This document shows, one piece after another, positions 1 to 64,000 of a stretch of 64,000 nucleotides of DNA. Both the position numbers and the translations under genes were made by a program. The number at the start of each line of letters is the position of its first letter. Position 1 is the first letter of the stretch. The notes beneath the pieces are model-generated. The model searched no databases. It worked only from the letters and a program-made list of their open reading frames with translations, and had not been told where the DNA came from. The DNA comes from Agrococcus terreus. Its GTDB lineage: Bacteria > Actinomycetota > Actinomycetes > Actinomycetales > Microbacteriaceae. The stretch spans positions 62,001-126,000 of the forward strand of contig NZ_BMLM01000001.1 in NCBI RefSeq assembly GCF_014645235.1. The letters run 5' to 3'.

Positions 1-742
1 CGACGGCTCGGGCTTCCTCAAGTACGTCGACGAGACCGGCACGGGCCTCGCCAACCAGGGCTGGAAGGACTCCGGCGACTCGATCCGCTACCGCGACGGC
101 TCGATCGCCGAGGGCCCGATCGCGCTGTGCGAGGTGCAGGCGCAGGCGTGCCAGGCGGCCGAGGGCGGCGCGGCGCTGCTCGACGCGATCGGCGCCGACG
201 GCACCGAGTGGCGCGCCTGGGCGGAGGCCATGCGCGAGCGCTTCCGCGCCGCGTTCTGGGTGGAGCGCGGCGGCGAGCGCTACCCGGCGATCGCCCTCGA
301 CGGCGACGGCGAGCCGGTCGACTCGAAGACCTCGAACATGGGCCAGCTGCTCGGCACGACGCTGCTCTCGCCCGAGGAGGAGGCGCACGTGGCCTCGCTG
401 CTCGTCGCGCCGACCTTCGCCTCCGGCTGGGGCCTCCGCACGATGTCGGACGACCAGGGCGGCTACTGGCCGCTGTCGTACCACTGCGGCTCGGTGTGGC
501 CGCACGACACCGGGATCGTCATCGAGGGGATGCTGCGCGCCGGCCTGGTCGACGAGGCGCGGATCCTCGCGGCGCAGCTCGTGCGCACCGCCGACGCCTT
601 CGACGGCCGGCTGCCGGAGCTGTTCGCCGGCCTGTCGACCGAGGAGTCGTCGTCGCCCGTCGCCTACCCGGCCTCCTGCCGGCCGCAGGCGTGGAGCGCG
701 GCCGCGGTCGTGCCGGTGCACGCGGCGCTCACGGCGGGCTGA
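1..742 (+). CDS. Glycogen debranching enzyme-like (amylo-alpha-1,6-glucosidase type), C-terminal part
   Basis: Partial gene that begins before the window; the reading frame is already open at base 2 and ends with TGA at 740-742. The visible protein (about 246 residues) contains GWKDSGDS, a GPIALCEVQ stretch and YWPLSYHCGSVWPHDT. These are typical of the alpha/alpha-barrel catalytic half of bacterial glycogen/amylose debranching enzymes with a separate N-terminal glycogen-debranching domain, which cannot be seen here. Expected role is hydrolysis of alpha-1,6 branch points in storage glucan in the cytoplasm. The neighbouring maltose-type importer and trehalose synthase fit an alpha-glucan theme. 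Family assignment is from motif recognition; exact linkage specificity is not shown. Confidence 0.8.
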   Translation, partial: DGSGFLKYVDETGTGLANQGWKDSGDSIRYRDGSIAEGPIALCEVQAQACQAAEGGAALLDAIGADGTEWRAWAEAMRERFRAAFWVERGGERYPAIALDGDGEPVDSKTSNMGQLLGTTLLSPEEEAHVASLLVAPTFASGWGLRTMSDDQGGYWPLSYHCGSVWPHDTGIVIEGMLRAGLVDEARILAAQLVRTADAFDGRLPELFAGLSTEESSSPVAYPASCRPQAWSAAAVVPVHAALTAG

Positions 743-776
743 GCCGCCCGGGAGGGCACCGCGATAGCGTCGACGC

Positions 777-1013
777 ATGCCGCTGACGGTGAACCCGCTC
801 CTGCCGGCCCACTACGACCTCCTGTGGACGGCGGCCATGGTGGGCGTCGTGGTGCTGGGCGTCTCCGCGTTCATCAGCATCTCGCGCCGCGCTCGCCAGA
901 CGCCGCTCGCGGTCTCGCTCGCGTGGATCGGCGTCGTGCTGCTCATCCCCGTGCTCGGTCCGCTCCTCTGGTTCGCGGCGGGCCGCCGCGCCGCGCCGTC
1001 GCTCGACCGCTGA
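777..1013 (+). CDS. Small PLDc_N-type membrane protein
   Basis: A 78-residue protein with two predicted membrane helices (about residues 14-34 and 47-67) separated by a short basic loop (SRRARQT). The second helix carries the IPVLGPLLWFAAGR pattern seen in the phospholipase D nuclease N-terminal (PLDc_N) domain, which in actinobacteria often occurs alone as a tiny membrane protein. No phospholipase catalytic HKD motif is present, so enzymatic activity is not expected. It lies 34 bp after the debranching gene, convergent with malG, with a hairpin terminator between. A second PLDc_N-like small protein occurs at 59363-59593. Function unknown. Confidence 0.75.
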   Translation: MPLTVNPLLPAHYDLLWTAAMVGVVVLGVSAFISISRRARQTPLAVSLAWIGVVLLIPVLGPLLWFAAGRRAAPSLDR

Positions 1014-1052
1014 GCGGGACCGCGGCGCCGCATCCTCGCCGAGCGGTGCCCG

Positions 1053-1094
1053 CGCGGATGAGGGGTGCCGGTCCACCAGCACCCCTCATCCGTG
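1053..1094. terminator. Bidirectional hairpin terminator
   Basis: Sixteen-pair stem (1053-1068 with 1079-1094, one G.T wobble) with a 10-base loop, placed between the convergent PLDc_N gene and malG. There is no long T run, as is common at this G+C content. Confidence 0.7.
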
Positions 1095-1110
1095 CGAGCA
1101 CCTGTCGGCG

Positions 1111-2088
1111 CTAGCCCTTCGCCGAGCCGGCCAGCAGGCCGCGCACGAAGAAGCGCTGGAGGCCGAAGAACACGAGCAGCGGCACGACGAGCGAGACGAA
1201 CGCTCCCGCCGTCAGGCGCTCCCAGTTCTCGCCGCGGGAGCCCGCGAGCTCGGCCAATCGCTGTGTCAATGGCGCTGTGTCCGGCGTGCCGGACGAGAAC
1301 ACCAGCGCGACGAGCAGGTCGTTCCAGACCCAGAGGAACTGGAAGATCGCGAACGACGCGATCGCGGGCATCGCGAGCGGCAGCACGATCCGGAAGAAGA
1401 TCTGGCCGTGCCCTGCACCGTCGACCCGCGCGGCCTCGATGACCTCGCCGGGGATCTCCGAGATGAAGTTGTGCAGCAGGAAGATCGCGAGCGGCAGCGC
1501 GAAGATCGTGTGCGCGATCCAGACCGGCAGGAACTGCCGCTCCGAGATGAACGGCACGGCGTCGTGCAACGCGTTCTGGAACGGCTGCAGGAACGTCACG
1601 AACAGCTGCAGCAGCGGGATGAGCGCCATCTGCAGCGGCACGATCTGCAGCGCGAAGACGACGACGAACAGCGTGCCCGAGCCCTTGAACTTCACCCACG
1701 CGAACGCGTACGCCGCGAGGGAGGCGAGCACGAGCGGCAGGATCGTGCCCGGGATCGCGATGAGCAGCGAGTTCACGAAGTACTCGCCGAGCTGGGGTGA
1801 GCTCGCCGAGCCCGAGAAGAGCACGTCGCCGTAGTTCGCGAGCGTCAGCTGCGGGTCGGAGAAGAACGTCCACCAGCCGCTCGTCGAGATCTGCTCGGCC
1901 GGTCGGAACGACGAGAGCAGCAGCCCGAAGGTCGGGATGGTCCACAGCACTGCGATCACGATCGCCGCCGCGGTGGCCCACGGGCTCGTCAGCCGGCGCT
2001 TGACGCGCTCGGCGCGGCCGACGCCGGCCGCCGCGGAGACCGCGGCCTCGGAGGTCTTCGGCTGGGGCGTGATAGCGACGCTGCTCAT
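1111..2088 (-). CDS. Carbohydrate ABC transporter permease (MalG type)
   Basis: A 325-residue inner-membrane permease of the binding-protein-dependent sugar transport family. Residues 36-55 form the first membrane helix, the periplasmic segment FRPAEQISTSGWW follows, and the cytoplasmic EAA loop that docks the ATPase is visible as IEAARVDGAGHGQIFFRIV. The start ATG at 2086-2088 overlaps the stop of the upstream malF-like gene (ATGA), so the two are co-translated and should form the heterodimeric channel. The operon encodes no ATPase, which suggests a shared ATPase such as MsiK from elsewhere. The C-terminus FFVRGLLAGSAKG is typical of this subfamily. Substrate, probably an alpha-glucoside, is inferred from neighbours. 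Confidence 0.92.
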   Translation of the reverse strand: MSSVAITPQPKTSEAAVSAAAGVGRAERVKRRLTSPWATAAAIVIAVLWTIPTFGLLLSSFRPAEQISTSGWWTFFSDPQLTLANYGDVLFSGSASSPQLGEYFVNSLLIAIPGTILPLVLASLAAYAFAWVKFKGSGTLFVVVFALQIVPLQMALIPLLQLFVTFLQPFQNALHDAVPFISERQFLPVWIAHTIFALPLAIFLLHNFISEIPGEVIEAARVDGAGHGQIFFRIVLPLAMPAIASFAIFQFLWVWNDLLVALVFSSGTPDTAPLTQRLAELAGSRGENWERLTAGAFVSLVVPLLVFFGLQRFFVRGLLAGSAKG

Positions 2089-3644
2089 CGGATCGCCTTC
2101 TGCTGGTTGAGGACTCGGATGTTGTAGACGACGATCGGCAGCACGAGCAGGAAGAGCACGAGCGCGAGCGCCGCACCTCGTCCCGGCTCGCCGGAGCGGA
2201 ACGCCTGGGTGTACATCTCGTTCGCCACCACGGAGGTGTTGAAGTTGCCCGCCGTCATCGTGCGCACGATGTCGAAGACCTTGAGCGTCGCGATCGAGAT
2301 GGTCGTGACCACCACGACGAGCGACGACCGGATGCCCGGCAGCGTCACGTTCGAGAATCGCTGCCAGGGGTTCGCGCCGTCGAGCGACGCGGCCTCGATC
2401 TGCTCGACCGGCACGCCCTTGATCGCGGCCGACAGCACCGTCATGGCGAAGCCGGTCTGGATCCAGATCATCACGATGATGAGCGCGAGCGTGTTCCAGG
2501 GGCTGTTCTGGAGGATCTGCTGCGGCTGGCCGCCGAAGAGCGTGATCAGCTGGTTGATGAGACCGATCTGGTCCTGCTCGGGCCCGCGGTAGGCGTACAT
2601 GAACTTCCAGATGATGCCCGCGCCGACGAACGAGATCGCCATGGGCATGAACACGAGCATCTTGTAGAAGCGCTCGCCGCGGCTCTTGTCGATGAAGACG
2701 GCGTAGGCGAGGCCGATCGCCGTCGAGAGCAGCGGCACGAGGACCACCCACACGACCGTGTTGGCGAGCGTGACGAGCGCCTCGGGCTGCGTGAACATCC
2801 AGACGAAGTTGTCGACGCCGTTGAAGGTGCCGGTCTTGTCGGTGAAGGCCAGGATCGCGGTCCGCACGGCCGGGTAGACGAGCCCGACCGTGAGCAGCAG
2901 CGCAGCCGGGATCAGGAAGACGAGCATCGGCTTGGAGTCGTCGTCGTGGTCGGCGAGGAACCCCAGCACGCCGGCGATGCCGAGCGCGGCGGCGAACGCC
3001 CACGGCCAGACGCCGATCGGCTGCTCCTGCCCGCCCTCGAGCACGGTCGCGGAGACGACCACGGCGGCCGCGGCGACGAGCCAGACGACGAGCCGCAGCG
3101 AGCGCCGCACGCCGTTCGGGGCGAAGGCCACGCCTGCGGTCACGACGAGCGCGCCGACGAGGGGCCAGCCGACGATCGTCGCCGCCTGGGCGAGCGCCGG
3201 GGTGACCCAGTCGAGCATGGGCAGCGCGCCGCTCTCGCCCATCGGCAGCAGCACGACGGCGACGGCGACGAGCGCTGCGCCGACGAGCCGGTACGCGGCG
3301 CTGCGGACCGCGGGCGATGCGGGCTGCAGCGCGCGGTCCAGCAGCAGCTGCAGCACGACGCCGACCACGCCCGCGATGCCGAGCAGGATGAGCGTGTTCG
3401 TGAGCTGCTGCGTCATCCACGGGACGACGCCGTAGAGCACGCGCGCGAGCACCGCGATGAGGACGAAGGCCGCGGCGATGATCGCCCGCGGCCTCCAGCC
3501 GTCGCGCAGCGACGCCACGAAGCCCTTGCGCTCGGCCCCGTCCTCGCGATCGAGGAAGGCCAGGAGCAGGGCCATGACGACGCCGAACGCGGCGAGGCCG
3601 ACGACGGCCTGGAGCACCTTGCCGATGAGATCCATCGTGGTCAT
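2085..3644 (-). CDS. Sugar ABC transporter permease (MalF type) with long N-terminal membrane extension
   Basis: A 519-residue permease. Residues about 237-519 are the ordinary MalF-type core: first core helix at KPMLVFLIPAALLLTVG, an EAA loop IEAASLDGANPWQRFSNVT, and the end NIRVLNQQKAIR. Before it lie about 230 residues with roughly seven extra hydrophobic segments (around 10-30, 54-75, 83-102, 118-134, 155-175, 183-202 and 211-230). This makes it much longer than the usual 300-residue permease. The start ATG at 3642-3644 is chosen because GGAGGTGATCGC precedes it perfectly. It is the second gene of the operon after the binding protein. The role of the extension is unknown. Confidence 0.9.
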   Translation of the reverse strand: MTTMDLIGKVLQAVVGLAAFGVVMALLLAFLDREDGAERKGFVASLRDGWRPRAIIAAAFVLIAVLARVLYGVVPWMTQQLTNTLILLGIAGVVGVVLQLLLDRALQPASPAVRSAAYRLVGAALVAVAVVLLPMGESGALPMLDWVTPALAQAATIVGWPLVGALVVTAGVAFAPNGVRRSLRLVVWLVAAAAVVVSATVLEGGQEQPIGVWPWAFAAALGIAGVLGFLADHDDDSKPMLVFLIPAALLLTVGLVYPAVRTAILAFTDKTGTFNGVDNFVWMFTQPEALVTLANTVVWVVLVPLLSTAIGLAYAVFIDKSRGERFYKMLVFMPMAISFVGAGIIWKFMYAYRGPEQDQIGLINQLITLFGGQPQQILQNSPWNTLALIIVMIWIQTGFAMTVLSAAIKGVPVEQIEAASLDGANPWQRFSNVTLPGIRSSLVVVVTTISIATLKVFDIVRTMTAGNFNTSVVANEMYTQAFRSGEPGRGAALALVLFLLVLPIVVYNIRVLNQQKAIR

Positions 3645-3709
3645 GCGATCACCTCCGTGATGCCGGTGCGGGGGCCGCTCGCGCGACCCCCGCACCGGTC
3701 AGGCACCGG

Positions 3710-5056
3710 TTACGGCCAGCTCTGCTCGATGGTCGAGAGCACCGACTGCGTGTCGCCGCCCGAGATCCAGTCGACCATGCCGGTCCAGAAGGTCCCGGCG
3801 CCGACGGCGCCCGGCATGAGGTCCGAGCCGTCGAAGCGGAAGGTCGTCGCCTCGTCCTGGAGGATCTCGACGGCCGACTGCAGCAGCGGGCTCGACGCGT
3901 TCTCGGGGTCCAGGCCCGAGTTCGCCGAGATGACGCCGCCGAGCGAGACGCGGCTGTTGGCCCACTCCGCGCTCGACAGGTAGGTCTGCACCGCCACGAC
4001 CTCCTCGTCGTCGCTGAACGCGCCGACGAACTCGCCGCCACCGGTGACGGCGGGCGCGCCCGCCTCGGTGCCGGGCGTGAGGAAGGCCCACACGTCGCCG
4101 TCCTCGGCGACCGTCGTGCCCTCGGGCCAGAAGCCCTCGTAGAACGACGCCTGGTGGTGCATCGCGCACGTGCCGTCGAGCACCGGCAGGCCCGCCTCGC
4201 CGAAGTCGGTCGTCGCGATCGTCGAGACGTCGCCGATGCCGCCGTTGACGTAGTCGGGGTTCTTGATGAGGTCGCCGACGCGGTCGAGCGCGGTGGCGAT
4301 CTCAGGGCTGTCGAACGGGATCTCGTGCGCGACCCACTGGTCGTAGACGTCGGGGCCCGCCGTGCGGAGCACGTAGTCCTCGACCCAGTCGGTGCCCGGC
4401 CAGCCGGTCGCCTCGCCGGAGCCGAAGCCGACGCACCACGGGGTGACGTCCGACTCGGCGATGCTCGCGGTGAGCTCGTCGAGCTCGTCGAGCGTCGTCG
4501 GGACCGCCCAGCCGTTCTCCTCGAACACCGAGGGCGAGTACCAGACGAAGCCCTTGACCGAGGCCATGAGCGGCGCGCCGTAGAGCGTGCCGTCGACGGT
4601 GCCGTAGTTCTGCCAGTCCTCCGTCCAGAACTCCTGGGCGTTCGCCGCGACGCCCTCGGGCGCCTCGAGCAGCGCGCCGGTGCCGGCGACGGAGGCGAGC
4701 AGGCCGGGCTGGGGGAAGATGCCGAGGTCGGGCGGGTTGCCGCCCTGCACGCGCACGTTGATCTGCGCCTCGAACTCCGCCGAGCCCTCGTAGACCACGT
4801 CGATGCCGGTGCACTCCTCGAACTGGGCCCACGACTCGTTGAGGCGCTCGGCCTCCGCGTCGAGGATCGTGCCGTAGACGTTGACCTCGGCACCCTCGAA
4901 GGTGCCGTAGTCGGCGTACTCGGCGCAGTCGCCGCTGGGGGCGGCGCCGGGCGACTCGCTGCTGCTCGGGGCGGTGTCGCCGACACAGCCGGTGAGCGCG
5001 AGCGCGGTGACGCCGGCGATGCCGAGCGGCAGGCCGACGCGTCGTGCGTGCTTCAC
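3710..5056 (-). CDS. Extracellular sugar-binding lipoprotein of the ABC importer
   Basis: A 448-residue substrate-binding protein. The N-terminus has a basic start (MKHARR), a hydrophobic stretch and the lipobox LTGC, with lipidated Cys at about residue 23, followed by an Ser/Pro/Ala-rich linker. The mature part has the type I sugar-binding-protein pattern (EGSAEFEAQINVRVQGGNPPDLGIF; later GTCAMHHQASF) like alpha-glucoside binding proteins of the AglE/ThuE group. It delivers sugar to the MalF/MalG pair encoded immediately downstream. An operator palindrome lies 69 bp upstream of its start, indicating control by the divergent LacI-type regulator. Specific sugar is not determined; maltose, trehalose or another alpha-glucoside is likely. 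Confidence 0.9.
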   Translation of the reverse strand: MKHARRVGLPLGIAGVTALALTGCVGDTAPSSSESPGAAPSGDCAEYADYGTFEGAEVNVYGTILDAEAERLNESWAQFEECTGIDVVYEGSAEFEAQINVRVQGGNPPDLGIFPQPGLLASVAGTGALLEAPEGVAANAQEFWTEDWQNYGTVDGTLYGAPLMASVKGFVWYSPSVFEENGWAVPTTLDELDELTASIAESDVTPWCVGFGSGEATGWPGTDWVEDYVLRTAGPDVYDQWVAHEIPFDSPEIATALDRVGDLIKNPDYVNGGIGDVSTIATTDFGEAGLPVLDGTCAMHHQASFYEGFWPEGTTVAEDGDVWAFLTPGTEAGAPAVTGGGEFVGAFSDDEEVVAVQTYLSSAEWANSRVSLGGVISANSGLDPENASSPLLQSAVEILQDEATTFRFDGSDLMPGAVGAGTFWTGMVDWISGGDTQSVLSTIEQSWP

Positions 5057-5124
5057 ATGAACTCCTTCGTTCGCTTGGTGCGAGGGAGGCGCCGCTCGCG
5101 GACGAGGGGCGCCGTCGCCGAACC

Positions 5125-5136
5125 GGAACCGGTTCC
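5125..5136. promoter_or_regulatory. LacI-family operator, site A
   Basis: Perfect 12-bp palindrome GGAACCGGTTCC with the central CG typical of LacI-family operators. It lies in the 255-bp divergent region, 69 bp upstream of the binding-protein gene. It shares AACCGGTTCC with site B near the regulator gene. Confidence 0.8.
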
Positions 5137-5247
5137 ACTGTCGGGCACGCTACAGCACCCGCTCTGCGTGTCCACAGGGAGGATGCATTGCGATTCGGCA
5201 ACGATCGCTCAAGGGGCGGCTACCGCGCCCGGTGCTGCGGCGGCTAC

Positions 5248-5267
5248 CATCGCAACCGGTTCCGATG
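5248..5267. promoter_or_regulatory. LacI-family operator, site B
   Basis: Near-perfect 20-bp palindrome CATCGCAACCGGTTCCGATG with one mismatched pair, centred 127 bp from site A and ending 44 bp before the lacI-type start codon. Position suggests autoregulation, possibly with looping to site A. Confidence 0.8.
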
Positions 5268-5311
5268 ATGGACGCGGGGGCTGGCCCGCACGGCAGGCGC
5301 GAGGAGGCGGC

Positions 5312-6319
5312 ATGCCCAGGCTCGACGACGTGGCCCGCGCCGCCGGCGTCTCGAAGGCCACCGCGTCCCGCGCCCTATCCGGCGCCGACGGCGTCTCGGC
5401 GGCGACGCGCGAACGGGTGCAGCGCACGGCCGAGGAGCTCGGCTTCCGCGTCTCGGGCGCCGCCCGGCGGCTCGCGACCGGCCTCACCCGCACCATCGGC
5501 GTGCTGACGCCCTCCGTCGACCGCTGGTACTTCGGCTCCGTGCTGCACGGCGTCGCCGACGCGGCCGACGCGCACGAGCACGACGTGCTCCTGTACGACC
5601 TCGGCGTGCTCGGCAAGGGCGGTCACGAGCGCTTCGAGCGGTTCCTGCGCCGCGGCGAGGTCGACGGGCTCGTCACGATCACCTGGAGCCTCGGCGACCG
5701 CGACCTGCAGCGGCTCGCCGAGCTGCGCGTGCCGGTCGCGACCGTGGGCGAGCCCGCCGAGCGCACCCGATCGTTCAGCCTCGACGACGACACCACCGGC
5801 GTCCTCGTCACCGAGCACCTCCTCGGCCTCGGCCACCGCGACGTGCTGCACGTCTCGAGCGCCACCGAGGTGCAGCCGTTCGCGGCCTCCTCCTCCGACC
5901 GCCGCGCGACCTCCTACGAGCGCACGATGGCGGCGCACGGCCTCGCGGCGCGGCCGATCGTCACGGTGCCCACGACGCTCGTCGGCGCGCACGCGGCGGC
6001 GATGGCGCTGCTCGAGCGACCCGACCGCCCGACGGCGATCGTCGCAGGCACCGACGAGGTGGCGCTCGGCATCCTCGTCGCCGCGCAGCAGCTCGGGATC
6101 CGGGTGCCCGGGGACCTCAGCGTCACGGGGGTCGACGACATCCCCTCGGCCGCGGCCTTCGGCCTCACGACCGTCCGACAGGACCCGGCGCAGCACGGCC
6201 GAGACGTCGTCGCGTGGATCATGCGGGAGCTCGCGAGCCCGAGCGAGCGTCCCGACACGAGTCGCACGACCTACGCGCCCGAGCTCGTGGTGCGCGCCTC
6301 CACCGCGCCGCCGCGCTGA
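5312..6319 (+). CDS. LacI-family transcriptional regulator
   Basis: A 335-residue repressor. Residues 1-25 form the LacI helix-turn-helix (RLDDVARAAGVSKATASRAL), residues 26-60 the hinge (FRVSGAARRLATGLT), and the rest is the periplasmic-binding-like sensor domain with the conserved GVDDIPSA near residue 270 and TTVRQDP. The start is fixed by GGAGGCGGC just upstream of ATG. It is divergent from the sugar-binding-protein operon, with two AACCGGTTCC operators in between, so it very likely represses that importer and itself until a sugar ligand binds. Its last 49 bp overlap the 3' end of the convergent aztA gene. Confidence 0.93.
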   Translation: MPRLDDVARAAGVSKATASRALSGADGVSAATRERVQRTAEELGFRVSGAARRLATGLTRTIGVLTPSVDRWYFGSVLHGVADAADAHEHDVLLYDLGVLGKGGHERFERFLRRGEVDGLVTITWSLGDRDLQRLAELRVPVATVGEPAERTRSFSLDDDTTGVLVTEHLLGLGHRDVLHVSSATEVQPFAASSSDRRATSYERTMAAHGLAARPIVTVPTTLVGAHAAAMALLERPDRPTAIVAGTDEVALGILVAAQQLGIRVPGDLSVTGVDDIPSAAAFGLTTVRQDPAQHGRDVVAWIMRELASPSERPDTSRTTYAPELVVRASTAPPR

Positions 6320-7095
6320 GCCTCGGCCGCCGCGGGGGCGAGCGCCGCCGCGGCACGCGCCGCCTGCGCCGCGGCCACCGCCTCCGGCGCCCCCTCGGCG
6401 ACGACGAGCCCGTGATCGAGCAGCACGGCGCGGTCGGCCCGCGCGAGGCTGCGCCGGTCGTGCGTCGCGACGACCACGACGGCGCCCTCGGCGGCGGCGG
6501 CCGCGAGCGCGTCGTCGATGCGGTCGCGCGACGCGTCGTCGGCGGCGGATCCCGGCTCGTCGAGCAGCAGCAGCGGCGCCCGCTGCACGAGCCCCTGCGC
6601 GACGAGCACGCGCTGCCGCTGGCCGCCCGACATCGCCGAGAGCTGCCGGTCGGCGAGGTGCTCTGCCCCCACCTGCGCGAGGGCCTCCTCGACGCGGCGC
6701 CGGCCGGCCGCGCCCAGGCGGCCGAGCATGCCCCGTTCGCCCCACAGCCCCATCGCGACGGCCTGCCGGCCGGTGAGCGGGAGCCGGTCGCCCGCGTCGG
6801 TGCGCTGGACGACGAGCGCCCGTGCGGCCGGCAGCCCCGCGATCGTGCCGGCGGCGGCCGGTGCGAGCCCCGCGAGCGCCTCGAGCAGCGTGCTCTTGCC
6901 GCTGCCGTTGCCGCCGACGAGCGCGGTGACGGCGCCTGCGGGCAGCCAGCAGGTCGCGCCGTCCAGCGCGCGCTCGCCGCCGCGGTGCACGACGAGACCC
7001 TCGGCGCGGACGCCGGTGCCGGCGTCGGCGTGCGGCTCGGCGGTCGGGCGCGGCGTGCGCGCGGGCGGTCGGCGGTCGAGGGATGCGGTACTCAT
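6271..7095 (-). CDS. aztA: Zinc ABC transporter ATP-binding protein
   Basis: A 274-residue ABC ATPase. Visible are Walker A (GGNGSGKST, about residues 61-69), the signature MSGGQRQRV, Walker B (LLLLDEPGS), and the H-loop (VATHD). N-terminal 30 residues are a proline-rich extension and the C-terminus is a long Ala-rich tail. It is transcribed divergently from the permease gene (aztB); a Fur/Zur-like box sits between their starts. The genes opposite (permease, AztC-like binding protein, AztD chaperone) identify it as the AztA ATPase of a high-affinity zinc importer. The gene ends inside the end of the lacI-type gene (49-bp tail-to-tail overlap). Confidence 0.88.
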   Translation of the reverse strand: MSTASLDRRPPARTPRPTAEPHADAGTGVRAEGLVVHRGGERALDGATCWLPAGAVTALVGGNGSGKSTLLEALAGLAPAAAGTIAGLPAARALVVQRTDAGDRLPLTGRQAVAMGLWGERGMLGRLGAAGRRRVEEALAQVGAEHLADRQLSAMSGGQRQRVLVAQGLVQRAPLLLLDEPGSAADDASRDRIDDALAAAAAEGAVVVVATHDRRSLARADRAVLLDHGLVVAEGAPEAVAAAQAARAAAALAPAAAEAQRGGAVEARTTSSGA

Positions 7096-7112
7096 CCCCT
7101 CGATTGTACTTT

Positions 7113-7131
7113 GAGAATCGTTATCGTTATC
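7113..7131. promoter_or_regulatory. Zur/Fur-family box in the aztA-aztB divergent promoter
   Basis: The minus strand reads GATAACGATAACGATTCTC. This is a GATAAC-GATAAC-GATTCTC triple hexamer that matches 15 of 19 positions of the classic Fur-family box GATAATGATAATCATTATC. It is AT-rich in a 73% G+C region, between the divergent zinc-transport genes and 9 bp before the likely leaderless start of aztB. Zinc-dependent repression by Zur is the natural reading. Confidence 0.7.
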
Positions 7132-7139
7132 TTCGATCC

Positions 7140-8057
7140 GTGCCCCCCATCGACGCCACGCTGCTCGCGCCCTTCGAGACCGCCTTCTTCGGCCGCGCGC
7201 TGCTCGGCGGCGTGCTCGCCGCGGCGATCTGCGCGGTCGCCGGCGCCTGGGTGGTCGCCCGCGGCATGGCCTTCCTCGGCGAGGCGCTGGGCCACGGGAT
7301 GCTCCCCGGCGTCGCGATCGCGACGCTCGTCGGTGGGCCGCCGCTGCTCGGCGCCGCCGCGAGCGCCGCGGCCATGGCGCTCGGCATCGGCTGGCTGACG
7401 CGCCGCAGGCGGCTGCGCGACGACACCGCGATCGGCATCGCCTTCGTCGGGATGCTCGCGCTGGGCGTCGTCGTCGTCTCCCGCTCCGGCAGCTTCGCCA
7501 CCGACGCCACCGCGATCCTCTTCGGCGACGTGCTCGCCGTGCGCGAGCCCGAGCTGCTCGCGCTCGCCGCCGGGCTCGCCGCCACGCTCGTGCTCGCGGC
7601 GGTGCTGCACCGCCCCATCACGGCGCTCGCGTTCGACGAGCGCGTCGCCGCGACCCTCGGGATGCGCCCCGGCCTCGCCCGCGTCGGGCTCGCCGCGCTC
7701 GTCACGATCGCCGTCGTCGCCTCGTACCAGGCGGTCGGCACGCTGCTCGTGGTCGCGCTGCTCGTCGCCCCGCCCGCGGCCGCGTCGCTGTGGGCGCGCA
7801 GCATCCCGGCCGCCATGCTCGCCGGCGCCGGCATCGGCGCGGCGGCGGTGGCCGCCGGCCTCCTCGGCTCCTGGCACCTCGGCACCGCCGCCGGCGCCTC
7901 CATCGCGATCGCCGCCGTCGTCGCCTTCGCGCTCTCGCTCGCCCTGCGCTCGCTCGCCGACCGGCGGGCGCTCCCGGGCGCGCGCGCACCCCACGCCCCT
8001 GACCGATCGACCCGCACCGAGGCGCCGGAGCGCGCCCACGAGAGGAGCGCAGCGTGA
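7140..8057 (+). CDS. aztB: Zinc ABC transporter permease
   Basis: A 305-residue permease of the ZnuB/ABC-3 family with about eight to nine membrane helices. Family marks are GAWVVARGMAFLGEALGHGMLPGVA near the N-terminus, DDTAIGIAFVGMLALGV, and SYQAVGTLLVVALLVAPPAAA in the C-terminal half. The start is taken at GTG 7140 because an upstream ATG (7083) would overlap the aztA start and the Zur-like box. No ribosome site precedes GTG 7140, so a leaderless transcript is likely. It overlaps the next gene by GTGA. The C-terminal 30 residues are hydrophilic. It forms the membrane channel for AztA/AztC. Confidence 0.88.
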   Translation: MPPIDATLLAPFETAFFGRALLGGVLAAAICAVAGAWVVARGMAFLGEALGHGMLPGVAIATLVGGPPLLGAAASAAAMALGIGWLTRRRRLRDDTAIGIAFVGMLALGVVVVSRSGSFATDATAILFGDVLAVREPELLALAAGLAATLVLAAVLHRPITALAFDERVAATLGMRPGLARVGLAALVTIAVVASYQAVGTLLVVALLVAPPAAASLWARSIPAAMLAGAGIGAAAVAAGLLGSWHLGTAAGASIAIAAVVAFALSLALRSLADRRALPGARAPHAPDRSTRTEAPERAHERSAA

Positions 8058-9292
8058 GCCTGCGACCGTCCCGCCGACCGACCTCGACCGCCGCGAGGGC
8101 CGGCGTCGCCATCGCCGCCGCGCTCGCGCTGAGCGCCTGCGCCGGCGCCGGCGCCGGCGCGCAGCCTGCGCCGAGCGTCACCGCCTCCGCGAGCGAGGAG
8201 GCGCAGCCGCACGGCTTCGTCGAGGGCGCCGCCGAGCTCGCCGAGCCGCAGCGCCTGCTCGCCGCGGTCGACGCCGAGGGCGCCGTGCGCCTGCTCGACC
8301 CCGTCACCGAGGAGGTCGTGGAGCTCGGCGGCGTCGGCGCCGCGACGCACGTGGCCGACGACGGCCGCTTCCTCGCCGTCACGACCCCCGACGGCGTCGC
8401 GCTCGTCGACACCGGCGTCTGGACCGTCGACCACGGCGACCACGCCCACTACTACGCGGCCGAGCCCCGGATCGTCGGGACGCTCGACGCCGAGGGCCCG
8501 GTGGTGCTCCGCTCGACCGAGTCGACCACCGCGGTGCTCGCGGGCGACGCGGCGCTGCTGCTCGACCGCGCCGCGCTCGGCCAGGGCGAGATCGTCGAGA
8601 CCGCGCGGCTCGAGGGCCTCGCGCCCGGCGGCTTCGCCGCCCCGCTCGGCGACGGCGCCGTCGTCGCCGCCCCGGGCGCCGTCGAGGTGCGCGACGCCGA
8701 CGGCGTCGTGACGGCCTCCGAGCCCTGCACCGAGCCCGCCGGCGGCATCGTGACGCGCGTCGGCGCGGTCGTGGGCTGCGCCGAGGGCGCCGTGCTCGCG
8801 GTCGAGACGGAGGCGGGGGCCGACCTCGAGCGGATCGACCTCCCGGCCGGCACCGACGCCGCGCTCCGCCCGAGCGGCCTCGACATGCGGCCCGGCCGCG
8901 CGACGGCCGCCGCGGTGGCCGGCGACGCCGGCTACTGGCTGCTCGACACCCGCGAGCGCTCCTGGACGCTCGTCGAGACGGACGAGCCGCTCGTGCGCGT
9001 CGCGTCGGTCGACGACGCGGACGGGCACGTCGTGGGCATCGACGCGGCGGGCCGGGTCGTGGTGCACGACGGCGCGGGCGCGGAGATCGGCACCACCGAT
9101 CCGGTGCTCGCCGATGCCCTCGCCGACCCGGTCGCCGCCGAGGCGCTGTCGCTCGAGGTCGACGCGAGCCGCGCCTACGCGCCGCTCGCGGCCGACGACG
9201 CCGTGCTCGAGATCGACTACGCCGACGGCGCGCGCATCGCGCGCACGCTCGCCGTGCCCTCGCCGCTCCACCTCGTCGAGGCCGGTCGATGA
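8054..9292 (+). CDS. AztD-like lipoprotein, probable zinc-binding paralog
   Basis: A 412-residue secreted lipoprotein with lipobox LSAC (Cys29). The mature part reads as repeated beta-strand units (GAVRLLDPVTEEVVEL; GVALVDTG; AEIGTTDPVL), suggesting a beta-propeller. It resembles in layout the AztD zinc chaperone encoded 1 kb downstream but is divergent in sequence. A striking histidine cluster HGDHAHYY lies at residues 127-134, a plausible metal site. It sits between aztB and aztC with 4-bp overlaps on both sides (GTGA, ATGA), so it is translationally coupled to the zinc importer. Role as a second periplasmic or surface zinc chaperone is inferred; it could instead be a scavenging receptor. 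Confidence 0.75.
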   Translation: MSLRPSRRPTSTAARAGVAIAAALALSACAGAGAGAQPAPSVTASASEEAQPHGFVEGAAELAEPQRLLAAVDAEGAVRLLDPVTEEVVELGGVGAATHVADDGRFLAVTTPDGVALVDTGVWTVDHGDHAHYYAAEPRIVGTLDAEGPVVLRSTESTTAVLAGDAALLLDRAALGQGEIVETARLEGLAPGGFAAPLGDGAVVAAPGAVEVRDADGVVTASEPCTEPAGGIVTRVGAVVGCAEGAVLAVETEAGADLERIDLPAGTDAALRPSGLDMRPGRATAAAVAGDAGYWLLDTRERSWTLVETDEPLVRVASVDDADGHVVGIDAAGRVVVHDGAGAEIGTTDPVLADALADPVAAEALSLEVDASRAYAPLAADDAVLEIDYADGARIARTLAVPSPLHLVEAGR

Positions 9293-10200
9293 GCCGCCGC
9301 CGCGCCGCGCTCGCGCTCGGCCTCGCCGCCGCAGCCCTCGCGACCGCCGGGTGCACCGCATCCGCCGCCGACGCGCGGCCCAGCGTCGTCGTCACCACGA
9401 ACATCCTCGGCGACGTCGTCGGCGAGCTCGTGGGCGAGCAGGCCGAGGTGCTCACCCTCATGCCGCCCGATGCCGACCCGCACTCGTTCGAGATATCGGC
9501 GCAGGAGGCCGCGGCGATGGAGCGCGCCGACCTCGTGGTCGCGAACGGCCTAGGGCTCGAGGAGGGGCTCGCCCAGCACGTCGCGACGGCCGAGGCGGCC
9601 GGGGTGCCGATCCTCGAGGCCGGCGACCACGTCGACGTGCTCGAGCACTCGAGCGCCGACGCGTCCGGCCCCGACCCGCACTTCTGGACCGACCCGGCGC
9701 AGATGCGCGCCGTGGTCGGGGCGCTCGAGGAGGCGCTCGCCGGCATCGACGGGATCGACGCCGCCGCGCTCGCCGGGGCCGCCGACGCCTACGACGGCGA
9801 GCTCGCCGCGCTCGAGGCCGACCTCGAGGCGCGCTTCGCCGCGATCCCCGACGAGCGCCGCGCGCTCGTGACGAACCACCACGTCTTCGGCTACCTCGCC
9901 GAGCGCTACGGGTTCCGGCTCGTCGGCGCCGTCGTGCCGGGCGGCACCACGCTCGCCGCGCCGAGCGCGAGCGACCTCGCGGGCCTCGCGGACGCCATCC
10001 GCGAGGCGGGCGTGCCCGTGATCTTCGCCGAGTCGTCGCAGCCCGACCGGCTCGTGCAGGTGCTCGCCGAGGAGGCGGGCGTCGACGTCCGCGTCGAGAC
10101 GCTCTTCACCGAGTCGCTGACGGCACCCGGCGGCGGCGCCGAGACCTATCTCCAGATGCAGCAGGCCAATGCCGACCGCATCGAGGCCGCGCTCGGCTGA
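9289..10200 (+). CDS. aztC: Zinc ABC transporter substrate-binding lipoprotein
   Basis: A 303-residue cluster A-I metal-binding lipoprotein. Lipobox is TAGC (Cys22). Metal ligands expected from the ZnuA/AztC family are visible: His in DPHSFE, His in DPHFWTDP, His in TNHHVFGY and the acidic residue of FAESSQPDR. The short loop between the first two histidines, lacking the long His-rich loop of ZnuA, fits AztC, which receives zinc from the chaperone AztD. It follows the AztD-like lipoprotein with an ATGA overlap and precedes aztD by 72 bp. It hands zinc to AztB for AztA-driven uptake. Confidence 0.9.
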   Translation: MSRRRAALALGLAAAALATAGCTASAADARPSVVVTTNILGDVVGELVGEQAEVLTLMPPDADPHSFEISAQEAAAMERADLVVANGLGLEEGLAQHVATAEAAGVPILEAGDHVDVLEHSSADASGPDPHFWTDPAQMRAVVGALEEALAGIDGIDAAALAGAADAYDGELAALEADLEARFAAIPDERRALVTNHHVFGYLAERYGFRLVGAVVPGGTTLAAPSASDLAGLADAIREAGVPVIFAESSQPDRLVQVLAEEAGVDVRVETLFTESLTAPGGGAETYLQMQQANADRIEAALG

Positions 10201-10272
10201 CGCCGGCGTCCCGTCCCCGGACGGCCCAGTCCCACACCGCGGTCGCCCGACCGCATCCCCAGAGAGGAACCC

Positions 10273-11505
10273 ATGCACACCACGACCCCCACCCGGTCGA
10301 CCCGACGCCGGGCGGCAGCGCTCGGCCTCGCGACCGCCGCGGCCATCGCGCTCGCCGGCTGCACGAGCGCCGCGGCGCCCGCCGACGAGACCGCGCCCGC
10401 GGCCTCGGGCACGGCCGCCGAGGCGGGCGCCCGCCTCGCGATCGCCTACGACGGCGGCATCGCCGTCCTCGACGCGGTGACCCTCGAGCAGCTCGCCGAC
10501 ATCCCGCTCGACGGCTTCAACCGCCTCAACACCGCAGGCGACGGCCAGCACGCGTTCGTCACCACCGAGGGCGGCTTCCAGGTGCTCTCGACCGGCGCCG
10601 ACGGCACCGAGCCCGAGCTCACCGACACGATGTTCGAGGCGACCACGCCCGGCCACGTCGTCCGTCACGAGGGCCGCACGGTGCTCTTCGACGACGGCAC
10701 GGGCGACTTCTGGGCGTTCGACACCGACGCGCTGCTCGAGGCCGACGGCCTGCCGGAGACGACCGAGTTCACCTCGGAGGCAGCGCACCACGGCGTCGCC
10801 GTCGAGCTCGCCGACGGCACGCTGCTCTCGACCCTCGGCGACAGCGAGGGCCGCACGGGCGTCCGCGTGCTCGACGCCGACGGCACCGAGACCGACCGCT
10901 TCGAGTCGTGCCCCTCGGTCCACGGCGAGGGCGTCGCGGCCGACGAGGCCGTGCTCTTCGGCTGCGAGGACGGCGTGCTCACCTACGTCGACGGCGCGTT
11001 CGCCAAGCTCGAGAGCCCGGACGAGTTCGGCCGCGTCGGCAACGCGTACGTCACCGACTCGTCGGCGATCGCGGTCGTCGACTACAGGGACGACCCGGAT
11101 GCGGAGGGCTCGCTCCTGCACCGCGTCGGCTTCGTCGACACCGCGAAGGCGGACCTCGACGGCGCGCAGCTCGACGTGCTCGACCTGCCCGAGGGCGTCG
11201 AGTACACCTGGCGCGGCATCGGCCGCGACGGCGAGGACGCCGCCTGGCTCCTCGGCACCGACGGCGCGCTGCACCGCATCGACGTCGAGGCGCAGGAGAT
11301 CACGGCCTCGTACCCGGTCATCGAGGCCTGGGAGGGCCCGGCCGAGTGGCAGGAGGCGCACCCCGCGCTCGTCGTCGACGGCGAGTTCGCGATCGTGACC
11401 GAGCCGGCGTCGAACGCCGTCCACCGGGTCGACCTCGTCACGGGCGAGGTCGTCGCGACCGGCGAGATCGCCGGCGCGCCGAACGAGCTCGCGCTCGCCG
11501 GCTGA
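10273..11505 (+). CDS. aztD: Zinc metallochaperone AztD
   Basis: A 410-residue secreted lipoprotein with lipobox LAGC and an N-terminal Ala-rich linker. The mature region is a beta-propeller type repeat protein containing conserved AztD elements such as GFNRLNTAGDGQHAFVTT, EAAHHGVAVELADG, a CPSVHGEG / GCED pair (two Cys that could form a disulfide) and the end GAPNELALAG. AztD is known to bind zinc and transfer it directly to AztC. The start ATG follows AGAGAGGAAC. Its own ribosome site and the 72-bp gap suggest separate translation within the az operon; a strong hairpin terminator follows. Confidence 0.88.
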   Translation: MHTTTPTRSTRRRAAALGLATAAAIALAGCTSAAAPADETAPAASGTAAEAGARLAIAYDGGIAVLDAVTLEQLADIPLDGFNRLNTAGDGQHAFVTTEGGFQVLSTGADGTEPELTDTMFEATTPGHVVRHEGRTVLFDDGTGDFWAFDTDALLEADGLPETTEFTSEAAHHGVAVELADGTLLSTLGDSEGRTGVRVLDADGTETDRFESCPSVHGEGVAADEAVLFGCEDGVLTYVDGAFAKLESPDEFGRVGNAYVTDSSAIAVVDYRDDPDAEGSLLHRVGFVDTAKADLDGAQLDVLDLPEGVEYTWRGIGRDGEDAAWLLGTDGALHRIDVEAQEITASYPVIEAWEGPAEWQEAHPALVVDGEFAIVTEPASNAVHRVDLVTGEVVATGEIAGAPNELALAG

Positions 11506-11529
11506 CGCCGCGCGCCCGCGTTCGCGTCC

Positions 11530-11565
11530 GAGGCGCCGGTCCCGCACCCGCGGGGCCGGCGCCTC
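11530..11565 (+). terminator. Rho-independent-type hairpin after aztD
   Basis: Sixteen-pair stem (11530-11545 with 11550-11565, one wobble) and 4-base loop ACCC, followed by GCCGTTGCTG. It ends the zinc-transport operon before treS. Confidence 0.75.
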
Positions 11566-11651
11566 GCCGTTGCTGTGCGCACGCCGTGCGCCCACGGCGG
11601 CATCCGTGATTGGCTGGGGCGTCCGTACGCGTACGACTCGAGGAGACTCGC

Positions 11652-13370
11652 ATGTCCTACCCCATGACCTCGCCCATCCCGATCATCGGCGGCAACGTGC
11701 CCGGCCTCGCCCTCGATCGCGACTGGCACCGCAAGAGCGTCTTCTACGAGGTCATGGTGCGGTCGTTCGTCGACTCGAACGGCGACGGGTTCGGCGACTT
11801 CCAGGGGCTCACGTCGAAGCTCGACTACCTGCAGTGGCTCGGCATCGACGGCATCTGGGTGCCGCCGTTCTTCCAGTCGCCGCTGCGCGACGGCGGCTAC
11901 GACGTCTCCGACTACAAGGCCGTGCTGCCCGAGTACGGCACGATCGACGACTTCCGGCACTTCGTGGCCGAGGCGCACGCGCGCAACATGCGCGTGATGA
12001 TCGACCTCCCGATCAACCACACCTCCGACCAGCACCCCTGGTTCCTGGCCTCCCGCGAGGACCCGGAGGGCCCCTACGGCGACTTCTACGTGTGGCGCGA
12101 CACCGACGAGGGCTACCCCAACGTCCGCATCATCTTCGTCGACACCGAGGAGTCGAACTGGGCGTTCGACAGCGTGCGCCGGCAGTTCTACTGGCACCGC
12201 TTCTTCTCGCACCAGCCCGACCTCAACTTCGAGAACCCGGCGGTGCACGAGGCCGTCGAGGACACCCTGCGGTTCTGGCTCGACCTGGGCGTCGACGGCA
12301 TCCGCCTCGACGCCATCCCGTACCTGTACGAGTCGGAGGAGGGCAACGGCGAGTCGGAGCCCGCGACGCACGAGTACATCCGGCACCTGCGCCGCATGGT
12401 CGACGACGAGTACCCGGGCCGCGTGCTCATCGCCGAGGCCAACCAGTGGCCCGCCGAGACGGCCGCCTACTTCGGCACGGCCGAGGAGCCCGAGTGCCAC
12501 ATGGCGTTCGACTTCCCGACGATGCCCCGCATCTTCTACTCGCTGCGCGCGCAGAACGCGCTCGAGCTCAAGCGCATCCTCGCCGAGCAGGTCGAGGTGC
12601 CGCCCGGCGCCACGTGGGGCGTGTTCCTGCGCAACCACGACGAGCTGACGCTCGAGATGGTGAGCGAGGAGTACCGGCAGGCGATGTACGGCTGGTACGC
12701 CTACGACCCGCGGATGCGGTCGAACGTCGGCATCCGCCGCCGCCTCGCGTCGCTGCTGGACAACTCGCGCGCCGAGCTCGAGCTCGCCAACGCCCTGCTG
12801 CTGTCCCTGCCCGGCTCGCCGTTCCTCTACTACGGCGACGAGATCGGGATGGGCGACAACATCTGGCTCGACGACCGCGACGCCTCGCGCACGCCGATGC
12901 AGTGGACCCCCGACCGCAACGCCGGCTTCTCGGCCGCCGACCCGGGCAAGCTGTTCCTGCCGGTCGTGCAGTCGCTCGTCTACCACTACGCCGCGGTGAA
13001 CGTGGAGTCGCAGATGGCGCAGTCGACGAGCCTCCTGCACTGGATGCGGTCGGTGCTGCACGTGCGGCGGGCGCACCCCGTGTTCGGCCTCGGCGACATC
13101 ACCGTGCTCGACACCGACAACGAGGCCGTGCTCGCGTTCGTGCGCTCCTACGAGGGCGACGGCTCCTACGCGGGTCCGCGCGCCGAGCAGGTGCTGTGCG
13201 TGTTCTCGTTCAGCCACAACCCGGTGCACGTGACGATCGACGCGCCGCAGTTCGCCGGCAAGCAGATGCACGACCTCTTCGGCGGCGGGGCGTTCCCGAC
13301 CGTCGCGGAGGACGGCCGCTTCTCGCTCACCTTCGGCACGCAGTCGTTCTACTGGCTCGGCCTCTCGTAG
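11652..13370 (+). CDS. treS: Trehalose synthase (maltose to trehalose isomerase)
   Basis: A 572-residue GH13 enzyme, full length for TreS. It interconverts maltose and trehalose by intramolecular transglucosylation in the cytoplasm. Seen are the N-terminal KSVFYEVMVRSFVDSNGDG, nucleophile Asp220 (GIRLDAIPYL), acid/base Glu262 (IAEANQW) and the third carboxylate Asp330 (FLRNHDELTLEM), plus YYGDEIGMGDN. The start ATG 11652 is preceded by GAGGAGACTC. No fused or adjacent maltokinase is present. It stands alone between the zinc operon and the GPP34 gene; the sugar importer at the left of the window could supply its substrate. Confidence 0.96.
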   Translation: MSYPMTSPIPIIGGNVPGLALDRDWHRKSVFYEVMVRSFVDSNGDGFGDFQGLTSKLDYLQWLGIDGIWVPPFFQSPLRDGGYDVSDYKAVLPEYGTIDDFRHFVAEAHARNMRVMIDLPINHTSDQHPWFLASREDPEGPYGDFYVWRDTDEGYPNVRIIFVDTEESNWAFDSVRRQFYWHRFFSHQPDLNFENPAVHEAVEDTLRFWLDLGVDGIRLDAIPYLYESEEGNGESEPATHEYIRHLRRMVDDEYPGRVLIAEANQWPAETAAYFGTAEEPECHMAFDFPTMPRIFYSLRAQNALELKRILAEQVEVPPGATWGVFLRNHDELTLEMVSEEYRQAMYGWYAYDPRMRSNVGIRRRLASLLDNSRAELELANALLLSLPGSPFLYYGDEIGMGDNIWLDDRDASRTPMQWTPDRNAGFSAADPGKLFLPVVQSLVYHYAAVNVESQMAQSTSLLHWMRSVLHVRRAHPVFGLGDITVLDTDNEAVLAFVRSYEGDGSYAGPRAEQVLCVFSFSHNPVHVTIDAPQFAGKQMHDLFGGGAFPTVAEDGRFSLTFGTQSFYWLGLS

Positions 13371-13379
13371 CGCGCGGCT

Positions 13380-13396
13380 GCCGCGGGCGCCGCGGC
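13380..13396. terminator. Short hairpin between treS and the GPP34 gene
   Basis: Seven-pair GC stem (GCCGCGG / CCGCGGC) with 3-base loop in the 25-bp gap between two convergent genes; its right arm reaches the GPP34 stop codon. Confidence 0.4.
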
Positions 13397-14094
13397 TAGC
13401 TGCTCGTCGCGGCGGGCATGATGACGGTCGTGATCATCACGGCCGTCATCGCCGACTGCAGCGAGGCGAGCGAGCGGCGCACCTCGGCGCTCGCCCACGA
13501 GCCGGCCGCGAGCTCCTCGCCGCGAGCGCGCAGCGCGTCCGCGGGGAGGTCGGGGAAGGCCTTCGGCAGCGCGTCGGCGCCGTGCAGGATGCCGAGCGCG
13601 GCGTCGACCGGCTCGTCGTCGTCCGCGCCGGCGAGCACCTCGCGGGCGCGCGCCTGCAGGGCATCCTCGACCTCGCGGCGGTCGCCGCGCTCCCAGCGCT
13701 CGCGCCAGGCGAGGCCGAGGAAGCGGTCCTGCTGGCGCGCGAGCACGCCGAGCTCGGCGAAGTCGTCGAGCAGCTGCCGCCGCACCTTGCCGCTCGGGGA
13801 CCCCGGTCCGCCGAAGCCGGCGACGATCTGCAGCGCCGGCGTGGGGGTGCGGCCGACGATGCGCTCGACGATCGGCTCGAGGCGCGGATCCGTCGCACCC
13901 GCTGCCGAGACCAGCCGGCCAGGCTTCGCGCCCGGCTCCCCCTCGCCCGCGACCCGCAGCCTGCCGTCGACGAGCAGCTGCGCGATGGCCGCGGCCGCCA
14001 TCGCGGTGCCGAGCGTGCCGTCGTCGAGGATGGCGGTGCCCCGCTCGTCGTCGAGCGCGAGCAGCAGCAGGGCTTCGGGGATGGTCAGGTCCAT
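13396..14094 (-). CDS. GPP34 (Golgi phosphoprotein 3-like) family protein
   Basis: A 232-residue soluble protein beginning MDLTIPEALLLLALDDERGT, the signature start of bacterial GPP34 proteins, followed by an all-helical layout with VRRQLLDDFAELGVL and QDRFLGLAWRERW. The eukaryotic relative GOLPH3 binds phosphoinositides; the bacterial role is not established. In actinobacteria such proteins are often several per genome. The C-terminus ends with a mildly hydrophobic SAMTAVMITTVIMPAATSS that could peripherally touch membrane. It is downstream of the Lrp-type gene on the same strand (68-bp gap) and may be co-transcribed with it. Confidence 0.85.
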   Translation of the reverse strand: MDLTIPEALLLLALDDERGTAILDDGTLGTAMAAAAIAQLLVDGRLRVAGEGEPGAKPGRLVSAAGATDPRLEPIVERIVGRTPTPALQIVAGFGGPGSPSGKVRRQLLDDFAELGVLARQQDRFLGLAWRERWERGDRREVEDALQARAREVLAGADDDEPVDAALGILHGADALPKAFPDLPADALRARGEELAAGSWASAEVRRSLASLQSAMTAVMITTVIMPAATSS

Positions 14095-14162
14095 GCCCTC
14101 GACGCTACGGGTGCGCGCGGGCGGGCGCCTCCCCCGGGCGGCGGATCGGGGAACGCGGACGG

Positions 14163-15212
14163 TCAGCGCCGGATGACGTCGGGCACCTGGTCGCCGAGGC
14201 GCATGCCGTCGCGGTCGATCCAGTAGCGACGCGCGAGGCGGAGGCCCGCGACGCTCGACATCGACCGCAGACCGGGCAGCGCGCCCAGGTCGTCGCGCAG
14301 GAAGCGGGCGAGCGCCTCGGGGCCCTGGAAGACGCCGGCGAGGCTCACGGGCGAGTCGCCCGTGACGGTGCTGAGCAGGCGCACGTTCGGGTGCGCCGCG
14401 AGCGTGTCGAGGGTGCCGCGGATGTCGCGCGGGCGCACGTCGATCGTGACGATCGCGTTGAGCGCGTAGCCGATCAGATCCGGCTGGATCTCGACGCGCG
14501 GCGTGACCGCGCCGGTCGCCAGCAGCCGCCGGATCGCGCGCGCCGCCGTCGAGGGCGAGACGCCGAGCGTGCGCCCCACCTCGGCCGCCGAGACGCGCCC
14601 GTTGACGCTCAGCTCGCGCATGGTCTGGAACTCGAGCTCCGAGAGCTCGTCGAGGTCGAGCACGGGCGTCTCGGGCTCGACCGCGGCGTGCTCCTCGAGC
14701 GCGCGCACCTGGTCGTCGTCGAGGCGCTCGAACCGCCACGACTGCCCGACCTTCGCGGGCTCGAGGATCATGCGGCTGTCGATGGCGCGGATCCCGGGGA
14801 TCGAGGGGATGCGGGCGGCGAGCAGCTCCTCGTGGTCGGAGCCGCGGAGCGGGAAGAGGTTGGCGTAGATGTCGGCGGGCCCGCTCGTGTGGATGACGAA
14901 CTGCACGTCCGGGATCTCGAGGAGCGCGGCGAGCACCGCCCGCGACTGCCCGGGCGCCGAGGTGATCCAGAGCTCGAAGGGGTTGCTCGAGGTGATGAGC
15001 TGCCACGCCGCGCGGCCGACGACGCGCAGGAGGCGGTCGTCCTGCAGGCGCGCGAGGCGACGGCTCGCGGTCGAGGTGGGCACGCCGATGATGTCGGCGA
15101 GCGCGGCCGTGGGCACGCGGGGCGCGACGTGCAGCGCGGCGACGAGGTCGAGGTCGGTGCCGTCCAGGCGCGGCGACGGCGGGGCGACGACGCGGGGGGC
15201 GGAGGGCTGCAC
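14163..15212 (-). CDS. Lrp/AsnC-family regulator with two tandem Lrp units
   Basis: A 349-residue protein, about twice the length of a standard Lrp. The first half has a helix-turn-helix (PTAALADIIGVPTSTASRRLARL, about residues 33-56) and a RAM-type ligand domain. The second half repeats this with LSELEFQTMRELSVNGRVS and VGRTLGVSPSTAARAIRRL (about residues 200-235) and a second RAM-like domain. Duplicated Lrp proteins of this type regulate adjacent catabolic operons in actinobacteria. Start is GTG 15212. It is divergent from the deacetylase-transporter operon, whose promoter region carries repeated GTTGC(A/G)CA motifs, so it most likely controls that operon. Confidence 0.9.
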   Translation of the reverse strand: MQPSAPRVVAPPSPRLDGTDLDLVAALHVAPRVPTAALADIIGVPTSTASRRLARLQDDRLLRVVGRAAWQLITSSNPFELWITSAPGQSRAVLAALLEIPDVQFVIHTSGPADIYANLFPLRGSDHEELLAARIPSIPGIRAIDSRMILEPAKVGQSWRFERLDDDQVRALEEHAAVEPETPVLDLDELSELEFQTMRELSVNGRVSAAEVGRTLGVSPSTAARAIRRLLATGAVTPRVEIQPDLIGYALNAIVTIDVRPRDIRGTLDTLAAHPNVRLLSTVTGDSPVSLAGVFQGPEALARFLRDDLGALPGLRSMSSVAGLRLARRYWIDRDGMRLGDQVPDVIRR

Positions 15213-15269
15213 GCGGCCACCCTATCCGGGCGTCGCAGGCGGCACGAGGGCCGCATGACCGGTTCGACC

Positions 15270-15336
15270 GTTGCACAACCGAAACATGACGGAAATCACC
15301 ATCAGCGTTGCGCATGGTTGCATTTCTGCTTACAGT
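15270..15336 (+). promoter_or_regulatory. Promoter and candidate Lrp sites for the catabolic operon
   Basis: TTGCGC at 15308-15313 and TACAGT at 15331-15336 are separated by exactly 17 bp, a good primary sigma promoter. GTTGCACA (15270-15277) and GTTGCGCA (15307-15314) form two similar motifs 37 bp apart, the second overlapping the -35 box. These are the likeliest binding sites for the divergent Lrp-type protein. Confidence 0.6.
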
Positions 15337-15386
15337 GGCCTCCATCGACCCCGACGGAGGAGTCGACCGCGCCGAAGGGAAGCCCC

Positions 15387-16289
15387 ATGGGAACCGACCG
15401 ACAGCCCTGGCAGTGGAGCGAGCCGGAGTGGCGCGCGCACGTCGAGCACGTGCGCGCCGGCCGCAGCCTCGTGGCACCCGACCGCGCGCAGCGCTGGCCC
15501 GGCGGCGCCGCCGTCGCCGTCGCGATCTCGTTCGACTCGGATCACGAGACGCCTGCCCTCCGCGACGGCGAGACCTCCCCCGGCCGCATGGCGCAGGGCG
15601 AGTACGGCGCGCGCGTGGCCGTGCCGCGCATCATGGAGCTCCTCCGCCGCCACGAGGCGCCCGCCTCCTTCTACATCCCCGCCGTGTGCGCGCTCCTGCG
15701 CCCCGACGAGGCGCCCGGCTACGTCGAGGCCGGCCACGAGGTCGCCGTGCACGGCTGGATCCACGAGCGCAACACCGCCCTCCCGCGCGAGGCGGAGCTC
15801 GACCTCGTCGCCCGCAGCCTCGACGTGCTCGAGGCGCAGACGGGCGTCCGCCCCGTCGGCATCCGCACGCCCTCCTGGGACTTCTCGGCCGACACCCTCA
15901 GCGTCATCCGCGAGCTCGGCCTCGCCTACGACTCCTCGCTCATGGCCGACTCGGAGCCCTACGAGCTCCTCGAGCGGGGCGAGCGCACGGGCGTCGTCGA
16001 GATCCCCGTCGAGTGGATCCGCGACGACGCGCCGTACCTGATGATGGACCGCTTCGGCGGCCTCCGCCCCCACATGCCCCCGCGCCAGCTCCTCCAGATC
16101 TGGATCGACGAGTACGACGCCGCCCGCGCGGAGGGCGGCCTCTTCCAGCTCACCCTGCACCCGCACATCATCGGGCACCGCTCGCGGATCCGGATCCTGG
16201 ACGACCTCCTGGCCCACATCCGCGCCACCGGCGACGCCTGGATCGGCACCCACGCCGACCTCGCCGACCACGTCCGCGCACAGCTCTGA
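15387..16289 (+). CDS. Polysaccharide deacetylase (NodB-fold) family protein
   Basis: A 300-residue cytoplasmic-looking protein (no signal peptide) of the NodB / CE4-like fold. Motif 1 is FDSDHE and motif 2 HGWIHE, giving the Asp and two His expected for a metal site; later come GIRTPSWDFS and LTLHPHIIGHRSR. It resembles the PuuE/HP0310-like branch that acts on small cyclic amides or sugars rather than polymeric peptidoglycan. It is first in an operon with an MHS transporter, SDR, ketopantoate-reductase-like enzyme and M20 amidohydrolase, so a role in opening or deacylating an imported small molecule is likely. Exact substrate unknown. Confidence 0.85.
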   Translation: MGTDRQPWQWSEPEWRAHVEHVRAGRSLVAPDRAQRWPGGAAVAVAISFDSDHETPALRDGETSPGRMAQGEYGARVAVPRIMELLRRHEAPASFYIPAVCALLRPDEAPGYVEAGHEVAVHGWIHERNTALPREAELDLVARSLDVLEAQTGVRPVGIRTPSWDFSADTLSVIRELGLAYDSSLMADSEPYELLERGERTGVVEIPVEWIRDDAPYLMMDRFGGLRPHMPPRQLLQIWIDEYDAARAEGGLFQLTLHPHIIGHRSRIRILDDLLAHIRATGDAWIGTHADLADHVRAQL

Positions 16290-16312
16290 ACCCTCCAGCG
16301 AGAGAGACAGCC

Positions 16313-17626
16313 ATGACCACCACCACCGAGACCGTCCACGCGACGAAGCTCAGCAAGAAGGGCCGCAAGGCGATCGTCGCCGGCTCGATCGGCAACGCCG
16401 TCGAGTGGGTCGACTGGGCGATCTACACGACCTTCTCGTCGATCTTCGCCCACCACTTCTTCCCGCCGGGCAACGACGCCGCCGCCCTGCTGTCGACCCT
16501 CGCGATCTTCGCGGTCGGCTTCGTCATGCGCCCCGTCGGCGCCGCCGTCATGGGCGCGTACGCCGACCGCCACGGCCGCAAGAAGGGCCTCGTGCTCACG
16601 ATCGGCCTCATGGCGGCGGCGACGCTCGTCATCGGCCTCTCGCCCACCTTCGACCAGGTCGGCATCGTCGCGCCGCTGCTGCTCGTGCTCGCCCGCATGG
16701 TGCAGGGCTTCGCCGCCGGCGGCGAGTTCGGCTCCTCCTCGGCCTTCCTCGTCGAGTCGGCCGCCCCCTCGCGCCGCGCCTTCGCGGGCTCGTGGCAGCA
16801 GGTGTCGGTCGGCGCCGGCGTCCTCATCGCGTCCGGCATCGGCGCGATCATCACGTCGTCGCTGCCGGCGGAGGCCGTCGACAGCTGGGGCTGGCGCCTC
16901 GCCTTCGTCATCGCCGCCTCGCTCGGCTTCGTCGGCCTGTGGCTGCGCCGCTCGGTCGAGGACACCGACTCGTTCGAGGTCGCGAAGAGCCGCAACGAGG
17001 CCAACCACGCCGCGGGGGACCGCCGCAACTCGTTCCTGCGCATGTTCAAGGAGCACCCGAAGGCCGTCGCCCGCGTCTTCGGCATCACGATCGCCGGCAC
17101 GCTGCTCTACTACATGTGGGTCAGCTACATGCCGACGTACGCGGCCGTCACGACGGGCATCCCGCTGTCGGAGGCGCTGCTCGCCAACGTCATCGCGATG
17201 ATCGTCTTCCTGACGCTCCTGCCGTTCGCCGGCATCCTCTCCGACAGGATCGGCCGCAAGCCCACGATGGCGGCCTTCGCCGGCGGCTTCCTCATCTTCG
17301 CCTGGCCCGCCTTCCAGATCATCGGCGGCGGCTTCTGGGCGCTGCTGCTCGTCGAGATCATCGGCATCGTGCTGCTCCTCGGCTACTCGGCGAACTGCGC
17401 CGTCATCATGGCCGAGCAGTTCCCGCCGGAGGTCCGCGCGAGCGGCATCGGCGTCCCCTACGCCCTCGCGGTCGCGCTCTTCGGCGGCACCGCGCCGTAC
17501 ATCACGACGTGGATGAACACGGCGGGCCTCGGCGGCTGGGTGTGGCTCTACGCCTCGGTCGCGGCGGCCATCGGCCTCGCGGTCTACCTCACGATGCCCG
17601 AGACGAAGGGCAAGGTGCTCGACTGA
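16313..17626 (+). CDS. MFS transporter, metabolite:H+ symporter (MHS) family
   Basis: A 437-residue, 12-helix major facilitator. The N-terminal KGRKAIVAGSIGNAVEWVDWAIY and loop 2-3 GAYADRHGRKKGL are marks of the metabolite:proton symporter group (KgtP/ShiA/ProP relatives). Asp and Glu in the first helix pair and RMVQGFAAGGEFGSSSAFL are also typical. It begins 23 bp after the deacetylase stop and ends overlapping the SDR start by one base (TGATG). It probably imports the organic acid or amide degraded by the operon. Substrate cannot be told from sequence. Confidence 0.88.
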   Translation: MTTTTETVHATKLSKKGRKAIVAGSIGNAVEWVDWAIYTTFSSIFAHHFFPPGNDAAALLSTLAIFAVGFVMRPVGAAVMGAYADRHGRKKGLVLTIGLMAAATLVIGLSPTFDQVGIVAPLLLVLARMVQGFAAGGEFGSSSAFLVESAAPSRRAFAGSWQQVSVGAGVLIASGIGAIITSSLPAEAVDSWGWRLAFVIAASLGFVGLWLRRSVEDTDSFEVAKSRNEANHAAGDRRNSFLRMFKEHPKAVARVFGITIAGTLLYYMWVSYMPTYAAVTTGIPLSEALLANVIAMIVFLTLLPFAGILSDRIGRKPTMAAFAGGFLIFAWPAFQIIGGGFWALLLVEIIGIVLLLGYSANCAVIMAEQFPPEVRASGIGVPYALAVALFGGTAPYITTWMNTAGLGGWVWLYASVAAAIGLAVYLTMPETKGKVLD

Positions 17627-18417
17627 TGCGGCACGTGCTCGTCACCGGCGCCGGCAGCGGCATCGGCCTCGAGATCGCCCGCTCGTTCGCGCGGCTCGGC
17701 GACGCGCTCACGCTGGTCGACCTGCACGCAGCGCCCCTCGAGGAGGCCGCCGCGGCGGCCCTCGAGGCGGGCGCGGCGAGCGCGACGACGATCGCCGCCG
17801 ACCTGCGCGGGCCCGACGCGGCGGAGGCCGTGGTCGCCGAGGCGTGGGCGGCGGCCCCGGTCGACGTGCTCGTCTCGAGCGCCGGCGTCTACCCCGCCAC
17901 CCCGTTCCTCGAGCTCGACGCGACCACCTGGGACCTCGTGCTCGACATCAACACCAGGGCGCCCGTGCTGCTCGCGGTCGCGCTCGCGCGCCGCGCGATC
18001 GAGGCCGGGCGGCCGGCGAGCGTCGTGAGCATCTCGTCGGGCGCGGCCCTCCGCGCCCGACCGGGCGCGGCGCCCTACTCGACGTCGAAGGCGGCCCTCG
18101 AGGCGGCCACCCGGGCCGCGGCCCTCGAGCTCGGCCCGCACGGCATCCGCGTCAACGCGGTCTCGCCCGGCTTCGTCGAGGTCGGCAGCGCCGTGAACCC
18201 CGTCACCGACGAGTACGCGGCCGCGGTCGGCGACACCCCGCTCGGCCGCCGCGGCCGCCCCGACGACATCGCCAGGGCGGTCGTCTGGATCGCCGGCGAC
18301 GAGGCGGCATGGATCACCGGGGAGGTGCTGCGCGTCGACGGCGGATCGTCGACCGGCGCCTGGCACCTGCCCCAGCACTGGACGGCCATCGGCCAGGAGG
18401 AGGACGCACAGGCATGA
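17626..18417 (+). CDS. SDR-family oxidoreductase
   Basis: A 263-residue classical short-chain dehydrogenase. The cofactor motif is TGAGSGIG (residues 7-14) with an acidic LVDLHA at the end of strand 2, favouring NAD. Catalytic residues are Ser in SISSG and Tyr-Lys in YSTSK. HGIRVNAVSPGFV and RVDGGSSTG complete the family pattern. It overlaps the neighbouring genes on both sides (TGATG and ATGA), so it is tightly coupled in the operon. Presumably oxidises or reduces an alcohol/ketone intermediate of the imported compound. Confidence 0.9.
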   Translation: MRHVLVTGAGSGIGLEIARSFARLGDALTLVDLHAAPLEEAAAAALEAGAASATTIAADLRGPDAAEAVVAEAWAAAPVDVLVSSAGVYPATPFLELDATTWDLVLDINTRAPVLLAVALARRAIEAGRPASVVSISSGAALRARPGAAPYSTSKAALEAATRAAALELGPHGIRVNAVSPGFVEVGSAVNPVTDEYAAAVGDTPLGRRGRPDDIARAVVWIAGDEAAWITGEVLRVDGGSSTGAWHLPQHWTAIGQEEDAQA

Positions 18418-19421
18418 CCTCGCAGTACACGATCGTCGGCGCGGGAGCGATCGGCGGCACCCTCGCGGTGCACCTGCACCACGCGGGCGCCGACGTGCGG
18501 CTCGTCGACGCCGACCCCGAGCACGTCGCAGCGGTGCGCGAGCACGGCATGCGCATCCAGCACCCCGGCGGCGAGCTCTCTGCCCGCCTGCCGATCTCGA
18601 CGCCCGAGGAGGCCCCCGACGAGCTCGGCGCGGTGCTCCTCGCCGTGAAGGCGCAGGCGACCGACGCGGTCGCGGCGTGGATCGCGCCCCGGCTCGCCGC
18701 CGACGGCTGGGTCGCATCGATGCAGAACGGGCTCAACGAGGCGACCATCGCCGCGCACGTCGGGCCCGAGCGCACCGTCGCGGCGTTCGTCGACCTGTTC
18801 GCCGACGTCGTGGCGCCCGGCGTCGTCAAGGACGGCGGGATCGGCGCGATCGCGCTCGGCGACTTCGCCGGCGGGGCGAGCGAGCGCGTCGAGCGGCTCG
18901 CGCACGACCTCCGGCACTGGGGCGAGCCGATCGTCACCGCGAACGTCGAGGGCTTCCTGTGGTCGAAGCTCGGCTTCGGCGCGATGCTCGTCGCCAGCGC
19001 CCTCGCCGACGCCGACATGGGCGACCTCATCGACCGCCACCGCGCAGGCATGCACGCGCTCGTGCGCGAGGTGCTCTCGGTCGCGGTCGCCGAGGGCGTC
19101 GAGCTCGAGGGCTTCGACGCCTTCGTGCCCGGCGAGTACCTCGCCGACGAGGCGCGCGCCGACGCCGCGACCGACGGCCTCGTCGCGTGGCTCGCGACCC
19201 AGACGAAGAAGCGCTCGGGCATCTGGCGCGACATCGCCGTGCGCGGCCGCCGCACCGAGGTGCCGACCCAGTACGGGCCGGTCGTGGAGGCGGGGGCCCG
19301 CCACGGCATCCCCACGCCGCTGACCGCCTGGCTCGTCGATGCGATCGGCAGGCTCGAGACCGGCGCGATGCCCATGGACGAGGCGCACCTCGACGAGCTC
19401 GACCGGCTGGCCGCCGCATGA
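18414..19421 (+). CDS. Ketopantoate reductase (PanE/ApbA) family protein
   Basis: A 335-residue two-domain dehydrogenase. The NAD(P) motif GAGAIGG is at residues 9-15, followed by VLLAVKAQATDA (conserved Lys), MQNGLNE and the C-terminal domain lysine motif WSKLGFG. These match the 2-dehydropantoate 2-reductase superfamily. Its place in a catabolic operon with a transporter and amidohydrolases argues against the biosynthetic pantothenate role and for a related 2-hydroxy-acid/2-keto-acid conversion. Start overlaps the SDR stop (ATGA) and its end overlaps the M20 gene (ATGA). Confidence 0.85.
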   Translation: MTSQYTIVGAGAIGGTLAVHLHHAGADVRLVDADPEHVAAVREHGMRIQHPGGELSARLPISTPEEAPDELGAVLLAVKAQATDAVAAWIAPRLAADGWVASMQNGLNEATIAAHVGPERTVAAFVDLFADVVAPGVVKDGGIGAIALGDFAGGASERVERLAHDLRHWGEPIVTANVEGFLWSKLGFGAMLVASALADADMGDLIDRHRAGMHALVREVLSVAVAEGVELEGFDAFVPGEYLADEARADAATDGLVAWLATQTKKRSGIWRDIAVRGRRTEVPTQYGPVVEAGARHGIPTPLTAWLVDAIGRLETGAMPMDEAHLDELDRLAAA

Positions 19422-20572
19422 GCGGGCTGCGGGAGCGCGCCGAGGGCGCGCGGCGGACGCTCGTCGCCGACCTCACCGAGTACCTCGAGCAGGAGACGCC
19501 GTCCGACGACCTGGCCGCGCTCGCGGCCGGCCTCGGCTGGGTGCGCGCGTGGATCGCCGAGCGGCTCGGCCCCGCCGACGCCGAGCGCACCGTGCCCGGC
19601 GGCGCGTACGGCGACATCGCGGTGCTCGACCTCGCCGCGAGCGGCGGCGGCACGGGCACGGTCGCGATCCTCGCCCACTACGACACCGTCTGGCCGCTCG
19701 GCACGCTCGCCGGCTGGCCGGTGACGATCGACGGCGACCGCCTCACGGGCCCCGGCGCCTTCGACATGAAGGCGGGGCTCGTGCAGGCGGTGCACGCGAT
19801 CCGCATCGCCCGCGACGCGGGGCTGCCGCTGCCCGCGATCCGGCTCGTGCTCAACGGCGACGAGGAGATCGGCTCGCCCGCCTCGCGGCCCGTCATCGAG
19901 GATGCCGTGGCCGGCTGCGACGCCGTGCTCGTCTTCGAGGCGAGCGCGCAGGGCGCGCTGAAGACGGCGCGGAAGGGCGTCGGCATCTTTGAGGTCACGA
20001 CGCGCGGCATCGAGGGCCACGCCGGGCTCGACCCCGAGCGCGGCGTGAGCGCGATCGACGAGATGGCCCGGGCGGTGCTGGCGCTGCATGGCGCCGCCGA
20101 CCTGGCCGCGGGCACGAGCGTCAACGTGGGCACGCTGCAGGGCGGCTCGCGCTCCAACGTCACGGCCGGCCTCGCGACGGCGCTCGTCGACGTGCGGGTG
20201 ACCGACGAGGACGAGATGGCCAGGATCGACGAGGCGCTCTCGGCGCTCGCACCGCACCGCGAGGGCGCGCGGCTCGACGTCGCGGGCGGCTGGAACCGGC
20301 CGGTCATGCCCCGCTCCGAGGGCACCGCGCAGCTCTTCTGCCTCGCGCAGCGCGCGGCCGAGCAGGTCGGCACGACGGTCGAGGAGATCTCGGTGGGCGG
20401 CGCGAGCGACGGCAACTTCGCCGCGGCGCTCGGCCTGCCGGTGCTCGACGGACTGGGCGCCGTCGGCGACGGCGCGCACGCGCGGCACGAGTGGGTGAGC
20501 ATCGACGGGATGGTCGAGCGGACCGCTGTCGCCGCGGCGCTGCTCGCGCTGCTGGGCGACCCGGCACGCTGA
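19418..20572 (+). CDS. M20-family amidohydrolase (carboxypeptidase G2-like)
   Basis: A 384-residue zinc amidohydrolase. Metal ligands are visible as His-x-Asp in LAHYDTVWP, Asp in GAFDMKAG, the Glu pair in NGDEEIGS, Glu in VFEAS and His in ARHEWV near the C-terminus; the inserted dimerisation domain includes GIEGHAGLDPERG. It resembles glutamate carboxypeptidase/CPG2-type enzymes that cleave N-acyl amino acids. Last gene of the five-gene operon; a strong terminator follows. It likely releases an amino acid or amine from the compound handled by the upstream enzymes. Confidence 0.9.
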   Translation: MSGLRERAEGARRTLVADLTEYLEQETPSDDLAALAAGLGWVRAWIAERLGPADAERTVPGGAYGDIAVLDLAASGGGTGTVAILAHYDTVWPLGTLAGWPVTIDGDRLTGPGAFDMKAGLVQAVHAIRIARDAGLPLPAIRLVLNGDEEIGSPASRPVIEDAVAGCDAVLVFEASAQGALKTARKGVGIFEVTTRGIEGHAGLDPERGVSAIDEMARAVLALHGAADLAAGTSVNVGTLQGGSRSNVTAGLATALVDVRVTDEDEMARIDEALSALAPHREGARLDVAGGWNRPVMPRSEGTAQLFCLAQRAAEQVGTTVEEISVGGASDGNFAAALGLPVLDGLGAVGDGAHARHEWVSIDGMVERTAVAAALLALLGDPAR

Positions 20573-20586
20573 CGCACCCTCCCCGC

Positions 20587-20628
20587 ACGGCGACGGCCCC
20601 GCTCCATCCGGAGCGGGGCCGTCGCCGT
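20587..20628. terminator. Strong bidirectional terminator
   Basis: Perfect 19-pair stem (20587-20605 with 20610-20628) and loop ATCC between the convergent M20 gene and the RDD gene. Confidence 0.9.
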
Positions 20629-20633
20629 GGCGC

Positions 20634-21356
20634 TCAGCGGGCGCGGACGACGAGCGTGCGCGCAGCCTTGTCGTGGATCGCCTGGCCCTCCTTGTCCCAC
20701 AGCGGGAACAGGTGGTCGACGATCGTGAAGATGCTCGCGATGAGGCCGACGCCCGGGATGGCCGTGAGGAGCTGCGGCCCGCCCTGCTGCACGATCCAGC
20801 GCACGAGCGCGGCGCGGGGCGTGGGGCGCCGGTCCTCGTCGACCATCCGCACCCGGATGCCGACGAGCCGCTTGCCGGGGGTCTGGCCGGTCGCGACGTG
20901 GAAGCCGACGTTGTAGAGGAGGTGCGCGACCAGGATCGCGAGCGTGAGGCCGGTGCCGAACCCGCTGCCGGGCGCGAGCATGGCCTCCGCCTCCGCCATC
21001 GCGGTCTCGTCGCCGTCGACGGCGCGGCTCATGAGGTCGAAGTAGCCGAAGGCGCCGAGCAGCACGAGCGAGAGCACGACGAACGGCACGAGGTCGATGA
21101 GCCAGGCACCCAGGCGCGCGCTCCAGCTGGCGCGCACGCCGCCGTCGGCGGTGCGGGGCGCCCCGGCCCCGGCGTAGCCGGAGGGGCGCGGCTCGCTGCG
21201 CTCTGCCCAGGCGGGCGCCGCGGGGGCGTGCCCGGCGGCCTGGTGCTGCGGCGCCTCGCGCGTCTGCGCGAGCCACTGCCCGCCGTCCCACCATCGCTCG
21301 GTGCCGGGCAGGGCGGCGTAGGGGTCCGGGTACCACCCGGCGGGCTGCTCGCTCAT
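20634..21356 (-). CDS. RDD-domain membrane protein with N-terminal DUF2510
   Basis: A 240-residue protein. Residues 6-27 (AGWYPDPYAALPGTERWWDG) are a DUF2510 module, common at the N-terminus of actinobacterial membrane proteins. A Pro/Ala-rich linker is followed by an RDD domain (about residues 80-240): ARLGAWLIDLVPFVVLS carries the Arg/Asp pair and GQTPGKRLVGIRVR the second conserved segment. Three membrane helices are predicted. Function of the family is unknown; some members affect ion or osmolyte transport. Divergent from the PPOX gene. Confidence 0.88.
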   Translation of the reverse strand: MSEQPAGWYPDPYAALPGTERWWDGGQWLAQTREAPQHQAAGHAPAAPAWAERSEPRPSGYAGAGAPRTADGGVRASWSARLGAWLIDLVPFVVLSLVLLGAFGYFDLMSRAVDGDETAMAEAEAMLAPGSGFGTGLTLAILVAHLLYNVGFHVATGQTPGKRLVGIRVRMVDEDRRPTPRAALVRWIVQQGGPQLLTAIPGVGLIASIFTIVDHLFPLWDKEGQAIHDKAARTLVVRAR

Positions 21357-21496
21357 GCCTCCGATCGTAGGCGGCGCGGCCGTGGCGCGCGGAGGCCGCG
21401 GCGCCGTCCCTGATCGCTGCCAGCGGACGCGCGCGCCAGCGCCCGTCGCGTAGCGTCGGGAGCGGCCGCGAGCCGCGGCCCGGACGGAGGAGCAGC

Positions 21497-21895
21497 ATGC
21501 AGTCGTGGGATGAGGTGGCGCCCCGGTTCGCGGAGCCGACGATCGGGCACCTGGCGACGCTCGAGCCGGACGGCTCGCCCAACTCCGTGCCCGTCTGGGT
21601 GCACCGGGAGGGGCCGGACCACCTGGCGCTCTTCTCGATCGCCGGGCAGCGGAAGGACCGCAACATCGTGCGCGACCCGCGCGTCTCCATCTCGGTGACG
21701 CGCGCCGGCGACGACTACGCGCCGGCCGCCGTGCGCGGCGAGGTGGTCGAGCGCATCGAGGGCGAGCGCGCGAAGGCGATCGTCGACCGCATCTCCGAGC
21801 TCTACACCGGCGGCCCGTACACGGAGGAGGGCGACTACGTCGCCTACCTCGTGCGCCCCACGGCGTGGTGGGCGCGCGGCTACGACAGCCCCTGA
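21497..21895 (+). CDS. PPOX-class flavin/F420-binding oxidoreductase
   Basis: A 132-residue split-barrel protein of the pyridoxamine-phosphate-oxidase-like class. PTIGHLATLEPDGSPNSVPVW and the KDRNIVRDPRVSISV segment are the usual marks of the TIGR03618-type PPOX proteins, many of which bind F420 or FMN and reduce small molecules. The start has a strong GGAGGAGC site. Single-gene unit; convergent with the MFS gene. Physiological substrate unknown. Confidence 0.88.
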   Translation: MQSWDEVAPRFAEPTIGHLATLEPDGSPNSVPVWVHREGPDHLALFSIAGQRKDRNIVRDPRVSISVTRAGDDYAPAAVRGEVVERIEGERAKAIVDRISELYTGGPYTEEGDYVAYLVRPTAWWARGYDSP

Positions 21896-21928
21896 CGGCG
21901 GACGCGGCCCGGCCGAGGTCGTCGTCGG

Positions 21929-23233
21929 TCAGCGCCGCTCGACCGGCACCTCCGCCGGGCTGTCGCCCGCGATCTCGGGCAGCACCACCGCCGACGAGCC
22001 CTCCACCGCCTCCTCGACCCGCCTCCCGACGGCGAGCAGCAGCCCGACCGCGCCGAGGAGCGCGACGACGCCGAACCAGAACGGCAGGTGGATGCTCACG
22101 GCCGCGCCCACGAGGCCCGCGACGAGCGGCGCGAGACCGCCGCCGAGGAAGCGCACGAAGCTGTAGGCGGCGCTCGCCACCGGCCGCTCGACCGGCGCGA
22201 CCTGCATGACCGCCTGCGTGACGAGCGTGTTGTTGAGGCCGGATGCTGCGCCCGAGATGACGATCGTCGTGATGAGCACGGCCGGCACGTCGGTCCAGGC
22301 GGCCATCACGGCGAGGTCGATCGCCATCGCCACGAACGTGCCGACGAGCACCGGCACGAGCCCGAATCGGCGCTCGAGGCGCGGCGCGACCGCCACGGCG
22401 AAGACGGCCACGAGCAGGCCCCAGCCGAAGAAGATGCCGCCGAGCGCGATCGCGTCGAGCCCCAGCACGAGCGGCGCGTACGCGAGCACGGTGAAGAACG
22501 CCCAGTTGTAGAGGAGCGCGACGAGGCTCAGCACGAGCAGGCCGCGGTGGCGGAGCGCCTTGAGCGGCTCGAGCACGCCGATCGGGCGCGGGGCCGTGCG
22601 GGTCGACGGCACGAACAGCAGCGTGCCGACGAGGCCGACGAGCATGAGCGCCGAGACGCCGAGGAACGGCCACTGCCAGCCGATCGAGCCGAGCAGGCCG
22701 CCGAGCAGCGGGCCGACGGCGATGCCGATGCCCATCGCGGCCTCGTAGATCGCGATCGCGCCCGGCACGCCGCCCGTGGCGCTGCCGACGATGACGGCGA
22801 GGCTCGTGGCGATGAAGAGGGCGTTGCCGAGCCCCCAGCCCGCGCGGAAGCCGACCATCGCGCCGATCGTCGGCGAGAGGGCCGCGAGCGCCGCGAAGGC
22901 GACGATGATGACGAGGCCGAGCACGAGCGTGCGCCGGCCTCCGATCCGGCTCGACACCCATCCGGTGATGAGCATCGCGACCGCCGTGACGAGCAGGTAG
23001 CTCGTGAAGAGCAGCTCGACCTCGGCGTGGGAGGCGTGCATCTGCTCGCCGATCGCGGGGAGGATCGGGTCGACGAAGCCGATGCCCATGAACGAGATGA
23101 CGCAGGCGAAGGCGACCGCCCAGACCGCGCGGGGCTGCTGGACCCGGCCGCGGGGGCTGTCGGATGCGGATGCTGTCTCGGATGCGGATGCGCGGGCGCG
23201 CGCGGGTGCGGGTGCGTTCGGCACGGATGCCAT
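21929..23233 (-). CDS. MFS transporter (drug-efflux type)
   Basis: A 434-residue, 12-helix major facilitator. WAVAFACVISFMGIGFVDPILPAIGE at the N-terminus and the loop TGWVSSRIGGRRTLVLGL (motif A) mark a drug:H+ antiporter-like group. The first 30 residues are a Ser/Ala-rich soluble extension encoded by near-repeats of GGATGC. It follows the MarR-type gene by 24 bp on the same strand, the classic arrangement of a MarR-controlled efflux pump. Likely exports toxic organic compounds; substrate not identifiable. Confidence 0.85.
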   Translation of the reverse strand: MASVPNAPAPARARASASETASASDSPRGRVQQPRAVWAVAFACVISFMGIGFVDPILPAIGEQMHASHAEVELLFTSYLLVTAVAMLITGWVSSRIGGRRTLVLGLVIIVAFAALAALSPTIGAMVGFRAGWGLGNALFIATSLAVIVGSATGGVPGAIAIYEAAMGIGIAVGPLLGGLLGSIGWQWPFLGVSALMLVGLVGTLLFVPSTRTAPRPIGVLEPLKALRHRGLLVLSLVALLYNWAFFTVLAYAPLVLGLDAIALGGIFFGWGLLVAVFAVAVAPRLERRFGLVPVLVGTFVAMAIDLAVMAAWTDVPAVLITTIVISGAASGLNNTLVTQAVMQVAPVERPVASAAYSFVRFLGGGLAPLVAGLVGAAVSIHLPFWFGVVALLGAVGLLLAVGRRVEEAVEGSSAVVLPEIAGDSPAEVPVERR

Positions 23234-23257
23234 GGGACTCCTCGTCTCGGCCGCGCG

Positions 23258-23737
23258 TCAGCGCGGCGGGTGGACGGCGTCGGCGGCGTCCGCGAGCCGC
23301 TCGAGCGCGGGGAGCGCCCGGGCGATCGCGCCGGCGTCGTCGGCGTCGAGGGTGGTGAGCACGGCGGCGATGGTCGCCGCGCGGGCGGCGATGCGCTCGC
23401 CCGAGAGGGCGCGGCCCGCCGCGGTGATGGTGATGCGCGTGGCGCGGCCGTCGACGGGGTCGGGCGCGCGCTCGACGAGGCCGTCGGCCTCGAGCGCCTG
23501 CACGATCTGCGTCATGGCCGGCTGGCTCACGCGCTCGCCCGCCGCGAGCGCGCCGAGGCGCTGCGGGCCCCGCTCGACGAGCGTGTAGAGCGTCGAGGCA
23601 CGGGCGGGGCTGAGCGCACCGGGCAGCTCGGTGCGCCGGTGCATCCGCACGATGCGGTCGATCGCAGTGCCGAGGCGAGCGGTGTCGACCGTGGTCGGCG
23701 CTGCGGCCCCCGCCGCCTCGTCCCGCTCGTCATGCAT
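23258..23737 (-). CDS. MarR-family transcriptional regulator
   Basis: A 159-residue winged-helix repressor. The recognition region is LGALAAGERVSQPAMTQIVQALEADGLVERAPDPVDGRATRITIT (helix-turn-helix plus wing), standard for MarR. ATG at 23735-23737 is used as start. It precedes and is co-transcribed with the MFS efflux gene. A palindrome ATAAG-CGT-CTTAT lies 12 bp upstream of the start codon, a plausible autoregulatory operator relieved by a ligand of the pump. Confidence 0.9.
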   Translation of the reverse strand: MHDERDEAAGAAAPTTVDTARLGTAIDRIVRMHRRTELPGALSPARASTLYTLVERGPQRLGALAAGERVSQPAMTQIVQALEADGLVERAPDPVDGRATRITITAAGRALSGERIAARAATIAAVLTTLDADDAGAIARALPALERLADAADAVHPPR

Positions 23738-23748
23738 GCACCAATCAT

Positions 23749-23761
23749 ATAAGCGTCTTAT
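23749..23761. promoter_or_regulatory. Candidate MarR operator
   Basis: Inverted repeat ATAAG-N3-CTTAT in an AT-rich patch (ATCATATAAGCGTCTTATGC) between the marR-type gene and the divergent phosphate transporter gene. AT-rich sequence stands out against the local G+C content. Confidence 0.6.
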
Positions 23762-23830
23762 GCATCTGTCCAGCGCCGTCCCCCGGCCGCCGCGTTGGAC
23801 GCAGGCCCCCTCGTGGTGAAGACTGTGCCG

Positions 23831-25072
23831 GTGACCGAACTCGCGATCCTCGTGATCGTCGTCCTCGTGGCCCTCGCCTTCGACTTCACGAACGGCTTCC
23901 ACGACACGGCGAACGCCATGGCACCCTCCGTGGCCACCGGGGCGCTGAAGCCCAAGGCGGCGGTGGCCCTGTCGGCCTCCCTCAACCTCGTCGGCGCGTT
24001 CCTGTCGATCGAGGTGGCCCGCACCGTCGGATCCGGCATCGTCGACCTCACGGGCGTCGACGGCGAGAGCCTCATGCTCATCGTGCTCTGCGGCCTCACG
24101 GGCGCGATCATCTGGAACGTGCTCACGTGGCTGTTCGGCCTCCCGAGCTCGTCGAGCCACGCGCTCTTCGGCGGCCTCATCGGCGCGACGATCGCCGCGC
24201 TCGGCATCACGGGCGTCCTGTGGGGCGGCGTCGCGCAGAAGATCCTCATCCCGGCGCTGCTCGCGCCCGTCATCGCCGGGCTCGTCGCGTTCACCGGCAC
24301 GTGGCTCGTGCACCGCGCCACCCGGCGCATCAGCGAGCGCTCGGAGCGCAAGGACTTCCGCTGGGGGCAGATCGGCGCCGCGTCGCTCATGTCGCTCGCG
24401 CACGGCACGAACGACGCGCAGAAGACGATGGGCGTCATCTTCCTCGCGCTCGTCGCGCACGGCACGCTCGACCCGGAGGCCGACATGCCGCTCTGGGTGC
24501 GCGTGGTCTGCGCCGTGGCGATCGCCGCCGGCACCTACATGGGCGGCTGGCGCGTCATCCGCACGCTCGGCAAGGGCATCGTCGACATCTCGCCCCGGCA
24601 GGGCATGTCGGCCGACTTCTCGAGCGCCTCGATCATCCTCACCTCGAGCCACCTCGGGCTGCCGCTGTCGACGACGCACGTCGCCTCCGGCTCGGTCATC
24701 GGCTCCGGCATGGCGCGCACCGACGCGAAGGTGCGCTGGTCGGTGGCGCGCCGGATGCTCGTCGCGTGGCTCATCACGCTGCCCGCGGCCGGCGCGGTCG
24801 GCGCCGCCTGCTTCCTGCTCGCCGGCCTGTTCGGCCACCTGTGGGGCTCGATCGTCGTCACCGCGATCCTCATCGCGGCGTGCGCGGCGATGTGGCTGCG
24901 CTCGCGCGCGAGCCACGTCGGCCACCACAACGTCGCCGACGAGTGGGAGCAGCCGAAGAAGGAGCGCAAGCGCGAGATCGACCGCGAGCTGAGCGCCGTC
25001 GCGTCGGGCATCGCGCCCGTCTCGCGGCCCCGCAAGCGCAAGAAGCGCAAGGATCGCGGAGGGGACCGCTGA
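23831..25072 (+). CDS. pit: Inorganic phosphate transporter, PiT family
   Basis: A roughly 413-residue membrane protein with the duplicated PiT signature: DFTNGFHDTANAMAPSVATGAL near the N-terminus and GTNDAQKTMGVI in the second half. GLPSSSSHALFGGLIGA and STTHVASGSVIGSG are the paired internal repeats. It carries phosphate as metal phosphate with protons. The C-terminal 60 residues are a soluble basic tail (KKERKREIDREL; RKRKKRKDRGGDR). The start is uncertain: GTG 23831 gives MTELAILV, but GTG 23825, 23816 or an upstream ATG 23795 are possible and none has a clear ribosome site. Coupled to the next gene by a 1-bp overlap. Confidence 0.92.
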   Translation: MTELAILVIVVLVALAFDFTNGFHDTANAMAPSVATGALKPKAAVALSASLNLVGAFLSIEVARTVGSGIVDLTGVDGESLMLIVLCGLTGAIIWNVLTWLFGLPSSSSHALFGGLIGATIAALGITGVLWGGVAQKILIPALLAPVIAGLVAFTGTWLVHRATRRISERSERKDFRWGQIGAASLMSLAHGTNDAQKTMGVIFLALVAHGTLDPEADMPLWVRVVCAVAIAAGTYMGGWRVIRTLGKGIVDISPRQGMSADFSSASIILTSSHLGLPLSTTHVASGSVIGSGMARTDAKVRWSVARRMLVAWLITLPAAGAVGAACFLLAGLFGHLWGSIVVTAILIAACAAMWLRSRASHVGHHNVADEWEQPKKERKREIDRELSAVASGIAPVSRPRKRKKRKDRGGDR

Positions 25073-25299
25073 TGGGCTTCGACCTCGGGGCGCTCGGCGT
25101 CGCCATCGTCTCGGTGCTCACCGTCGGGCTGCTGCTCGGCGCCGGCATCCCGCTCGTCTACGCGCTCGGCATCCGCTCGATCGAGAGCGAGCGGCCCGGC
25201 TCGACCGCCGTCGGCCGCGCACTGCTGGCGCTGTGCGTCGTGCTCGCGCTCGCCGGCATCGTCGTCATCGTCTTCGGCAAGCAGCTCTTCGGCATCTGA
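25072..25299 (+). CDS. Small membrane protein coupled to the phosphate transporter
   Basis: A 75-residue protein with two membrane helices (about 7-31 and 48-68). The start codon overlaps the stop of the PiT gene by one base (TGATG). Such small two-helix proteins frequently follow pit in actinobacteria; an accessory role for the transporter is inferred from coupling only. Confidence 0.8.
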   Translation: MGFDLGALGVAIVSVLTVGLLLGAGIPLVYALGIRSIESERPGSTAVGRALLALCVVLALAGIVVIVFGKQLFGI

Positions 25300-25329
25300 G
25301 GCCGCGCGGGGCGCGCCGCCCGGCCTGCC

Positions 25330-25363
25330 GCACTGCGCCGACCTCCGCACTGCGCCGACCTCC
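25330..25363. repeat. Two tandem copies of a 17-bp repeat
   Basis: GCACTGCGCCGACCTCC occurs at 25330-25346 and again at 25347-25363, followed by a partial CCGCCTCC. It lies in the convergent gap between the small membrane gene and the 255-residue unknown gene. No known element is recognised. Confidence 0.8.
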
Positions 25364-25400
25364 GCCTCCGGCTCCTCCGTTCGTGGACCCGATGCTGACT

Positions 25401-25426
25401 CGTGGACCCGAACGATCGGGTCCACG
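25401..25426. terminator. Perfect palindromic hairpin between convergent genes
   Basis: Eleven-pair perfect stem (CGTGGACCCGA / TCGGGTCCACG) with loop ACGA. A direct copy of TCGTGGACCCGA precedes it (from 25381) and a partial GGACCGGGTCCA follows (from 25432). It fits a bidirectional terminator and is related in core sequence to the larger hairpin at 26315-26372. Confidence 0.75.
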
Positions 25427-25471
25427 GCGCAGGACCGGGTCCAGCAGCGCTCCGGCGCGAGGCGGGCGGGC

Positions 25472-26239
25472 TCAGCCGGCGTCGATGTCGCCCTGCACGC
25501 GCCGGTAGGCCGGGTCGCGCAGCCGTCGCACCCAGTCGTACTGCTCGGTGCCCGGCAGCGGGTGGCGGCCGGCGTCGAAGCGCAGCAGCGCGTCGCGCGG
25601 GCCCGGCGCCCGGCGGAGCGTCAGCTCGCCGATGCGGTGCCAGTCGCCGCGCGGGCGCGCCGCGAGGACGGCGAGCCGCCACGGCTGCCGCTCGAGCCGC
25701 CGGGCGAGCGCATCCGGCTCGGCGGGGAGGTCGTCGGGCGCGATCGTGCGCGCGGCGAGCAGCACCGGCCCGGTGGGCGTCCGGTACGGCAGGAGCGAGC
25801 CCAGCAGCGCCTTCGACGGCGAGCCGTGCGGCACGAGCCCGAACCGCCACGGCCATCCGACGCCCGTCGACGCGAGCTCGAGGTCGGCGGGGCGGCCGCC
25901 GCCGTCGAGCCGCACCGCGAGGCCGATCACGTCCGGCAGCGGCGCGGGCACGCCCGCCGAGCGGGAGGCGCGCGCGAGCACCGGCACCGCGTCCGCCGGC
26001 TCGTCGAGCCACGGCACGCCCGTCGCGAGGTCGCTGCCGGAGCGCGTCAGCGAGCCGTGCAGCACCACGCCGTGCGGGTGGATGGGATGCGGGCGACGCA
26101 CGGCCGCGAGCGCCGCGAACCCGGCGCCGAGCGCCCAGCCGATCGCGCGGGCGACCCCCGATCCGGGGCCAGCGCCTGCCGTCCCCCCGGTCGTCGCCCT
26201 GGCCGTCCCGCTGCTGCGCCGCTCCCTCGTGTCCCCCAT
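25472..26239 (-). CDS. Conserved hypothetical protein
   Basis: A 255-residue protein I do not firmly recognise. It has an N-terminal Gly/Ala-rich stretch with one possible membrane-anchoring segment (ARAIGWALGAGFAALAA, about residues 30-46), then HPIHPHGVVLHGSLTRSG, VPWLDEPADAVPVLARASRSAGVPAPLPDVIGLAVRLDG and a C-terminal LPGTEQYDWVRRLRDPAYRRVQ. The pattern resembles a family scattered in actinobacteria, sometimes loosely named phosphodiesterase, and recalls a catalase-like beta-barrel, but no catalytic residues can be assigned. It is flanked on both sides by related palindromic hairpins. Confidence 0.7.
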   Translation of the reverse strand: MGDTRERRSSGTARATTGGTAGAGPGSGVARAIGWALGAGFAALAAVRRPHPIHPHGVVLHGSLTRSGSDLATGVPWLDEPADAVPVLARASRSAGVPAPLPDVIGLAVRLDGGGRPADLELASTGVGWPWRFGLVPHGSPSKALLGSLLPYRTPTGPVLLAARTIAPDDLPAEPDALARRLERQPWRLAVLAARPRGDWHRIGELTLRRAPGPRDALLRFDAGRHPLPGTEQYDWVRRLRDPAYRRVQGDIDAG

Positions 26240-26314
26240 GCGGCGACCCTAGGGGCGCGGTCGGTGCGCGCCGTCCGAGCCCGCTGGACGCGGCCTCCGC
26301 GCCCGCACGATCGA

Positions 26315-26372
26315 GGACCCCTCCGCGCATCCGGGACCCGCTCGTGCGGGTCCTCGATGCGCGGAGGGGTCC
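26315..26372. terminator. Large imperfect hairpin (27-base arms)
   Basis: Arms 26315-26341 and 26346-26372 pair at 25 of 27 positions with loop TCGT. Alternative shorter perfect stems also exist (CCCGCACGA at 26302-26310 with TCGTGCGGG at 26342-26350; ATCGAGGACCC at 26310-26320 with GGGTCCTCGAT at 26348-26358). It lies just downstream of the APC permease gene and upstream of the 255-residue unknown gene, so it can terminate the former. Confidence 0.75.
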
Positions 26373-26396
26373 CGGATCCGAGGGGCGCCCGCGCGC

Positions 26397-27893
26397 TCAG
26401 CCCTGCGGCGTCACCGCCGGCAGGTCGGTCGCGCCCTCGCGGCCGAGCCGCGAGTGGCGGCGGCCGTAGAGCAGGTAGATGACGATGCCGATCGCGAGCC
26501 AGGCGAGGAACCGCACCCACGTGAGCGTCGTGAGGTTGAGCATGAGCCAGAGGCAGAGCCCGGCCGAGAGGATCGGCAGCACGGGCGACCACGGCACGCG
26601 GAAGCCGCGCGGCAGATCGGGGCGCGTGCGGCGCAGCACGACCACGGCGATGCTCACGAGCACGAACGCCGAGAGCGTGCCGATGTTGATCATCTCCTCG
26701 AGCAGCCCCACCTCGAAGAACGCCGCGACGACGGCGACGACGGCGCCGCCGATGAGCTGGATCCGCACGGGCGTCTTGCGCGCCGAGGTCTTCGACAGCC
26801 AGCGCGGCAGGAGGCCGTCGCGCGAGAGCGCGAACACGATGCGCGAGAGGCCGAGCAGCAGCACCATGATCACGGTCGTGAGACCGGCGAGCGCGCCGAG
26901 CGAGATGACGGCGGAGGCCCAGTCCTGGCCGACGAGGCGGAAGGCCGTCGCGAGCGACGGCTCCTCCTCGGCCGCGAGGTCGCGGTACGAGACCATGCCG
27001 GTCATGACGATCGAGACGAGCACGTAGAGCAGCGAGACGATGCCGAGGCCCAGGAAGATGCCCTTCGGCAGGGTGCGCTGCGGTTCCTTGACCTCCTCGG
27101 CGCTCGTCGCGACGACGTCGAAGCCGATGAAGGCGAAGAAGACGAGCGAGGCCGCGGCGAGCAGGCCGAAGACGCCGTACTGCGCGGGGGCCGCGCCCGT
27201 CATCCAGGAGAAGAGGGACTGCGTCCACGCATCCGTCGCGCCGCCCTCGGTGGGCACCGCCTCGGGGATGAAGGGCGTGAAGTTCGCCGCCTGCACGAAG
27301 AAGAGGCCGACGACGATGACGAACAGCACGATCAGCACCTTGATCACCGTGAAGACGGCGCCGACGCGCGCGGTGAGCTGCGTGCCCGCCACGAGCAGCG
27401 CGGTGAAGACGGCGACGATGAGGAACGCCGGCCAGCTGATGGTGAGGCCCGCGAGCTCGATCGTCGGCGCGAACGGCAGCCCGAAGGCCAGCAGCGCCTC
27501 GCCGAGGTAGACGCCCCAGTACTTCGCGAGCACGGCGGCGGCGGTGAACATCTCGAGGATGAGGTCCCACGCGATGATCCAGGCGAGCAGCTCGCCCATG
27601 GTCGCATAGGTGAACGTGTAGGCGGAGCCGGCGACGGGCACCGTGGAGGCGAACTCGGCGTAGCACATGATCGCCAGTCCGCACGTGACGGCGGCGAGGA
27701 TGAACGAGACGATGACGCTGGGGCCGGCGAAGTTCGCGGCGGCCTGCGCGCCGACCGAGAAGATGCCGGCGCCGACGGCGACGGCGATGCCCATGAGCGC
27801 CAGGTCCCAGGTGCCGAGGGAGCGCTTGAGGCTCCGCTCCGCGTCGTCCGCATCGCGGATGGATGCCTCCACCGACTTCACGCGCCAGTCCAT
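26397..27893 (-). CDS. APC-family amino acid permease
   Basis: A 498-residue permease with about 12-13 membrane helices. SLKRSLGTWDLALMGIAVAVGAGIFSVGAQAA is the family N-terminus (unwound helix 1), SAYTFTYATMGELLAWIIAWDLILE follows, and FFAFIGFDVVATSAEEVKEPQRTLPKGI is the conserved helix 6-loop. It is of the cationic-amino-acid-transporter-like (YfnA/CAT) type. The start at 27893 is preceded by GAGGAGGGGCGCG. Monocistronic, ended by a large hairpin. Specific amino acid unknown. Confidence 0.92.
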   Translation of the reverse strand: MDWRVKSVEASIRDADDAERSLKRSLGTWDLALMGIAVAVGAGIFSVGAQAAANFAGPSVIVSFILAAVTCGLAIMCYAEFASTVPVAGSAYTFTYATMGELLAWIIAWDLILEMFTAAAVLAKYWGVYLGEALLAFGLPFAPTIELAGLTISWPAFLIVAVFTALLVAGTQLTARVGAVFTVIKVLIVLFVIVVGLFFVQAANFTPFIPEAVPTEGGATDAWTQSLFSWMTGAAPAQYGVFGLLAAASLVFFAFIGFDVVATSAEEVKEPQRTLPKGIFLGLGIVSLLYVLVSIVMTGMVSYRDLAAEEEPSLATAFRLVGQDWASAVISLGALAGLTTVIMVLLLGLSRIVFALSRDGLLPRWLSKTSARKTPVRIQLIGGAVVAVVAAFFEVGLLEEMINIGTLSAFVLVSIAVVVLRRTRPDLPRGFRVPWSPVLPILSAGLCLWLMLNLTTLTWVRFLAWLAIGIVIYLLYGRRHSRLGREGATDLPAVTPQG

Positions 27894-28002
27894 CGCGCCC
27901 CTCCTCGTGGGTCCTCGAACGGCCAGGGCGGGCCGCCCGACGGACCATCCTGGCACCGCGTGGATGCCGCGCGGGACCCCCGACCTGCGGCCGCGGCGGC
28001 GC

Positions 28003-28440
28003 TCAGCCGGGCTGCATCGCCTGCGCGAGCATGACGAGGATGCCGCTCGGCCCGCGCAGGTAGGTGAGGCGGTACACGCCCTGGTAGTCGGCGACGCCGC
28101 GGAGCGGCGCGCAGCCGTGGCGCGCGGCGAGCGCGAGCGAGGCGTCGATGTCGTCGACCTGCAGCGCCACCCGGTGCATGCCGATCTCGTTCGGGAGCGT
28201 CGGCTCGGTCTCGATCGCGTCGGGGTGCAGCTGCTCGAACAGCTCGATGCGCCCCTGGCCGCCGGGCGCCTCGAGCATGGCGATGCGGGCGTGGTTGCCG
28301 TCGAGCCCGACCGCGGTGTCGGCCCACTCCCCCGACACCTCGTCGCGGCCGAGCAGCTCGAGGCCCAGGTCGGTGAAGAAGGCGATGGCGGCCTCGAGGT
28401 CGCGCACCGCGATGCCGACGTTGTCGATCCGGGTGGTCAT
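28003..28440 (-). CDS. VOC-superfamily (glyoxalase-like) protein
   Basis: A 145-residue protein with two beta-alpha-beta-beta-beta modules, closest in layout to methylmalonyl-CoA epimerases (RIDNVGIAVRDLEAAIAFF; MHRVALQVDDIDASL). The first metal-ligand His of the usual IDHVGIAV is Asn here, and the last ligand position (GPSGILVML) is Gly rather than Glu, so the metal site appears incomplete; His in MHRVAL and Glu in RIELFEQL remain. Enzymatic role is therefore uncertain. Single gene, divergent from pirin. Confidence 0.85.
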   Translation of the reverse strand: MTTRIDNVGIAVRDLEAAIAFFTDLGLELLGRDEVSGEWADTAVGLDGNHARIAMLEAPGGQGRIELFEQLHPDAIETEPTLPNEIGMHRVALQVDDIDASLALAARHGCAPLRGVADYQGVYRLTYLRGPSGILVMLAQAMQPG

Positions 28441-28520
28441 GCGCGCACGCTACCGACGCGACGTGCGGGCCACCAGGGCGGCGCCGGACCAGCACGGGCG
28501 GCGCGGCGTAGCGTGGGGCC

Positions 28521-29543
28521 ATGAGCAACGACGAGGCGACGATCGTCGAGGACAGCGAGCTGGCTTGCGTCGAGGAGGCGCTCGAGGCGGGCGTCGAGCT
28601 GCTGCTGCCCCGCGACGTGCCGCTCGGCGGCCCGCGGGCGATGCCCGTGCAGCGCGTGCTGCCGAACAAGCACCGCCACTTCGTGGGCGCCTGGTGCTTC
28701 GCCGACGCGTTCGGCCCGACCGACCTCGGCGGCGGGCCGGGCATGGACGTGCCCCCGCATCCGCACACCGGCCTGCAGACGTGGTCGTGGCTCGTCGACG
28801 GCGCGATCGAGCACCGCGACTCGGCCGGCGGCCGGCACACGGTGCGCCCGGGCGGCCTCAACCTCATGACCGCCGGACGCGGCATCGCGCACAGCGAGTA
28901 CTCGACGCCCGAGACGCGCGTGCTGCACGGCGTGCAGCTGTGGACGGTGCTGCCGCGGGGCGAGCGCGAGCGGGAGCCCTCGTTCGAGGGGCACGACGCG
29001 CTGCCGGAGGTCGAGCTCGCGCCGGGCGCGCGCGCGAGCGTGTTCGTGGGCTCGCACGCGGGCGTCACGGCCGCGGTGCCGTCGTTCACGCCGCTGCTCG
29101 GCGTCGAGCTGCGGATCGCGGCCGGTGCCGAGGCGCCGCTCGCGCTCGCGCCGGCCTTCGAGCACGGGGTGCTCGCGCTCACCGACGGCGTGCTCGTCGA
29201 CGACGTGCCCGTGCCCCGCGGCGCGATGGCCTACCTCGACCCGGGCCGCGAGCACGCGGTCGTCACCGGCGCGGCCGTCAGCGGCGAGGCCGACGCGGTC
29301 GCGATCCTCCTGGGCGGCGAGCCCTTCGAGGAGGAGATCGTCATGTTCTGGAACTTCGTCGGCACCGACCACGCGACGGTCGCCGAGGCGCGCGAGACGT
29401 GGATGCGCGAGCGCGAGGCGGCGGAGGGCGAGCGCGGGCGCTTCGGCACGGTCGTGGACGACGCGAGCGGCTCGCTGCCGAGCCCGCGCATCCCCGACGT
29501 CGAGCTGCTGCCGCGCGGCCGCGCGAAGCGGCGCGACCGGTAG
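28521..29543 (+). CDS. Pirin-family protein
   Basis: A 340-residue bicupin. The iron-site motif is visible as PPHPHTGLQTWSW with His-x-His and GRGIAHSEYS with His-x-x-x (His/Glu ligands). The C-terminal cupin includes GGEPFEEEIVMFWNFVG. Known pirins act as quercetinases or redox-sensing cofactors; the bacterial role here is open. The gene is monocistronic, starting about 60 bp after a TAGCGT -10-like element, and ends at a hairpin shared with the convergent membrane-protein pair. Confidence 0.9.
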   Translation: MSNDEATIVEDSELACVEEALEAGVELLLPRDVPLGGPRAMPVQRVLPNKHRHFVGAWCFADAFGPTDLGGGPGMDVPPHPHTGLQTWSWLVDGAIEHRDSAGGRHTVRPGGLNLMTAGRGIAHSEYSTPETRVLHGVQLWTVLPRGEREREPSFEGHDALPEVELAPGARASVFVGSHAGVTAAVPSFTPLLGVELRIAAGAEAPLALAPAFEHGVLALTDGVLVDDVPVPRGAMAYLDPGREHAVVTGAAVSGEADAVAILLGGEPFEEEIVMFWNFVGTDHATVAEARETWMREREAAEGERGRFGTVVDDASGSLPSPRIPDVELLPRGRAKRRDR

Positions 29544-29563
29544 CGGCCGGGGCTTCGGCCGCT
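29542..29563. terminator. Hairpin between pirin and the membrane-protein pair
   Basis: Stem AGCGGCC / GGCCGCT with an 8-base loop immediately after the pirin stop codon, in the 33-bp gap of convergent genes. Confidence 0.5.
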
Positions 29564-29576
29564 GGCCCGAGGACGC

Positions 29577-30479
29577 CTAGGCGGGTTCGGACCCGGCGGC
29601 CCGCGGCCGCCCGAGCACGAGCCAGCTCGCGGTCGCGCCGACGGCGGCGGTGAGCAGCCACAGCGGCGCATCGTGGAGCAGCCCGCCGCTGAGGTCGCCG
29701 AGGTCGGCGAGCGCCCAGCCCATGACGCCGTGCGCCGCGACGCGGCCGAAGAGGATGAGCGTCGCGGCGCCCAGCATGATGCCGAGCGCGGTCGCCGAGC
29801 GCGTGCCGGAGGCCCAGAGGCCTGCCGCCAGCAGCACGGAGCCCACGGCCCAGGCGACGGCGAGCGCGGCGACGAGCGGCACCGCGTGCCCCTCGCCGGC
29901 TCGCTCGAGCGCGAGGTGGACCTGCTCGAGCGGCAGCCCGGGCACGAGGCCGAGCGGCACGAGCACGATCCCGTCGGTCGCGACGACGCCGGCCGCTGCC
30001 AGCGCGACCGCGAGGCCGAGGAGCGCGCCACGCGGCTCGCGCCGGGTCGCGCGAGCGCGGAGGCCCGCCACGAGCACGCAGCCGGCGACGGCGACGAAGA
30101 CGAACGGCAGCATCTGCTGGATGCCGCCGCCGACGAACGCGAGCATCCCGGCGAGCGGCGCCGTCAGCAGACCCAGGGCGACCAGCACCGAGCCGCCGAG
30201 CCAGTCGCCGAGGCGGCGCGGCTCGGCGCGCACGAGGAGGACAGCCTGCGCGGCGCCGACGACGAGCATCCACAGCGCGGCGAGCGCCGTCGCGAGCGCG
30301 ACGAGCAGCATCGGTCCGCCGCCGGCCCCCAGCGCGGCGAGGGCGGCCGCGTGCGCGCCGACCAGGCCCGCGACGAGCCAGGCTCGGGCGCTGCGAGCGC
30401 GGTCCGCCTGCATGGAGGCGAGCGCGCGCGGATCCTCGGGCGCCGCAAGCGGACGCAGACGATCGAGGAGCCGCGCCAT
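29577..30479 (-). CDS. Multi-helix membrane protein, tandem paralog 2
   Basis: A 300-residue protein with about 8-9 hydrophobic segments. It begins MARLLDRLRPLAAPEDPRAL followed by ASMQADRARSARAWLVAGLVGAHAAA. Its N-terminus aligns closely with the neighbouring gene at 30489-31409 (LLDRLRP..PED..AL..MQADRAR.ARAWL.AG.VGAHAA), as does the C-terminus (GGLLHDAPLWLLTAAVGATASWLVLGRPR), so the two are tandem duplicates. They are 9 bp apart and co-directional. I recognise no catalytic motif or named family. Confidence 0.75.
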   Translation of the reverse strand: MARLLDRLRPLAAPEDPRALASMQADRARSARAWLVAGLVGAHAAALAALGAGGGPMLLVALATALAALWMLVVGAAQAVLLVRAEPRRLGDWLGGSVLVALGLLTAPLAGMLAFVGGGIQQMLPFVFVAVAGCVLVAGLRARATRREPRGALLGLAVALAAAGVVATDGIVLVPLGLVPGLPLEQVHLALERAGEGHAVPLVAALAVAWAVGSVLLAAGLWASGTRSATALGIMLGAATLILFGRVAAHGVMGWALADLGDLSGGLLHDAPLWLLTAAVGATASWLVLGRPRAAGSEPA

Positions 30480-30488
30480 GCTCGGTCC

Positions 30489-31409
30489 CTACGCCGGGTC
30501 CGCGGCGGGTGCCTCGGGGAGGTCCCGGTCGCGGGGACGGCCGAGCAGCAGCCAGCTGGCCGCGGCGGCGAGCGCCGTCGTGAGCAGCCACAGCGGCGCG
30601 TCGGCGATCGACATGCCGCCCGAGTAGCCGACGTCGCCGATGCTCATGCCGAGGCCGAACTCGGCGACCGGCCGCGCGACCAGGACGGCGGCGCCGGCGG
30701 CGAGCATCCAGCCGAGCGCGGCCCCGTCCTCGACCCCGGCCATCCAGAGCCCGACGGCCAGCAGCGCGGAGGCGACCATCCAGGCGGCCGAGACGTTCAC
30801 GATCCAGGCGATGCCATGGTCCTCGCCCGATGCCGCGAGCAGGGCGTAGGCCTCGCCGAGCGGGAGGTCGGGCATGAGCGTGGTCGGCATCAGGACCAGC
30901 CCATCGATCGCGACGAGCGCGGTGGCCGCGAGCACCGCCGCGAGCCCGAGCAGCGTCGCGCCCGGGGCTCCGCGCAGCCCCGGTCGGCGGACGCCGCGGA
31001 CGATGAGCGCGATGGCGACCGCCGCCATCGCCAGCGGCAGCATGACGATCGGGATGCCGAGAAAGATGAGCAGCAGGCCGCTGAGCGGCGCGGCCGCGAG
31101 GCCGAGCGCGACGAGGATGCCGATGCTCAGCTGCGCGCCGCGCCGGCTCGGCTCGGCCCGCACGAGCAGCACCGACTGCGCGATGCCCATGCCGAGCAGC
31201 GCGACCGCGAGCAGCGCGACGCCGATCGCGATCGGCAGCGTCGGCCGGTCGAGCGCGCCGAAGAGCGCCGAGGACGCCGCATGCGCGCCGACGACGCCGG
31301 CGAGCAGCCAGGCACGGGAGCTGCGCGCCCGGTCGGCCTGCATCGCGGCGAGGGCGTCCGCATCCTCCGGCGTCGGGAGGGGGCGGAGGCGGTCGAGCAG
31401 CGCGGACAT
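30489..31409 (-). CDS. Multi-helix membrane protein, tandem paralog 1
   Basis: A 306-residue protein with about 8-9 hydrophobic segments starting MSALLDRLRPLPTPEDADAL and ending ADAPLWLLTTALAAAASWLLLGRPRDRDLPE. It is the upstream copy of a duplicated pair with the gene at 29577-30479. The shared soluble N-terminal strip (RDRLRP..PED..MQADRAR) probably faces the cytoplasm. No function can be assigned; two copies with diverged middles may form a hetero-oligomer. Confidence 0.75.
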   Translation of the reverse strand: MSALLDRLRPLPTPEDADALAAMQADRARSSRAWLLAGVVGAHAASSALFGALDRPTLPIAIGVALLAVALLGMGIAQSVLLVRAEPSRRGAQLSIGILVALGLAAAPLSGLLLIFLGIPIVMLPLAMAAVAIALIVRGVRRPGLRGAPGATLLGLAAVLAATALVAIDGLVLMPTTLMPDLPLGEAYALLAASGEDHGIAWIVNVSAAWMVASALLAVGLWMAGVEDGAALGWMLAAGAAVLVARPVAEFGLGMSIGDVGYSGGMSIADAPLWLLTTALAAAASWLLLGRPRDRDLPEAPAADPA

Positions 31410-31516
31410 GCTCGGACGCTAGGGGATGCGGCTGAGAACCGGGCGGCGGGTCTCGAGACGGCAGCGCCCTGCGGGCGGCGCGGCCTCCTCGACCAGCGGA
31501 AGGACGGCGGGGGCGC

Positions 31517-32098
31517 CTACCCCTTCGCGGCCTTCGCGGCCGCCTTCGCCGCCTGCTTGGCCTTCCGCACCTCGGCGAGCGAGTCGGCGTCGACGATGTC
31601 GGCCACCGAGCGCTTCGCGCCCTCCTCGCCGTACGCGCCCGCGGCCTCCCGCCAGCCGGCGCCCTCGAAGCCGCACTGCTTGCCGAGCAGGGCGAGGAAG
31701 ATGCGCGCCTTCTGCTCGCCGAAGCCCGGCAGCGCCTGCAGCCGCCGCAGCGCCTCCGGCCCGTCGGGCGAGCCCTGGCGCCAGATCGCCGCGGTGTCGC
31801 CGCCCCAGTCGTCCACGATCGCCTGCGCGAGCTGCTGCACGCGCTTCGCCATCGATCCCGGGAAGCGGTGCACCGCGGGCTTCTCGGCCATGACGGCCTG
31901 GAACGCGTCCGGATCCATCCCGGCGACCTCGGCCGGCTCGAGCCGCCCGATCCGGTCGCGCAGCTTGGCGGGGCCGGCGAACGCGGCCTCCATGGTGATC
32001 TGCTGGTCGAGGAGCATGCCCGTGAGCAGGGCGAAGTCGTCCTCCGACAGCAGCGCGTCGGCCGCGGGATCCCCCGAGAGGTGCAGTGCTCGCGTCAT
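31517..32098 (-). CDS. HhH-GPD-type base-excision repair protein
   Basis: A 193-residue protein. TGMLLDQQITMEAAFAGPAKLRDRIG and the helix-hairpin-helix LQALPGFGEQKARIFLALLGKQ are the core of the HhH-GPD DNA glycosylase superfamily. The usual catalytic Asp/Lys pair is not obvious after the hairpin, and no iron-sulfur cysteines are present. The C-terminus ends in a Lys/Ala-rich tail (RKAKQAAKAAAKAAKG), likely a non-specific DNA-binding extension. Probable role is recognition or removal of damaged bases. Confidence 0.85.
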   Translation of the reverse strand: MTRALHLSGDPAADALLSEDDFALLTGMLLDQQITMEAAFAGPAKLRDRIGRLEPAEVAGMDPDAFQAVMAEKPAVHRFPGSMAKRVQQLAQAIVDDWGGDTAAIWRQGSPDGPEALRRLQALPGFGEQKARIFLALLGKQCGFEGAGWREAAGAYGEEGAKRSVADIVDADSLAEVRKAKQAAKAAAKAAKG

Positions 32099-32145
32099 GG
32101 CCCCAGCCTGGCACGTCGGCCCGCGACCGGCACCACGTGAACGAA

Positions 32146-32182
32146 CCGCCTCCCCGGGTGGTCACGACACCCGGGGAGGCGG
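32146..32182. other. Strong hairpin in a divergent promoter region
   Basis: Fifteen-pair perfect stem (32146-32160 with 32168-32182) and 7-base loop. It lies 48 bp upstream of the HhH-GPD start codon on one side and 147 bp upstream of the small membrane gene on the other. No gene ends here, so it is not an ordinary terminator; it may end an unannotated small RNA or act as an attenuator. Confidence 0.5.
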
Positions 32183-32328
32183 CTCTGGGTCGAGGGGACC
32201 CGGGGGCCCGGCCCCTCTGGCCTGTGTCCAGTGAAGCATCCCGTAACAGCGTCCGCAATCCCGGAACCGCATGATCGGCGCACCTTCCTCCATGCATCCT
32301 CCGAGCATGGCGCTGGGACGATGGAGGC

Positions 32329-32589
32329 ATGCAGACCAAGCGCTCCAACCCGTGGGGCTGGTGGGCGTTCTGGATCGGCCTCCTCGGCCTGATCCTCATG
32401 CCCATCCCGCTCTTCGTCGGCCTGATCCTCGGCGGCGGCCTCGCCGCGGTCGCGGCGATCCTCGCCGTCATCGCGCTCTTCAAGTCGCGCCACGCGGGCG
32501 GCCGCGGCATCGCCCCCGCCGTCGTCGCGGGCGTCTTCGTGCTCCTCACCTACGGCGGCATCTCGATCGGCGGCGGCGTCATCTGGTGA
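32329..32589 (+). CDS. Small two-to-three-helix membrane protein
   Basis: An 86-residue protein starting MQTKRSNPWGWWAFWIGLLGLILMP with hydrophobic segments at about 11-30, 34-50 and 62-84 separated by a basic loop (FKSRHAGGRG). The pattern is DUF4190-like. Function unknown. It sits 70 bp before the zwf-like gene on the same strand. Start ATG follows GATGGAGGC. Confidence 0.7.
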   Translation: MQTKRSNPWGWWAFWIGLLGLILMPIPLFVGLILGGGLAAVAAILAVIALFKSRHAGGRGIAPAVVAGVFVLLTYGGISIGGGVIW

Positions 32590-32659
32590 TGCCCCGCACG
32601 GCGCCCCGCAGCGGGTGGCGCCCAGCGCGCGTCGACCGGCGCGGTGCCAGACTCGGCGC

Positions 32660-34033
32660 ATGACGAGCCAGCCGGCGACCACCCTGCTCATCCTCGGCGC
32701 CTCGGGCGACCTCACCCGGCGCCTCCTGCTGCCGGGCATCGGCACGCTCCTCGCCTCGCAGCCCGAGCGGCGCCTGCAGGTGGTGGGCGCCGACCTCCGC
32801 GAGCTCGACGCCGACGACTGGCACGGCCGCGTGCGCGACGCGCTCGCCGAGGGCGGCGCCGGAGCGCCGGCGGCCGACGCCGTGCTCGCGACCACGCGCT
32901 ACGCGGCAGGCGACGCGACCGACGACGAGGCGCTCCGTGCGCTGCTCGCGAGCATCCCGTGCGACCGGCTCGTCATCTACTTCGCCCTCCCCCCGCACGT
33001 CACCGAGCTCGTCTGCGCGGCCCTGGAGCGGATCGGGGTGCCCGGCGGCACGATCCTCGCGATCGAGAAGCCCTTCGGCGACAGCCTCGCCACCGCCCGC
33101 GAGCTCAACGCGCTCGTCACCCGGATCGTGCCCGAGGAGCGGGTCTTCCGCATCGACCACATGCTCGGCCTCCACACCGTGCTCAACCTCATCGGCCTCC
33201 GCTTCGCCAACCGGCTCATGGAGCCGGTGTGGGACCGCGACGGCATCGAGCGCGTCGAGGTGCTCTACGACGAGACCGTCACGCTCGAGGACCGCGCGGG
33301 CTACTACGACCGCAACGGGGCGCTGCGCGACATGATCCAGTCGCACCTGCTGCAGATCATGGCGATGCTCGCGATGGAGCCCATCGCCTCGGTCGGCGAG
33401 CGCGACCTGCGCGACGCGGTCGGCCAGGTGCTGCGCGCCGCGCGCGTCGTCGACCCGGTGCGCGACTCCCGCCGGGGGCGCTACGCCGCGGGCGACATCG
33501 ACGGCCGCGCCGTGCCCGACTACACCGCCGAGCAGGGCGTCGACCCGGCGCGCGGCACCGAGACGATCGCCGAGATCGAGGTGGCGATCGACAACCAGCG
33601 CTGGGCGGGCGTGCCCTTCGTGCTGCGCTCGGGCAAGTCGCTCGGCGAGGTGCGCAAGCGCGCCGTGATCCACTGGCGCGCCCCCGCGCACGTGCCGAGC
33701 GGGATGCACGGCCGCGACACCCCCGACAAGCTCGTCATCGACTTCAAGCCCGACGGCTTCGAGCTGCACCTCACCACGAACGGCAAGGGCGACCCGTTCA
33801 CGCTCGAGCAGACGGTGCTGCGGGGCGAGCTCGGCGGCGCGCACCTGCTCCCCTACGGCGAGGTGCTCGCGTCGATCCTCGACGGCGACCCGCGGCTCGC
33901 GGTCCGCGGCGACGCGGCCGAGGAGTGCTGGCGCATCGTCGAGCCGGTGCTCGAGGCGTGGCGCCGCGACGACGTGCCGATGGCGTCCTACCCGGCGGGC
34001 TCGACGGGCCCGGAGGGCTGGGCGACGAGCTGA
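32660..34033 (+). CDS. Glucose-6-phosphate dehydrogenase family protein, divergent
   Basis: A 457-residue member of the G6PDH family, slightly shorter than typical Zwf (about 490-515). The dinucleotide motif GASGDLTRR is at residues 13-21, EKPFG at 136-140 and the catalytic His at 229 (GYYDRNGALRDMIQSHLLQ). The substrate-phosphate motif RIDHYLGKE of canonical enzymes reads RIDHMLGLH here (164-172), so the conserved Lys is Leu171; the Lys of GDLxxRK is also lost. These changes suggest altered substrate or weak G6P activity. Not next to opcA, tal or gnd genes, again unlike the main zwf locus. Confidence 0.88.
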   Translation: MTSQPATTLLILGASGDLTRRLLLPGIGTLLASQPERRLQVVGADLRELDADDWHGRVRDALAEGGAGAPAADAVLATTRYAAGDATDDEALRALLASIPCDRLVIYFALPPHVTELVCAALERIGVPGGTILAIEKPFGDSLATARELNALVTRIVPEERVFRIDHMLGLHTVLNLIGLRFANRLMEPVWDRDGIERVEVLYDETVTLEDRAGYYDRNGALRDMIQSHLLQIMAMLAMEPIASVGERDLRDAVGQVLRAARVVDPVRDSRRGRYAAGDIDGRAVPDYTAEQGVDPARGTETIAEIEVAIDNQRWAGVPFVLRSGKSLGEVRKRAVIHWRAPAHVPSGMHGRDTPDKLVIDFKPDGFELHLTTNGKGDPFTLEQTVLRGELGGAHLLPYGEVLASILDGDPRLAVRGDAAEECWRIVEPVLEAWRRDDVPMASYPAGSTGPEGWATS

Positions 34034-34103
34034 GGTCGCAAACCGCGCCGCGCGCGCCTCGATGAGGTCCCGGAGGCCGCCTCCGCCTGGGCGCGGCGGC
34101 GGC

Positions 34104-34121
34104 GGTAAGGGTATCCTTACC
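34104..34121. promoter_or_regulatory. Inverted repeat over the promoter of the DUF3159 gene
   Basis: GGTAAGG-GTAT-CCTTACC, 7-bp perfect arms, ending 2 bp before GTG 34124. TATCCT inside it is a -10-like element positioned for a leaderless transcript beginning at the GTG. A repressor bound here would block transcription. Confidence 0.55.
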
Positions 34122-34123
34122 TG

Positions 34124-34876
34124 GTGCGCCGACCCCCTGCCGAGAGCCCCGCTCCCGTGGACGGCGCCCGCTTCGACGCCGACGGCGACCCGACGCGCGA
34201 GGAGTCGCTCTCGCGCCTGCTCGGCGGCGGGAGGACGGCGCTCGAGGCGTCGATCCCGCCGATCGCGTTCCTCGCGGCGTGGCTCGCGAGCGGCGGCGCG
34301 CTCTCCGTCGCGGTCGGGTGGTCGATCGCCGCGAGCGCCGCGCTCGTCGTCGTCGCGCTCGTGCAGCGGCGGCGCCCGCGCGCAGCCCTCATCGGGATGC
34401 TCGCGACCGCCGTGGCGGCGATGGTCGCCTACTACACGGGCGACGCGCGCGACTTCTTCCTCATCCAGCTGCTCTCGAACGCGGCGAGCGCGCTCGCCTG
34501 GGCGATCTCGATCCTCGTGCGGTGGCCGCTGCTCGGCGTCATCGTCGGCGGCCTCATCGGCACGCGCACGCGCTGGCGGCGCGACCCGGCGCTCCTGCGC
34601 GCCTACGCCCGCGCCTCTTGGATCTGGGTGCTGCAGTACGTCGTGCGGGTCGTCGTCTTCACGGCGCTGTGGTGGCTCGACGAGCCGACCTGGCTCGCCG
34701 TCATGCGCGCGGCGCTCACCTATCCGCTCGTCATCGCCTGCGTGGCGGCCTCGGGATGGGTGCTCTTCGCCGCGATCCCGAAGGGCCACCCGGGCGTCCG
34801 CAAGCCGCAGGCGCCCGAGGAGGGCCGCGCGGCCCACCCGTCCGCCGCACCCGACACGCCCGCGGATCCAGCCTGA
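34124..34876 (+). CDS. DUF3159 membrane protein
   Basis: A 250-residue protein with about five to six membrane helices. The start region EESLSRLLGGGRTALEASIPPIAFLAAWLA, the loop RRRPRAALIGMLA, VGGLIGTRTRWRRDPALLRAY and GHPGV near the end are the DUF3159 pattern, an actinobacterial membrane family of unknown function often near the dUTPase/DUF3710 locus. Start is GTG without a ribosome site, consistent with leaderless translation. The C-terminal 35 residues are hydrophilic and Pro/Ala-rich. Confidence 0.88.
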   Translation: MRRPPAESPAPVDGARFDADGDPTREESLSRLLGGGRTALEASIPPIAFLAAWLASGGALSVAVGWSIAASAALVVVALVQRRRPRAALIGMLATAVAAMVAYYTGDARDFFLIQLLSNAASALAWAISILVRWPLLGVIVGGLIGTRTRWRRDPALLRAYARASWIWVLQYVVRVVVFTALWWLDEPTWLAVMRAALTYPLVIACVAASGWVLFAAIPKGHPGVRKPQAPEEGRAAHPSAAPDTPADPA

Positions 34877-34880
34877 TCCG

Positions 34881-34909
34881 TTGACCCGGCCCTGAGCCGG
34901 GCGTAGGGT
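34881..34909 (+). promoter_or_regulatory. Promoter of the leader RNA and methyltransferase gene
   Basis: TTGACC (34881-34886), 17-bp spacer, TAGGGT (34904-34909). A CCCGGC-CCTGA-GCCGGG hairpin (34885-34901) lies in the spacer and may terminate the DUF3159 transcript. Confidence 0.7.
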
Positions 34910-34921
34910 CGCAGCCAAGCC

Positions 34922-35000
34922 AAGCGGTGCGGACCGACCAGGCGCCTTCACCAGCACTTGCGACTCGAAGCAAGCGTCTCTGAGCCAGTCCGCACCGCTT
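34922..35000 (+). ncRNA. Structured 5' leader of the methyltransferase gene
   Basis: A perfect 13-pair outer stem (AAGCGGTGCGGAC 34922-34934 with GTCCGCACCGCTT 34988-35000) encloses a 53-base interior. Inside it is a second hairpin, CTTGC-GACTCGAA-GCAAG (34957-34974), extendable by G.U and C-G pairs past one mismatch. It begins about 6 bases after the predicted transcription start and ends 12 bases before the GGGAGG ribosome site. I recognise no known riboswitch class or tRNA fold. Confidence 0.55.
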
Positions 35001-35023
35001 CTCACGTCCGCGGGAGGTGCGCG

Positions 35024-35605
35024 GTGCACGAGCTGCCGGTCGAACCGGGCGTCGTCGAGCGCGTCGCCAGCGCCATGGCGACCGTGCCGCGCCCGGGGTT
35101 CCTGCCACCCTCCGTCCGCCACCTCGCCGGCGCCGACCTGCCTGTCGGGATCGGCTGGGACGCGACCTGCTCGCAGCCGTCGACGGTCGCGCGCATGCTC
35201 GTGCTGCTCGACGCCCGCGCCGGGCACCGCGTGCTCGACGTCGGCTCCGGCAGCGGCTGGACCACGGCCATCCTCGCGACCCTCGGCGCCGCGGTGACGG
35301 GCGTCGAGCTCGTGCCGCAGCTCGTGGAGATGGGTAGGGCGCACCTGCGCGACGCGGGCGTCGACGCGGCGATCGAGCAGGCCGCGCCGGGCGTGCTCGG
35401 CCTGCCCTCGCTCGCGCCCTTCGACCGCATCCTCGTCTCGGCCGACCTCGGCCGCATGCCCGACGCCCTCGTCGACCAGCTCGCGCCCGGCGGCCGGCTC
35501 GTCGCGCCGGTCGCGGGCTCGATGGTGGTCGTCGACGTCGTCGACGGGTCGCCCGAGGTGCGCATCGACGGCACCGGCTACGCCTTCGTGCCGCTCCGCG
35601 ACTGA
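35024..35605 (+). CDS. Protein-L-isoaspartate O-methyltransferase-like protein
   Basis: A 193-residue SAM-dependent methyltransferase of the PCMT family. TVPRPGFLPPS and GIGWDATCSQPSTVARML are the family's substrate-side segments; VLDVGSGSGWTTAILATL is the SAM-binding motif I; VELVPQLVEMGRAHL follows and APGVLGLPSLAPFDRILVSADLG is the post-motif. It is expected to repair isoaspartyl residues in damaged proteins. Start GTG 35024 is fixed by GGGAGG six bases upstream. The 110-base leader upstream is highly structured, suggesting regulated translation. Monocistronic. Confidence 0.9.
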   Translation: MHELPVEPGVVERVASAMATVPRPGFLPPSVRHLAGADLPVGIGWDATCSQPSTVARMLVLLDARAGHRVLDVGSGSGWTTAILATLGAAVTGVELVPQLVEMGRAHLRDAGVDAAIEQAAPGVLGLPSLAPFDRILVSADLGRMPDALVDQLAPGGRLVAPVAGSMVVVDVVDGSPEVRIDGTGYAFVPLRD

Positions 35606-35690
35606 CCGCGCCGGCGGCCGCCGCCCCGCCGCCCCGCTCCGCCCTGCCCCCAGCGCCGCGGCGTAGGGTTGCCCGCACGGGCACACGGAC

Positions 35691-35720
35691 AGGCACGGGC
35701 AGGCACGAGCAGGCACGAGG
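35691..35720 (+). repeat. Three tandem 10-bp repeats upstream of the ectoine hydrolase gene
   Basis: AGGCACGGGC, AGGCACGAGC, AGGCACGAGG in direct succession between a TAGGGT -10-like box (35664-35669) and the GTG start at 35731. The 10-bp spacing equals one helical turn, so it could be a binding site for a regulator. The last copy overlaps the ribosome site. Confidence 0.65.
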
Positions 35721-35730
35721 GGGCGGCGCG

Positions 35731-36936
35731 GTGACGGACGAGCGGATGCGCGAGGACGAGGGCCGGATCGGCGACGCGGAGCTCGCCCAGCGCCTCGAGC
35801 GCACGCGCGACCGGATGCGGCACGCGGGCCTCGACGGCCTCGTCGTCGTGGATCCCGCGAACCTCCACTACCTCACCGGCTACGACGCATGGTCGTTCTA
35901 CATGCCGCAGCTGCTGTTCGTGCCGCTCGAGGGCGAGCCGCTGCTCATCATGCGGCAGATGGACGCGGGCGGCGCGCACCGCACCGCGCGCACGCCGCGC
36001 GAGCGCATCCTCGGCTACCCCGAGGCCCTCGTGCACCGCCGCGACGTGCACCCCTTCGACTGGGCCGCGGAGCAGCTGCACGCGCACGGCTTCGGCGGCC
36101 GCGGGCGCATCGGCTACGAGGCGGAGGCGCACTTCCTGTCGGTGCGCTCGTTCCACGCGCTCGAGCGCGGCCTGCCCGAGTGGACGCTCGTCGACTGCCG
36201 CGACCTCGTCAACTGGGTGCGGCTCGTGAAGAGCCCCGCGGAGCTCGTGCTGCTGCGCCGCGCGGGCCTCGTCGCGAGCGCCGCGATGCGCGCGGGCATC
36301 GACGCCGTCGCCGCGGGCGCGCGGCAGAACGACGTCGCCGCGGCGATCCAGCACGCGCAGGCCACGGGCGTCGAGGGCGCCGACGGCGACTACCCGGCGA
36401 TCGTGCCGATGCTGCCCACGGGCGAGTCGGCCGACACCCCGCACATGACCTGGAGCGCGCGCCGGCTCGGCGCCGGCGAGGCCGTCTCGATCGAGCTGGC
36501 CGGCGCGCACCGCCGCTACCACGCGCCGCTCGCGCGCACGATCTCGCTCGGCGTGCCCGACGACCGCCTCCGGGAGCTCGCCGACATCACCGCCGAGGGC
36601 CTCCAGCTCGTGCTCGACGGCCTGCGGCCCGGCCGCGCCGTGGCCGAGGTGCACGCGCTGTGGCGCGACCACATCGCCGCCCACGGCATCGAGAAGCCGA
36701 GCCGACTCGGGTACTCGATCGGCATCGGCTACCCGCCCGACTGGGGCGAGCGCACCGTCTCGATCCGCGGCGACGACGAGACCGTGCTCGAGCCCGGCAT
36801 GGCCTTCCACGTCATCGCCGGCATGTGGATGTCGGGCTACGGCTGCGAGCTGAGCGAATCGGTCGCGCTCCACGACGGCGGCGTCGAGGTGCTCACCGAC
36901 GCGCCGCGCGAGCTCATCGTGCGGGAGGGCGCGTGA
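35731..36936 (+). CDS. doeA: Ectoine hydrolase (DoeA/EutD-like, M24 creatinase-fold)
   Basis: A 401-residue pita-bread-fold enzyme. DPANLHYLTGYDAWSFYMPQ, GYPEALVHRRDVHP, NWVRLVKSPAELVLLRRA, GADGDYPAIVPMLPTG and IGYPPDWGERTVSIR match what I know of DoeA/EutD, which opens ectoine to N-acetyl-diaminobutyrate, better than ordinary Xaa-Pro peptidases. The two Asp metal ligands of M24 peptidases are missing: the first position is Glu (SIELAG) and the second Pro (RYHAPLART), as in non-metal creatinase-like members. Start is GTG after GAGGGGG. Overlaps the M20 gene by GTGA; a ProP-like permease follows. Family call is recognition-based. Confidence 0.8.
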   Translation: MTDERMREDEGRIGDAELAQRLERTRDRMRHAGLDGLVVVDPANLHYLTGYDAWSFYMPQLLFVPLEGEPLLIMRQMDAGGAHRTARTPRERILGYPEALVHRRDVHPFDWAAEQLHAHGFGGRGRIGYEAEAHFLSVRSFHALERGLPEWTLVDCRDLVNWVRLVKSPAELVLLRRAGLVASAAMRAGIDAVAAGARQNDVAAAIQHAQATGVEGADGDYPAIVPMLPTGESADTPHMTWSARRLGAGEAVSIELAGAHRRYHAPLARTISLGVPDDRLRELADITAEGLQLVLDGLRPGRAVAEVHALWRDHIAAHGIEKPSRLGYSIGIGYPPDWGERTVSIRGDDETVLEPGMAFHVIAGMWMSGYGCELSESVALHDGGVEVLTDAPRELIVREGA

Positions 36937-38138
36937 GCGCCGGCGCGGCGTCCGGCCAGGCGGCGGCCGTCGAGGCGGCGCTCGCCCTCGTCGACGGCGC
37001 GACGATCGTCGCCGACGCCTCCGCGCTCATCCTCGCCGCGAGCGAGAACCCCGGCGGCACCGAGCTGGCGGCGGTCCGGATGCTCGAGACGATCGCCTCG
37101 CGCCTCGGCGGCCGCAGCCGCCGGCAGCTCGTCGCGCCCGGCCGCCCCAACCTCTCGGTGCGCTTCGGGCCCGATCCGAGCGCGGAGGCGCCCGGCGTGC
37201 TCGTGCTCGGCCACAGCGACGTCGTGCCCGCGGGCGATGGCTGGCACGCCGACCCCTTCAGCCCGCGCGTCGCCGACGGCTGGCTCACGGGCCGCGGCGC
37301 CACCGACATGAAGGGCGGCCTGGCCGCCGCGCTGCAGGCGCTCGCCGCCGTGCACCGCGCGCGCCCCGAGCTGCCGCTCGAGCTGCTCGTCACGGTCGAC
37401 GAGGAGGACCTCGCCACCGGCGTGCAGGCGCACCTGGGTGAGCCGCCCTCCCACTACCGGGCCTGCATCGTCGCCGAGCCGACCGACCTCGCCGTCGTCA
37501 TCGCCTGCCGCGGCGCCGCGAACCTGCAGGTCGACGTCGCAGGCCGCGCAGCGCACGCCGGACGGCCCGAGGACGGCGCGAGCGCCATCACCACCGCCGC
37601 GCGCATCGCGACCTGGATCGCCGACGACCACGCGCGGCTCCGCGCCGGCGCCTTCGGCCTGCTCGGCTCCGCCACCTGGAGCGTCGGCCGCATCGAGGGC
37701 GGCCACGGCACCTCGATCGTGCCCGACCGCTGCACGCTGCTCGTCGACCGGCGGCTCATGCCGGGCGAGACGGGCGCGGAGGCGCTCGCCCAGCTCGAGG
37801 CCGGCATCGCCGACGCGCTCGGCGACGGCGGCTGCACCGCGAGCGCCGCGCTCCTCATGGAGATGCCCGGCTTCGAGACCGCGCCCGGGCATCCGCTCGT
37901 GGCCGCCGCGGTCGACGCGCTCGCCGCGGAGGGCCGCGAGGCGCCCGTCGAGGCGTGGACCGCGGCGTGCGAGGGCGGCTTCATCGCCCGCCACCACGGC
38001 TGCCCGACGGTCATCCTCGGCCCGGGCGACATCACCGGCCAGGCCCACCAGCCCGACGAGCGCGTGCGCATCGACGACCTCGAGGCCGCCGCGCGCGCCT
38101 ACGTCCGCATGGCCCTCGCCCTCCACGACGCCGGCTGA
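36933..38138 (+). CDS. M20-family deacetylase (ArgE/DapE-like), probable N-acetyl-diaminobutyrate deacetylase
   Basis: A 401-residue di-zinc amidohydrolase. Ligands appear as His-x-Asp in LGHSDVVPAG, Asp in RGATDMKGG, the Glu pair in VDEEDLA, an acid in VAEPTDL and His in GQAHQPDE; the dimerisation domain holds AAHAGRPEDGASAI. It resembles acetylornithine deacetylase. Acetylornithine and N-acetyl-diaminobutyrate (product of ectoine hydrolase) differ by one carbon. With the DoeA-type gene overlapping upstream, it may replace the usual DoeB/EutE deacetylase, which belongs to a different family. Substrate is inference. Confidence 0.85.
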   Translation: MSAGAASGQAAAVEAALALVDGATIVADASALILAASENPGGTELAAVRMLETIASRLGGRSRRQLVAPGRPNLSVRFGPDPSAEAPGVLVLGHSDVVPAGDGWHADPFSPRVADGWLTGRGATDMKGGLAAALQALAAVHRARPELPLELLVTVDEEDLATGVQAHLGEPPSHYRACIVAEPTDLAVVIACRGAANLQVDVAGRAAHAGRPEDGASAITTAARIATWIADDHARLRAGAFGLLGSATWSVGRIEGGHGTSIVPDRCTLLVDRRLMPGETGAEALAQLEAGIADALGDGGCTASAALLMEMPGFETAPGHPLVAAAVDALAAEGREAPVEAWTAACEGGFIARHHGCPTVILGPGDITGQAHQPDERVRIDDLEAAARAYVRMALALHDAG

Positions 38139-38208
38139 GCCGCACGCCACACCGACCCCATCCCGCATCCCTGCACGACGCACGACCCCGACACCGGAAG
38201 GTACGGCC

Positions 38209-39633
38209 ATGACCGAGCAGCACGCCCCCGCAGCCCCCGACGGGGGCCTCCCGCCCATCACCCGCGAGCACGACCTCTCGCCCATCCAGCGCAAGACCGT
38301 GAAGAAGTCCGTCATGGGCGCGATGGCCGGCAACGCCATCGAGTGGTTCGACTACGGCATCTACGGCTACCTGGCCGTGCACCTCTCGAACCAGATCTTC
38401 GGCGGCACCGAGGACGCCATCCTCTGGACGCTCTTCGGCTTCGCGATCTCGTTCCTCGTGCGCCCCCTCGGCGGCGCGATCCTCGGCCCGCTCGGCGACC
38501 GCATCGGGCGCCAGAAGGTGCTCGTCTTCACCATCCTGATGATCTCGCTCGCCACCGCGGCGATCGGCCTCATCCCCACCTACGAGCAGGCGGGCTGGCT
38601 CGCGCCGGCGCTGCTGTTCCTGCTGCGCATCATCCAGGGCTTCTCTGCCGGCGGCGAGTACGCCGGCGCCGCGGTCTACATGGCCGAGCACGCGCCCGAC
38701 GACCGCCGCGGCTTCTGGGGCTCGTTCCTCGAGTTCGGCACCCTGCTCGGCTTCTCGGCCGCAGCGATCCTCGTCACCGCGATGGAGACGATCCTGGGCC
38801 CGGATGCGATGGAGGCCGGCTGGTGGCGCCTGCCGTTCCTGCTCACCCTGCCGCTCGGCCTCGTCGCCCTCGCGATGCGCGCCCGCCTCCACGACCCGGA
38901 GACCTTCACCGAGGCGAAGCAGCAGGACACCCGCACGAGCGCCTGGCAGACGCTGCGCGACCTCGTCACCCAGCAGCCGAAGCAGCTGCTGAAGATCATG
39001 GGCATCACGATCCTCATCAACACGGCCTTCTACCTCGTGCTGACCTACATGCCCACGTTCCTCACCACCTCGCTCGACATGGATGCGACGCAGGCGGGCC
39101 TCATGCTCGTCGGCGTCCAGCTCGTGATGATGGCGGTGATCGTGCCGCTCGGCGCGCTCACCGACCGGATCGGCAGGCGGCCGCTGCTGCTCACCGCGGC
39201 CATCGGCTTCACGCTGTTCTCGGTGCCCGCGATCATGCTGCTCAACACGGGCGTCGTCGCGCTGCAGGTGCTGGGTCTCGCGATCTTCGGCCTGTTCCTC
39301 GTCATGCTGCTGTGCAACATCTCGGCCTCGCTGCCGGCGCTGTTCCCCACGACCGTCCGCTACGCGGGCTTCGCGCTCGGCTACAACGTCGCCACGTCGC
39401 TGCTCGGCGGGCCCGCGGGCCTCATCAACGAGGCGCTCATCGACAGCACGGGCTCGACGCTGGTGCCGGGCTTCTACATGACGGTCGCCGGCATCATCGG
39501 CCTCGTCGCGATCCTCACCTTCAACGAGACGGCCGGCCGGAGCCTCCGCGGCGACCGCGTGCCGGGCGACGACGACCGCGACCGGATCGCCGTGGGCGAG
39601 ACGCTCATCGGGAAGGTCACCAAGGAGCGGTGA
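38209..39633 (+). CDS. MHS-family osmolyte permease, ProP-like
   Basis: A 474-residue, 12-helix major facilitator. SVMGAMAGNAIEWFDYGIYGYLAV, PLGDRIGRQKVLVFTIL and RIIQGFSAGGEYAGAAVYMAEHAP are characteristic of the ProP/MHS group; ProP carries proline, betaine and ectoine with protons. The C-terminal soluble tail (about 40 residues) lacks an obvious coiled coil, unlike E. coli ProP. It is 70 bp downstream of the M20 gene, preceded by GGAAGG, and completes an uptake-plus-breakdown unit with the ectoine hydrolase. Substrate inferred from context. Confidence 0.85.
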   Translation: MTEQHAPAAPDGGLPPITREHDLSPIQRKTVKKSVMGAMAGNAIEWFDYGIYGYLAVHLSNQIFGGTEDAILWTLFGFAISFLVRPLGGAILGPLGDRIGRQKVLVFTILMISLATAAIGLIPTYEQAGWLAPALLFLLRIIQGFSAGGEYAGAAVYMAEHAPDDRRGFWGSFLEFGTLLGFSAAAILVTAMETILGPDAMEAGWWRLPFLLTLPLGLVALAMRARLHDPETFTEAKQQDTRTSAWQTLRDLVTQQPKQLLKIMGITILINTAFYLVLTYMPTFLTTSLDMDATQAGLMLVGVQLVMMAVIVPLGALTDRIGRRPLLLTAAIGFTLFSVPAIMLLNTGVVALQVLGLAIFGLFLVMLLCNISASLPALFPTTVRYAGFALGYNVATSLLGGPAGLINEALIDSTGSTLVPGFYMTVAGIIGLVAILTFNETAGRSLRGDRVPGDDDRDRIAVGETLIGKVTKER

Positions 39634-39743
39634 GCGCCGAGGAGTCCGGGCCGGGCGGTCAGGCGGTGCGCGCGGTGCGCGTCCCCTGACCGTCCGATCC
39701 GAATGCGGCCCACCTTGTCCCCCACCTGCGTACGTTGGGGGAC

Positions 39744-40916
39744 ATGCGAGCACTCACCTGGCAGGGCAAGCGGAACGTCACGATCGAGGAGGTCCCGGAT
39801 CCTCGCATCCAGGAGCCGACCGACGCGATCGTCCGGATCACGTCGACCGCGATCTGCGGCTCCGACCTCCACCTGTACGAGCTCTTCGCGCCGTTCCTCG
39901 CGAAGGGCGACATCCTGGGCCACGAGCCGATGGGCATCGTCGAGGAGGTGGGCTCGGCCGTCGAGGGCCTCCTGCCCGGCGACCGCGTCGTCATCCCCTT
40001 CGTCATCGCGTGCGGCGACTGCTTCATGTGCGCGCGGGGCCTCACGACGCAGTGCGAGACCACGCAGAACCGCGACACCGGATCCGGTGCGAGCCTCTAC
40101 GGCTACACGTCGCTCTACGGCTCGGTGCCGGGCGGCCAGGCCGAGCGGCTGCGCGTGCCGCTGGCCGACTTCAACGCGACGAAGGTCGGCAGCGCGCTGC
40201 CCGACGACCGCTACCTCTTCCTCTCCGACATCCTCCCCACCGCCTGGCAGGGCGTCGCCTACGCCGACGTGCCCGAGGGCGGCACGCTCGGCGTCATGGG
40301 CCTCGGCCCCGTCGGCCAGTTCGCGGCGCGCATCGGCCGGCACCTCGGCCACCGCGTCATCGCGGTCGAGCCGGTGCCGGAGCGGCGCGCCATGGCCGAG
40401 CGGTACGGCGTCGAGACCCTCGACATGCCGGATGCGCTCGACGCGCTCCGCGACCTCACCGACGGCCGCGGGCCGGATGCGATCGTCGACGCCGTCGGCA
40501 TGGAGGCGCACGGCGCGCCCGGCACGGCTGCGGCGCAGGCGGTGGTCGGCGCGCTCCCCGACGCGCTCGCGAAGCCGATGATGCAGCACGCGGGGCTCGA
40601 CCGGCTCACCGCGCTGCACACGGCGTTCGACGCGGTGCGCCGCGGCGGCACCGTCTCGCTGAGCGGCGTCTACGTGGGCAGCGCCGACCCGATGCCGATG
40701 ATGACCCTCTTCGACAAGCAGATCGCGATCCGGATGGGCCAGTGCAACGTGCAGACGTGGCGCGACGCGCTGCTGCCCCTCGTCGAGGACGAGGCCGACC
40801 CGCTCGGCACCGCTGACCTCACGACGCACCGCGTGCCGCTCGAGCAGGGCCCGGAGCTCTACGAGACGTTCCAGAAGAAGGAGGACGGCTGCATCAAGGT
40901 GGTGCTCGAGCCCTAG
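39744..40916 (+). CDS. Zinc-dependent alcohol dehydrogenase
   Basis: A 390-residue medium-chain dehydrogenase. Catalytic zinc ligands are Cys in AICGSDLH and His-Glu in GHEPMG; structural-zinc cysteines are in CGDCFMCARGLTTQCE. The Rossmann motif is GLGPVGQFA with VEPVPERRA next, favouring NAD. It belongs to the formaldehyde-dehydrogenase-like ADH group. ATG 39744 is used; an in-frame TTG at 39735 is possible. It lies 110 bp after the permease and is followed by a terminator. Whether it belongs to the ectoine pathway is doubtful. Confidence 0.92.
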   Translation: MRALTWQGKRNVTIEEVPDPRIQEPTDAIVRITSTAICGSDLHLYELFAPFLAKGDILGHEPMGIVEEVGSAVEGLLPGDRVVIPFVIACGDCFMCARGLTTQCETTQNRDTGSGASLYGYTSLYGSVPGGQAERLRVPLADFNATKVGSALPDDRYLFLSDILPTAWQGVAYADVPEGGTLGVMGLGPVGQFAARIGRHLGHRVIAVEPVPERRAMAERYGVETLDMPDALDALRDLTDGRGPDAIVDAVGMEAHGAPGTAAAQAVVGALPDALAKPMMQHAGLDRLTALHTAFDAVRRGGTVSLSGVYVGSADPMPMMTLFDKQIAIRMGQCNVQTWRDALLPLVEDEADPLGTADLTTHRVPLEQGPELYETFQKKEDGCIKVVLEP

Positions 40917-40952
40917 CGCGCCCGGCCGCAAGATTCGGCCACAGACGTGGAA

Positions 40953-40980
40953 CGGCCCCGGGGGTGGAGCCCCGGGGCCG
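40953..40980. terminator. Bidirectional hairpin terminator
   Basis: Eleven-pair stem CGGCCCCGGGG / CCCCGGGGCCG with loop GTGGAG between the alcohol dehydrogenase gene and the oppositely oriented tRNA-Leu. Confidence 0.85.
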
Positions 40981-40984
40981 ATCG

Positions 40985-41068
40985 TGCGCGAGGGGGGACT
41001 TGAACCCCCACGTCCGTACGGACACTGGCACCTGAAGCCAGCGCGTCTGCCAATTCCGCCACTCGCGC
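40985..41068 (-). tRNA. tRNA-Leu (anticodon CAG)
   Basis: On the minus strand a class II tRNA: acceptor GCGCGAG pairs at both ends (41062-41068 with 40986-40992), anticodon arm CTGGC-TTCAGGT-GCCAG, a long variable arm (GTGTCCGTACGGACGT) and T-arm GGGGGTTCAAGTCCCCC. Discriminator is A. CCA is not encoded. Confidence 0.97.
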
Positions 41069-41162
41069 GAGACCCGGCGCAGGCCGGGCAACCCCACGAG
41101 AATATCAGGTCTCAAGTCCGGCCGGGTACGCTGGTGCGGCTGAAGGGAGGTGACGGTCACCC

Positions 41163-41840
41163 ATGGGATTCCTCGATTCGATCGAGCGCGGCCTCGAGAA
41201 GGCGGTGAACGGCGCCTTCGCGAAGACGTTCCGCTCCGGCGTGGAGCCGGTCGAGATCGCGAGCGCGCTGAAGCGCGAGCTCGACACGAGCGCGACCGTC
41301 GTGTCGCGCGACCGCATCCTCGTGCCGAACCGCCTCACGGTGCGGCTCGCGCCCGCCGACCACCAGCGGCTGCGCCGGCTCGGCGACGCCCTGCTGGAGG
41401 AGCTCTCGGGCACCGTGCAGGGCCACGCGCGCAGCTCGGGCTACTCGTTCCCCGGCCCCATCGACCTCGCGCTCGAGGCCGACGAGGGCCTCTCGACGGG
41501 CATGCTCGAGATCGACGCCGACACCGAGGCCGGCGAGGTCGTGTGGACCGCCGTCGTCGACATCAAGGGCCGGCGCCACACGCTGCGCCGCGGCCGCACG
41601 ATCATCGGCCGCGGCTCCGACGCCGACATCACCGTCGACGACGCGGGCGCCAGCCGCAAGCACGCCGAGATCATCTGGGACGGCACCCGCGCCCAGGTGA
41701 GCGACCTCGGCTCCACGAACGGCACGACCCTCAACGGCAGGACGCTGAAGACCGCCCTGCTCGAGCCCGACTCCATCATCGACATCGGCGCCACCCGCAT
41801 CGTCTACCGCGTGCTCGCGCAGTCCAAGGAGCGCTCGTGA
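41163..41840 (+). CDS. fhaA: FHA-domain protein FhaA (DUF3662-FHA)
   Basis: A 225-residue adaptor. Residues 1-110 are the DUF3662 domain (MGFLDSIERGLEKAVNGAFAKTFRSGVEPVEIASALKRELD) and residues 130-220 the FHA domain, with phosphothreonine-binding marks GRGSDADITV, SRKHAEI and DLGSTNGT. The long linker seen in mycobacterial FhaA is missing, giving half its length. FhaA links PknB signalling to peptidoglycan synthesis (binds phosphorylated MviN/PbpA in relatives). First gene of the fhaA-fhaB-pstP-rodA-pbpA-pknA operon; start behind AAGGGAGGTGA and coupled to fhaB by GTGA. Confidence 0.95.
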   Translation: MGFLDSIERGLEKAVNGAFAKTFRSGVEPVEIASALKRELDTSATVVSRDRILVPNRLTVRLAPADHQRLRRLGDALLEELSGTVQGHARSSGYSFPGPIDLALEADEGLSTGMLEIDADTEAGEVVWTAVVDIKGRRHTLRRGRTIIGRGSDADITVDDAGASRKHAEIIWDGTRAQVSDLGSTNGTTLNGRTLKTALLEPDSIIDIGATRIVYRVLAQSKERS

Positions 41841-42379
41841 GCGAGCTGACCCTCATCATCATCAGGATCGGCTTCCTCGCCCTCCTGTGGCTGTTCATCT
41901 TCATCGTCCTGTACTCGCTGCGCAGCGACCTCTTCGGGCCGCGCCTCACGCAGCTCCAGCAGGTGGCGGTGCAGAGCCAGCGCTCGCGGAGCGCCGGCAC
42001 CACCGGGACCACGGCTCCGGCGCCCGCCGCCGCGGCCTCCGACACCCCGACGACGATCACCGAACGGGCCGCGCCCGCCGGCGGCGGCCTCGCGCGTCGC
42101 ATCGTCGTCACCTCGGGCCCCAAGACCGGGCTCGAGCTCGACCTGCCGGAGACCGGGCTCACGATCGGGCGCTCGAGCGGCTCGGGCCTGCAGATCAAGG
42201 ACGACTACACCTCCGGCTCGCACGCGAAGATCGTGCGCTGGCGCGACCAGTGGATGGTGCAGGACCAGGGATCCACCAACGGCACCTTCGTCGACGGCAA
42301 GCGCGTGTCCGAGGCCACGCCCGTGCGCGTCGGCAGCTCGATCCGCATCGGCACGACGACGTTCGAGCTGAGGCGCTGA
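41837..42379 (+). CDS. fhaB: Membrane-anchored FHA protein FhaB/FipA
   Basis: A 180-residue protein: one N-terminal membrane helix (residues 6-26, LIIIRIGFLALLWLFIFIVL), an Ala/Thr/Pro linker and an FHA domain (about 90-180) with IGRSSGSGLQIKDDYTSGSHAKI and DQGSTNGTFVDG. The linker TPTTITER contains the threonine-rich site that in relatives is phosphorylated by PknA/PknB. GTG start overlaps fhaA. In mycobacteria this protein bridges kinases to the FtsZ/FtsQ divisome. Confidence 0.93.
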   Translation: MSELTLIIIRIGFLALLWLFIFIVLYSLRSDLFGPRLTQLQQVAVQSQRSRSAGTTGTTAPAPAAAASDTPTTITERAAPAGGGLARRIVVTSGPKTGLELDLPETGLTIGRSSGSGLQIKDDYTSGSHAKIVRWRDQWMVQDQGSTNGTFVDGKRVSEATPVRVGSSIRIGTTTFELRR

Positions 42380-42381
42380 GC

Positions 42382-43623
42382 TTGAGCGCGCCCCTCGCCG
42401 CGGCGATCAGCCACGTCGGTCGCATCCGCACGGAGAACCAGGACTCCGGCTACGCGGGCGCGCACCTGTGGTTCGTCGCCGACGGCATGGGCGGGCACGC
42501 GGGCGGCGACGTCGCGAGCGCGATCGTCACCCGCCGCGCGCGCGAGGCCGACCGCGAGTACGCGACGGCCGAGGAGGCCGCCCAGGCGCTCGCCGAGGCG
42601 CTGCGGGCGGGCAACGACGCGCTCCAGCAGGCGATGGTCGAGCACCCCGAGCTCTCCGGCATGGGCACGACCGGCTCCGGCATCATCCGGGTCGGCGACC
42701 GGATGGCCATCGCCCACATCGGCGACAGCCGCATCTACCGCTACCGGGTGGGCGCGCTCGAGCAGATCTCGACCGACCACACCTTCGTCCAGAAGCTCGT
42801 CGAGGCCGGCCGCATCACGCGCGAGGAGGCCGAGCACCACCCGCGGCGCAACGTCGTCATGCGCGTGCTCGGCAACGTCGAGACGAACCCCGAGATCGAC
42901 ACCGCGGTCGAGCAGGCGCTGCCCGGCGACCGCTGGCTCGTCTGCTCCGACGGGCTCTCGAGCTACGTCGACGAGGAGCGCATCCGCGCGATCCTCGAGC
43001 AGGGCCTCGACACGCCCTCCACGGTGCAGCGCCTCGTCAACGAGTCGCTCTCGCGCGGCGCCCCCGACAACGTCACGGTCGTCCTGTGCGACGTCGACGA
43101 CGTGCTGCCCTCGTCGATCGAGCCCACGACGGTCGGTGCCGCCGCCGCCCCGATCAGCTACGAGGCCGTCGAGCCCGAACGCACCTCGGTGAGCCTCTCG
43201 CAGCTCATCCTGCACCCGCGCCAGGCGCGGCAGCAGCCCGCGTTCGAGCACTTCGAGCCCGAGAGCGAGGAGTTCCTGCAGGAGCTGCTCGCCGAGCAGC
43301 GCCGCATGCGCCGCAACCGCCGCCTCAGCTGGGGCGCGGGCGCCGCGCTGGCGATCGTCGGCATCGTGCTGCTCTCCACCGTCTTCTACCAGTGGACCCA
43401 GGACCGCTACTTCGTCGGCGTCAACGAGGCCGGCAACGTCGCGATCTACCAGGGCATCCAGCAGCAGATCGGGCCGTTCGGCCTCTCGACGGAGGTCGAG
43501 GAGACCGGCATCGCCGCCGACGAGCTGACGCCCTTCAACCGGCGGAACGTCGAGCAGACGATCTCCGCCGACTCGCTCACGGCCGCGCAGGCCATCGTCG
43601 ACCGGCTGGAGGGATCGCCGTGA
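42382..43623 (+). CDS. pstP: PP2C-type Ser/Thr phosphatase PstP
   Basis: A 413-residue phosphatase. Residues 1-235 are the PP2C domain with metal-binding aspartates in VADGMGGHAGGD, HIGDSRIYRYR, CSDGLSSYV and APDNVTVVL; N-terminal SHVGRIRTENQDSGY is also diagnostic. A basic juxtamembrane region is followed by one membrane helix (about 323-343, AALAIVGIVLLSTVFYQW) and an extracellular domain of about 70 residues. It removes phosphates placed by PknA/PknB. Start is taken as TTG 42382 after GAGGCGCTGAGC, 2 bp beyond fhaB; this start is less certain. Coupled to rodA by overlap. Confidence 0.95.
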   Translation: MSAPLAAAISHVGRIRTENQDSGYAGAHLWFVADGMGGHAGGDVASAIVTRRAREADREYATAEEAAQALAEALRAGNDALQQAMVEHPELSGMGTTGSGIIRVGDRMAIAHIGDSRIYRYRVGALEQISTDHTFVQKLVEAGRITREEAEHHPRRNVVMRVLGNVETNPEIDTAVEQALPGDRWLVCSDGLSSYVDEERIRAILEQGLDTPSTVQRLVNESLSRGAPDNVTVVLCDVDDVLPSSIEPTTVGAAAAPISYEAVEPERTSVSLSQLILHPRQARQQPAFEHFEPESEEFLQELLAEQRRMRRNRRLSWGAGAALAIVGIVLLSTVFYQWTQDRYFVGVNEAGNVAIYQGIQQQIGPFGLSTEVEETGIAADELTPFNRRNVEQTISADSLTAAQAIVDRLEGSP

Positions 43624-45044
43624 CCCAGGCAGCCCCGCGCGACCGCGCCGCCACCGGCTCGAACGCGCTGCAGACGGGCCTCATCCAGCTCCGCGAGGTG
43701 ACCGAGGCGATCCGGGTGCGCGTCCGCAACCCGGCGAAGCTCCGCAACCTCGAGCTCTTCCTGCTCGTCATCGCGTGGGTGGTGGGCGGCGGCGCCATGG
43801 TGCTCGTGCAGCTCGGCGCGCTCGAGACCGTCGACCTGTTCCCGCTGCAGCTCGCGGCGATCCTCGCGGTGCTCACGTTCGCGCTGCACATCGCGCTGCG
43901 CGTCGTCGCGCGCGAGGCCGACGCGATCATCCTGCCTGTCGCGACCGCGCTCAACGGCATCGGCATCGCGATGATCTACCGCATCGACATCGCGCAGGGC
44001 GCCACCGGCTGGGACGCCGCCTCCATGCGGCAGATCGCCTGGACCGGCATCGCGCTCGTCATCGCCATCGCCGCGATCGTGCTCGTGCGCAACCACCGCG
44101 TCCTCGCCCGCTACCGCTTCCTCGCGATGGCCGCCGCCTTCGTGCTGCTGCTCCTGCCGCTCATGCCCGGCATCGGCCGCACCGTCAACGGCGCCACCGT
44201 CTGGGTCGGCGTCGGCCCCGTCACCTTCCAGCCGGGCGAGCTCGCCAAGATCGCGCTCGCGATCTTCTTCGCCGGCTACCTCATGACGGCCCGCGACTCG
44301 CTCTCGGTCGTCGGGAAGCGGTTCCTCGGGATCCGGTTCCCGCGCGTGCGCGACCTCGGCCCCATCCTCGTCGTCTGGGCGATGTGCATGCTCGTGCTCG
44401 TCTTCCAGCGCGACCTCGGCACGTCGCTCCTCTACTTCGGCCTCTTCCTCGTGATGATCTACGTCGCCACGGGCCGGAGGTCGTGGATGGTCATCGGCGT
44501 CGGCCTCGTCGCGCTCGGCGGCGTCGCCGCGTACTTCACGATGGGCTACGTCCAGCGGCGCATCCACGCCTGGATCCACGCGTTCGACAACGACGTCTAC
44601 AACGCGTCCGGCGGCTCGTTCCAGATCGTCGAGGGCATCTTCGGCATGGCGCACGGCGGCCTGCTCGGCACGGGCCTGGGCCTCGGCCGGCCCTACCTGA
44701 CCCCCTACGCCAACAGCGACTACATCATCCCGTCGCTCGGCGAGGAGCTCGGGCTCGCGGGCCTCATGGCCATCCTGTGCCTCTACATCGTCCTCGTCTC
44801 GCGCGGCATCCGCGTGGGCTTCCAGGGGCCGGACGACTTCACGAAGCTCCTCTCGGTGGGGCTCGCGTTCGTCATCGGCCTGCAGGTGTTCATCGTCGTG
44901 GGCGGTGTCACGAGGCTCATCCCGCTCACGGGCCTCACGACGCCGTTCCTCGCCGCCGGCGGCTCCTCGCTGCTGGCCAACTGGCTCATCGTCGCCCTGC
45001 TGCTGAGGCTGAGCGACTCGGTGCGCGGAAGGGGGTTCGCATGA
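43620..45044 (+). CDS. rodA: SEDS-family peptidoglycan glycosyltransferase RodA/FtsW
   Basis: A 474-residue SEDS protein with about ten to twelve membrane helices. Marks are NGATVWVGVGPVTFQPGELAKIALAIFFAGYL (with the conserved Trp/Glu region), VFQRDLGTSLLYFGLFL containing the catalytic-type Asp, and LTGLTTPFLAAGGSSLLANW near the end. It polymerises lipid II glycan strands, paired with the transpeptidase encoded next. GTG start after GGAGGGATCGCC overlaps pstP; its stop overlaps pbpA (ATGA). N-terminal 40 residues are cytoplasmic. Confidence 0.95.
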   Translation: MTQAAPRDRAATGSNALQTGLIQLREVTEAIRVRVRNPAKLRNLELFLLVIAWVVGGGAMVLVQLGALETVDLFPLQLAAILAVLTFALHIALRVVAREADAIILPVATALNGIGIAMIYRIDIAQGATGWDAASMRQIAWTGIALVIAIAAIVLVRNHRVLARYRFLAMAAAFVLLLLPLMPGIGRTVNGATVWVGVGPVTFQPGELAKIALAIFFAGYLMTARDSLSVVGKRFLGIRFPRVRDLGPILVVWAMCMLVLVFQRDLGTSLLYFGLFLVMIYVATGRRSWMVIGVGLVALGGVAAYFTMGYVQRRIHAWIHAFDNDVYNASGGSFQIVEGIFGMAHGGLLGTGLGLGRPYLTPYANSDYIIPSLGEELGLAGLMAILCLYIVLVSRGIRVGFQGPDDFTKLLSVGLAFVIGLQVFIVVGGVTRLIPLTGLTTPFLAAGGSSLLANWLIVALLLRLSDSVRGRGFA

Positions 45045-46528
45045 CCAGCGCCGACCGGGAGCAGAGCATGCGGCGGCCCCTGCGCCGCGTCAGCACGCTG
45101 CTGCTCGTGATGTTCGTGGGGCTCTTCGGCTCGACGACGATGATCCAGGCCGTCCAGGCCGACTCGCTGCACGGCGACGACCGCAACACGCGCACGCTCT
45201 ACGACTCCTTCGCCGTCGAGCGCGGCTCGATCGTCGTCGAGGGCGTGCAGGTGGCCCTCTCGACCCCCTCCGACGACGAGTACGAATGGCAGCGCGAGTA
45301 CCCGCAGGGCGCGCTGTACTCGGCCGTCACGGGCTACAACAGCCTCGGGCAGGGCAACACGGGCATCGAGGGGGCGATGAACGACGAGCTCACGGGCACC
45401 GCCAACAGCCAGTTCTTCGACCAGATCGTCGCGACGATCACCGGCCAGGACCCCGCGGGCTCCTCGGTCGAGCTCACGATCGACGCGGGCGCGCAGGAGG
45501 CCGCGGCGCAGGCGCTCGGCGACCGCGAGGGCGCCGTCGTCGCCCTCGACCCGGAGACGGGCGACATCCTCGCCATGTACTCGAGCCCCAGCTTCGACCC
45601 GAACACCTACGCGAGCCACAACATCGCCCAGGTGCGCGACTCGATCATCCAGGCGCAGGAGAGCCCCGAGCAGCCGCTGCAGAACCGCGCGATCGGCGGC
45701 GACCTGTACTTCCCGGGCTCGGTCTTCAAGCTCGTCGTGAGCGCCGCCGCGCTCGAGTCCGGGCGCTACGAGCTCGACTCCGAGTTCGACAACCCTGCCA
45801 CGCTGCAGCTGCCGAACTCGACCTCGGAGATCCGCAACGCCTCCCGCGAGACGTGCGGCCCCGGCGAGCAGGCGACGCTCGAGACCGCGCTCGTGCTCTC
45901 GTGCAACATCCCCATGGCGGAGCTCGGGCTCGAGCTCGGCGACGACGCGATCCGCGAGCAGGCGGCGGCGTTCGGCTTCGGCCAGCCGCTCGCCGTGCCG
46001 ATGACGGTCACGCCGTCGACCTACCCGCGCCCCGAGGTGATGGACGACGCCCGCACCATGCTCACCTCGTTCGGCCAGTACGACGTGCGCGTCACCCCGC
46101 TGCAGATGGCCATGGTGAGCGCCGCGATCGCGAACGACGGCACGCTGATGCAGCCGGGCCTCGTCGACCGCGTCATCGCCCCCAACCTCGACGTGGTCGA
46201 CCAGCCCGAGCCGACCATCCTGGGCAACCCGATCTCCACCGAGACCGCCGCGGCGCTGCGGCAGGCGATGGAGCTCGGCGTGAGCGAGGGCCTGGCGTCG
46301 AACGCCCAGGTCGCGGGCGCGACCGTGGGCGGCAAGACCGGCACGGCGGAGACGGGCGAGAACGACGAGCCCTTCAACCTCTGGTTCACGGGGTACGGCG
46401 AGCGCGACGGCCGGAGCGTCGCAGTCGCCGCCGTGGTCGTGCCGGATGAGAACATCGTCGGTGACACGTCGAACGTCGTCGCCGCGCCAATCGGGAGAGC
46501 AGTGATCGAGGCGGTGCTGAACTCATGA
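45041..46528 (+). CDS. pbpA: Class B penicillin-binding protein PbpA (transpeptidase)
   Basis: A 495-residue bitopic protein: one N-terminal helix (about 17-38, [19 protein letters not shown]), an N-terminal domain ([28 protein letters not shown]) and a transpeptidase domain. The active-site motifs are Ser227-Val-Phe-Lys230, Ser287-Cys-Asn289 and Lys432-Thr-Gly. It cross-links peptidoglycan made by the adjacent RodA. ATGA overlaps on both sides show strict coupling with rodA and pknA. Length matches mycobacterial PbpA. Confidence 0.96.
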
Positions 46529-48267
46529 GACCATCCAGCGGACTCACCTTCGGTGGGCGATACCAGCTGACCAGCCGGATCGCCATTGGCGGCATGGGCG
46601 AGGTGTGGCAGGCGACCGACCAGGTGATCGGGCGCACCGTCGCGCTCAAGATCCTGAAGGACGAGTACATGGGGGACCCCGGGTTCCTCGAGCGCTTCCG
46701 GGCGGAGGCGCGCCACGCGGCGCTCGTCAACCACGAGGGCATCGCCAACGTCTTCGACTACGGCGAGGAGGAGGGCAGCGCCTTCCTCGTGATGGAGCTC
46801 GTCCCCGGCGAGCCGCTCAGCGCGATCCTCGACCGCGACCGCACCCTCTCGGCCGACAAGGTGCTCGACATCGTCGCGCAGACCTCGGCGGCGCTCCACG
46901 CCGCCCACCAGGCCGGCCTCGTGCACCGCGACATCAAGCCGGGCAACCTGCTCATCACGCCCGAGGGCCGCGTGAAGATCACCGACTTCGGCATCGCGCG
47001 GATCGCCGACCAGGTGCCGCTCACCGCGACCGGCCAGGTCATGGGCACGGTGCAGTACCTCTCGCCCGAGCAGGCGTCCGGCTCGCCCGCCGCGCCGGCG
47101 ACCGACATCTACTCGCTCGGCATCGTGGCCTACGAGGCCCTCGCCGGCCGCCGCCCGTTCACGGGCGAGTCGCAGGTGGCGATCGCGATGGCGCACATCA
47201 ACGATGCGCCGCCGGACCTCCCCGGCACCGTGCCGGAGCCCGTGCGCAACCTCGTGCTCTCGTGCATCGCGAAGACGCCGGCCGACCGGCCGACATCGGC
47301 CGCGCACCTCTCGCGCGCCGCGACGATGCTGCGCCGCGGCGACATCGCCGGCGCCGCCGCGATCGTGCCGGGCATCGCCTCGACCGACTCCTTCGCGACG
47401 ATCGACTCGCCGACGCAGGCCGCGACGCGGATCATCACGACGCAGTCGAGCCCCGCGACGGCCGCGATCCCCGTGACGCGCGCGACGACGCTGCAGGAGC
47501 AGCGCGAGCGCGAGCGCCGCCGCCGGAATCCCTGGATCTGGCCGGTCGTGATCCTCGCGATCCTCCTCGTCGCCGCGGGCGTCGCGATCGCGATGATGCT
47601 GCTCAACAACGACCAGGAGGAGCCGGCCCCGACCGAGACCTCGCAGACCCCCACGTCGAGCGGGCCGGAGACGGTCCAGGTGAGCGAGGACGCGCTGCTG
47701 GGCCTCACGGAGGCGGAGTTCCGCGCGGCCGTCGAGGAGCTCGGCCTCGAGCCGGCGATCCGGCAGGGCGAGCCGGCCACGACGGCCACGGAGGTCGGCA
47801 CCTCGTACGCCGTCGACCCCACGGGCTCGGTGCCCGAGGGATCGACCCTGACCGGCACGTTCTACGGCGCGGTCGCGACGCTGAGCGACCCGACCGAGTC
47901 GCCCCGCCTCGCCGACGACTCCGACCCCTCGGCCGTGGTGGCGGGCTCGGACATCAGCGTCGTGTGGGACGAGGCGTCGTGCCCCGCGGGCTATTCGCTC
48001 TCCGGCTACTCGGCCACGATCCAGTGGGCGAGCGGCCGCGAGCAGGTCGTCGAGAGCCCGGTGGCGCGCGTCGAGCTGCGCGACATCCCGGAGGGCGAGT
48101 CGCGCGTCTCCTACACCTACTCGTGCCAGGTCGGCGGCGGCGAGACGCTCACGAGCGGCTCCTCGCCCACCCTGACGATCACCGGGACCGCCGAGGAGGA
48201 GGAGCCGACGCCGACCGAGACGCCGGAGCCGACCGAGGGCGTCGACCTGCCCCTCCCGACCCCCTGA
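46525..48267 (+). CDS. pknA: Ser/Thr protein kinase PknA type
   Basis: A 580-residue receptor kinase. Kinase domain is residues 10-275: [32 protein letters not shown] and the APE-like SPEQ. A juxtamembrane linker rich in Thr is followed by a membrane helix (about 337-360, [23 protein letters not shown]). Unusually for PknA the outside region (about 210 residues) holds one PASTA-like unit ([25 protein letters not shown]) and an Ig/fibronectin-like domain with two Cys, then a Glu/Pro/Thr tail. ATG overlaps pbpA (ATGA). Probably controls growth and septation with PknB. Confidence 0.93.
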
Positions 48268-48279
48268 TCGGGGCTGGCG

Positions 48280-48308
48280 TAGAATCGATCGATCCCTGCG
48301 AGGGCAGG
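48280..48308 (+). promoter_or_regulatory. Internal promoter and hairpin leader of pknB
   Basis: GGCGTAGAATCG contains a good -10 TAGAAT (48280-48285); no clear -35. A short hairpin CCCTGC-GAGG-GCAGGG (48293-48308) lies in the predicted leader. It suggests pknB can be expressed apart from the upstream operon. Confidence 0.5.
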
Positions 48309-48358
48309 GCACGTCGACGACAGGCATGGATGAGCCCGCACCCCCGGGAGGAGCAGCG

Positions 48359-50206
48359 ATGACCGACAGCATCATCGCGTCGCTGCGGACGCTCGGCGAC
48401 CGCTACGAGATCGGCGAGCTGATCGGGCAGGGCGGCATGGCCGAGGTGCACCTCGCGCGCGACACCCGCCTCGACCGCCAGGTGGCGGTGAAGCTGCTGA
48501 AGCCCGAGCTCTCGCTCGACCCGGAGTTCCGCTCGCGCTTCCGACAGGAGGCGCAGTCGGCCGCGCGGATGTCGCATCCGACGGTCGTGCGGGTGTTCGA
48601 CGCCGGCGAGGAGCCGGCGAAGGACGCGGGCGGACAGCCCGCAGCCGTGCCGTACATCGTCATGGAGTACGTCGACGGCCGCATGGTGAAGGACATCATC
48701 GCCGAGGGCCCGCTGCCCGAGTCGGAGGCCGTCCGCATCACGAAGGGCGTGCTCACCGCGCTCGAGTACTCGCACCGCGCGGGCATCGTGCACCGGGACA
48801 TCAAGCCCGGCAACGTCATGGTCACGCCCGGCGGGCAGATCAAGGTGATGGACTTCGGCATCGCCCGCGCCGTGAGCGAGACGAGCGCGAACGTCGCGCA
48901 GACCGGCACGATCCTCGGCACCGCGCAGTACTTCTCGCCCGAGCAGGCCCGCGGCGAGCAGGTCGACGAGCGCACCGACCTGTACTCCACGGGCGTCATG
49001 CTCTTCGAGCTGCTCACGGGCGCCGCGCCCTTCACCTCCGACACCGCGGTGGGCGTCGCCTACCAGCACGTCGCCGAGGTGCCGCCCGCCCCGTCGTCGA
49101 TCACGCCCGGCGTCTCGCCGGCGATGGACTCCGTCGTGGCGCGGGCGCTCGAGAAGCGCCGCGAGCACCGCTTCCAGTCGGCCGCCGAGTTCAAGGAGGC
49201 GCTCGACGACGGGCTCGCGGGCGTGCTCGCGCCGTACGAGCGCACCGAGACCGCGCCGGTCGAGATCGGCGCCGCGACCACGATGTTCGCCGCCCTGTCG
49301 GTCGACGGCACCGTCGACGACGACGGCGAGCAGCAGCAGCGCCGCGACCGGCGCCCGCCGATCGTCTGGCTCTGGGCCGCGGTCGCGCTCATCGCCATGC
49401 TCGTCGTCGGCGCGGTCGTCTGGGCCGTGGGGCTCGGCGGCAGCCTGCCGATCGCGGGCCTGTCGACGACCGTCCCGGAGGTCGTCGGCCTCACCGAGGA
49501 CGAGGCGGTCGCCGCGGTCGAGGGGGCCGAGCTCGAGCCCGAGGTGCGGCGCGTGATCGACGACGCCGAGGCCGGGACGGTGCTGCGCACCGATCCGGAT
49601 GCGGGCGTCGCGATCAGCCCCGGCAGCGGCGTGACGGTCGTCGTCTCGAACGGCCCGCCGCCGGAGCCGCTCATGAGCGTCGCGAACCTCACCGAGGCGC
49701 AGGCCCGGCAGGCGCTCGAGGCCGCCGGCTACGTCGTGGGCACGGTGTCGCGCGAGGACTCCGCGACCGTGGCGCGCGACCTCGTCATCAGCACCTCGCC
49801 GCAGGCGGGCACGGACGTCTCGCGCGGCCAGACGGTCGACCTCGTGCTGGCCTCCGGCCAGGTGGCCGTCCCCGACGTCACCGGCCGCCCGATCGACGCC
49901 GCCGCGTCCGAGATGTCGTCGCTCGGCCTGCAGGTGGAGCGACGCTGGACGACGCGCTGCATCGGCGGCGACGTCGTGGAGCAGTCGCTCACGCCCGGCA
50001 GCCACCCGCAGGGCAGCGCGATCACGCTGCTCTACTGCAACGGCCAGCCGGCGCGGCCGGCACCCCAGCCCCAGCCCCAGCCCCAGCCTCAGCCGGAGCC
50101 GGAGCCCGACCCGCAGCCGACCGAGCAGGGCGGCGGCAACGGCGGCGGCAACGGCGGCGGGAACGGCGGCCCCGGTGGTGGTGGCGGCGGCGGTGACGAG
50201 GGCTGA
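48359..50206 (+). CDS. pknB: PASTA-domain Ser/Thr protein kinase PknB
   Basis: A 615-residue receptor kinase. Kinase domain is residues 13-275 ([43 protein letters not shown]). The activation-loop region holds a Thr pair (TGTILGT). A membrane helix (about 343-365, IVWLWAAVALIAMLVVGAVVWAVGL) leads to three PASTA repeats (start points near residues 377, 443, 498), the third with two Cys (RCIGGD...LYCNG). The C-terminus is a Pro/Gln/Glu stretch and Gly/Asn-rich tail encoded by 6-bp and 12-bp DNA repeats. It senses muropeptides/lipid II in relatives. Start behind GGGAGGAGC; in-frame ATG 48326 rejected. Confidence 0.96.
   Translation: MTDSIIASLRTLGDRYEIGELIGQGGMAEVHLARDTRLDRQVAVKLLKPELSLDPEFRSRFRQEAQSAARMSHPTVVRVFDAGEEPAKDAGGQPAAVPYIVMEYVDGRMVKDIIAEGPLPESEAVRITKGVLTALEYSHRAGIVHRDIKPGNVMVTPGGQIKVMDFGIARAVSETSANVAQTGTILGTAQYFSPEQARGEQVDERTDLYSTGVMLFELLTGAAPFTSDTAVGVAYQHVAEVPPAPSSITPGVSPAMDSVVARALEKRREHRFQSAAEFKEALDDGLAGVLAPYERTETAPVEIGAATTMFAALSVDGTVDDDGEQQQRRDRRPPIVWLWAAVALIAMLVVGAVVWAVGLGGSLPIAGLSTTVPEVVGLTEDEAVAAVEGAELEPEVRRVIDDAEAGTVLRTDPDAGVAISPGSGVTVVVSNGPPPEPLMSVANLTEAQARQALEAAGYVVGTVSREDSATVARDLVISTSPQAGTDVSRGQTVDLVLASGQVAVPDVTGRPIDAAASEMSSLGLQVERRWTTRCIGGDVVEQSLTPGSHPQGSAITLLYCNGQPARPAPQPQPQPQPQPEPEPDPQPTEQGGGNGGGNGGGNGGPGGGGGGGDEG
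50063..50104 (+). repeat. 6-bp tandem repeat in pknB
   Basis: Four exact CCCCAG units (50063-50086) then CCTCAG and two CCGGAG units, encoding a Pro-Gln/Pro-Glu stretch. In-frame unit loss or gain would change tail length without frameshift. Confidence 0.85.
50129..50164 (+). repeat. 12-bp tandem repeat in pknB
   Basis: GGCGGCGGCAAC twice and GGCGGCGGGAAC once (50129-50140, 50141-50152, 50153-50164), encoding Gly-Gly-Gly-Asn repeats at the extracellular C-terminus of PknB. Confidence 0.85.
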
Positions 50207-50233
50207 GCCGGCGCTGCCCGTCGGGCCGTCCCG

Positions 50234-50896
50234 TCAGGCGATGTGGTCGGGCGCGGGTGCGAGCGTGACGAGCGGGGCTCGCCCCGCGGCTCGCGAGGCG
50301 GCGCCGTCGAGGCCGGCCGCCTCGAGCCAGTTGCCCAGCATCCGGTAACCGCCCTCGGTGAGCACCGACTCGGGGTGGAACTGCACGCCCCACACCGGCG
50401 CCGCGCGGTGCTCGACCGCCATGATCACGCCCTCGTGGCCGTCCTCGGCGACGGTGCGCGACGTCACGCGCAGGGCCTCGGGCACGGTGCCGTCGACGAT
50501 CGCGAGCGAGTGGTAGCGGGTCGCGGTGAGCGGGCTCGGCAGGCCCGCGAAGATCGTGGAGCCGTCGTGCTCGACCTCGCTCGTCTTGCCGTGCATGAGC
50601 TCGGGCGCGTGCGTGACGACGCCGCCGAGCGCCTCGGCGATGGCCTGGTGCCCGAGGCAGACGCCGAGCAGCGGCGTGCCGTGCTCGATCGCAGCGTGCA
50701 CCATCGGGATCGAGACGCCCGCGTCGGCTGGCGCGCCCGGGCCGGGCGAGAGCAGCACGGCGTCCCAGTCGTCGATCGTCGCGGCGTCGACCTCGTCGTT
50801 GCGCACCACCGAGACCTCGGCGCCGAGCTCCTGCAGGTAGCCGGCGAGCGTGTAGACGAAGCTGTCGAAGTTGTCGACGACGAGGATGCGGGTCAT
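50234..50896 (-). CDS. pabA: Glutamine amidotransferase, aminodeoxychorismate/anthranilate synthase component II
   Basis: A 220-residue class I glutamine amidotransferase. VVDNFDSFVYTLAGYL is the N-terminus, LSPGPGAPADAG the oxyanion region, GVCLGHQAIAEALGG holds the nucleophile Cys and VWGVQFHPESVLT the His-Glu of the triad. It supplies ammonia for p-aminobenzoate (folate) and possibly anthranilate synthesis; actinobacterial copies beside pknB are called trpG or pabA. Convergent with pknB with only 27 bp between, no terminator seen. Upstream gene on this strand is the 52-residue membrane protein, 23 bp away. Confidence 0.94.
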   Translation of the reverse strand: MTRILVVDNFDSFVYTLAGYLQELGAEVSVVRNDEVDAATIDDWDAVLLSPGPGAPADAGVSIPMVHAAIEHGTPLLGVCLGHQAIAEALGGVVTHAPELMHGKTSEVEHDGSTIFAGLPSPLTATRYHSLAIVDGTVPEALRVTSRTVAEDGHEGVIMAVEHRAAPVWGVQFHPESVLTEGGYRMLGNWLEAAGLDGAASRAAGRAPLVTLAPAPDHIA

Positions 50897-50919
50897 GCGT
50901 GGCTCACTGTGTCGGCCGG

Positions 50920-51078
50920 TCATTCGATGACCGGGTCGGGCGTCGGGAAGAAGGTCTGCATCGCCCACGGGTAGCCGTGGACGATGAGGGCGTAGGCGAC
51001 CGCCGCCACGAGGGCGAGGACGATGAGGAGCCGCACGGACCAGGGGCCGGGCAGGATGCGCCACAGGGCCGCGTACAT
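50920..51078 (-). CDS. 52-residue membrane protein in the sortase operon
   Basis: Very small protein with one membrane helix (about residues 15-38, SVRLLIVLALVAAVAYALIV) and an acidic exterior end (FFPTPDPVIE). Its ATG overlaps the sortase stop by one base (TGATG), which fixes the start. Overlap with sortase suggests a function with it, but no family assignment can be made. Confidence 0.75.
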   Translation of the reverse strand: MYAALWRILPGPWSVRLLIVLALVAAVAYALIVHGYPWAMQTFFPTPDPVIE

Positions 51079-51833
51079 CAGGCCTCCCCGATCGCGGCGG
51101 CGAGCTCGGCCGGCATGCCGTCGGCCGCAGGGCTCCAGCCGACCCACGTCGCGTACGCGATCAGGCGACCCGCGGCCGACCACTCAGGGTTGCAGGTCGT
51201 GAGCGTGAGGTAGCGGCCGTCGGCGGGCACCTCGGGCATGCGCGGCACGGGCGCGACGACGTCGACCGCGGTCGGCGGCACGTACTCGTGGTTGCGGAGC
51301 TCGTAGACGTTCCACGCCTGCTCGGTGCGCACGTAGACGCGATCGCCGAGGCGCATCTCGTCGAGATGGGTGAACGGCCCGCCCTGCCCGTTGCGGTGGC
51401 CGGCGACGGCGAAGTTGCCGACCTCGCCGGGCATCGCGGACGTCTCGTAGTGCGCGAGTCCCTGCTGCAGCGAGTCGAGCACGGCGCGGCTCGTGCCCTC
51501 GCCGACCACGCGCTCGAACTCGCCGAGCCGGGGGATGTGGACGACGGCGAACGACTCGCGGTCGTCGGCGCGCACCTCGGCGGGCGGCGCGTCGGTGCGG
51601 AGCGCCTCCTCGGCCACGGCGCCGCCGTCCGCGCCGCTCGCCGCGTCGAGCTGCTGGGCGAACGCGCGACCGGCCTCCTGCTGCCGCTCCCCCATGACCG
51701 CGTCGGCGAGCGTGACCTGCCAGGCGAGGTAGCCGAGCACCACGACGCCGGCCGTCAGCAGCAGCTCGCCCGCGACGCTCGCCACGCTCGCGCGCCCGCG
51801 AGGGCGCGATCGCGCTCGGGACGGCTGGACCAC
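51078..51833 (-). CDS. Class E sortase
   Basis: A 251-residue transpeptidase. One N-terminal membrane helix (about 20-42, VAGELLLTAGVVVLGYLAWQVTL) places the catalytic domain outside. Active-site residues are His in VAGHRNGQGGPF, Cys in LTLTTCNPEWSAAGR and Arg soon after (AAGRLIAYA). The TTCNP motif marks class E, which in actinobacteria attaches LAXTG proteins or assembles surface structures. GTG start. Divergent from crgA; followed by the 52-residue protein. Confidence 0.93.
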   Translation of the reverse strand: MVQPSRARSRPRGRASVASVAGELLLTAGVVVLGYLAWQVTLADAVMGERQQEAGRAFAQQLDAASGADGGAVAEEALRTDAPPAEVRADDRESFAVVHIPRLGEFERVVGEGTSRAVLDSLQQGLAHYETSAMPGEVGNFAVAGHRNGQGGPFTHLDEMRLGDRVYVRTEQAWNVYELRNHEYVPPTAVDVVAPVPRMPEVPADGRYLTLTTCNPEWSAAGRLIAYATWVGWSPAADGMPAELAAAIGEA

Positions 51834-51872
51834 GGCTCAATCCTAGGCGCCGCCTGCACTACCATGGGGCGC

Positions 51873-52142
51873 ATGAGCCCCGAGAAGTCGGTCGACAAGG
51901 CCTCTGCGCGAGCCGTCAGCAAGGCGCAGGGCAAGCAGGAGCGATCGCCCCACGACGAGGAGCGGAATCCCGCCTGGTTCAAGCCGGTGATGTTCGGCTT
52001 CATGCTCGTCGGCTTCCTGTGGGTGATCGTCTACTACATCTCCGGCACGACGCTGCCGGTGCAGTCGCTGGGCTCGTGGAACATCGTCGTCGGCTTCGCC
52101 GTGATGTTCGTCGGGTTCATCATGACGACCCGCTGGAAGTAG
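51873..52142 (+). CDS. crgA: Cell division protein CrgA
   Basis: An 89-residue protein: basic, charged N-terminus (EKSVDKASARAVSKAQGKQERSPHDEERNPAWFKPVM) and two membrane helices (about 38-58 and 68-85) ending TTRWK. This is the standard CrgA/WhiP layout. It interacts with FtsZ/FtsI/FtsQ in relatives and regulates septation. ATG 51873 is used; an in-frame ATG 51864 is possible. Its place beside pknB, sortase and rhomboid is conserved across actinobacteria. Confidence 0.93.
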   Translation: MSPEKSVDKASARAVSKAQGKQERSPHDEERNPAWFKPVMFGFMLVGFLWVIVYYISGTTLPVQSLGSWNIVVGFAVMFVGFIMTTRWK

Positions 52143-52166
52143 CGCCGCCGCGCCTTCATCCGGCGG

Positions 52167-52186
52167 GAACTACACCGGTGTAGTTC
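52167..52186. promoter_or_regulatory. Perfect 20-bp palindrome downstream of crgA
   Basis: GAACTACACCGGTGTAGTTC, perfectly symmetric with no spacer. It is too tight for an ideal RNA hairpin and looks like a protein-binding dyad. I do not recognise the cognate factor. Confidence 0.65.
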
Positions 52187-52194
52187 TCCCCAGG

Positions 52195-52215
52195 TGTGGA
52201 TATCTCTGTGGAGAA
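52195..52215 (-). promoter_or_regulatory. Two DnaA-box-like sites
   Basis: On the minus strand ATATCCACA (52195-52203) and TTCTCCACA (52207-52215), each one mismatch from the DnaA box TTATCCACA. They are 12 bp apart and just beside the 20-bp palindrome, in the convergent gap between crgA and the rhomboid gene. Confidence 0.45.
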
Positions 52216-52218
52216 CCC

Positions 52219-52246
52219 AGCGCCGGCGCGCGGTCGACGCCGGCGC
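52219..52246. terminator. Hairpin between crgA and the rhomboid gene
   Basis: Ten-pair stem AGCGCCGGCG / CGCCGGCGCT with 9-base loop in a convergent gap. Confidence 0.6.
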
Positions 52247-52270
52247 TCTCCGGCGCCGGCGCGGCACGGC

Positions 52271-53128
52271 TCAGAGGAGCGTGGCGACGCGCAGGGCGAA
52301 GAGCGCGGCGAGCGCAGCCGCGACGGCGGCGATGACGATCCACGGCGCCCGCGGCGACCGCATCCGCTTGTCGGCGAGTCCCATGCCGAAGCCGAGCGCG
52401 AGGCCGACGACGAGGCCGCCCACGTGGGCCGACCACGAGATGTTCCCGAACAGGAACGTGATCGCGAGGTTGATGCCGACGATGATGAGCAGCACGGGCT
52501 GCACGCGGCCGAGCATGCGCTGCATGCCGATCGCCATGCCGAACAGCGCGTAGATGGCGCCCGAGGCGCCGACGACAGGCGTGGCCGGCTGCAGCCACGC
52601 GATCGCGACGGCGGCGCCGATGGCGCTCACCACGTAGGCGGCGAGGAACGGCAGCTTGCCGATCCGCTGCTCGATCGCCGGCCCCACCATGAACAGCACG
52701 AGCATGTTGAAGGCCAGGTGCAGCGGGCTGGCGTGCACGAGGGCCCAGGTGACGAAGCGCCACGGCTCCGCGAGCGAGTACGGGAAGTACCAGAGCAGCC
52801 ACGACGAGAGGTCGCCGGGCAGCACCTGCGCGATCCCGACGAGCACCGTGACGACGAGGATCGACGTCGTCACCGGCGTCGGCTGCGCGAAGAAGGCGCG
52901 CATGCGGCGCCCCGCCGCGGTGCGGGGGGCGCCGTGCGCGACGCGCGTGGCGCGCTGCAGCGTCCGCTGCTCGTCGCGCTCCTCGCGGACGCACTCGGGG
53001 CAGCGCACGCCGACCGGCGCCTGGTGCTGGCAGGCGCCGCAGATGGTGCGCCCGCACCGGCTGCAGAGCACCCAGCTCTGGCGGTCGGGGTGCCGGTAGC
53101 AGCGATCCGCCGCCGGTGAGGACGTCAC
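52271..53128 (-). CDS. Rhomboid-family intramembrane serine protease
   Basis: A 285-residue protease. Residues 9-46 are a zinc-ribbon/B-box-like module (CYRHPDRQSWVLCSRCGRTICGACQ...CPECV) common in actinobacterial rhomboids. Six to seven membrane helices follow, with the catalytic Ser in VVGASGAIYALFG and His in WSAHVGGLVVG; the HASPLHLAFNM segment is also conserved. It cleaves membrane proteins within the bilayer. It starts 7 bp after the ppiA gene on the same strand, so the two are co-transcribed. Confidence 0.94.
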   Translation of the reverse strand: MTSSPAADRCYRHPDRQSWVLCSRCGRTICGACQHQAPVGVRCPECVREERDEQRTLQRATRVAHGAPRTAAGRRMRAFFAQPTPVTTSILVVTVLVGIAQVLPGDLSSWLLWYFPYSLAEPWRFVTWALVHASPLHLAFNMLVLFMVGPAIEQRIGKLPFLAAYVVSAIGAAVAIAWLQPATPVVGASGAIYALFGMAIGMQRMLGRVQPVLLIIVGINLAITFLFGNISWSAHVGGLVVGLALGFGMGLADKRMRSPRAPWIVIAAVAAALAALFALRVATLL

Positions 53129-53135
53129 GCGCGGA

Positions 53136-53675
53136 TCAGGCGGGCTGGATCTCGATGGTCTCGATCACGACGGCGTCGAGCGGGCGGTCGCGGCCGTCGG
53201 TCGGCACCGCCTGGATCGCGTCGACGACGCGCTGCGAGGCCTCGTCCTCCACCAGGCCGAAGATCGTGTGCTTGCCCTGGAGCCAGGGCGTCGCGACGGT
53301 CGTGATGAAGAACTGCGAGCCGTTCGTGCCGCGGCCGGCGACCTTGCCGGCGTTCGCCATCGCGAGCACGTAGGGCTTCGCGAAGGTGAGGTCGGGGTGG
53401 ATCTCGTCGTCGAACTGGTAGCCGGGGCCGCCGACGCCCTGCCCGAGCGGGTCGCCGCCCTGGATCATGAAGTCGGGGATGATGCGGTGGAAGACGACGC
53501 CGTCGTAGAGGCGGTCGGTCGTCGTGGCGCCCGTGCCCGGGTGCGTCCACTCGCGGGCGCCCGTGGCCAGGTCGGTGAAGTTCTTGACGGTGGCGGGAGC
53601 GTGGTCGCCGAGGAGGTTGACCTTGATCTCGCCGTGGTTCGTGCGGATCGTCGCGACAGCGGTGTGGTGAGCCAT
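53136..53675 (-). CDS. ppiA: Cyclophilin-type peptidylprolyl isomerase
   Basis: A 179-residue cytoplasmic cyclophilin (no signal peptide). Active-site segments FHRIIPDFMIQGGDP, NAGKVAGRGTNGSQFFITT and WLQGKHTIFGLV carry the catalytic Arg, Phe/Met/Gln and Trp residues. It accelerates proline isomerisation. The near-origin place and order with rhomboid and crgA matches other actinobacteria. Longer in-frame upstream ATGs (to 53816) were rejected because the encoded extension is not cyclophilin-like. Confidence 0.95.
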   Translation of the reverse strand: MAHHTAVATIRTNHGEIKVNLLGDHAPATVKNFTDLATGAREWTHPGTGATTTDRLYDGVVFHRIIPDFMIQGGDPLGQGVGGPGYQFDDEIHPDLTFAKPYVLAMANAGKVAGRGTNGSQFFITTVATPWLQGKHTIFGLVEDEASQRVVDAIQAVPTDGRDRPLDAVVIETIEIQPA

Positions 53676-53818
53676 GGCTCGATCCTCCCACAGCGCGGTG
53701 CCGCGGGACCGGGAGCCCGGGCGCCGTTCGACGACAGCGAAACCGGCCGCGGCCTGGGTGACGTCGCTCAGGAAGTGGTGCCATGATGGCGCCCAGGCTT
53801 CGACAGGGAAGGACACTC

Positions 53819-54412
53819 ATGTCGCTCGAACTGACGCGCAAGCGCACCAAGCAGCTCAAGAAGCTCCGCAAGCAGGCGGACAAGCTGTGGGCCGAGCAGA
53901 AGGTCGTCGCGGACCACGCTGCCAAGATCGCCCGCGACGCCGGCCACCAGGCCAAGGCCTACGGCAACGAGTCGCTGCTGCCGACGGCCGACCGCCTCGT
54001 CCACCGGGGCGTCGACGCTGGCCGCGACACGCTCTCGCGCGCCACCAAGGGGTGGAACGGCAGCGTCGTGCCGGCGATCGCGTCGGGCCTCGGCTCGTTC
54101 GCGGCGCTCGCGCAGATCGCCAAGGACGAGCGCGTCAAGGACGCGATCGACAACGTGAAGCGCTACGCGACCGTCCCCGAGGTGAAGCCGTCGCGCGCCT
54201 CGAAGTCGGGTCCGAACGCGTTCCAGTGGGTGCTCATCGGCGTCGGCGCGGTCGCCGTCGTCAGCGCCGGCTACGCCGCCTGGCAGACGCTCCGCGCCGA
54301 CGACGACCTGTGGATCCCGGACGCCGAGGACTCCACGATCGACTCGCCGTCGCAGGGCAGCCCCTCGTCGGGCATCGCCGACGGCCCGGAGGCGGGCTCG
54401 CCGCAGGCCTGA
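53819..54412 (+). CDS. Conserved hypothetical protein with C-terminal membrane helix
   Basis: A 197-residue protein. Residues 1-50 are basic and helical (ELTRKRTKQLKKLRKQADKLWAEQK), probably a coiled coil; 55-120 are amphipathic; one membrane helix spans about 135-155 (FQWVLIGVGAVAVVSAGYAAW); the tail is acidic and Ser/Pro-rich. Similar proteins occur at this location in Microbacteriaceae, sometimes misnamed DNA helicase; no helicase motifs are present. Start ATG 53819 follows GGGAAGGACACTC. Divergent from ppiA. Function unknown. Confidence 0.75.
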   Translation: MSLELTRKRTKQLKKLRKQADKLWAEQKVVADHAAKIARDAGHQAKAYGNESLLPTADRLVHRGVDAGRDTLSRATKGWNGSVVPAIASGLGSFAALAQIAKDERVKDAIDNVKRYATVPEVKPSRASKSGPNAFQWVLIGVGAVAVVSAGYAAWQTLRADDDLWIPDAEDSTIDSPSQGSPSSGIADGPEAGSPQA

Positions 54413-54416
54413 CCCA

Positions 54417-54463
54417 GCACGACCTCGAAGGGCTCCGCCGCAGGGCGGGGCCCTTCGTCGTGC
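54417..54463 (+). terminator. Hairpin terminator after the hypothetical gene
   Basis: About 19 pairs (GCACGAC...GAAGGG..CCGCC with GGCGG..CCCTTC...GTCGTGC) with a 3-base CTC bulge; a TTCGTCGTGC descending arm. Confidence 0.7.
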
Positions 54464-54513
54464 GCGGGCCGCGGCACGAGCCGGCACCCGTCGAGCAGGC
54501 TGGCCCCGGCCCG

Positions 54514-54699
54514 TCAGGCCAGCGCGCTCCCGACGGCGACGCAGATGCCGCCCGCGACGAGCAGCCCCGCGGCGACGAGGAACCAGCGGAGCCGGCGCTC
54601 GGGGTCGCGGCCGTCGCGCATGGTGCGCACGGCGTCGAAGCCGCTGACGAGGCAGCAGGCGATCATCAGGGCGATGCCCAGCACGACGAGGGGATGCAT
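54514..54699 (-). CDS. Small two-helix membrane protein
   Basis: A 61-residue protein with membrane helices at about 4-22 and 41-59, separated by a charged loop (RTMRDGRDPERRLRW). The start codon overlaps the stop of the NUDIX gene by one base. No family recognised. Confidence 0.65.
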   Translation of the reverse strand: MHPLVVLGIALMIACCLVSGFDAVRTMRDGRDPERRLRWFLVAAGLLVAGGICVAVGSALA

Positions 54700-55127
54700 C
54701 AGCGGAGCGGCGTCCCGGGCTCGTCGAGGTGGCCGAGCGCCCAGTCGACCGCGTGCACGCGGCGGAGCGCCGCGACATCCCCGAGCCGGTGCCAGGCGAC
54801 GTCGTCGGTCGTGCCGTCGACCTCCACAGCGAGCTCGCCGCCGACGACCTCGGCGCGGTACAGGATCCGGAGCGCCTGCATCGCGTCGCCGCGCGACGAG
54901 GTCGGCACGACCGCGGAGTCGACGCCGAGCAGCCCCGTGAGCCGCACGTCGTAGCCGGTCTCCTCGAGCACCTCGCGCACGGCGCCGTCTGCGGGGTGCT
55001 CGCCGGGCTCGAGCCCGCCGCCCGGCAGGGTCCAGCCGTGCATGCCCGCCTCGTTCCAATGGGGCAGCAGCACCTCGCGCGCGTCGCCCTCGCCCCTCGT
55101 GATGAGGGCGTAGGCGGCGACTCGCAT
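54699..55127 (-). CDS. NUDIX hydrolase
   Basis: A 142-residue protein. The Nudix box is visible as GGGLEPGEHPADGAVREVLEETGY (Gly, Glu residues and REVLEETG core at about residues 35-58), which binds Mg and cleaves nucleoside-diphosphate-linked substrates. Start ATG 55127 or 55133 (MRMRVAA) are both possible; GGCAGG upstream favours the former. It is followed by the small membrane protein with a 1-bp overlap. Specific substrate unknown. Confidence 0.9.
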   Translation of the reverse strand: MRVAAYALITRGEGDAREVLLPHWNEAGMHGWTLPGGGLEPGEHPADGAVREVLEETGYDVRLTGLLGVDSAVVPTSSRGDAMQALRILYRAEVVGGELAVEVDGTTDDVAWHRLGDVAALRRVHAVDWALGHLDEPGTPLR

Positions 55128-55225
55128 GCGCATCCTGCCATCGTACGCACCGCTGACGCGACGGGCCCGTCGACGGAGCGCCACGAGTCGAGACCGGCGG
55201 CGCTCCGCACGCGGCGCGCGGTGCG

Positions 55226-57166
55226 TCAGCCGCGCGGGCGCGCGTCCTGCGGCGCTGCGGCCGGCTCGTCGTCCGCGGCAGTCCGCGGCTCCTCGCCGCG
55301 GAGCTCCTCCGCGACCGGGTCCCGCACGGGCTCCTCCTCGGCGGGCGAGGCCGCCGCGGCGTCGGCGAGCTCCGGCGTGACGACCAGCTCGCCGACGCCC
55401 TCGCCGGGCGCGGTCTGCTCGATCGAGAGCTGGAAGTCGTCGCCGTGCTCGGTGACGCCCGCGACGACCGCGTGCTCGACGGCCGCGACGGCGTACGCGC
55501 GCCGCACGACCACCGGATCCTGCGACAGGTCGCGGGTGAGCGCGACCGCGAGGCCGATCATCACGACGACGAACGGCAGCGCGGCGATGATCGTCACCTG
55601 CTGGAGGCCGGTGAGGGCGTCCTCGCCGCCGAGCAGCAGCATGATCGCCGCCACGGCGCCCGTCGCGACGCCCCAGAAGACGACGGTGCGGCGCGAGGGC
55701 CGCATCGATCCGCGGTGCGAGAGCGTGCCCATGACGATCGAGCCCGCGTCGGCGCCGGACACGAAGAAGATCGCCACGAGCACCATCACGACGACCGAGG
55801 TGATCTGCGCGAGCGGCAGCTCGCCGAGCGCCTGGAAGAGCGTCGCCTCCTGCGTGCCGGCGCTGCCGAGGTCGATGCCCTTCGACTCGAGGTCGATGCC
55901 GAGCCCGCCGAAGATGGCGAACCAGACGAGCGAGACGAGCGTCGGCGCCACGAGCACGCCCGTGACGAACTGGCGCACGGTGCGGCCGCGCGAGATGCGC
56001 GCGATGAACATGCCGACGAACGGCGTCCAGCTGACCCACCAGGCCCAGTAGAAGATCGTCCAGCCCGAGAGCCACGACGCGACCTCGTCGCCGCCCGCGG
56101 CCTCGGTGCGCGCCGACATGAACGCCAGCTGCTCGAAGTAGCCGCCCGCGGTGGTCGGGAGGATGTTGAGGATGAAGACCGTCGGGCCCACGACGAAGAC
56201 GAACAGCGCGAGCGCGGCCGCGAGCACCATGTTGATGTTCGAGAGCCACTTGATGCCGCGCGAGATGCCCGAGACCGCGGAGAGCACGAACAGCACCGTC
56301 AGGAGCGCGATGATCGCGACGAGCACGCCGTTGCCGACCGGGCCGATGCCCGCGACGATCTCGAGCCCGGAGGCGATCTGCAGCGCCCCGAGGCCGAGCG
56401 AGGTCGCCGAGCCGAACAGGGTGGCGAAGATCGCGAAGATGTCGATCGCGCGGCCGACGGGGCCCTCGACCGTGCGCTTCCCGAGCAGCGACGTGAATGC
56501 CGACGAGATGAGCAGCGAGCGGCGCCTGCGGAACACGCTGTACGCGATCGCGAGGCCCACGGTGGCGTAGATCGCCCACGGGTGCAGCGACCAGTGGAAC
56601 ATCGTGGTGGCCATCGCGGTGCGCACGGCCTCCGCCTGGTCGCCGCCGCCGGTGCCCGGCGGGGGCGTGACGAGGTGGCTCACGGGCTCGGTCACGCCGT
56701 AGAAGACGAGGCCGATGCCCATGCCGGCCGAGAACATCATCGCGATCCACGAGATCGTGCTGAACTCCGGCTCCTCGCCGTCGTCGCCGAGCGGGATGGT
56801 GCCGAAGCGGCTCGCGGCGATCCAGATGACGAACACGACGAAGCCCGTGGCGGCGATGGCGAACAGCCACCCGGTGCTGTGGACGACCCACTCGACGCCC
56901 GCGGTGGAGGCGGCGCTCAGCGACGGCGTCGAGATGACGCCCCACGCCACGAAGGCGAGGGCGACGGCGGCGGCGACGCCGAACACGACGCGGTCGAGGG
57001 GGCGCGGTCGGCCGCCGGTCTCGGCGACGGGCGGTGCGTCGAGCGCTGGGTGGAGCGGCTTTGGCCGGCGAGGAGCGCGAGGGCGCTTCGACTCGGTACG
57101 GGGGCGGTCTCCTGCGGCGGTGGTCTCAGGGGCGTCGGTGTCGGTTCGCTTCGTCGTCTCAGTCAT
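55226..57166 (-). CDS. BCCT-family osmolyte transporter
   Basis: A 646-residue transporter with 12 membrane helices. GMGIGLVFYGVTEPVSHL (glycine-rich Na+/substrate stretch), the tryptophan box SGWTIFYWAWWVSWTPFVGMFIARISRGRTVRQFV and the N-terminal 70-residue Pro/Arg-rich extension fit the betaine/carnitine/choline transporter family. The C-terminal 95 residues are acidic and helical, a region that senses osmotic stress in BetP. Substrates are betaine, ectoine or choline; the ectoine-breakdown genes at 35.7 kb make ectoine uptake plausible. Start 57166 is preceded by GAAGAGGACGA. Confidence 0.93.
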   Translation of the reverse strand: MTETTKRTDTDAPETTAAGDRPRTESKRPRAPRRPKPLHPALDAPPVAETGGRPRPLDRVVFGVAAAVALAFVAWGVISTPSLSAASTAGVEWVVHSTGWLFAIAATGFVVFVIWIAASRFGTIPLGDDGEEPEFSTISWIAMMFSAGMGIGLVFYGVTEPVSHLVTPPPGTGGGDQAEAVRTAMATTMFHWSLHPWAIYATVGLAIAYSVFRRRRSLLISSAFTSLLGKRTVEGPVGRAIDIFAIFATLFGSATSLGLGALQIASGLEIVAGIGPVGNGVLVAIIALLTVLFVLSAVSGISRGIKWLSNINMVLAAALALFVFVVGPTVFILNILPTTAGGYFEQLAFMSARTEAAGGDEVASWLSGWTIFYWAWWVSWTPFVGMFIARISRGRTVRQFVTGVLVAPTLVSLVWFAIFGGLGIDLESKGIDLGSAGTQEATLFQALGELPLAQITSVVVMVLVAIFFVSGADAGSIVMGTLSHRGSMRPSRRTVVFWGVATGAVAAIMLLLGGEDALTGLQQVTIIAALPFVVVMIGLAVALTRDLSQDPVVVRRAYAVAAVEHAVVAGVTEHGDDFQLSIEQTAPGEGVGELVVTPELADAAAASPAEEEPVRDPVAEELRGEEPRTAADDEPAAAPQDARPRG

Positions 57167-57193
57167 TCGTCCTCTTCGGTGCACACGTCGAAT

Positions 57194-57229
57194 CCCCCGA
57201 GCAGCGGCGTGTCGCAGCGGCGTCGGGGG
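57194..57229 (-). promoter_or_regulatory. Hairpin with repeated GCAGCGGC in the BCCT leader
   Basis: Stem CCCCCGA / TCGGGGG encloses two direct copies of GCAGCGGC (57201-57208, 57214-57221). It lies 28-63 bp upstream of the BCCT start on the transcript side. Could be a leader structure for osmotic control or the terminator of ThrE. Confidence 0.4.
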
Positions 57230-57307
57230 ACCGGGCAACGGTACTCCTGTTGCGCGCAGAAGGCCAGCCGGGAATCAGACATCCCCGGTCAGAGGCGCGT
57301 CGCGGTG

Positions 57308-58702
57308 CTAGCGGGCGCGACCCCGACCACGCACGACGCTCTCGACCGTGTCGCGCACCGGGGCACCGAGGAAGAGGCCGAGCGAGGCGCCCGAGGCGAG
57401 CGCGATGCCGATCGCGCCGGCGCCCACGAGCGTGGCCGCGCCCACCACGAGGCTCGCCGCCGACTCCCCCGCCTCGACGAGCTCGAGCAGACCCCGGAAC
57501 ACCGCGTAGCCGGGCACGAGCGGCACGATCGCGGCGGTCGTCACGGCGATCGAGGGCACGTGGAGGCGGTGGGCGACGAGGATGCCGATGAAGCTCGCGA
57601 CGAGCGCGCCGATGCCGCTCGCCACCGCGACCTCGAGGCCCGCGAGCCCGGCGAGCGAGAAGCCGCCCCATGCGATGCCGCCGAGCACCGCGGAGACGAT
57701 CGTGGTGCGCAGCCCCGCGCCGTTCATGACCGCGACCGACACGGCGATGGCGATCGCGCCCACCGCCTGCAGGGGCAGCGCGCCGACCGGCGGGGCCGCG
57801 CTCGTGACCATGAAGCCGATCCCGAGGCTGCTCGCCATCGAGAGCCCGCCGACGATGCCGAGCACGACGCCGAGCGTGAGCAGGACGATGTCGAGGATGC
57901 GGCCGCCAGCCGTGAGCGCGAACCCGTCGATCGCGTCCTGGGCCGCGCCGACGACGGTGAGGCCCGCGAGCATGAGGACGATGCCCGCCGCGACGATGAT
58001 CGACGGGCGCATGCCCTCGAGCCAGGGGATGCCGAGGTCGCTCAGCTGGTTCGCCGCCACCGCGAACCCGGTGACGACGAGCGCACCCGCGATCTGCGAG
58101 AAGAAGAACGGCACGCGCAGCCGCGCCATGCCCCGCTGCGCGACCGCCGCGGCGACCGAGGCGAGGAAGGCGATGAGCACGACGGCCCAGCCGGCGCCGA
58201 AGTACACGCCGACGCCCGCTCCCAGGAGGCCCTGGGCGAGCACGACGACGATCGGCCGGTAGAGGAACGGCGTGCGGCGGACGGCGTGGAAGCGCGCGCG
58301 GGCGGCCTCGAGCTCGAGGCCCGCCTCGATGTCGGCCACGAGCGCCTGCAGGCGCTGCAGCTTCGCGTGGTCGGGGTAGGGCGCCCGCACGACGCGGAGC
58401 AGCGTGATGGGGTCGTCGTCGTCGCCGCGGTGGTACGAGACGCCGATCGAGTTGTAGGTCACGTCGGTGTGGAGCGGCCGGATGCCGTAGGCGGCGGCGA
58501 CGCGGTTCGTCGCGAGCGCGACGTCGTTCGCGGAGGCGCCGACGGTCATGAGCGACTCCGCGATGCGCATCGCGAGGTCGATGACGCGGGTGGCGCGGAT
58601 CGCGTCGACGGTCTGCAGCAGCTCGGTCGCTGGCCGCGAGGAGGCGTCGGTGCGGATCGCGCCGACGAGGCGGGCGAGGAGTCCGGGTCGCTGCTGCTCC
58701 AT
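57308..58702 (-). CDS. Threonine/serine exporter (ThrE) family protein
   Basis: A 464-residue protein. The N-terminal soluble half (about residues 35-170) is the ThrE/YjjP domain (VIDLAMRIAESLMTVGASANDVALATNRVAAAYGI; HTDVTYNSIGVSYHRGDDDDPITLLRVVR) and the rest holds about ten membrane helices (DUF1212 plus DUF3815 halves fused). Corynebacterial ThrE exports threonine and serine with the proton gradient. Start ATG 58702 lies nine bases after GAGG; 58711 is an alternative. Divergent from the HTH-ABC operon, sharing the region that contains its operator. Confidence 0.9.
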   Translation of the reverse strand: MEQQRPGLLARLVGAIRTDASSRPATELLQTVDAIRATRVIDLAMRIAESLMTVGASANDVALATNRVAAAYGIRPLHTDVTYNSIGVSYHRGDDDDPITLLRVVRAPYPDHAKLQRLQALVADIEAGLELEAARARFHAVRRTPFLYRPIVVVLAQGLLGAGVGVYFGAGWAVVLIAFLASVAAAVAQRGMARLRVPFFFSQIAGALVVTGFAVAANQLSDLGIPWLEGMRPSIIVAAGIVLMLAGLTVVGAAQDAIDGFALTAGGRILDIVLLTLGVVLGIVGGLSMASSLGIGFMVTSAAPPVGALPLQAVGAIAIAVSVAVMNGAGLRTTIVSAVLGGIAWGGFSLAGLAGLEVAVASGIGALVASFIGILVAHRLHVPSIAVTTAAIVPLVPGYAVFRGLLELVEAGESAASLVVGAATLVGAGAIGIALASGASLGLFLGAPVRDTVESVVRGRGRAR

Positions 58703-58786
58703 CCCCACCATCCTCGCATTCCCGCCCGGCGCGGCTCGCCGAGCCGGGCCCGGGTGTGGCCTCCGCATGGAGGAGCCGTCATAGCA

Positions 58787-58808
58787 ATATCAGTATCGAT
58801 AGTGATAT
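58787..58808. promoter_or_regulatory. 22-bp near-perfect palindromic operator
   Basis: Arms ATATCA and TGATAT flank a central TATCGATA, with a single G-G mismatch pair. Ends 9 bp before the HTH gene start; very AT-rich for this genome. Probable autoregulatory operator of the downstream operon. Confidence 0.8.
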
Positions 58809-58817
58809 CGTGCTCGC

Positions 58818-59366
58818 ATGGACTCCGCCTCCGTGCTCCTCCACCCCGTCCGCCTCCGCATCGTGCAGGCGATGCTCGCCGATGGCGCGCTGACGACCCG
58901 CGCGCTCCACGATCGGCTCGACGACGTGCCCATCGCGACCCTGTACCGCCACGTCGGCCAGCTCGCGGGGCACGGGCTGCTCGAGGTCGCCGAGGAGCAG
59001 CGGGTCGGCGGAGCGAGCGAGCGCACGTACCGCCTCGCCGCAGGGTTCGCGAACCCGACGGCGGACGACCTGGGCGCGCTCGACGGCGAGCAGCTGCTCG
59101 CGGCCTTCACCGTGTTCGCGTCGGGCCTCATCCGCGACTTCGCCGACTACGTCGCCCCGGGCGGCATCGACCTCGCGGCCGACCGGGTGAGCTTCGCGCA
59201 GGCCGCCTTCTGGGCGAGCGACGACGAGGTCGACGCGCTGGGCACCGCGCTGATGGCGGCGCTCGAGGGCGTGCTCGGCAACGACGCGGCACCCCACCGG
59301 CGGCGCCGCGTGCTGAGCACCGTGCTGCTCCCCCGCGACGGCGCCGACGGGACGGACGCGCCGTGA
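58818..59366 (+). CDS. Winged-helix transcriptional regulator (ArsR-like)
   Basis: A 182-residue regulator. LLHPVRLRIVQAMLADGALTTRALHDRLDDVPIATLYRHVGQLAGHGLLEV (residues 6-56) is an ArsR/HTH_20-type winged helix; the rest is a helical effector/dimer domain without metal-binding Cys motifs. It leads an operon with a PLDc_N-like protein, ABC ATPase and ABC permease, coupled by a GTGA overlap. The 22-bp palindrome overlapping its promoter is very likely its own operator, so it probably represses the transporter until a ligand or drug appears. Confidence 0.85.
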   Translation: MDSASVLLHPVRLRIVQAMLADGALTTRALHDRLDDVPIATLYRHVGQLAGHGLLEVAEEQRVGGASERTYRLAAGFANPTADDLGALDGEQLLAAFTVFASGLIRDFADYVAPGGIDLAADRVSFAQAAFWASDDEVDALGTALMAALEGVLGNDAAPHRRRRVLSTVLLPRDGADGTDAP

Positions 59367-59593
59367 ACCTCCTCGACCTCGGGGGCGCGATGCTCCTGCC
59401 GCTCGTGCCCGCGCTGCTCCTCGCGCTCGCGCTCGTCGCCTGGGCGCTCGTCGACATCGTCCGCTCACCGGTGCGGCACCTGCCCAAGGTCGTCTGGGCA
59501 GTCATCGTCCTGCTCGCCGTGCCGGTCGGCGCGATCGCCTACCTCGTGGTCGGGCGCGGGAGCGGCGCTGCGACCGAGGGGATGCTCCGATGA
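59363..59593 (+). CDS. Small PLDc_N-like membrane protein
   Basis: A 76-residue protein with two membrane helices (about 8-28 and 42-63, VVWAVIVLLAVPVGAIAYLVVGRG) of the PLDc_N type. GTG start overlaps the regulator stop; its stop overlaps the ATPase start (ATGA). Located between regulator and ABC genes, it is probably an accessory membrane subunit. A separate member of the same family is at 777-1013. Confidence 0.8.
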   Translation: MNLLDLGGAMLLPLVPALLLALALVAWALVDIVRSPVRHLPKVVWAVIVLLAVPVGAIAYLVVGRGSGAATEGMLR

Positions 59594-60522
59594 GCGCGGC
59601 CGTCGTCGTCCGCTCGCTGACCCGGGTCTTCCCCGGCGGCGGCGGCATCCACGACGTGCACCTCGCCGTCGACGACCGGGCGGTCACCGCGATCGTCGGC
59701 CCGAACGGCGCCGGCAAGACGGTGCTGCTCAGCATCGTGGCCGGGCTCGCGCGCGCCGACTCGGGGGCCGTCGAGCTGGGCGACGCCGACGCCCGGGTCG
59801 CGCTCTGCCCCGACGTGCCGCAGTTCGAGCCGTGGCTCACCGCGCGCGAGGTGGTCGAGACGTCCCTCGCCCTGACCGGCGTGCGCGGCACCGATGCGGC
59901 GCGCGACGCCGTCCGGGCCGCGCTCGCCAGCTGCGGCATCGAGGCGGTCGCGGAGCGACGCGTCGGCGGCTTCTCGCGCGGGATGCTGCAGCGGCTCGGC
60001 ATGGCGGCCGCCCTCGTCGCCGATCCCGCGGTGCTGATCCTCGACGAGCCGAGCAGCGCGCTCGACCCGATCGGTCGCTCGGAGGTGCGCGACCTGATCG
60101 CCGCGGAGGGCCGGCGCCGCTGCGTCATCCTCAGCAGCCACGCCCTGGGCGAGGTCGAGCAGGTGGCCGACCGCGTCGTCGTGCTCGACCGCGGCAGGGT
60201 CGTCGCCGACGGCAGCACGGCCGAGGTGCTGGGTGCCGGGCTCGCGCCGGAGTGGACGATCCGACTCGCCGGGCCGTCGCCGCTCGGCGTCGTGCCGTCG
60301 TCGCTCGGGCCGCGACAGGCTCCGGATGCCTCGGGGGTCGTGCGCCTCGAGCGCGTCTCCGACGAGGTGTGGACGGTGCGGTTCGAGAGCTTCGACGCCG
60401 CGGCCGACGGGCTGCTGCCGGTGCTCGAGTCGCTGCGGGCGCCGATCGTCGAGGTGACCCTGCGGGACCGCGACCTCGACGCGTCGTTCGCTCGGCTCGT
60501 CCGCGAGCGGATCGTCGCGTGA
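59590..60522 (+). CDS. ABC transporter ATP-binding protein (export type)
   Basis: A 310-residue ATPase. Walker A is GPNGAGKTVLL (about 37-47), signature GGFSRGMLQRLGMAA (a degenerate LSGGQ seen in drug/lantibiotic-type exporters), Walker B VLILDEPSSALDPIG and H-loop SSHALGE. The C-terminal 90 residues form the extra beta domain typical of CcmA/YhaQ-type ATPases. It pairs with the next permease (GTGA overlap). Likely energises export of a lipid, peptide or drug. Confidence 0.92.
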   Translation: MSAAVVVRSLTRVFPGGGGIHDVHLAVDDRAVTAIVGPNGAGKTVLLSIVAGLARADSGAVELGDADARVALCPDVPQFEPWLTAREVVETSLALTGVRGTDAARDAVRAALASCGIEAVAERRVGGFSRGMLQRLGMAAALVADPAVLILDEPSSALDPIGRSEVRDLIAAEGRRRCVILSSHALGEVEQVADRVVVLDRGRVVADGSTAEVLGAGLAPEWTIRLAGPSPLGVVPSSLGPRQAPDASGVVRLERVSDEVWTVRFESFDAAADGLLPVLESLRAPIVEVTLRDRDLDASFARLVRERIVA

Positions 60523-61271
60523 GCATCGCGCTCGCCGCCGCGCGGCTCGAGGCGCGGCGCCTCGCCCGATCCGGCCTGCTCGCGGGCCTGCTGCTCGCCT
60601 CCGCGTTCTTCGGCCTCTCCGGCCCGGCGCTCGCGCTGTCCCTCCCCGAGGTCCTCGCGGCCGCCGGCGGCAGCGACCAGCTGACCGTCGAGGCGGCACC
60701 GGCGACGCCGGCCGCCGGCATCGCGCTGTTCCAGCAGAGCGCGATGCAGCTGGGGCTCATCCTCGCGGTGGTGGTCGCGATCACCGGGCTCTCGTGGGAT
60801 GCGCGGCCGGGATCGTCCGTGTTCTACCGGACCCGCGTGTCCCGCATCGAGCTGCTGGTGCTGCCGCGCGCGATCGTCGGATGGATCGCCGCCGCGGTGA
60901 GCCACGCCCTCGGCCTCGTGCTCGCCGCGCTGCTCACCGCGGTGCTGATCGGGCCGGTCGACGTCGACGCGCTCGTGCGCGTCGGGGTCGCGTCGACGGG
61001 ATACCTGGCGATGGCCATGGCGCTCGGCGTCCTGGTGATGGCCGCCACGAGGCGAACGGCCACGGCCATCGCCGTCAGCACGGTGCTCGTGCTGATCCTG
61101 CCGGTGCTCGGCGCCGTGGACGCGATCGCCGGCTGGTCGCCGACGTCGCTGCTCTCGGCGCCCGACGGTGCGCTCGCCGGGCCGATGGCCGCTGCGATCT
61201 CGGTCGCCGTCGCCGCCCTCGTGGGCTCGGCCGCGCTCGCGCGCCGCCAGGAGCTGCGACGGGACGCGTGA
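60519..61271 (+). CDS. ABC transporter permease
   Basis: A 250-residue membrane protein with six predicted helices (for example about 21-41, 71-92, 117-138, 158-177, 183-203, 224-244) and a periplasmic loop after helix 1 (AAGGSDQLTVEAAPAT). It is an ABC-2-type permease that forms a homodimer with the preceding ATPase. GTG start. Final gene of the four-gene operon, ended by a perfect hairpin. Confidence 0.88.
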   Translation: MSIALAAARLEARRLARSGLLAGLLLASAFFGLSGPALALSLPEVLAAAGGSDQLTVEAAPATPAAGIALFQQSAMQLGLILAVVVAITGLSWDARPGSSVFYRTRVSRIELLVLPRAIVGWIAAAVSHALGLVLAALLTAVLIGPVDVDALVRVGVASTGYLAMAMALGVLVMAATRRTATAIAVSTVLVLILPVLGAVDAIAGWSPTSLLSAPDGALAGPMAAAISVAVAALVGSAALARRQELRRDA

Positions 61272-61291
61272 GCGGAAGCGCGGGAACGACG

Positions 61292-61315
61292 AAGCCCCCG
61301 CGCGAGCGGGGGCTT
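61292..61315. terminator. Terminator between ABC operon and tRNA-Ala
   Basis: Perfect 10-pair stem AAGCCCCCGC / GCGGGGGCTT, loop GCGA; serves the + strand operon and the - strand tRNA genes. Confidence 0.85.
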
Positions 61316-61320
61316 GGACG

Positions 61321-61393
61321 TGGAGCCTGGGAGAATCGAACTCCCGACATCCTGCTTGCAAAGCAGGCGCTCTACCAACTGAGCTAAGGCCCC
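61321..61393 (-). tRNA. tRNA-Ala (anticodon TGC)
   Basis: Minus strand cloverleaf: acceptor GGGGCCT/AGGCTCC, D-arm GCTCAGTTGGTAGAGC, anticodon arm CCTGC-TTTGCAA-GCAGG, T-arm GGGAGTTCGATTCTCCC, discriminator A. Downstream of tRNA-Ile, CCA not encoded. Confidence 0.97.
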
Positions 61394-61426
61394 GTGGCCG
61401 GCGCCGGCCGTGGGAGTTGTGCGTGG

Positions 61427-61500
61427 TGGGGCTACCTGGACTCGAACCAGGGACCTCTTCGTTATCAGCGAAGCGCTCTAACCGCCTGAGCTATAGCCCC
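61427..61500 (-). tRNA. tRNA-Ile (anticodon GAT)
   Basis: Minus strand cloverleaf: acceptor GGGGCTA/TAGCCCC, D-arm GCTCAGGCGGTTAGAGC, anticodon arm CTTCG-CTGATAA-CGAAG, T-arm CCTGGTTCGAGTCCAGG, discriminator A. A TAGAGT -10-like box sits upstream (61515-61520). Confidence 0.97.
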
Positions 61501-61575
61501 GAGCACAAGCATCGACTCTACCAGACCGAATCGTCCCGGAGGACACGTCGGCGAGCCGCGCTCGCGCGCGATCCC

Positions 61576-61986
61576 CTACTGGTTGGCGAAGCCGACCTGC
61601 AGGCCGCCGGTGATGCGCACCGACAGGTTGTACAGCACCGCGACCACGGCGCCGAGGACGGTGATGACGACGAAGTTCAGCACCGCGACGAGCAGCGTGA
61701 ACATCATCACCTGCGGCAGCGACACGATCGACGTGATCGCGAAGTCGGGCTGGGCGAGGATGTCGCGCAGCACCTCGTCGATCTTGTCGAACAGGCCGAC
61801 GACCGACAGCAGCGACCACATGACGAACGTCACCACGAGCTGCACGATGCCGAGCACGAGACCGAGGATCGCCGAGACCTTCATGGCCGACCAGAAGTCG
61901 ACGTGCACGAGGCGCAGGCGCACCTGCTTCGACGAGCCCGAGCGGCGGGGGGCCTTGCTCTGCAGCTTCTCGGCGATGCTCGTCAT
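61576..61986 (-). CDS. DUF3566 membrane protein
   Basis: A 136-residue protein with a basic N-terminus ([34 protein letters not shown]) and two main membrane helices (about 36-60 and 90-120). [17 protein letters not shown] and [17 protein letters not shown] are the DUF3566 signatures. This family follows gyrA in most actinobacteria; role unknown. Start ATG overlaps the gyrA stop (ATGA). Confidence 0.93.
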
Positions 61987-64000
61987 GCGTCGGTCCCCTC
62001 GGTGCCGGTCTCGTCGGTGCCGGTCTCGGCGGCGTCTCCGGCCGCGGTCGCGTCCGTGCCGTCCACGATAGCGCCCTCGGTCTCCGCGGCCTCCACCTGC
62101 GCGACGCCCGTCTGGGCGTCCTGCGCGGGGGTCGTCGCGGGCGCCTCGGCGGCCTCGGCGACGGCCTCCTCGACCTCCTCCTCGACGTTGCGGGCGATCG
62201 AGAGCACCGGGTCGGTCGTCGACTTCTCGGCGAACTGCACGCCCATCGTGGTGCGGCCGGTGGCGCGCACCTCGTCGACGCTCGAGCGGATGACCTTGCC
62301 CGAGGTGCGGATGAGCAGCAGCTCGTCGCCGTCGTGCACGATCGTGGCGCCCACGAGGGTGCCGCGGTCGTGGTCGCCGGACGAGAACGTGAGCACGCCC
62401 TGCGTGCCGCGGCCCTTCGTGGGGTAGTCAGCCACGGCGGTCTTCTTGCCGAAGCCCTGCTCGGTGACGACGAAGACGTAGCCCTCGTCGCCGATCACCA
62501 TCGCGGCGAGCGCCTCGTCGTCGTCGCGCAGGCGCACGCCGCGCACGCCGCCCGTCGCGCGGCCCATCGGCCGCAGCGCCTCGTCGGTCGCCTCGAAGCG
62601 CGCCGCGCGGCCGGACCTCGTGATGACGAGGATCTGGTCGTCGGCGTTCGCGAGCATGGCCGAGATGAGGCGGTCGCCCTCGCCGAGGTTGATGGCGATG
62701 ATGCCGCCAGTGCGGTTCGTGTCGTACAGCTCGAGGCGCGTCTTCTTCACCTGGCCCTGCTGCGTGGCGAGCACGAGGTAGTCGGCCTGGTCGTAGGTGC
62801 GAAGCCGCAGCACGGTCTGCACCTGCTCCTCGGGCTGCATCGCCAGCAGGTTGGCGACGTGCTGGCCCTTCGCGTCGCGGCCGGCCTCGGCGATCTCGTA
62901 CGCCTTCATCCGGTACACGCGGCCGAGGTTCGTGAAGAACAGCAGCCAGTCGTGCGTGGAGGTGATGTCGAAGTGGTCGACGACGTCGTCGCTGCGCAGC
63001 TGCGCGCCCTTCACGCCCTTGCCGCCGCGGTGCTGCGCGCGGTACTGGTCGATGCGGGTGCGCTTGATGTAGCCGCCGTGCGTGAGGCTGACGACCACCT
63101 GCTCCTCGGGGATGAGGTCCTCGATCGACACGTCGCCGTCGAAGCCGTGCAGGATCTGCGTGCGGCGGTCGTCGCCGTGCTTGTCGACGATCTCGGTGAG
63201 CTCGTCGACGATGATCGTGCGCTGCCGCTCGGGGCTCGCGATGATGTCGCGGTAGTCGGCGATGCGCGTCTCGAGCTCGGTGGCCTCGTCGTGGATCTTC
63301 TGGCGCTCGAGCGCCGCGAGGCGGCGCAGCTGCAGCTCGAGGATGGCGCGGGCCTGCACCTCGTCGATCTCGAGCAGCTCCATGAGCCCGTCGCGGGCGG
63401 CCTCGGTCGTCGACGAGCGGCGGATGAGCGCGATGACCTCGTCGAGCGCGTCGAGCGCCTTGAGGTAGCCGCGCAGGATGTGCATCCGCTCCTCGGCCTG
63501 CGCGAGGCGGAACTGCGTGCGGCGCACGACGACCTCGACCTGGTGGTCGGCCCAGTTCGTGATGAAGCCGTCGACCGAGAGCGTGCGCGGCACGCCGTCG
63601 ACGATCGCGAGCATGTTCGCGCCGAAGTTCTCCTGCAGCTGCGTGTGCTTGTACAGGTTGTTCAGCACGACCTTCGCGACGGCGTCGCGCTTGAGCGTGA
63701 TGACGAGGCGCTGGCCCGTGCGGCCCGAGGTCTGGTCCTCGAGGTTCGCGATGCCCTGCAGCTTGCCGTCCTTGACGAGCTCGGCGATGCGCACCGCGAG
63801 GCGGTCCGGGTTCACCTGGTACGGCAGCTCGGTGACGACGAGGGCCGTGCGGCCCTGGATCTCCTCGACCGTGACCACGGCGCGCATCGTGATGGAGCCG
63901 CGGCCGGTGCGGTACGCCTCCTGGATGCCCTTGGTGCCCAGGATCTGCGCACCCGTGGGGAAGTCGGGGCCGTGGATGCGCTGCATGAGCGCGACCTGCA
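61983..64000 (-). CDS. gyrA: DNA gyrase subunit A, 5' part beyond the window
   Basis: The gene continues past the right edge; about 671 C-terminal residues are seen. [27 protein letters not shown] is the tower/linker region, followed by the coiled-coil gate and the six-bladed C-terminal DNA-wrapping domain (GyrA-box-like HRGGKGVKG; repeats such as [21 protein letters not shown]). The final about 70 residues are a very acidic Glu/Ala/Thr/Gly tail. The catalytic Tyr and quinolone-resistance region lie outside the window. The subunit introduces negative supercoils with GyrB. Its stop overlaps the DUF3566 start. Convergent with no gene on the left other than tRNAs downstream. Confidence 0.97.

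Follow-up and report, generated by a model that had tools for sequence, protein, structure and literature searches.

A three-gene operon of Agrococcus terreus probably imports ectoine and converts it, by way of N-acetyl-diaminobutyrate, to diaminobutyrate. This is the best reading of the operon, which was found in a window of 64,000 nucleotides (the whole stretch of DNA analyzed). It follows from sequence comparisons, as the M24 protein has DoeA as its best match by a wide margin and has lost five metal ligands, the active site of the M20 enzyme is complete, the pairing of the two genes is conserved, DoeB is absent where searched, and Ehu matches are present in larger clusters. A preliminary description of this DNA had reported an M24 gene, an M20 gene and a ProP-like permease gene as one unit, and all three were located as claimed on the forward strand (Table 1). 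The motifs GADGDYPAIVP and GYPPDWGERT were both found in the sequence, as was the GTGA overlap between the first two genes, which suggests that their translation may be coupled. The permease gene starts 70 bases 3' of the M20 stop. The term "uptake-and-breakdown operon" used in that description applies to uptake and the first two steps, but the later steps are not encoded in the operon, with transaminase and dehydrogenase genes lying outside of it.

Table 1. Features of the putative ectoine operon, with positions in the window.
Feature	Position	Strand	Basis
DoeA/EutD-like ectoine hydrolase, putative (M24/creatinase, without metal ligands), GTG start, 401 aa	35731..36936	+	PDB, TIGR02993, ligand alignment, trees
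Codon of Glu255 in M24 gene	36493..36495	+	Alignment
M20 metallo-deacetylase, ArgE/DapE branch, 401 aa, proposed N-alpha-acetyl-2,4-diaminobutyrate deacetylase (DoeB stand-in)	36933..38138	+	TIGR01892, TIGR01910, Pfam, active-site residues, clade
GTGA overlap, M24 stop / M20 start	36933..36936	+	Sequence; M20 GTG start sits within upstream TGA
ProP-like MFS permease, 474 aa, possible ectoine/proline-type symporter	38209..39633	+	ProP model, TIGR00883

In the PDB, the M24 protein matched DoeA (6twk) best, with 311 bits, compared to 91 bits for the highest-scoring prolidase. Its score with the DoeA/EutD equivalog model TIGR02993 (369.2 bits) was under the curated cut-off of 613, its score with the DoeA_2 model NF038259 was 224 bits against a cut-off of 575, and its identity to the annotated DoeA proteins compared was 39-43%. 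In the alignment, none of the five M24 peptidase metal ligands (D, D, H, E, E) was kept. The corresponding columns hold E255, P266, Y328, I362, and S375 in the window protein and E, P, Y, M, and T in four DoeA proteins, the same loss being observed in DoeA (established here on these four plasmid-borne proteins) and in DoeA_2. All five ligands were retained in Escherichia coli PepQ and YpdF and in an aminopeptidase P-like protein from the same genome. The ligand positions are those that we take to be the metal-binding ones of PepQ, and the residues at these positions were checked in the alignment. The first of these columns was occupied by Glu in all 31 aligned DoeA-like rows and by Asp in the three peptidases of the same alignment. 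Counted along the PDB alignment, this Glu is also residue 255 in 6twk; in EutD, the equivalent Glu forms the covalent intermediate. In predicted structure models, which played no part in the conclusions, mean pLDDT was 80 for the M24 protein (low around residues 232-239 and 326-343) and 91 for the M20 enzyme.

The preliminary description had proposed a tree as the means of separating DoeA from peptidases. In our M24 tree, the DoeA side (22 rows) stood apart from peptidases and from DoeA_2 with a support of 92/95, two of the five outgroup rows of this tree resembling methionine aminopeptidases preceded by an unrelated stretch. When these two rows were left out, the DoeA side was recovered with a support of 91/98. 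The window protein branched as a sister lineage of proteobacterial DoeA. The tree thus favors the DoeA side, although AU tests did not reject a position of the actinobacterial M24 proteins beside the peptidases (p = 0.169, 0.154, and 0.089, the latter two for the trees with and without these two rows). That non-rejected grouping, together with the fact that M24 and M20 are both peptidase families, would suit a peptide-use operon made of an Xaa-Pro dipeptidase, an M20 aminoacylase and a peptide or proline permease, but the loss of all five ligands and the PDB scores make such an operon extremely improbable. A peptidase reading of the M24 protein was rejected on the loss of the ligands, despite the AU result. 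What stands of the original "DoeA/EutD-type" assignment is a DoeA-like protein devoid of Xaa-Pro peptidase ligands, but one that belongs to a sister lineage and scores below the DoeA model cut-off. A residue test for DoeA specificity was weak: the window protein matches 118 of 195 columns invariant in DoeA, but where such columns are rare in the outer group (64 columns), it matches just 16. Since this outer group includes DoeA_2 proteins (L074 exceeds the DoeA_2 cut-off), the contrast is not one of ectoine versus non-ectoine proteins. Four residues (W54, T85, H107, and N161) are common to all DoeA, actinobacterial, bacillar, archaeal, and Shinella rows and rare in the outer group.

The M20 enzyme harbors the M20 and dimer domains of Pfam and scored 200.6 bits with the acetylornithine deacetylase model TIGR01892 (ArgE equivalog, cut-off 297.7 not reached) and 190.4 bits with TIGR01910, also under its cut-off. 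Its two-metal site and general base are complete, with H94, D96, D125, E157, E158, E182, and H372 invariant in 14 members, and the same residues are present in E. coli ArgE and DapE. The cluster M20 proteins formed one separate clade near the ArgE/DapE branch (support 99/99), in a tree whose cluster rows had been collected by similarity to two members, which biases toward their grouping. Family, metal and base residues and dimer domain are thus shared with ArgE, but the identity is 32-33%, and S261, M309, W342, and C346, none of which varies among 14 cluster M20 proteins, are replaced by N, P/A, V, and T in two ArgE proteins. That the window M20 is simply the ArgE of this genome was rejected, as the true ArgE is encoded elsewhere (363.7 bits, over the ArgE cut-off). 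The DoeB2 model (NF038260, cut-off 550 bits) was absent from the 25 best of the 57 matches of the window M20, the last of these 25 having 68 bits, and only partial alignments, with E-values of 5e-6 or worse, were obtained between the window M20 and M20D proteins recognized by the DoeB2 model. The suggestion that an ArgE-like M20 substitutes for DoeB is thus backed by a constant M24 partner and by the lack of a classical DoeB in the neighborhoods searched, but the enzyme is not ArgE itself and belongs to a separate clade.

Classical DoeB was found by tblastn beside none of 112 loci, and none of 119 related genomes had a DoeB (TIGR02994) over the cut-off. The single match of the A. terreus genome to the DoeB model is an AstE/AspA-type protein (G000:C1:990164-991012). 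We give very little credence to deacetylation by this protein, with the M20 enzyme in another role: the DoeB model gives it 110 bits, and no other NCBIfam model matches it at E-values up to 1e-15, but it is far under the cut-off of 402.7 and its gene adjoins a RimK-type gene. Moreover, the gene is absent in nine of the 22 other Agrococcus genomes with the M24-M20 pair, six of these nine being at least 99% complete, and it is present in genome G088, where no M24 match was obtained at E-values up to 1e-50. This candidate for a hidden DoeB was rejected on its distribution across genomes and its neighboring genes.

The pair itself is well conserved. In each of the 22 other Agrococcus loci that were fetched, M24 and M20 are encoded on one strand with M20 as the 3' gene; the two are directly adjacent in 19 and separated by a transaminase gene in three. 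The MFS gene comes next after the pair in 18. We also analyzed 71 further loci, which are the best 80 of 595 minus nine Bacillota. By name, 69 of them belong to the Actinomycetota; L097 (titled Kocuria) was assigned elsewhere and one locus has no assignment. L078 to L081 are also Agrococcus, at least L078 being the contig of a genome already counted. An M20 gene of this clade followed the M24 gene within 3.5 kb in 55 of these loci and within 9.5 kb in 59; it was missing from the fetched stretch in the other 12, three of which end within 2.3 kb of M24. Among the 119 related genomes, the M20 clade was present in 26, every one of them M24-positive, and the M24 clade in 28. Distances of the two proteins correlated (r = 0.84 over 62 loci, calculated without control for the species tree). 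DoeA-like M24 genes were also observed beside peptide ABC transporters, mandelate racemase/DHDPS genes and a histone-deacetylase-like gene.

In 43 of the 71 loci, M24 and M20 are separated by a transaminase gene, and the one class III transaminase of the clusters that was scanned also matches an acetylornithine transaminase family model, with a score under the cut-off. Both observations agree with an acetylated route, raised as an alternative by Schwibbert et al. (2011; PMC3187862), in which, by analogy with ornithine/arginine metabolism, transamination and oxidation of the M24 product would come first and yield N-alpha-acetyl-aspartate. The M20 enzyme would then be an aspartoacylase analogue that deacetylates N-acetylaspartate. 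We consider this route unlikely, as 19 of the 22 other Agrococcus loci keep the pair without an intervening transaminase gene. Moreover, ArgE, the nearest characterized relative of the M20 enzyme, has a basic acyl amino acid as its substrate. Other genes of the clusters, namely those for a D-2-hydroxyacid dehydrogenase (39 of 71 loci), an FAD/Fe-S dehydrogenase (36) and an amidase (21), are superfluous to the classical route and, with the varied settings of DoeA-like M24 genes, could point to another cyclic amidine or acylated amino acid as the substrate of the same chemistry, for example mainly 5-hydroxyectoine or an unknown compound. Such a substrate is rather unlikely, however, since EhuB (5/5 tested) and EhuC (1/1) from larger clusters are over ectoine-specific cut-offs and the four M24 residues named above are common to DoeA and related groups. 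No Ehu genes were found in the Agrococcus neighborhoods searched, the EhuB loci belonging to other species.

The permease scored 366 bits with the ProP model (NF007927, cut-off 544 not reached) and 355 bits with the metabolite:H+ symporter model TIGR00883 (cut-off 443). Although below the cut-offs, these scores make its kinship to ProP and to metabolite:H+ symporters clear. In 34 of the 71 loci, a relative of this permease is encoded no more than 9.5 kb from the M24 gene. In Corynebacterium glutamicum, ProP imports ectoine with high affinity (PMC6397837). No match to ectoine synthase was found in the A. terreus genome, and of 24 Agrococcus genomes, 3 had one, which fits the use of external ectoine.

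Under the preferred reading of ectoine breakdown, the ProP-like permease would import ectoine and the M24 protein would open its ring, presumably through Glu255, to give N-alpha-acetyl-L-2,4-diaminobutyrate. The two-metal site of the M20 enzyme would then take off the acetyl group, releasing acetate and diaminobutyrate, which unlinked transaminase and semialdehyde dehydrogenase genes may serve to convert to aspartate. This scheme resembles DoeA-DoeB of Halomonas elongata and EutD-EutE of Ruegeria pomeroyi in having a ligand-less M24 hydrolase followed by a deacetylase gene and a link to ectoine uptake. However, DoeB is, as had been pointed out in the preliminary description, from another family, being an M14-related AstE/AspA enzyme (PMC3187862), in contrast to the M20 enzyme of the window. 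The DoeA_2/DoeB2 models (NF038259, NF038260) also describe an ectoine pathway with an M20-type deacetylase, but DoeB2 is related to M20D amidohydrolases and the window M20 to the ArgE/DapE branch. These models probably correspond to the doeBDAC type of Methylotuvimicrobium alcaliphilum, in which a doeB mutant contained N-alpha-acetyl-diaminobutyrate after osmotic down-shock (PMC7192451). A literature search for DoeB2 with ectoine did not retrieve DoeB2 among the matches listed. Tentative eut clusters of Bacillota, Actinomycetota, and Halobacteria likewise have an EutD homologue and an MFS or other transporter. The 2026 report of such clusters in Gram-positive bacteria found eutE to be absent in the Bacillaceae examined and described an abgB amidohydrolase with a role unproven in Gram-positives (PMC13188858); in the portions of that text considered here, no ArgE/DapE-type M20 is named and no deacetylase is assigned to this step. 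The window pair looks like another, separate swap of DoeB. Non-orthologous replacement, as initially proposed, seems likely for the ArgE/DapE type, but is not the first of its kind, since replacement of DoeB by an M20 enzyme is already known (DoeB2).

We also put forward, as a possible but on the whole doubtful joint claim, that ligand-less creatinase-type hydrolases have repeatedly been paired with unrelated or distant deacetylases (AstE/AspA-type DoeB, M20D DoeB2 and its relatives, the ArgE/DapE-branch M20, and perhaps a histone-deacetylase type). According to this claim, the ArgE/DapE-type pairing would have a single origin in Actinomycetota, would have spread with its M24 partner, and would serve a pathway for ectoine and hydroxyectoine that is distinct from, rather than a simple copy of, doeABCD, having a transaminase (AT1) and hydroxyacid dehydrogenases of its own. 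Ectoine is a nutrient of many bacteria, and a survey requiring adjacent eutD and eutE genes retrieved 363 genomes, all proteobacterial (PMC8739950). If the proposed function is true, many Actinomycetota would be added as ectoine users, M24-M20 would become a recognizable gene pair for annotation, and the operon would provide a clean example of one pathway step that has been replaced repeatedly.

The preliminary description had set out a unit of three genes for ectoine uptake and breakdown, and its gene coordinates and description were borne out by gene and domain checks. The A. terreus genome measures 2.83 Mb, with Agrococcus as nearest named relative by gene comparison. In the reading that we find best, and consider fairly probable, the unit encodes an ectoine hydrolase from a sister lineage of DoeA together with a deacetylase from the ArgE/DapE branch of M20.

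Genes of the candidate ectoine unit, with positions in the window
Gene product	Position	Strand	Remark
M24/creatinase-type protein	35731-36936	+	First gene of three-gene unit
M20 protein	36933-38138	+	GTG start overlaps TGA of M24 gene
MFS permease	38209-39633	+	Third gene of unit

Among PDB structures, the closest relative of the M24 protein was DoeA (6twk, 311 bits), the best prolidase reaching 91 bits. The DoeA and DoeA_2 models gave 369 and 224 bits, below their cut-offs of 613 and 575. In the alignment, E. coli PepQ, E. coli YpdF and an aminopeptidase P-like protein of the A. terreus genome carry the five M24-peptidase metal ligands (D, D, H, E, E). At these sites the window protein has E255, P266, Y328, I362 and S375; the residues are E, P, Y, M and T in four DoeA proteins, and E, A, Y, I/L and S in four DoeA_2 proteins. 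Because all five ligands are replaced, the window protein would not be expected to be a metallopeptidase of the M24-peptidase kind and should not function as one. The numbering of E255, counted along the alignment, is identical in 6twk; Mais et al. (2020) reportedly identified this residue as the one that forms the covalent intermediate in EutD.

A first M24 tree (36 rows) contained five peptidase-type outgroup rows, which grouped on one side (100/98, two branch support values) and two of which resemble methionine aminopeptidases preceded by unrelated sequence; these two were left out of a second tree (34 rows). In both, the window protein fell within a 22-row group with proteobacterial DoeA, Bacillota, Haloarchaea and one Shinella protein (92/95 and 91/98), separate from DoeA_2 and from peptidases. 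The actinobacterial clade is well supported (100/98 in the 36-row tree, 100/99 in another) and is a sister lineage to proteobacterial DoeA, outside DoeA proper. The trees side with the proposed DoeA kinship, but AU tests did not reject a grouping of the actinobacterial clade with peptidases (p 0.169 in a further test, 0.154 for 36 rows, 0.089 for 34 rows), so the tree by itself is not decisive. The metal-ligand replacement carries more weight.

The M20 protein has a Peptidase_M20 and a dimer domain, and its metal and base residues are common to E. coli ArgE and DapE and invariant in 14 cluster members. The ArgE and ArgE/DapE models gave 200.6 and 190.4 bits, below their cut-offs of 297.7 and 217.6. 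That it is the genome's own ArgE was ruled out, as a true ArgE (363.7 bits) lies elsewhere. In a 51-row tree, 34 cluster-borne M20s formed one clade (99/99), by path closest to a Pantoea M20 and next to ArgE and DapE, with M20D proteins distant. All 14 cluster M20s have S261, M309, W342 and C346 in common, whereas two ArgE proteins and DapE differ there, a pattern that would fit an altered substrate.

Within the genus, 22 of 23 other genomes searched had a match to the M24 protein (E up to 1e-50), the exception being 65% complete. All 22 loci have a same-strand M20 gene downstream, which adjoins M24 in 19 and comes after a transaminase gene in three; an MFS gene comes next in 18. For a wider search, counts were made on the 71 non-Bacillota loci among 80 named loci, the best of 595. 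An M20 gene lies within 3.5 kb downstream on the same strand in 55 of these 71 (directly after M24 in 12, after the transaminase AT1 in 43) and within 9.5 kb in 59. The 12 without M20 include six Brevibacterium loci, and in three of the 12 (L118, L121, L123) the sequence stops 55, 1370 and 2245 bases past the M24 gene. AT1 (e.g., L089:11200-12426), a fold-I transaminase matching the aminotransferase part of MocR-type regulators in the one member scanned, directly follows M24 in 50 of the 71 loci and in 3 of the 22 other Agrococcus loci. Among 119 related genomes, 28 carry the M24 clade (442 bits or more) and 26 the M20 clade (469 bits or more; next score 247), all 26 falling within the 28; since 23 of the 26 represent one genus, independent cases are few. 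M24 and M20 protein distances correlated over 62 loci (r 0.84, maximum of 0.16 in 2000 permutations, no species-tree control), and the nearest neighbor was the same in 40.

Four proteobacterial DoeB queries found no match at E up to 1e-6 in 112 comparison loci (L046-L157); four plasmid loci annotated with doeB did match. None of the 119 genomes exceeded the DoeB model cut-off. Weak matches (82-110 bits) occurred in 15, including A. terreus, whose only one is an AstE/AspA-type protein adjoining a RimK-type gene (L007:10071-11027, i.e., G000:C1:990071-991027), and were absent from nine of the 22 further Agrococcus genomes that carry the M24-M20 pair.

Other arrangements were also seen. On Shinella sp. 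HZN7 pShin-02 (L170:3965-6224), the gene directly after a DoeA-like M24 gene is of the class II histone deacetylase type; aldehyde dehydrogenase and FAD oxidoreductase genes come next, and an ABC transporter lies upstream. This is perhaps one more hydrolase-deacetylase pairing with a different deacetylase fold. Alkalibacillus/Allobacillus loci (L149, L151, L152, L154) show PucR-M24-CGS with an M20 gene upstream; in the 51-row tree the M20s of L149, L151 and L154 fell outside M20D and outside the window's clade, possibly an additional M20 recruitment. No M20 was seen with the M24 gene of eight Brevibacterium-type loci (L071, L072, L114, L115, L118, L123, L137, L141); of seven mapped, six have an AsnC-like gene close by and six a permease-like gene (named by eye). 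Two Brevibacterium-type genomes (G095, G111) also carry ectoine synthase and therefore may recycle their own ectoine, through another deacetylase.

Within 9.5 kb of M24 (matches of 150 bits or more; 71 loci from the best 80 of 595), SSADH-like dehydrogenases occur in 40 loci, ProP-like permeases in 34, class III transaminases in 33, EutA/arylmalonate decarboxylase-kind genes in 23 and the ectoine uptake component EhuB in five. Two scanned EutA-kind genes scored 101 and 71 (cut-off 318). EhuB exceeded its ectoine-specific cut-off in all five loci tested (L085, L106, slightly beyond the 9.5-kb range, L108, L116, L146), and EhuC its own in the one tested. On a Shinella plasmid, a gene of the PLP-dependent aminotransferase family comes first, followed by EutA (305, cut-off 318), M24 and an M20D-type amidohydrolase. 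On two haloarchaeal plasmids, M24 is accompanied by genes for an amidohydrolase (of M20D type in the single case scanned), an FAD/Fe-S dehydrogenase, a D-2-hydroxyacid dehydrogenase and a transaminase. Near M24-M20, D-2-hydroxyacid and large FAD/Fe-S dehydrogenases occur in 39 and 36 of the same 71 loci (e.g., L084, L088, L098); the doeABCD route has no step for these enzymes of actinobacterial M24 clusters. Ectoine synthase had no match in the A. terreus genome and occurs in 3 of the 24 genomes of its genus, which makes imported ectoine the probable substrate. For C. glutamicum ProP, high-affinity transport of proline and ectoine has been described (PMC6397837). At two sites, the A. terreus genome also has a class III transaminase gene with an SSADH-like gene after it; these dehydrogenases share 53% and 49% identity with that of the clusters, and the two gene pairs could convert diaminobutyrate to aspartate.

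The doeABCD pathway was laid out by Schwibbert et al. (2011; PMC3187862), who remarked on DoeA homologues without doeB, brought up a route via N-acetyl-aspartate and assigned DoeB to the AstE/AspA group, related to M14. Reshetnikov et al. (2020; PMC7192451) mentioned a Tsukamurella cluster and reported that an M. alcaliphilum doeB mutant contained N-alpha-acetyl-diaminobutyrate after down-shock; the DoeB of this species shares 22% identity with its H. elongata counterpart. NCBIfam includes DoeA_2 and DoeB2 models, and three scanned M20D-type proteins matched DoeB2, all under its cut-off; we infer that M. alcaliphilum DoeB is DoeB2. Adjacent eutD/eutE were reported from 363 genomes, every one proteobacterial (PMC8739950). 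A 2026 article (PMC13188858) presents tentative ectoine clusters in Bacillota and Actinomycetota, with eutE absent from the Bacillaceae examined and an abgB amidohydrolase as a Gram-positive cluster feature; an ArgE/DapE-type M20 in the deacetylase role was not found in its available text, nor was one claimed as doeA partner in titles and abstract openings among the matches listed from the Actinobacteria, Tsukamurella and Agrococcus literature. The ArgE/DapE-type M20 would be a new variation on an already known kind of deacetylase replacement. The M24-M20 combination occurs in many Actinomycetota families, and the reading proposed for it is simple to test.
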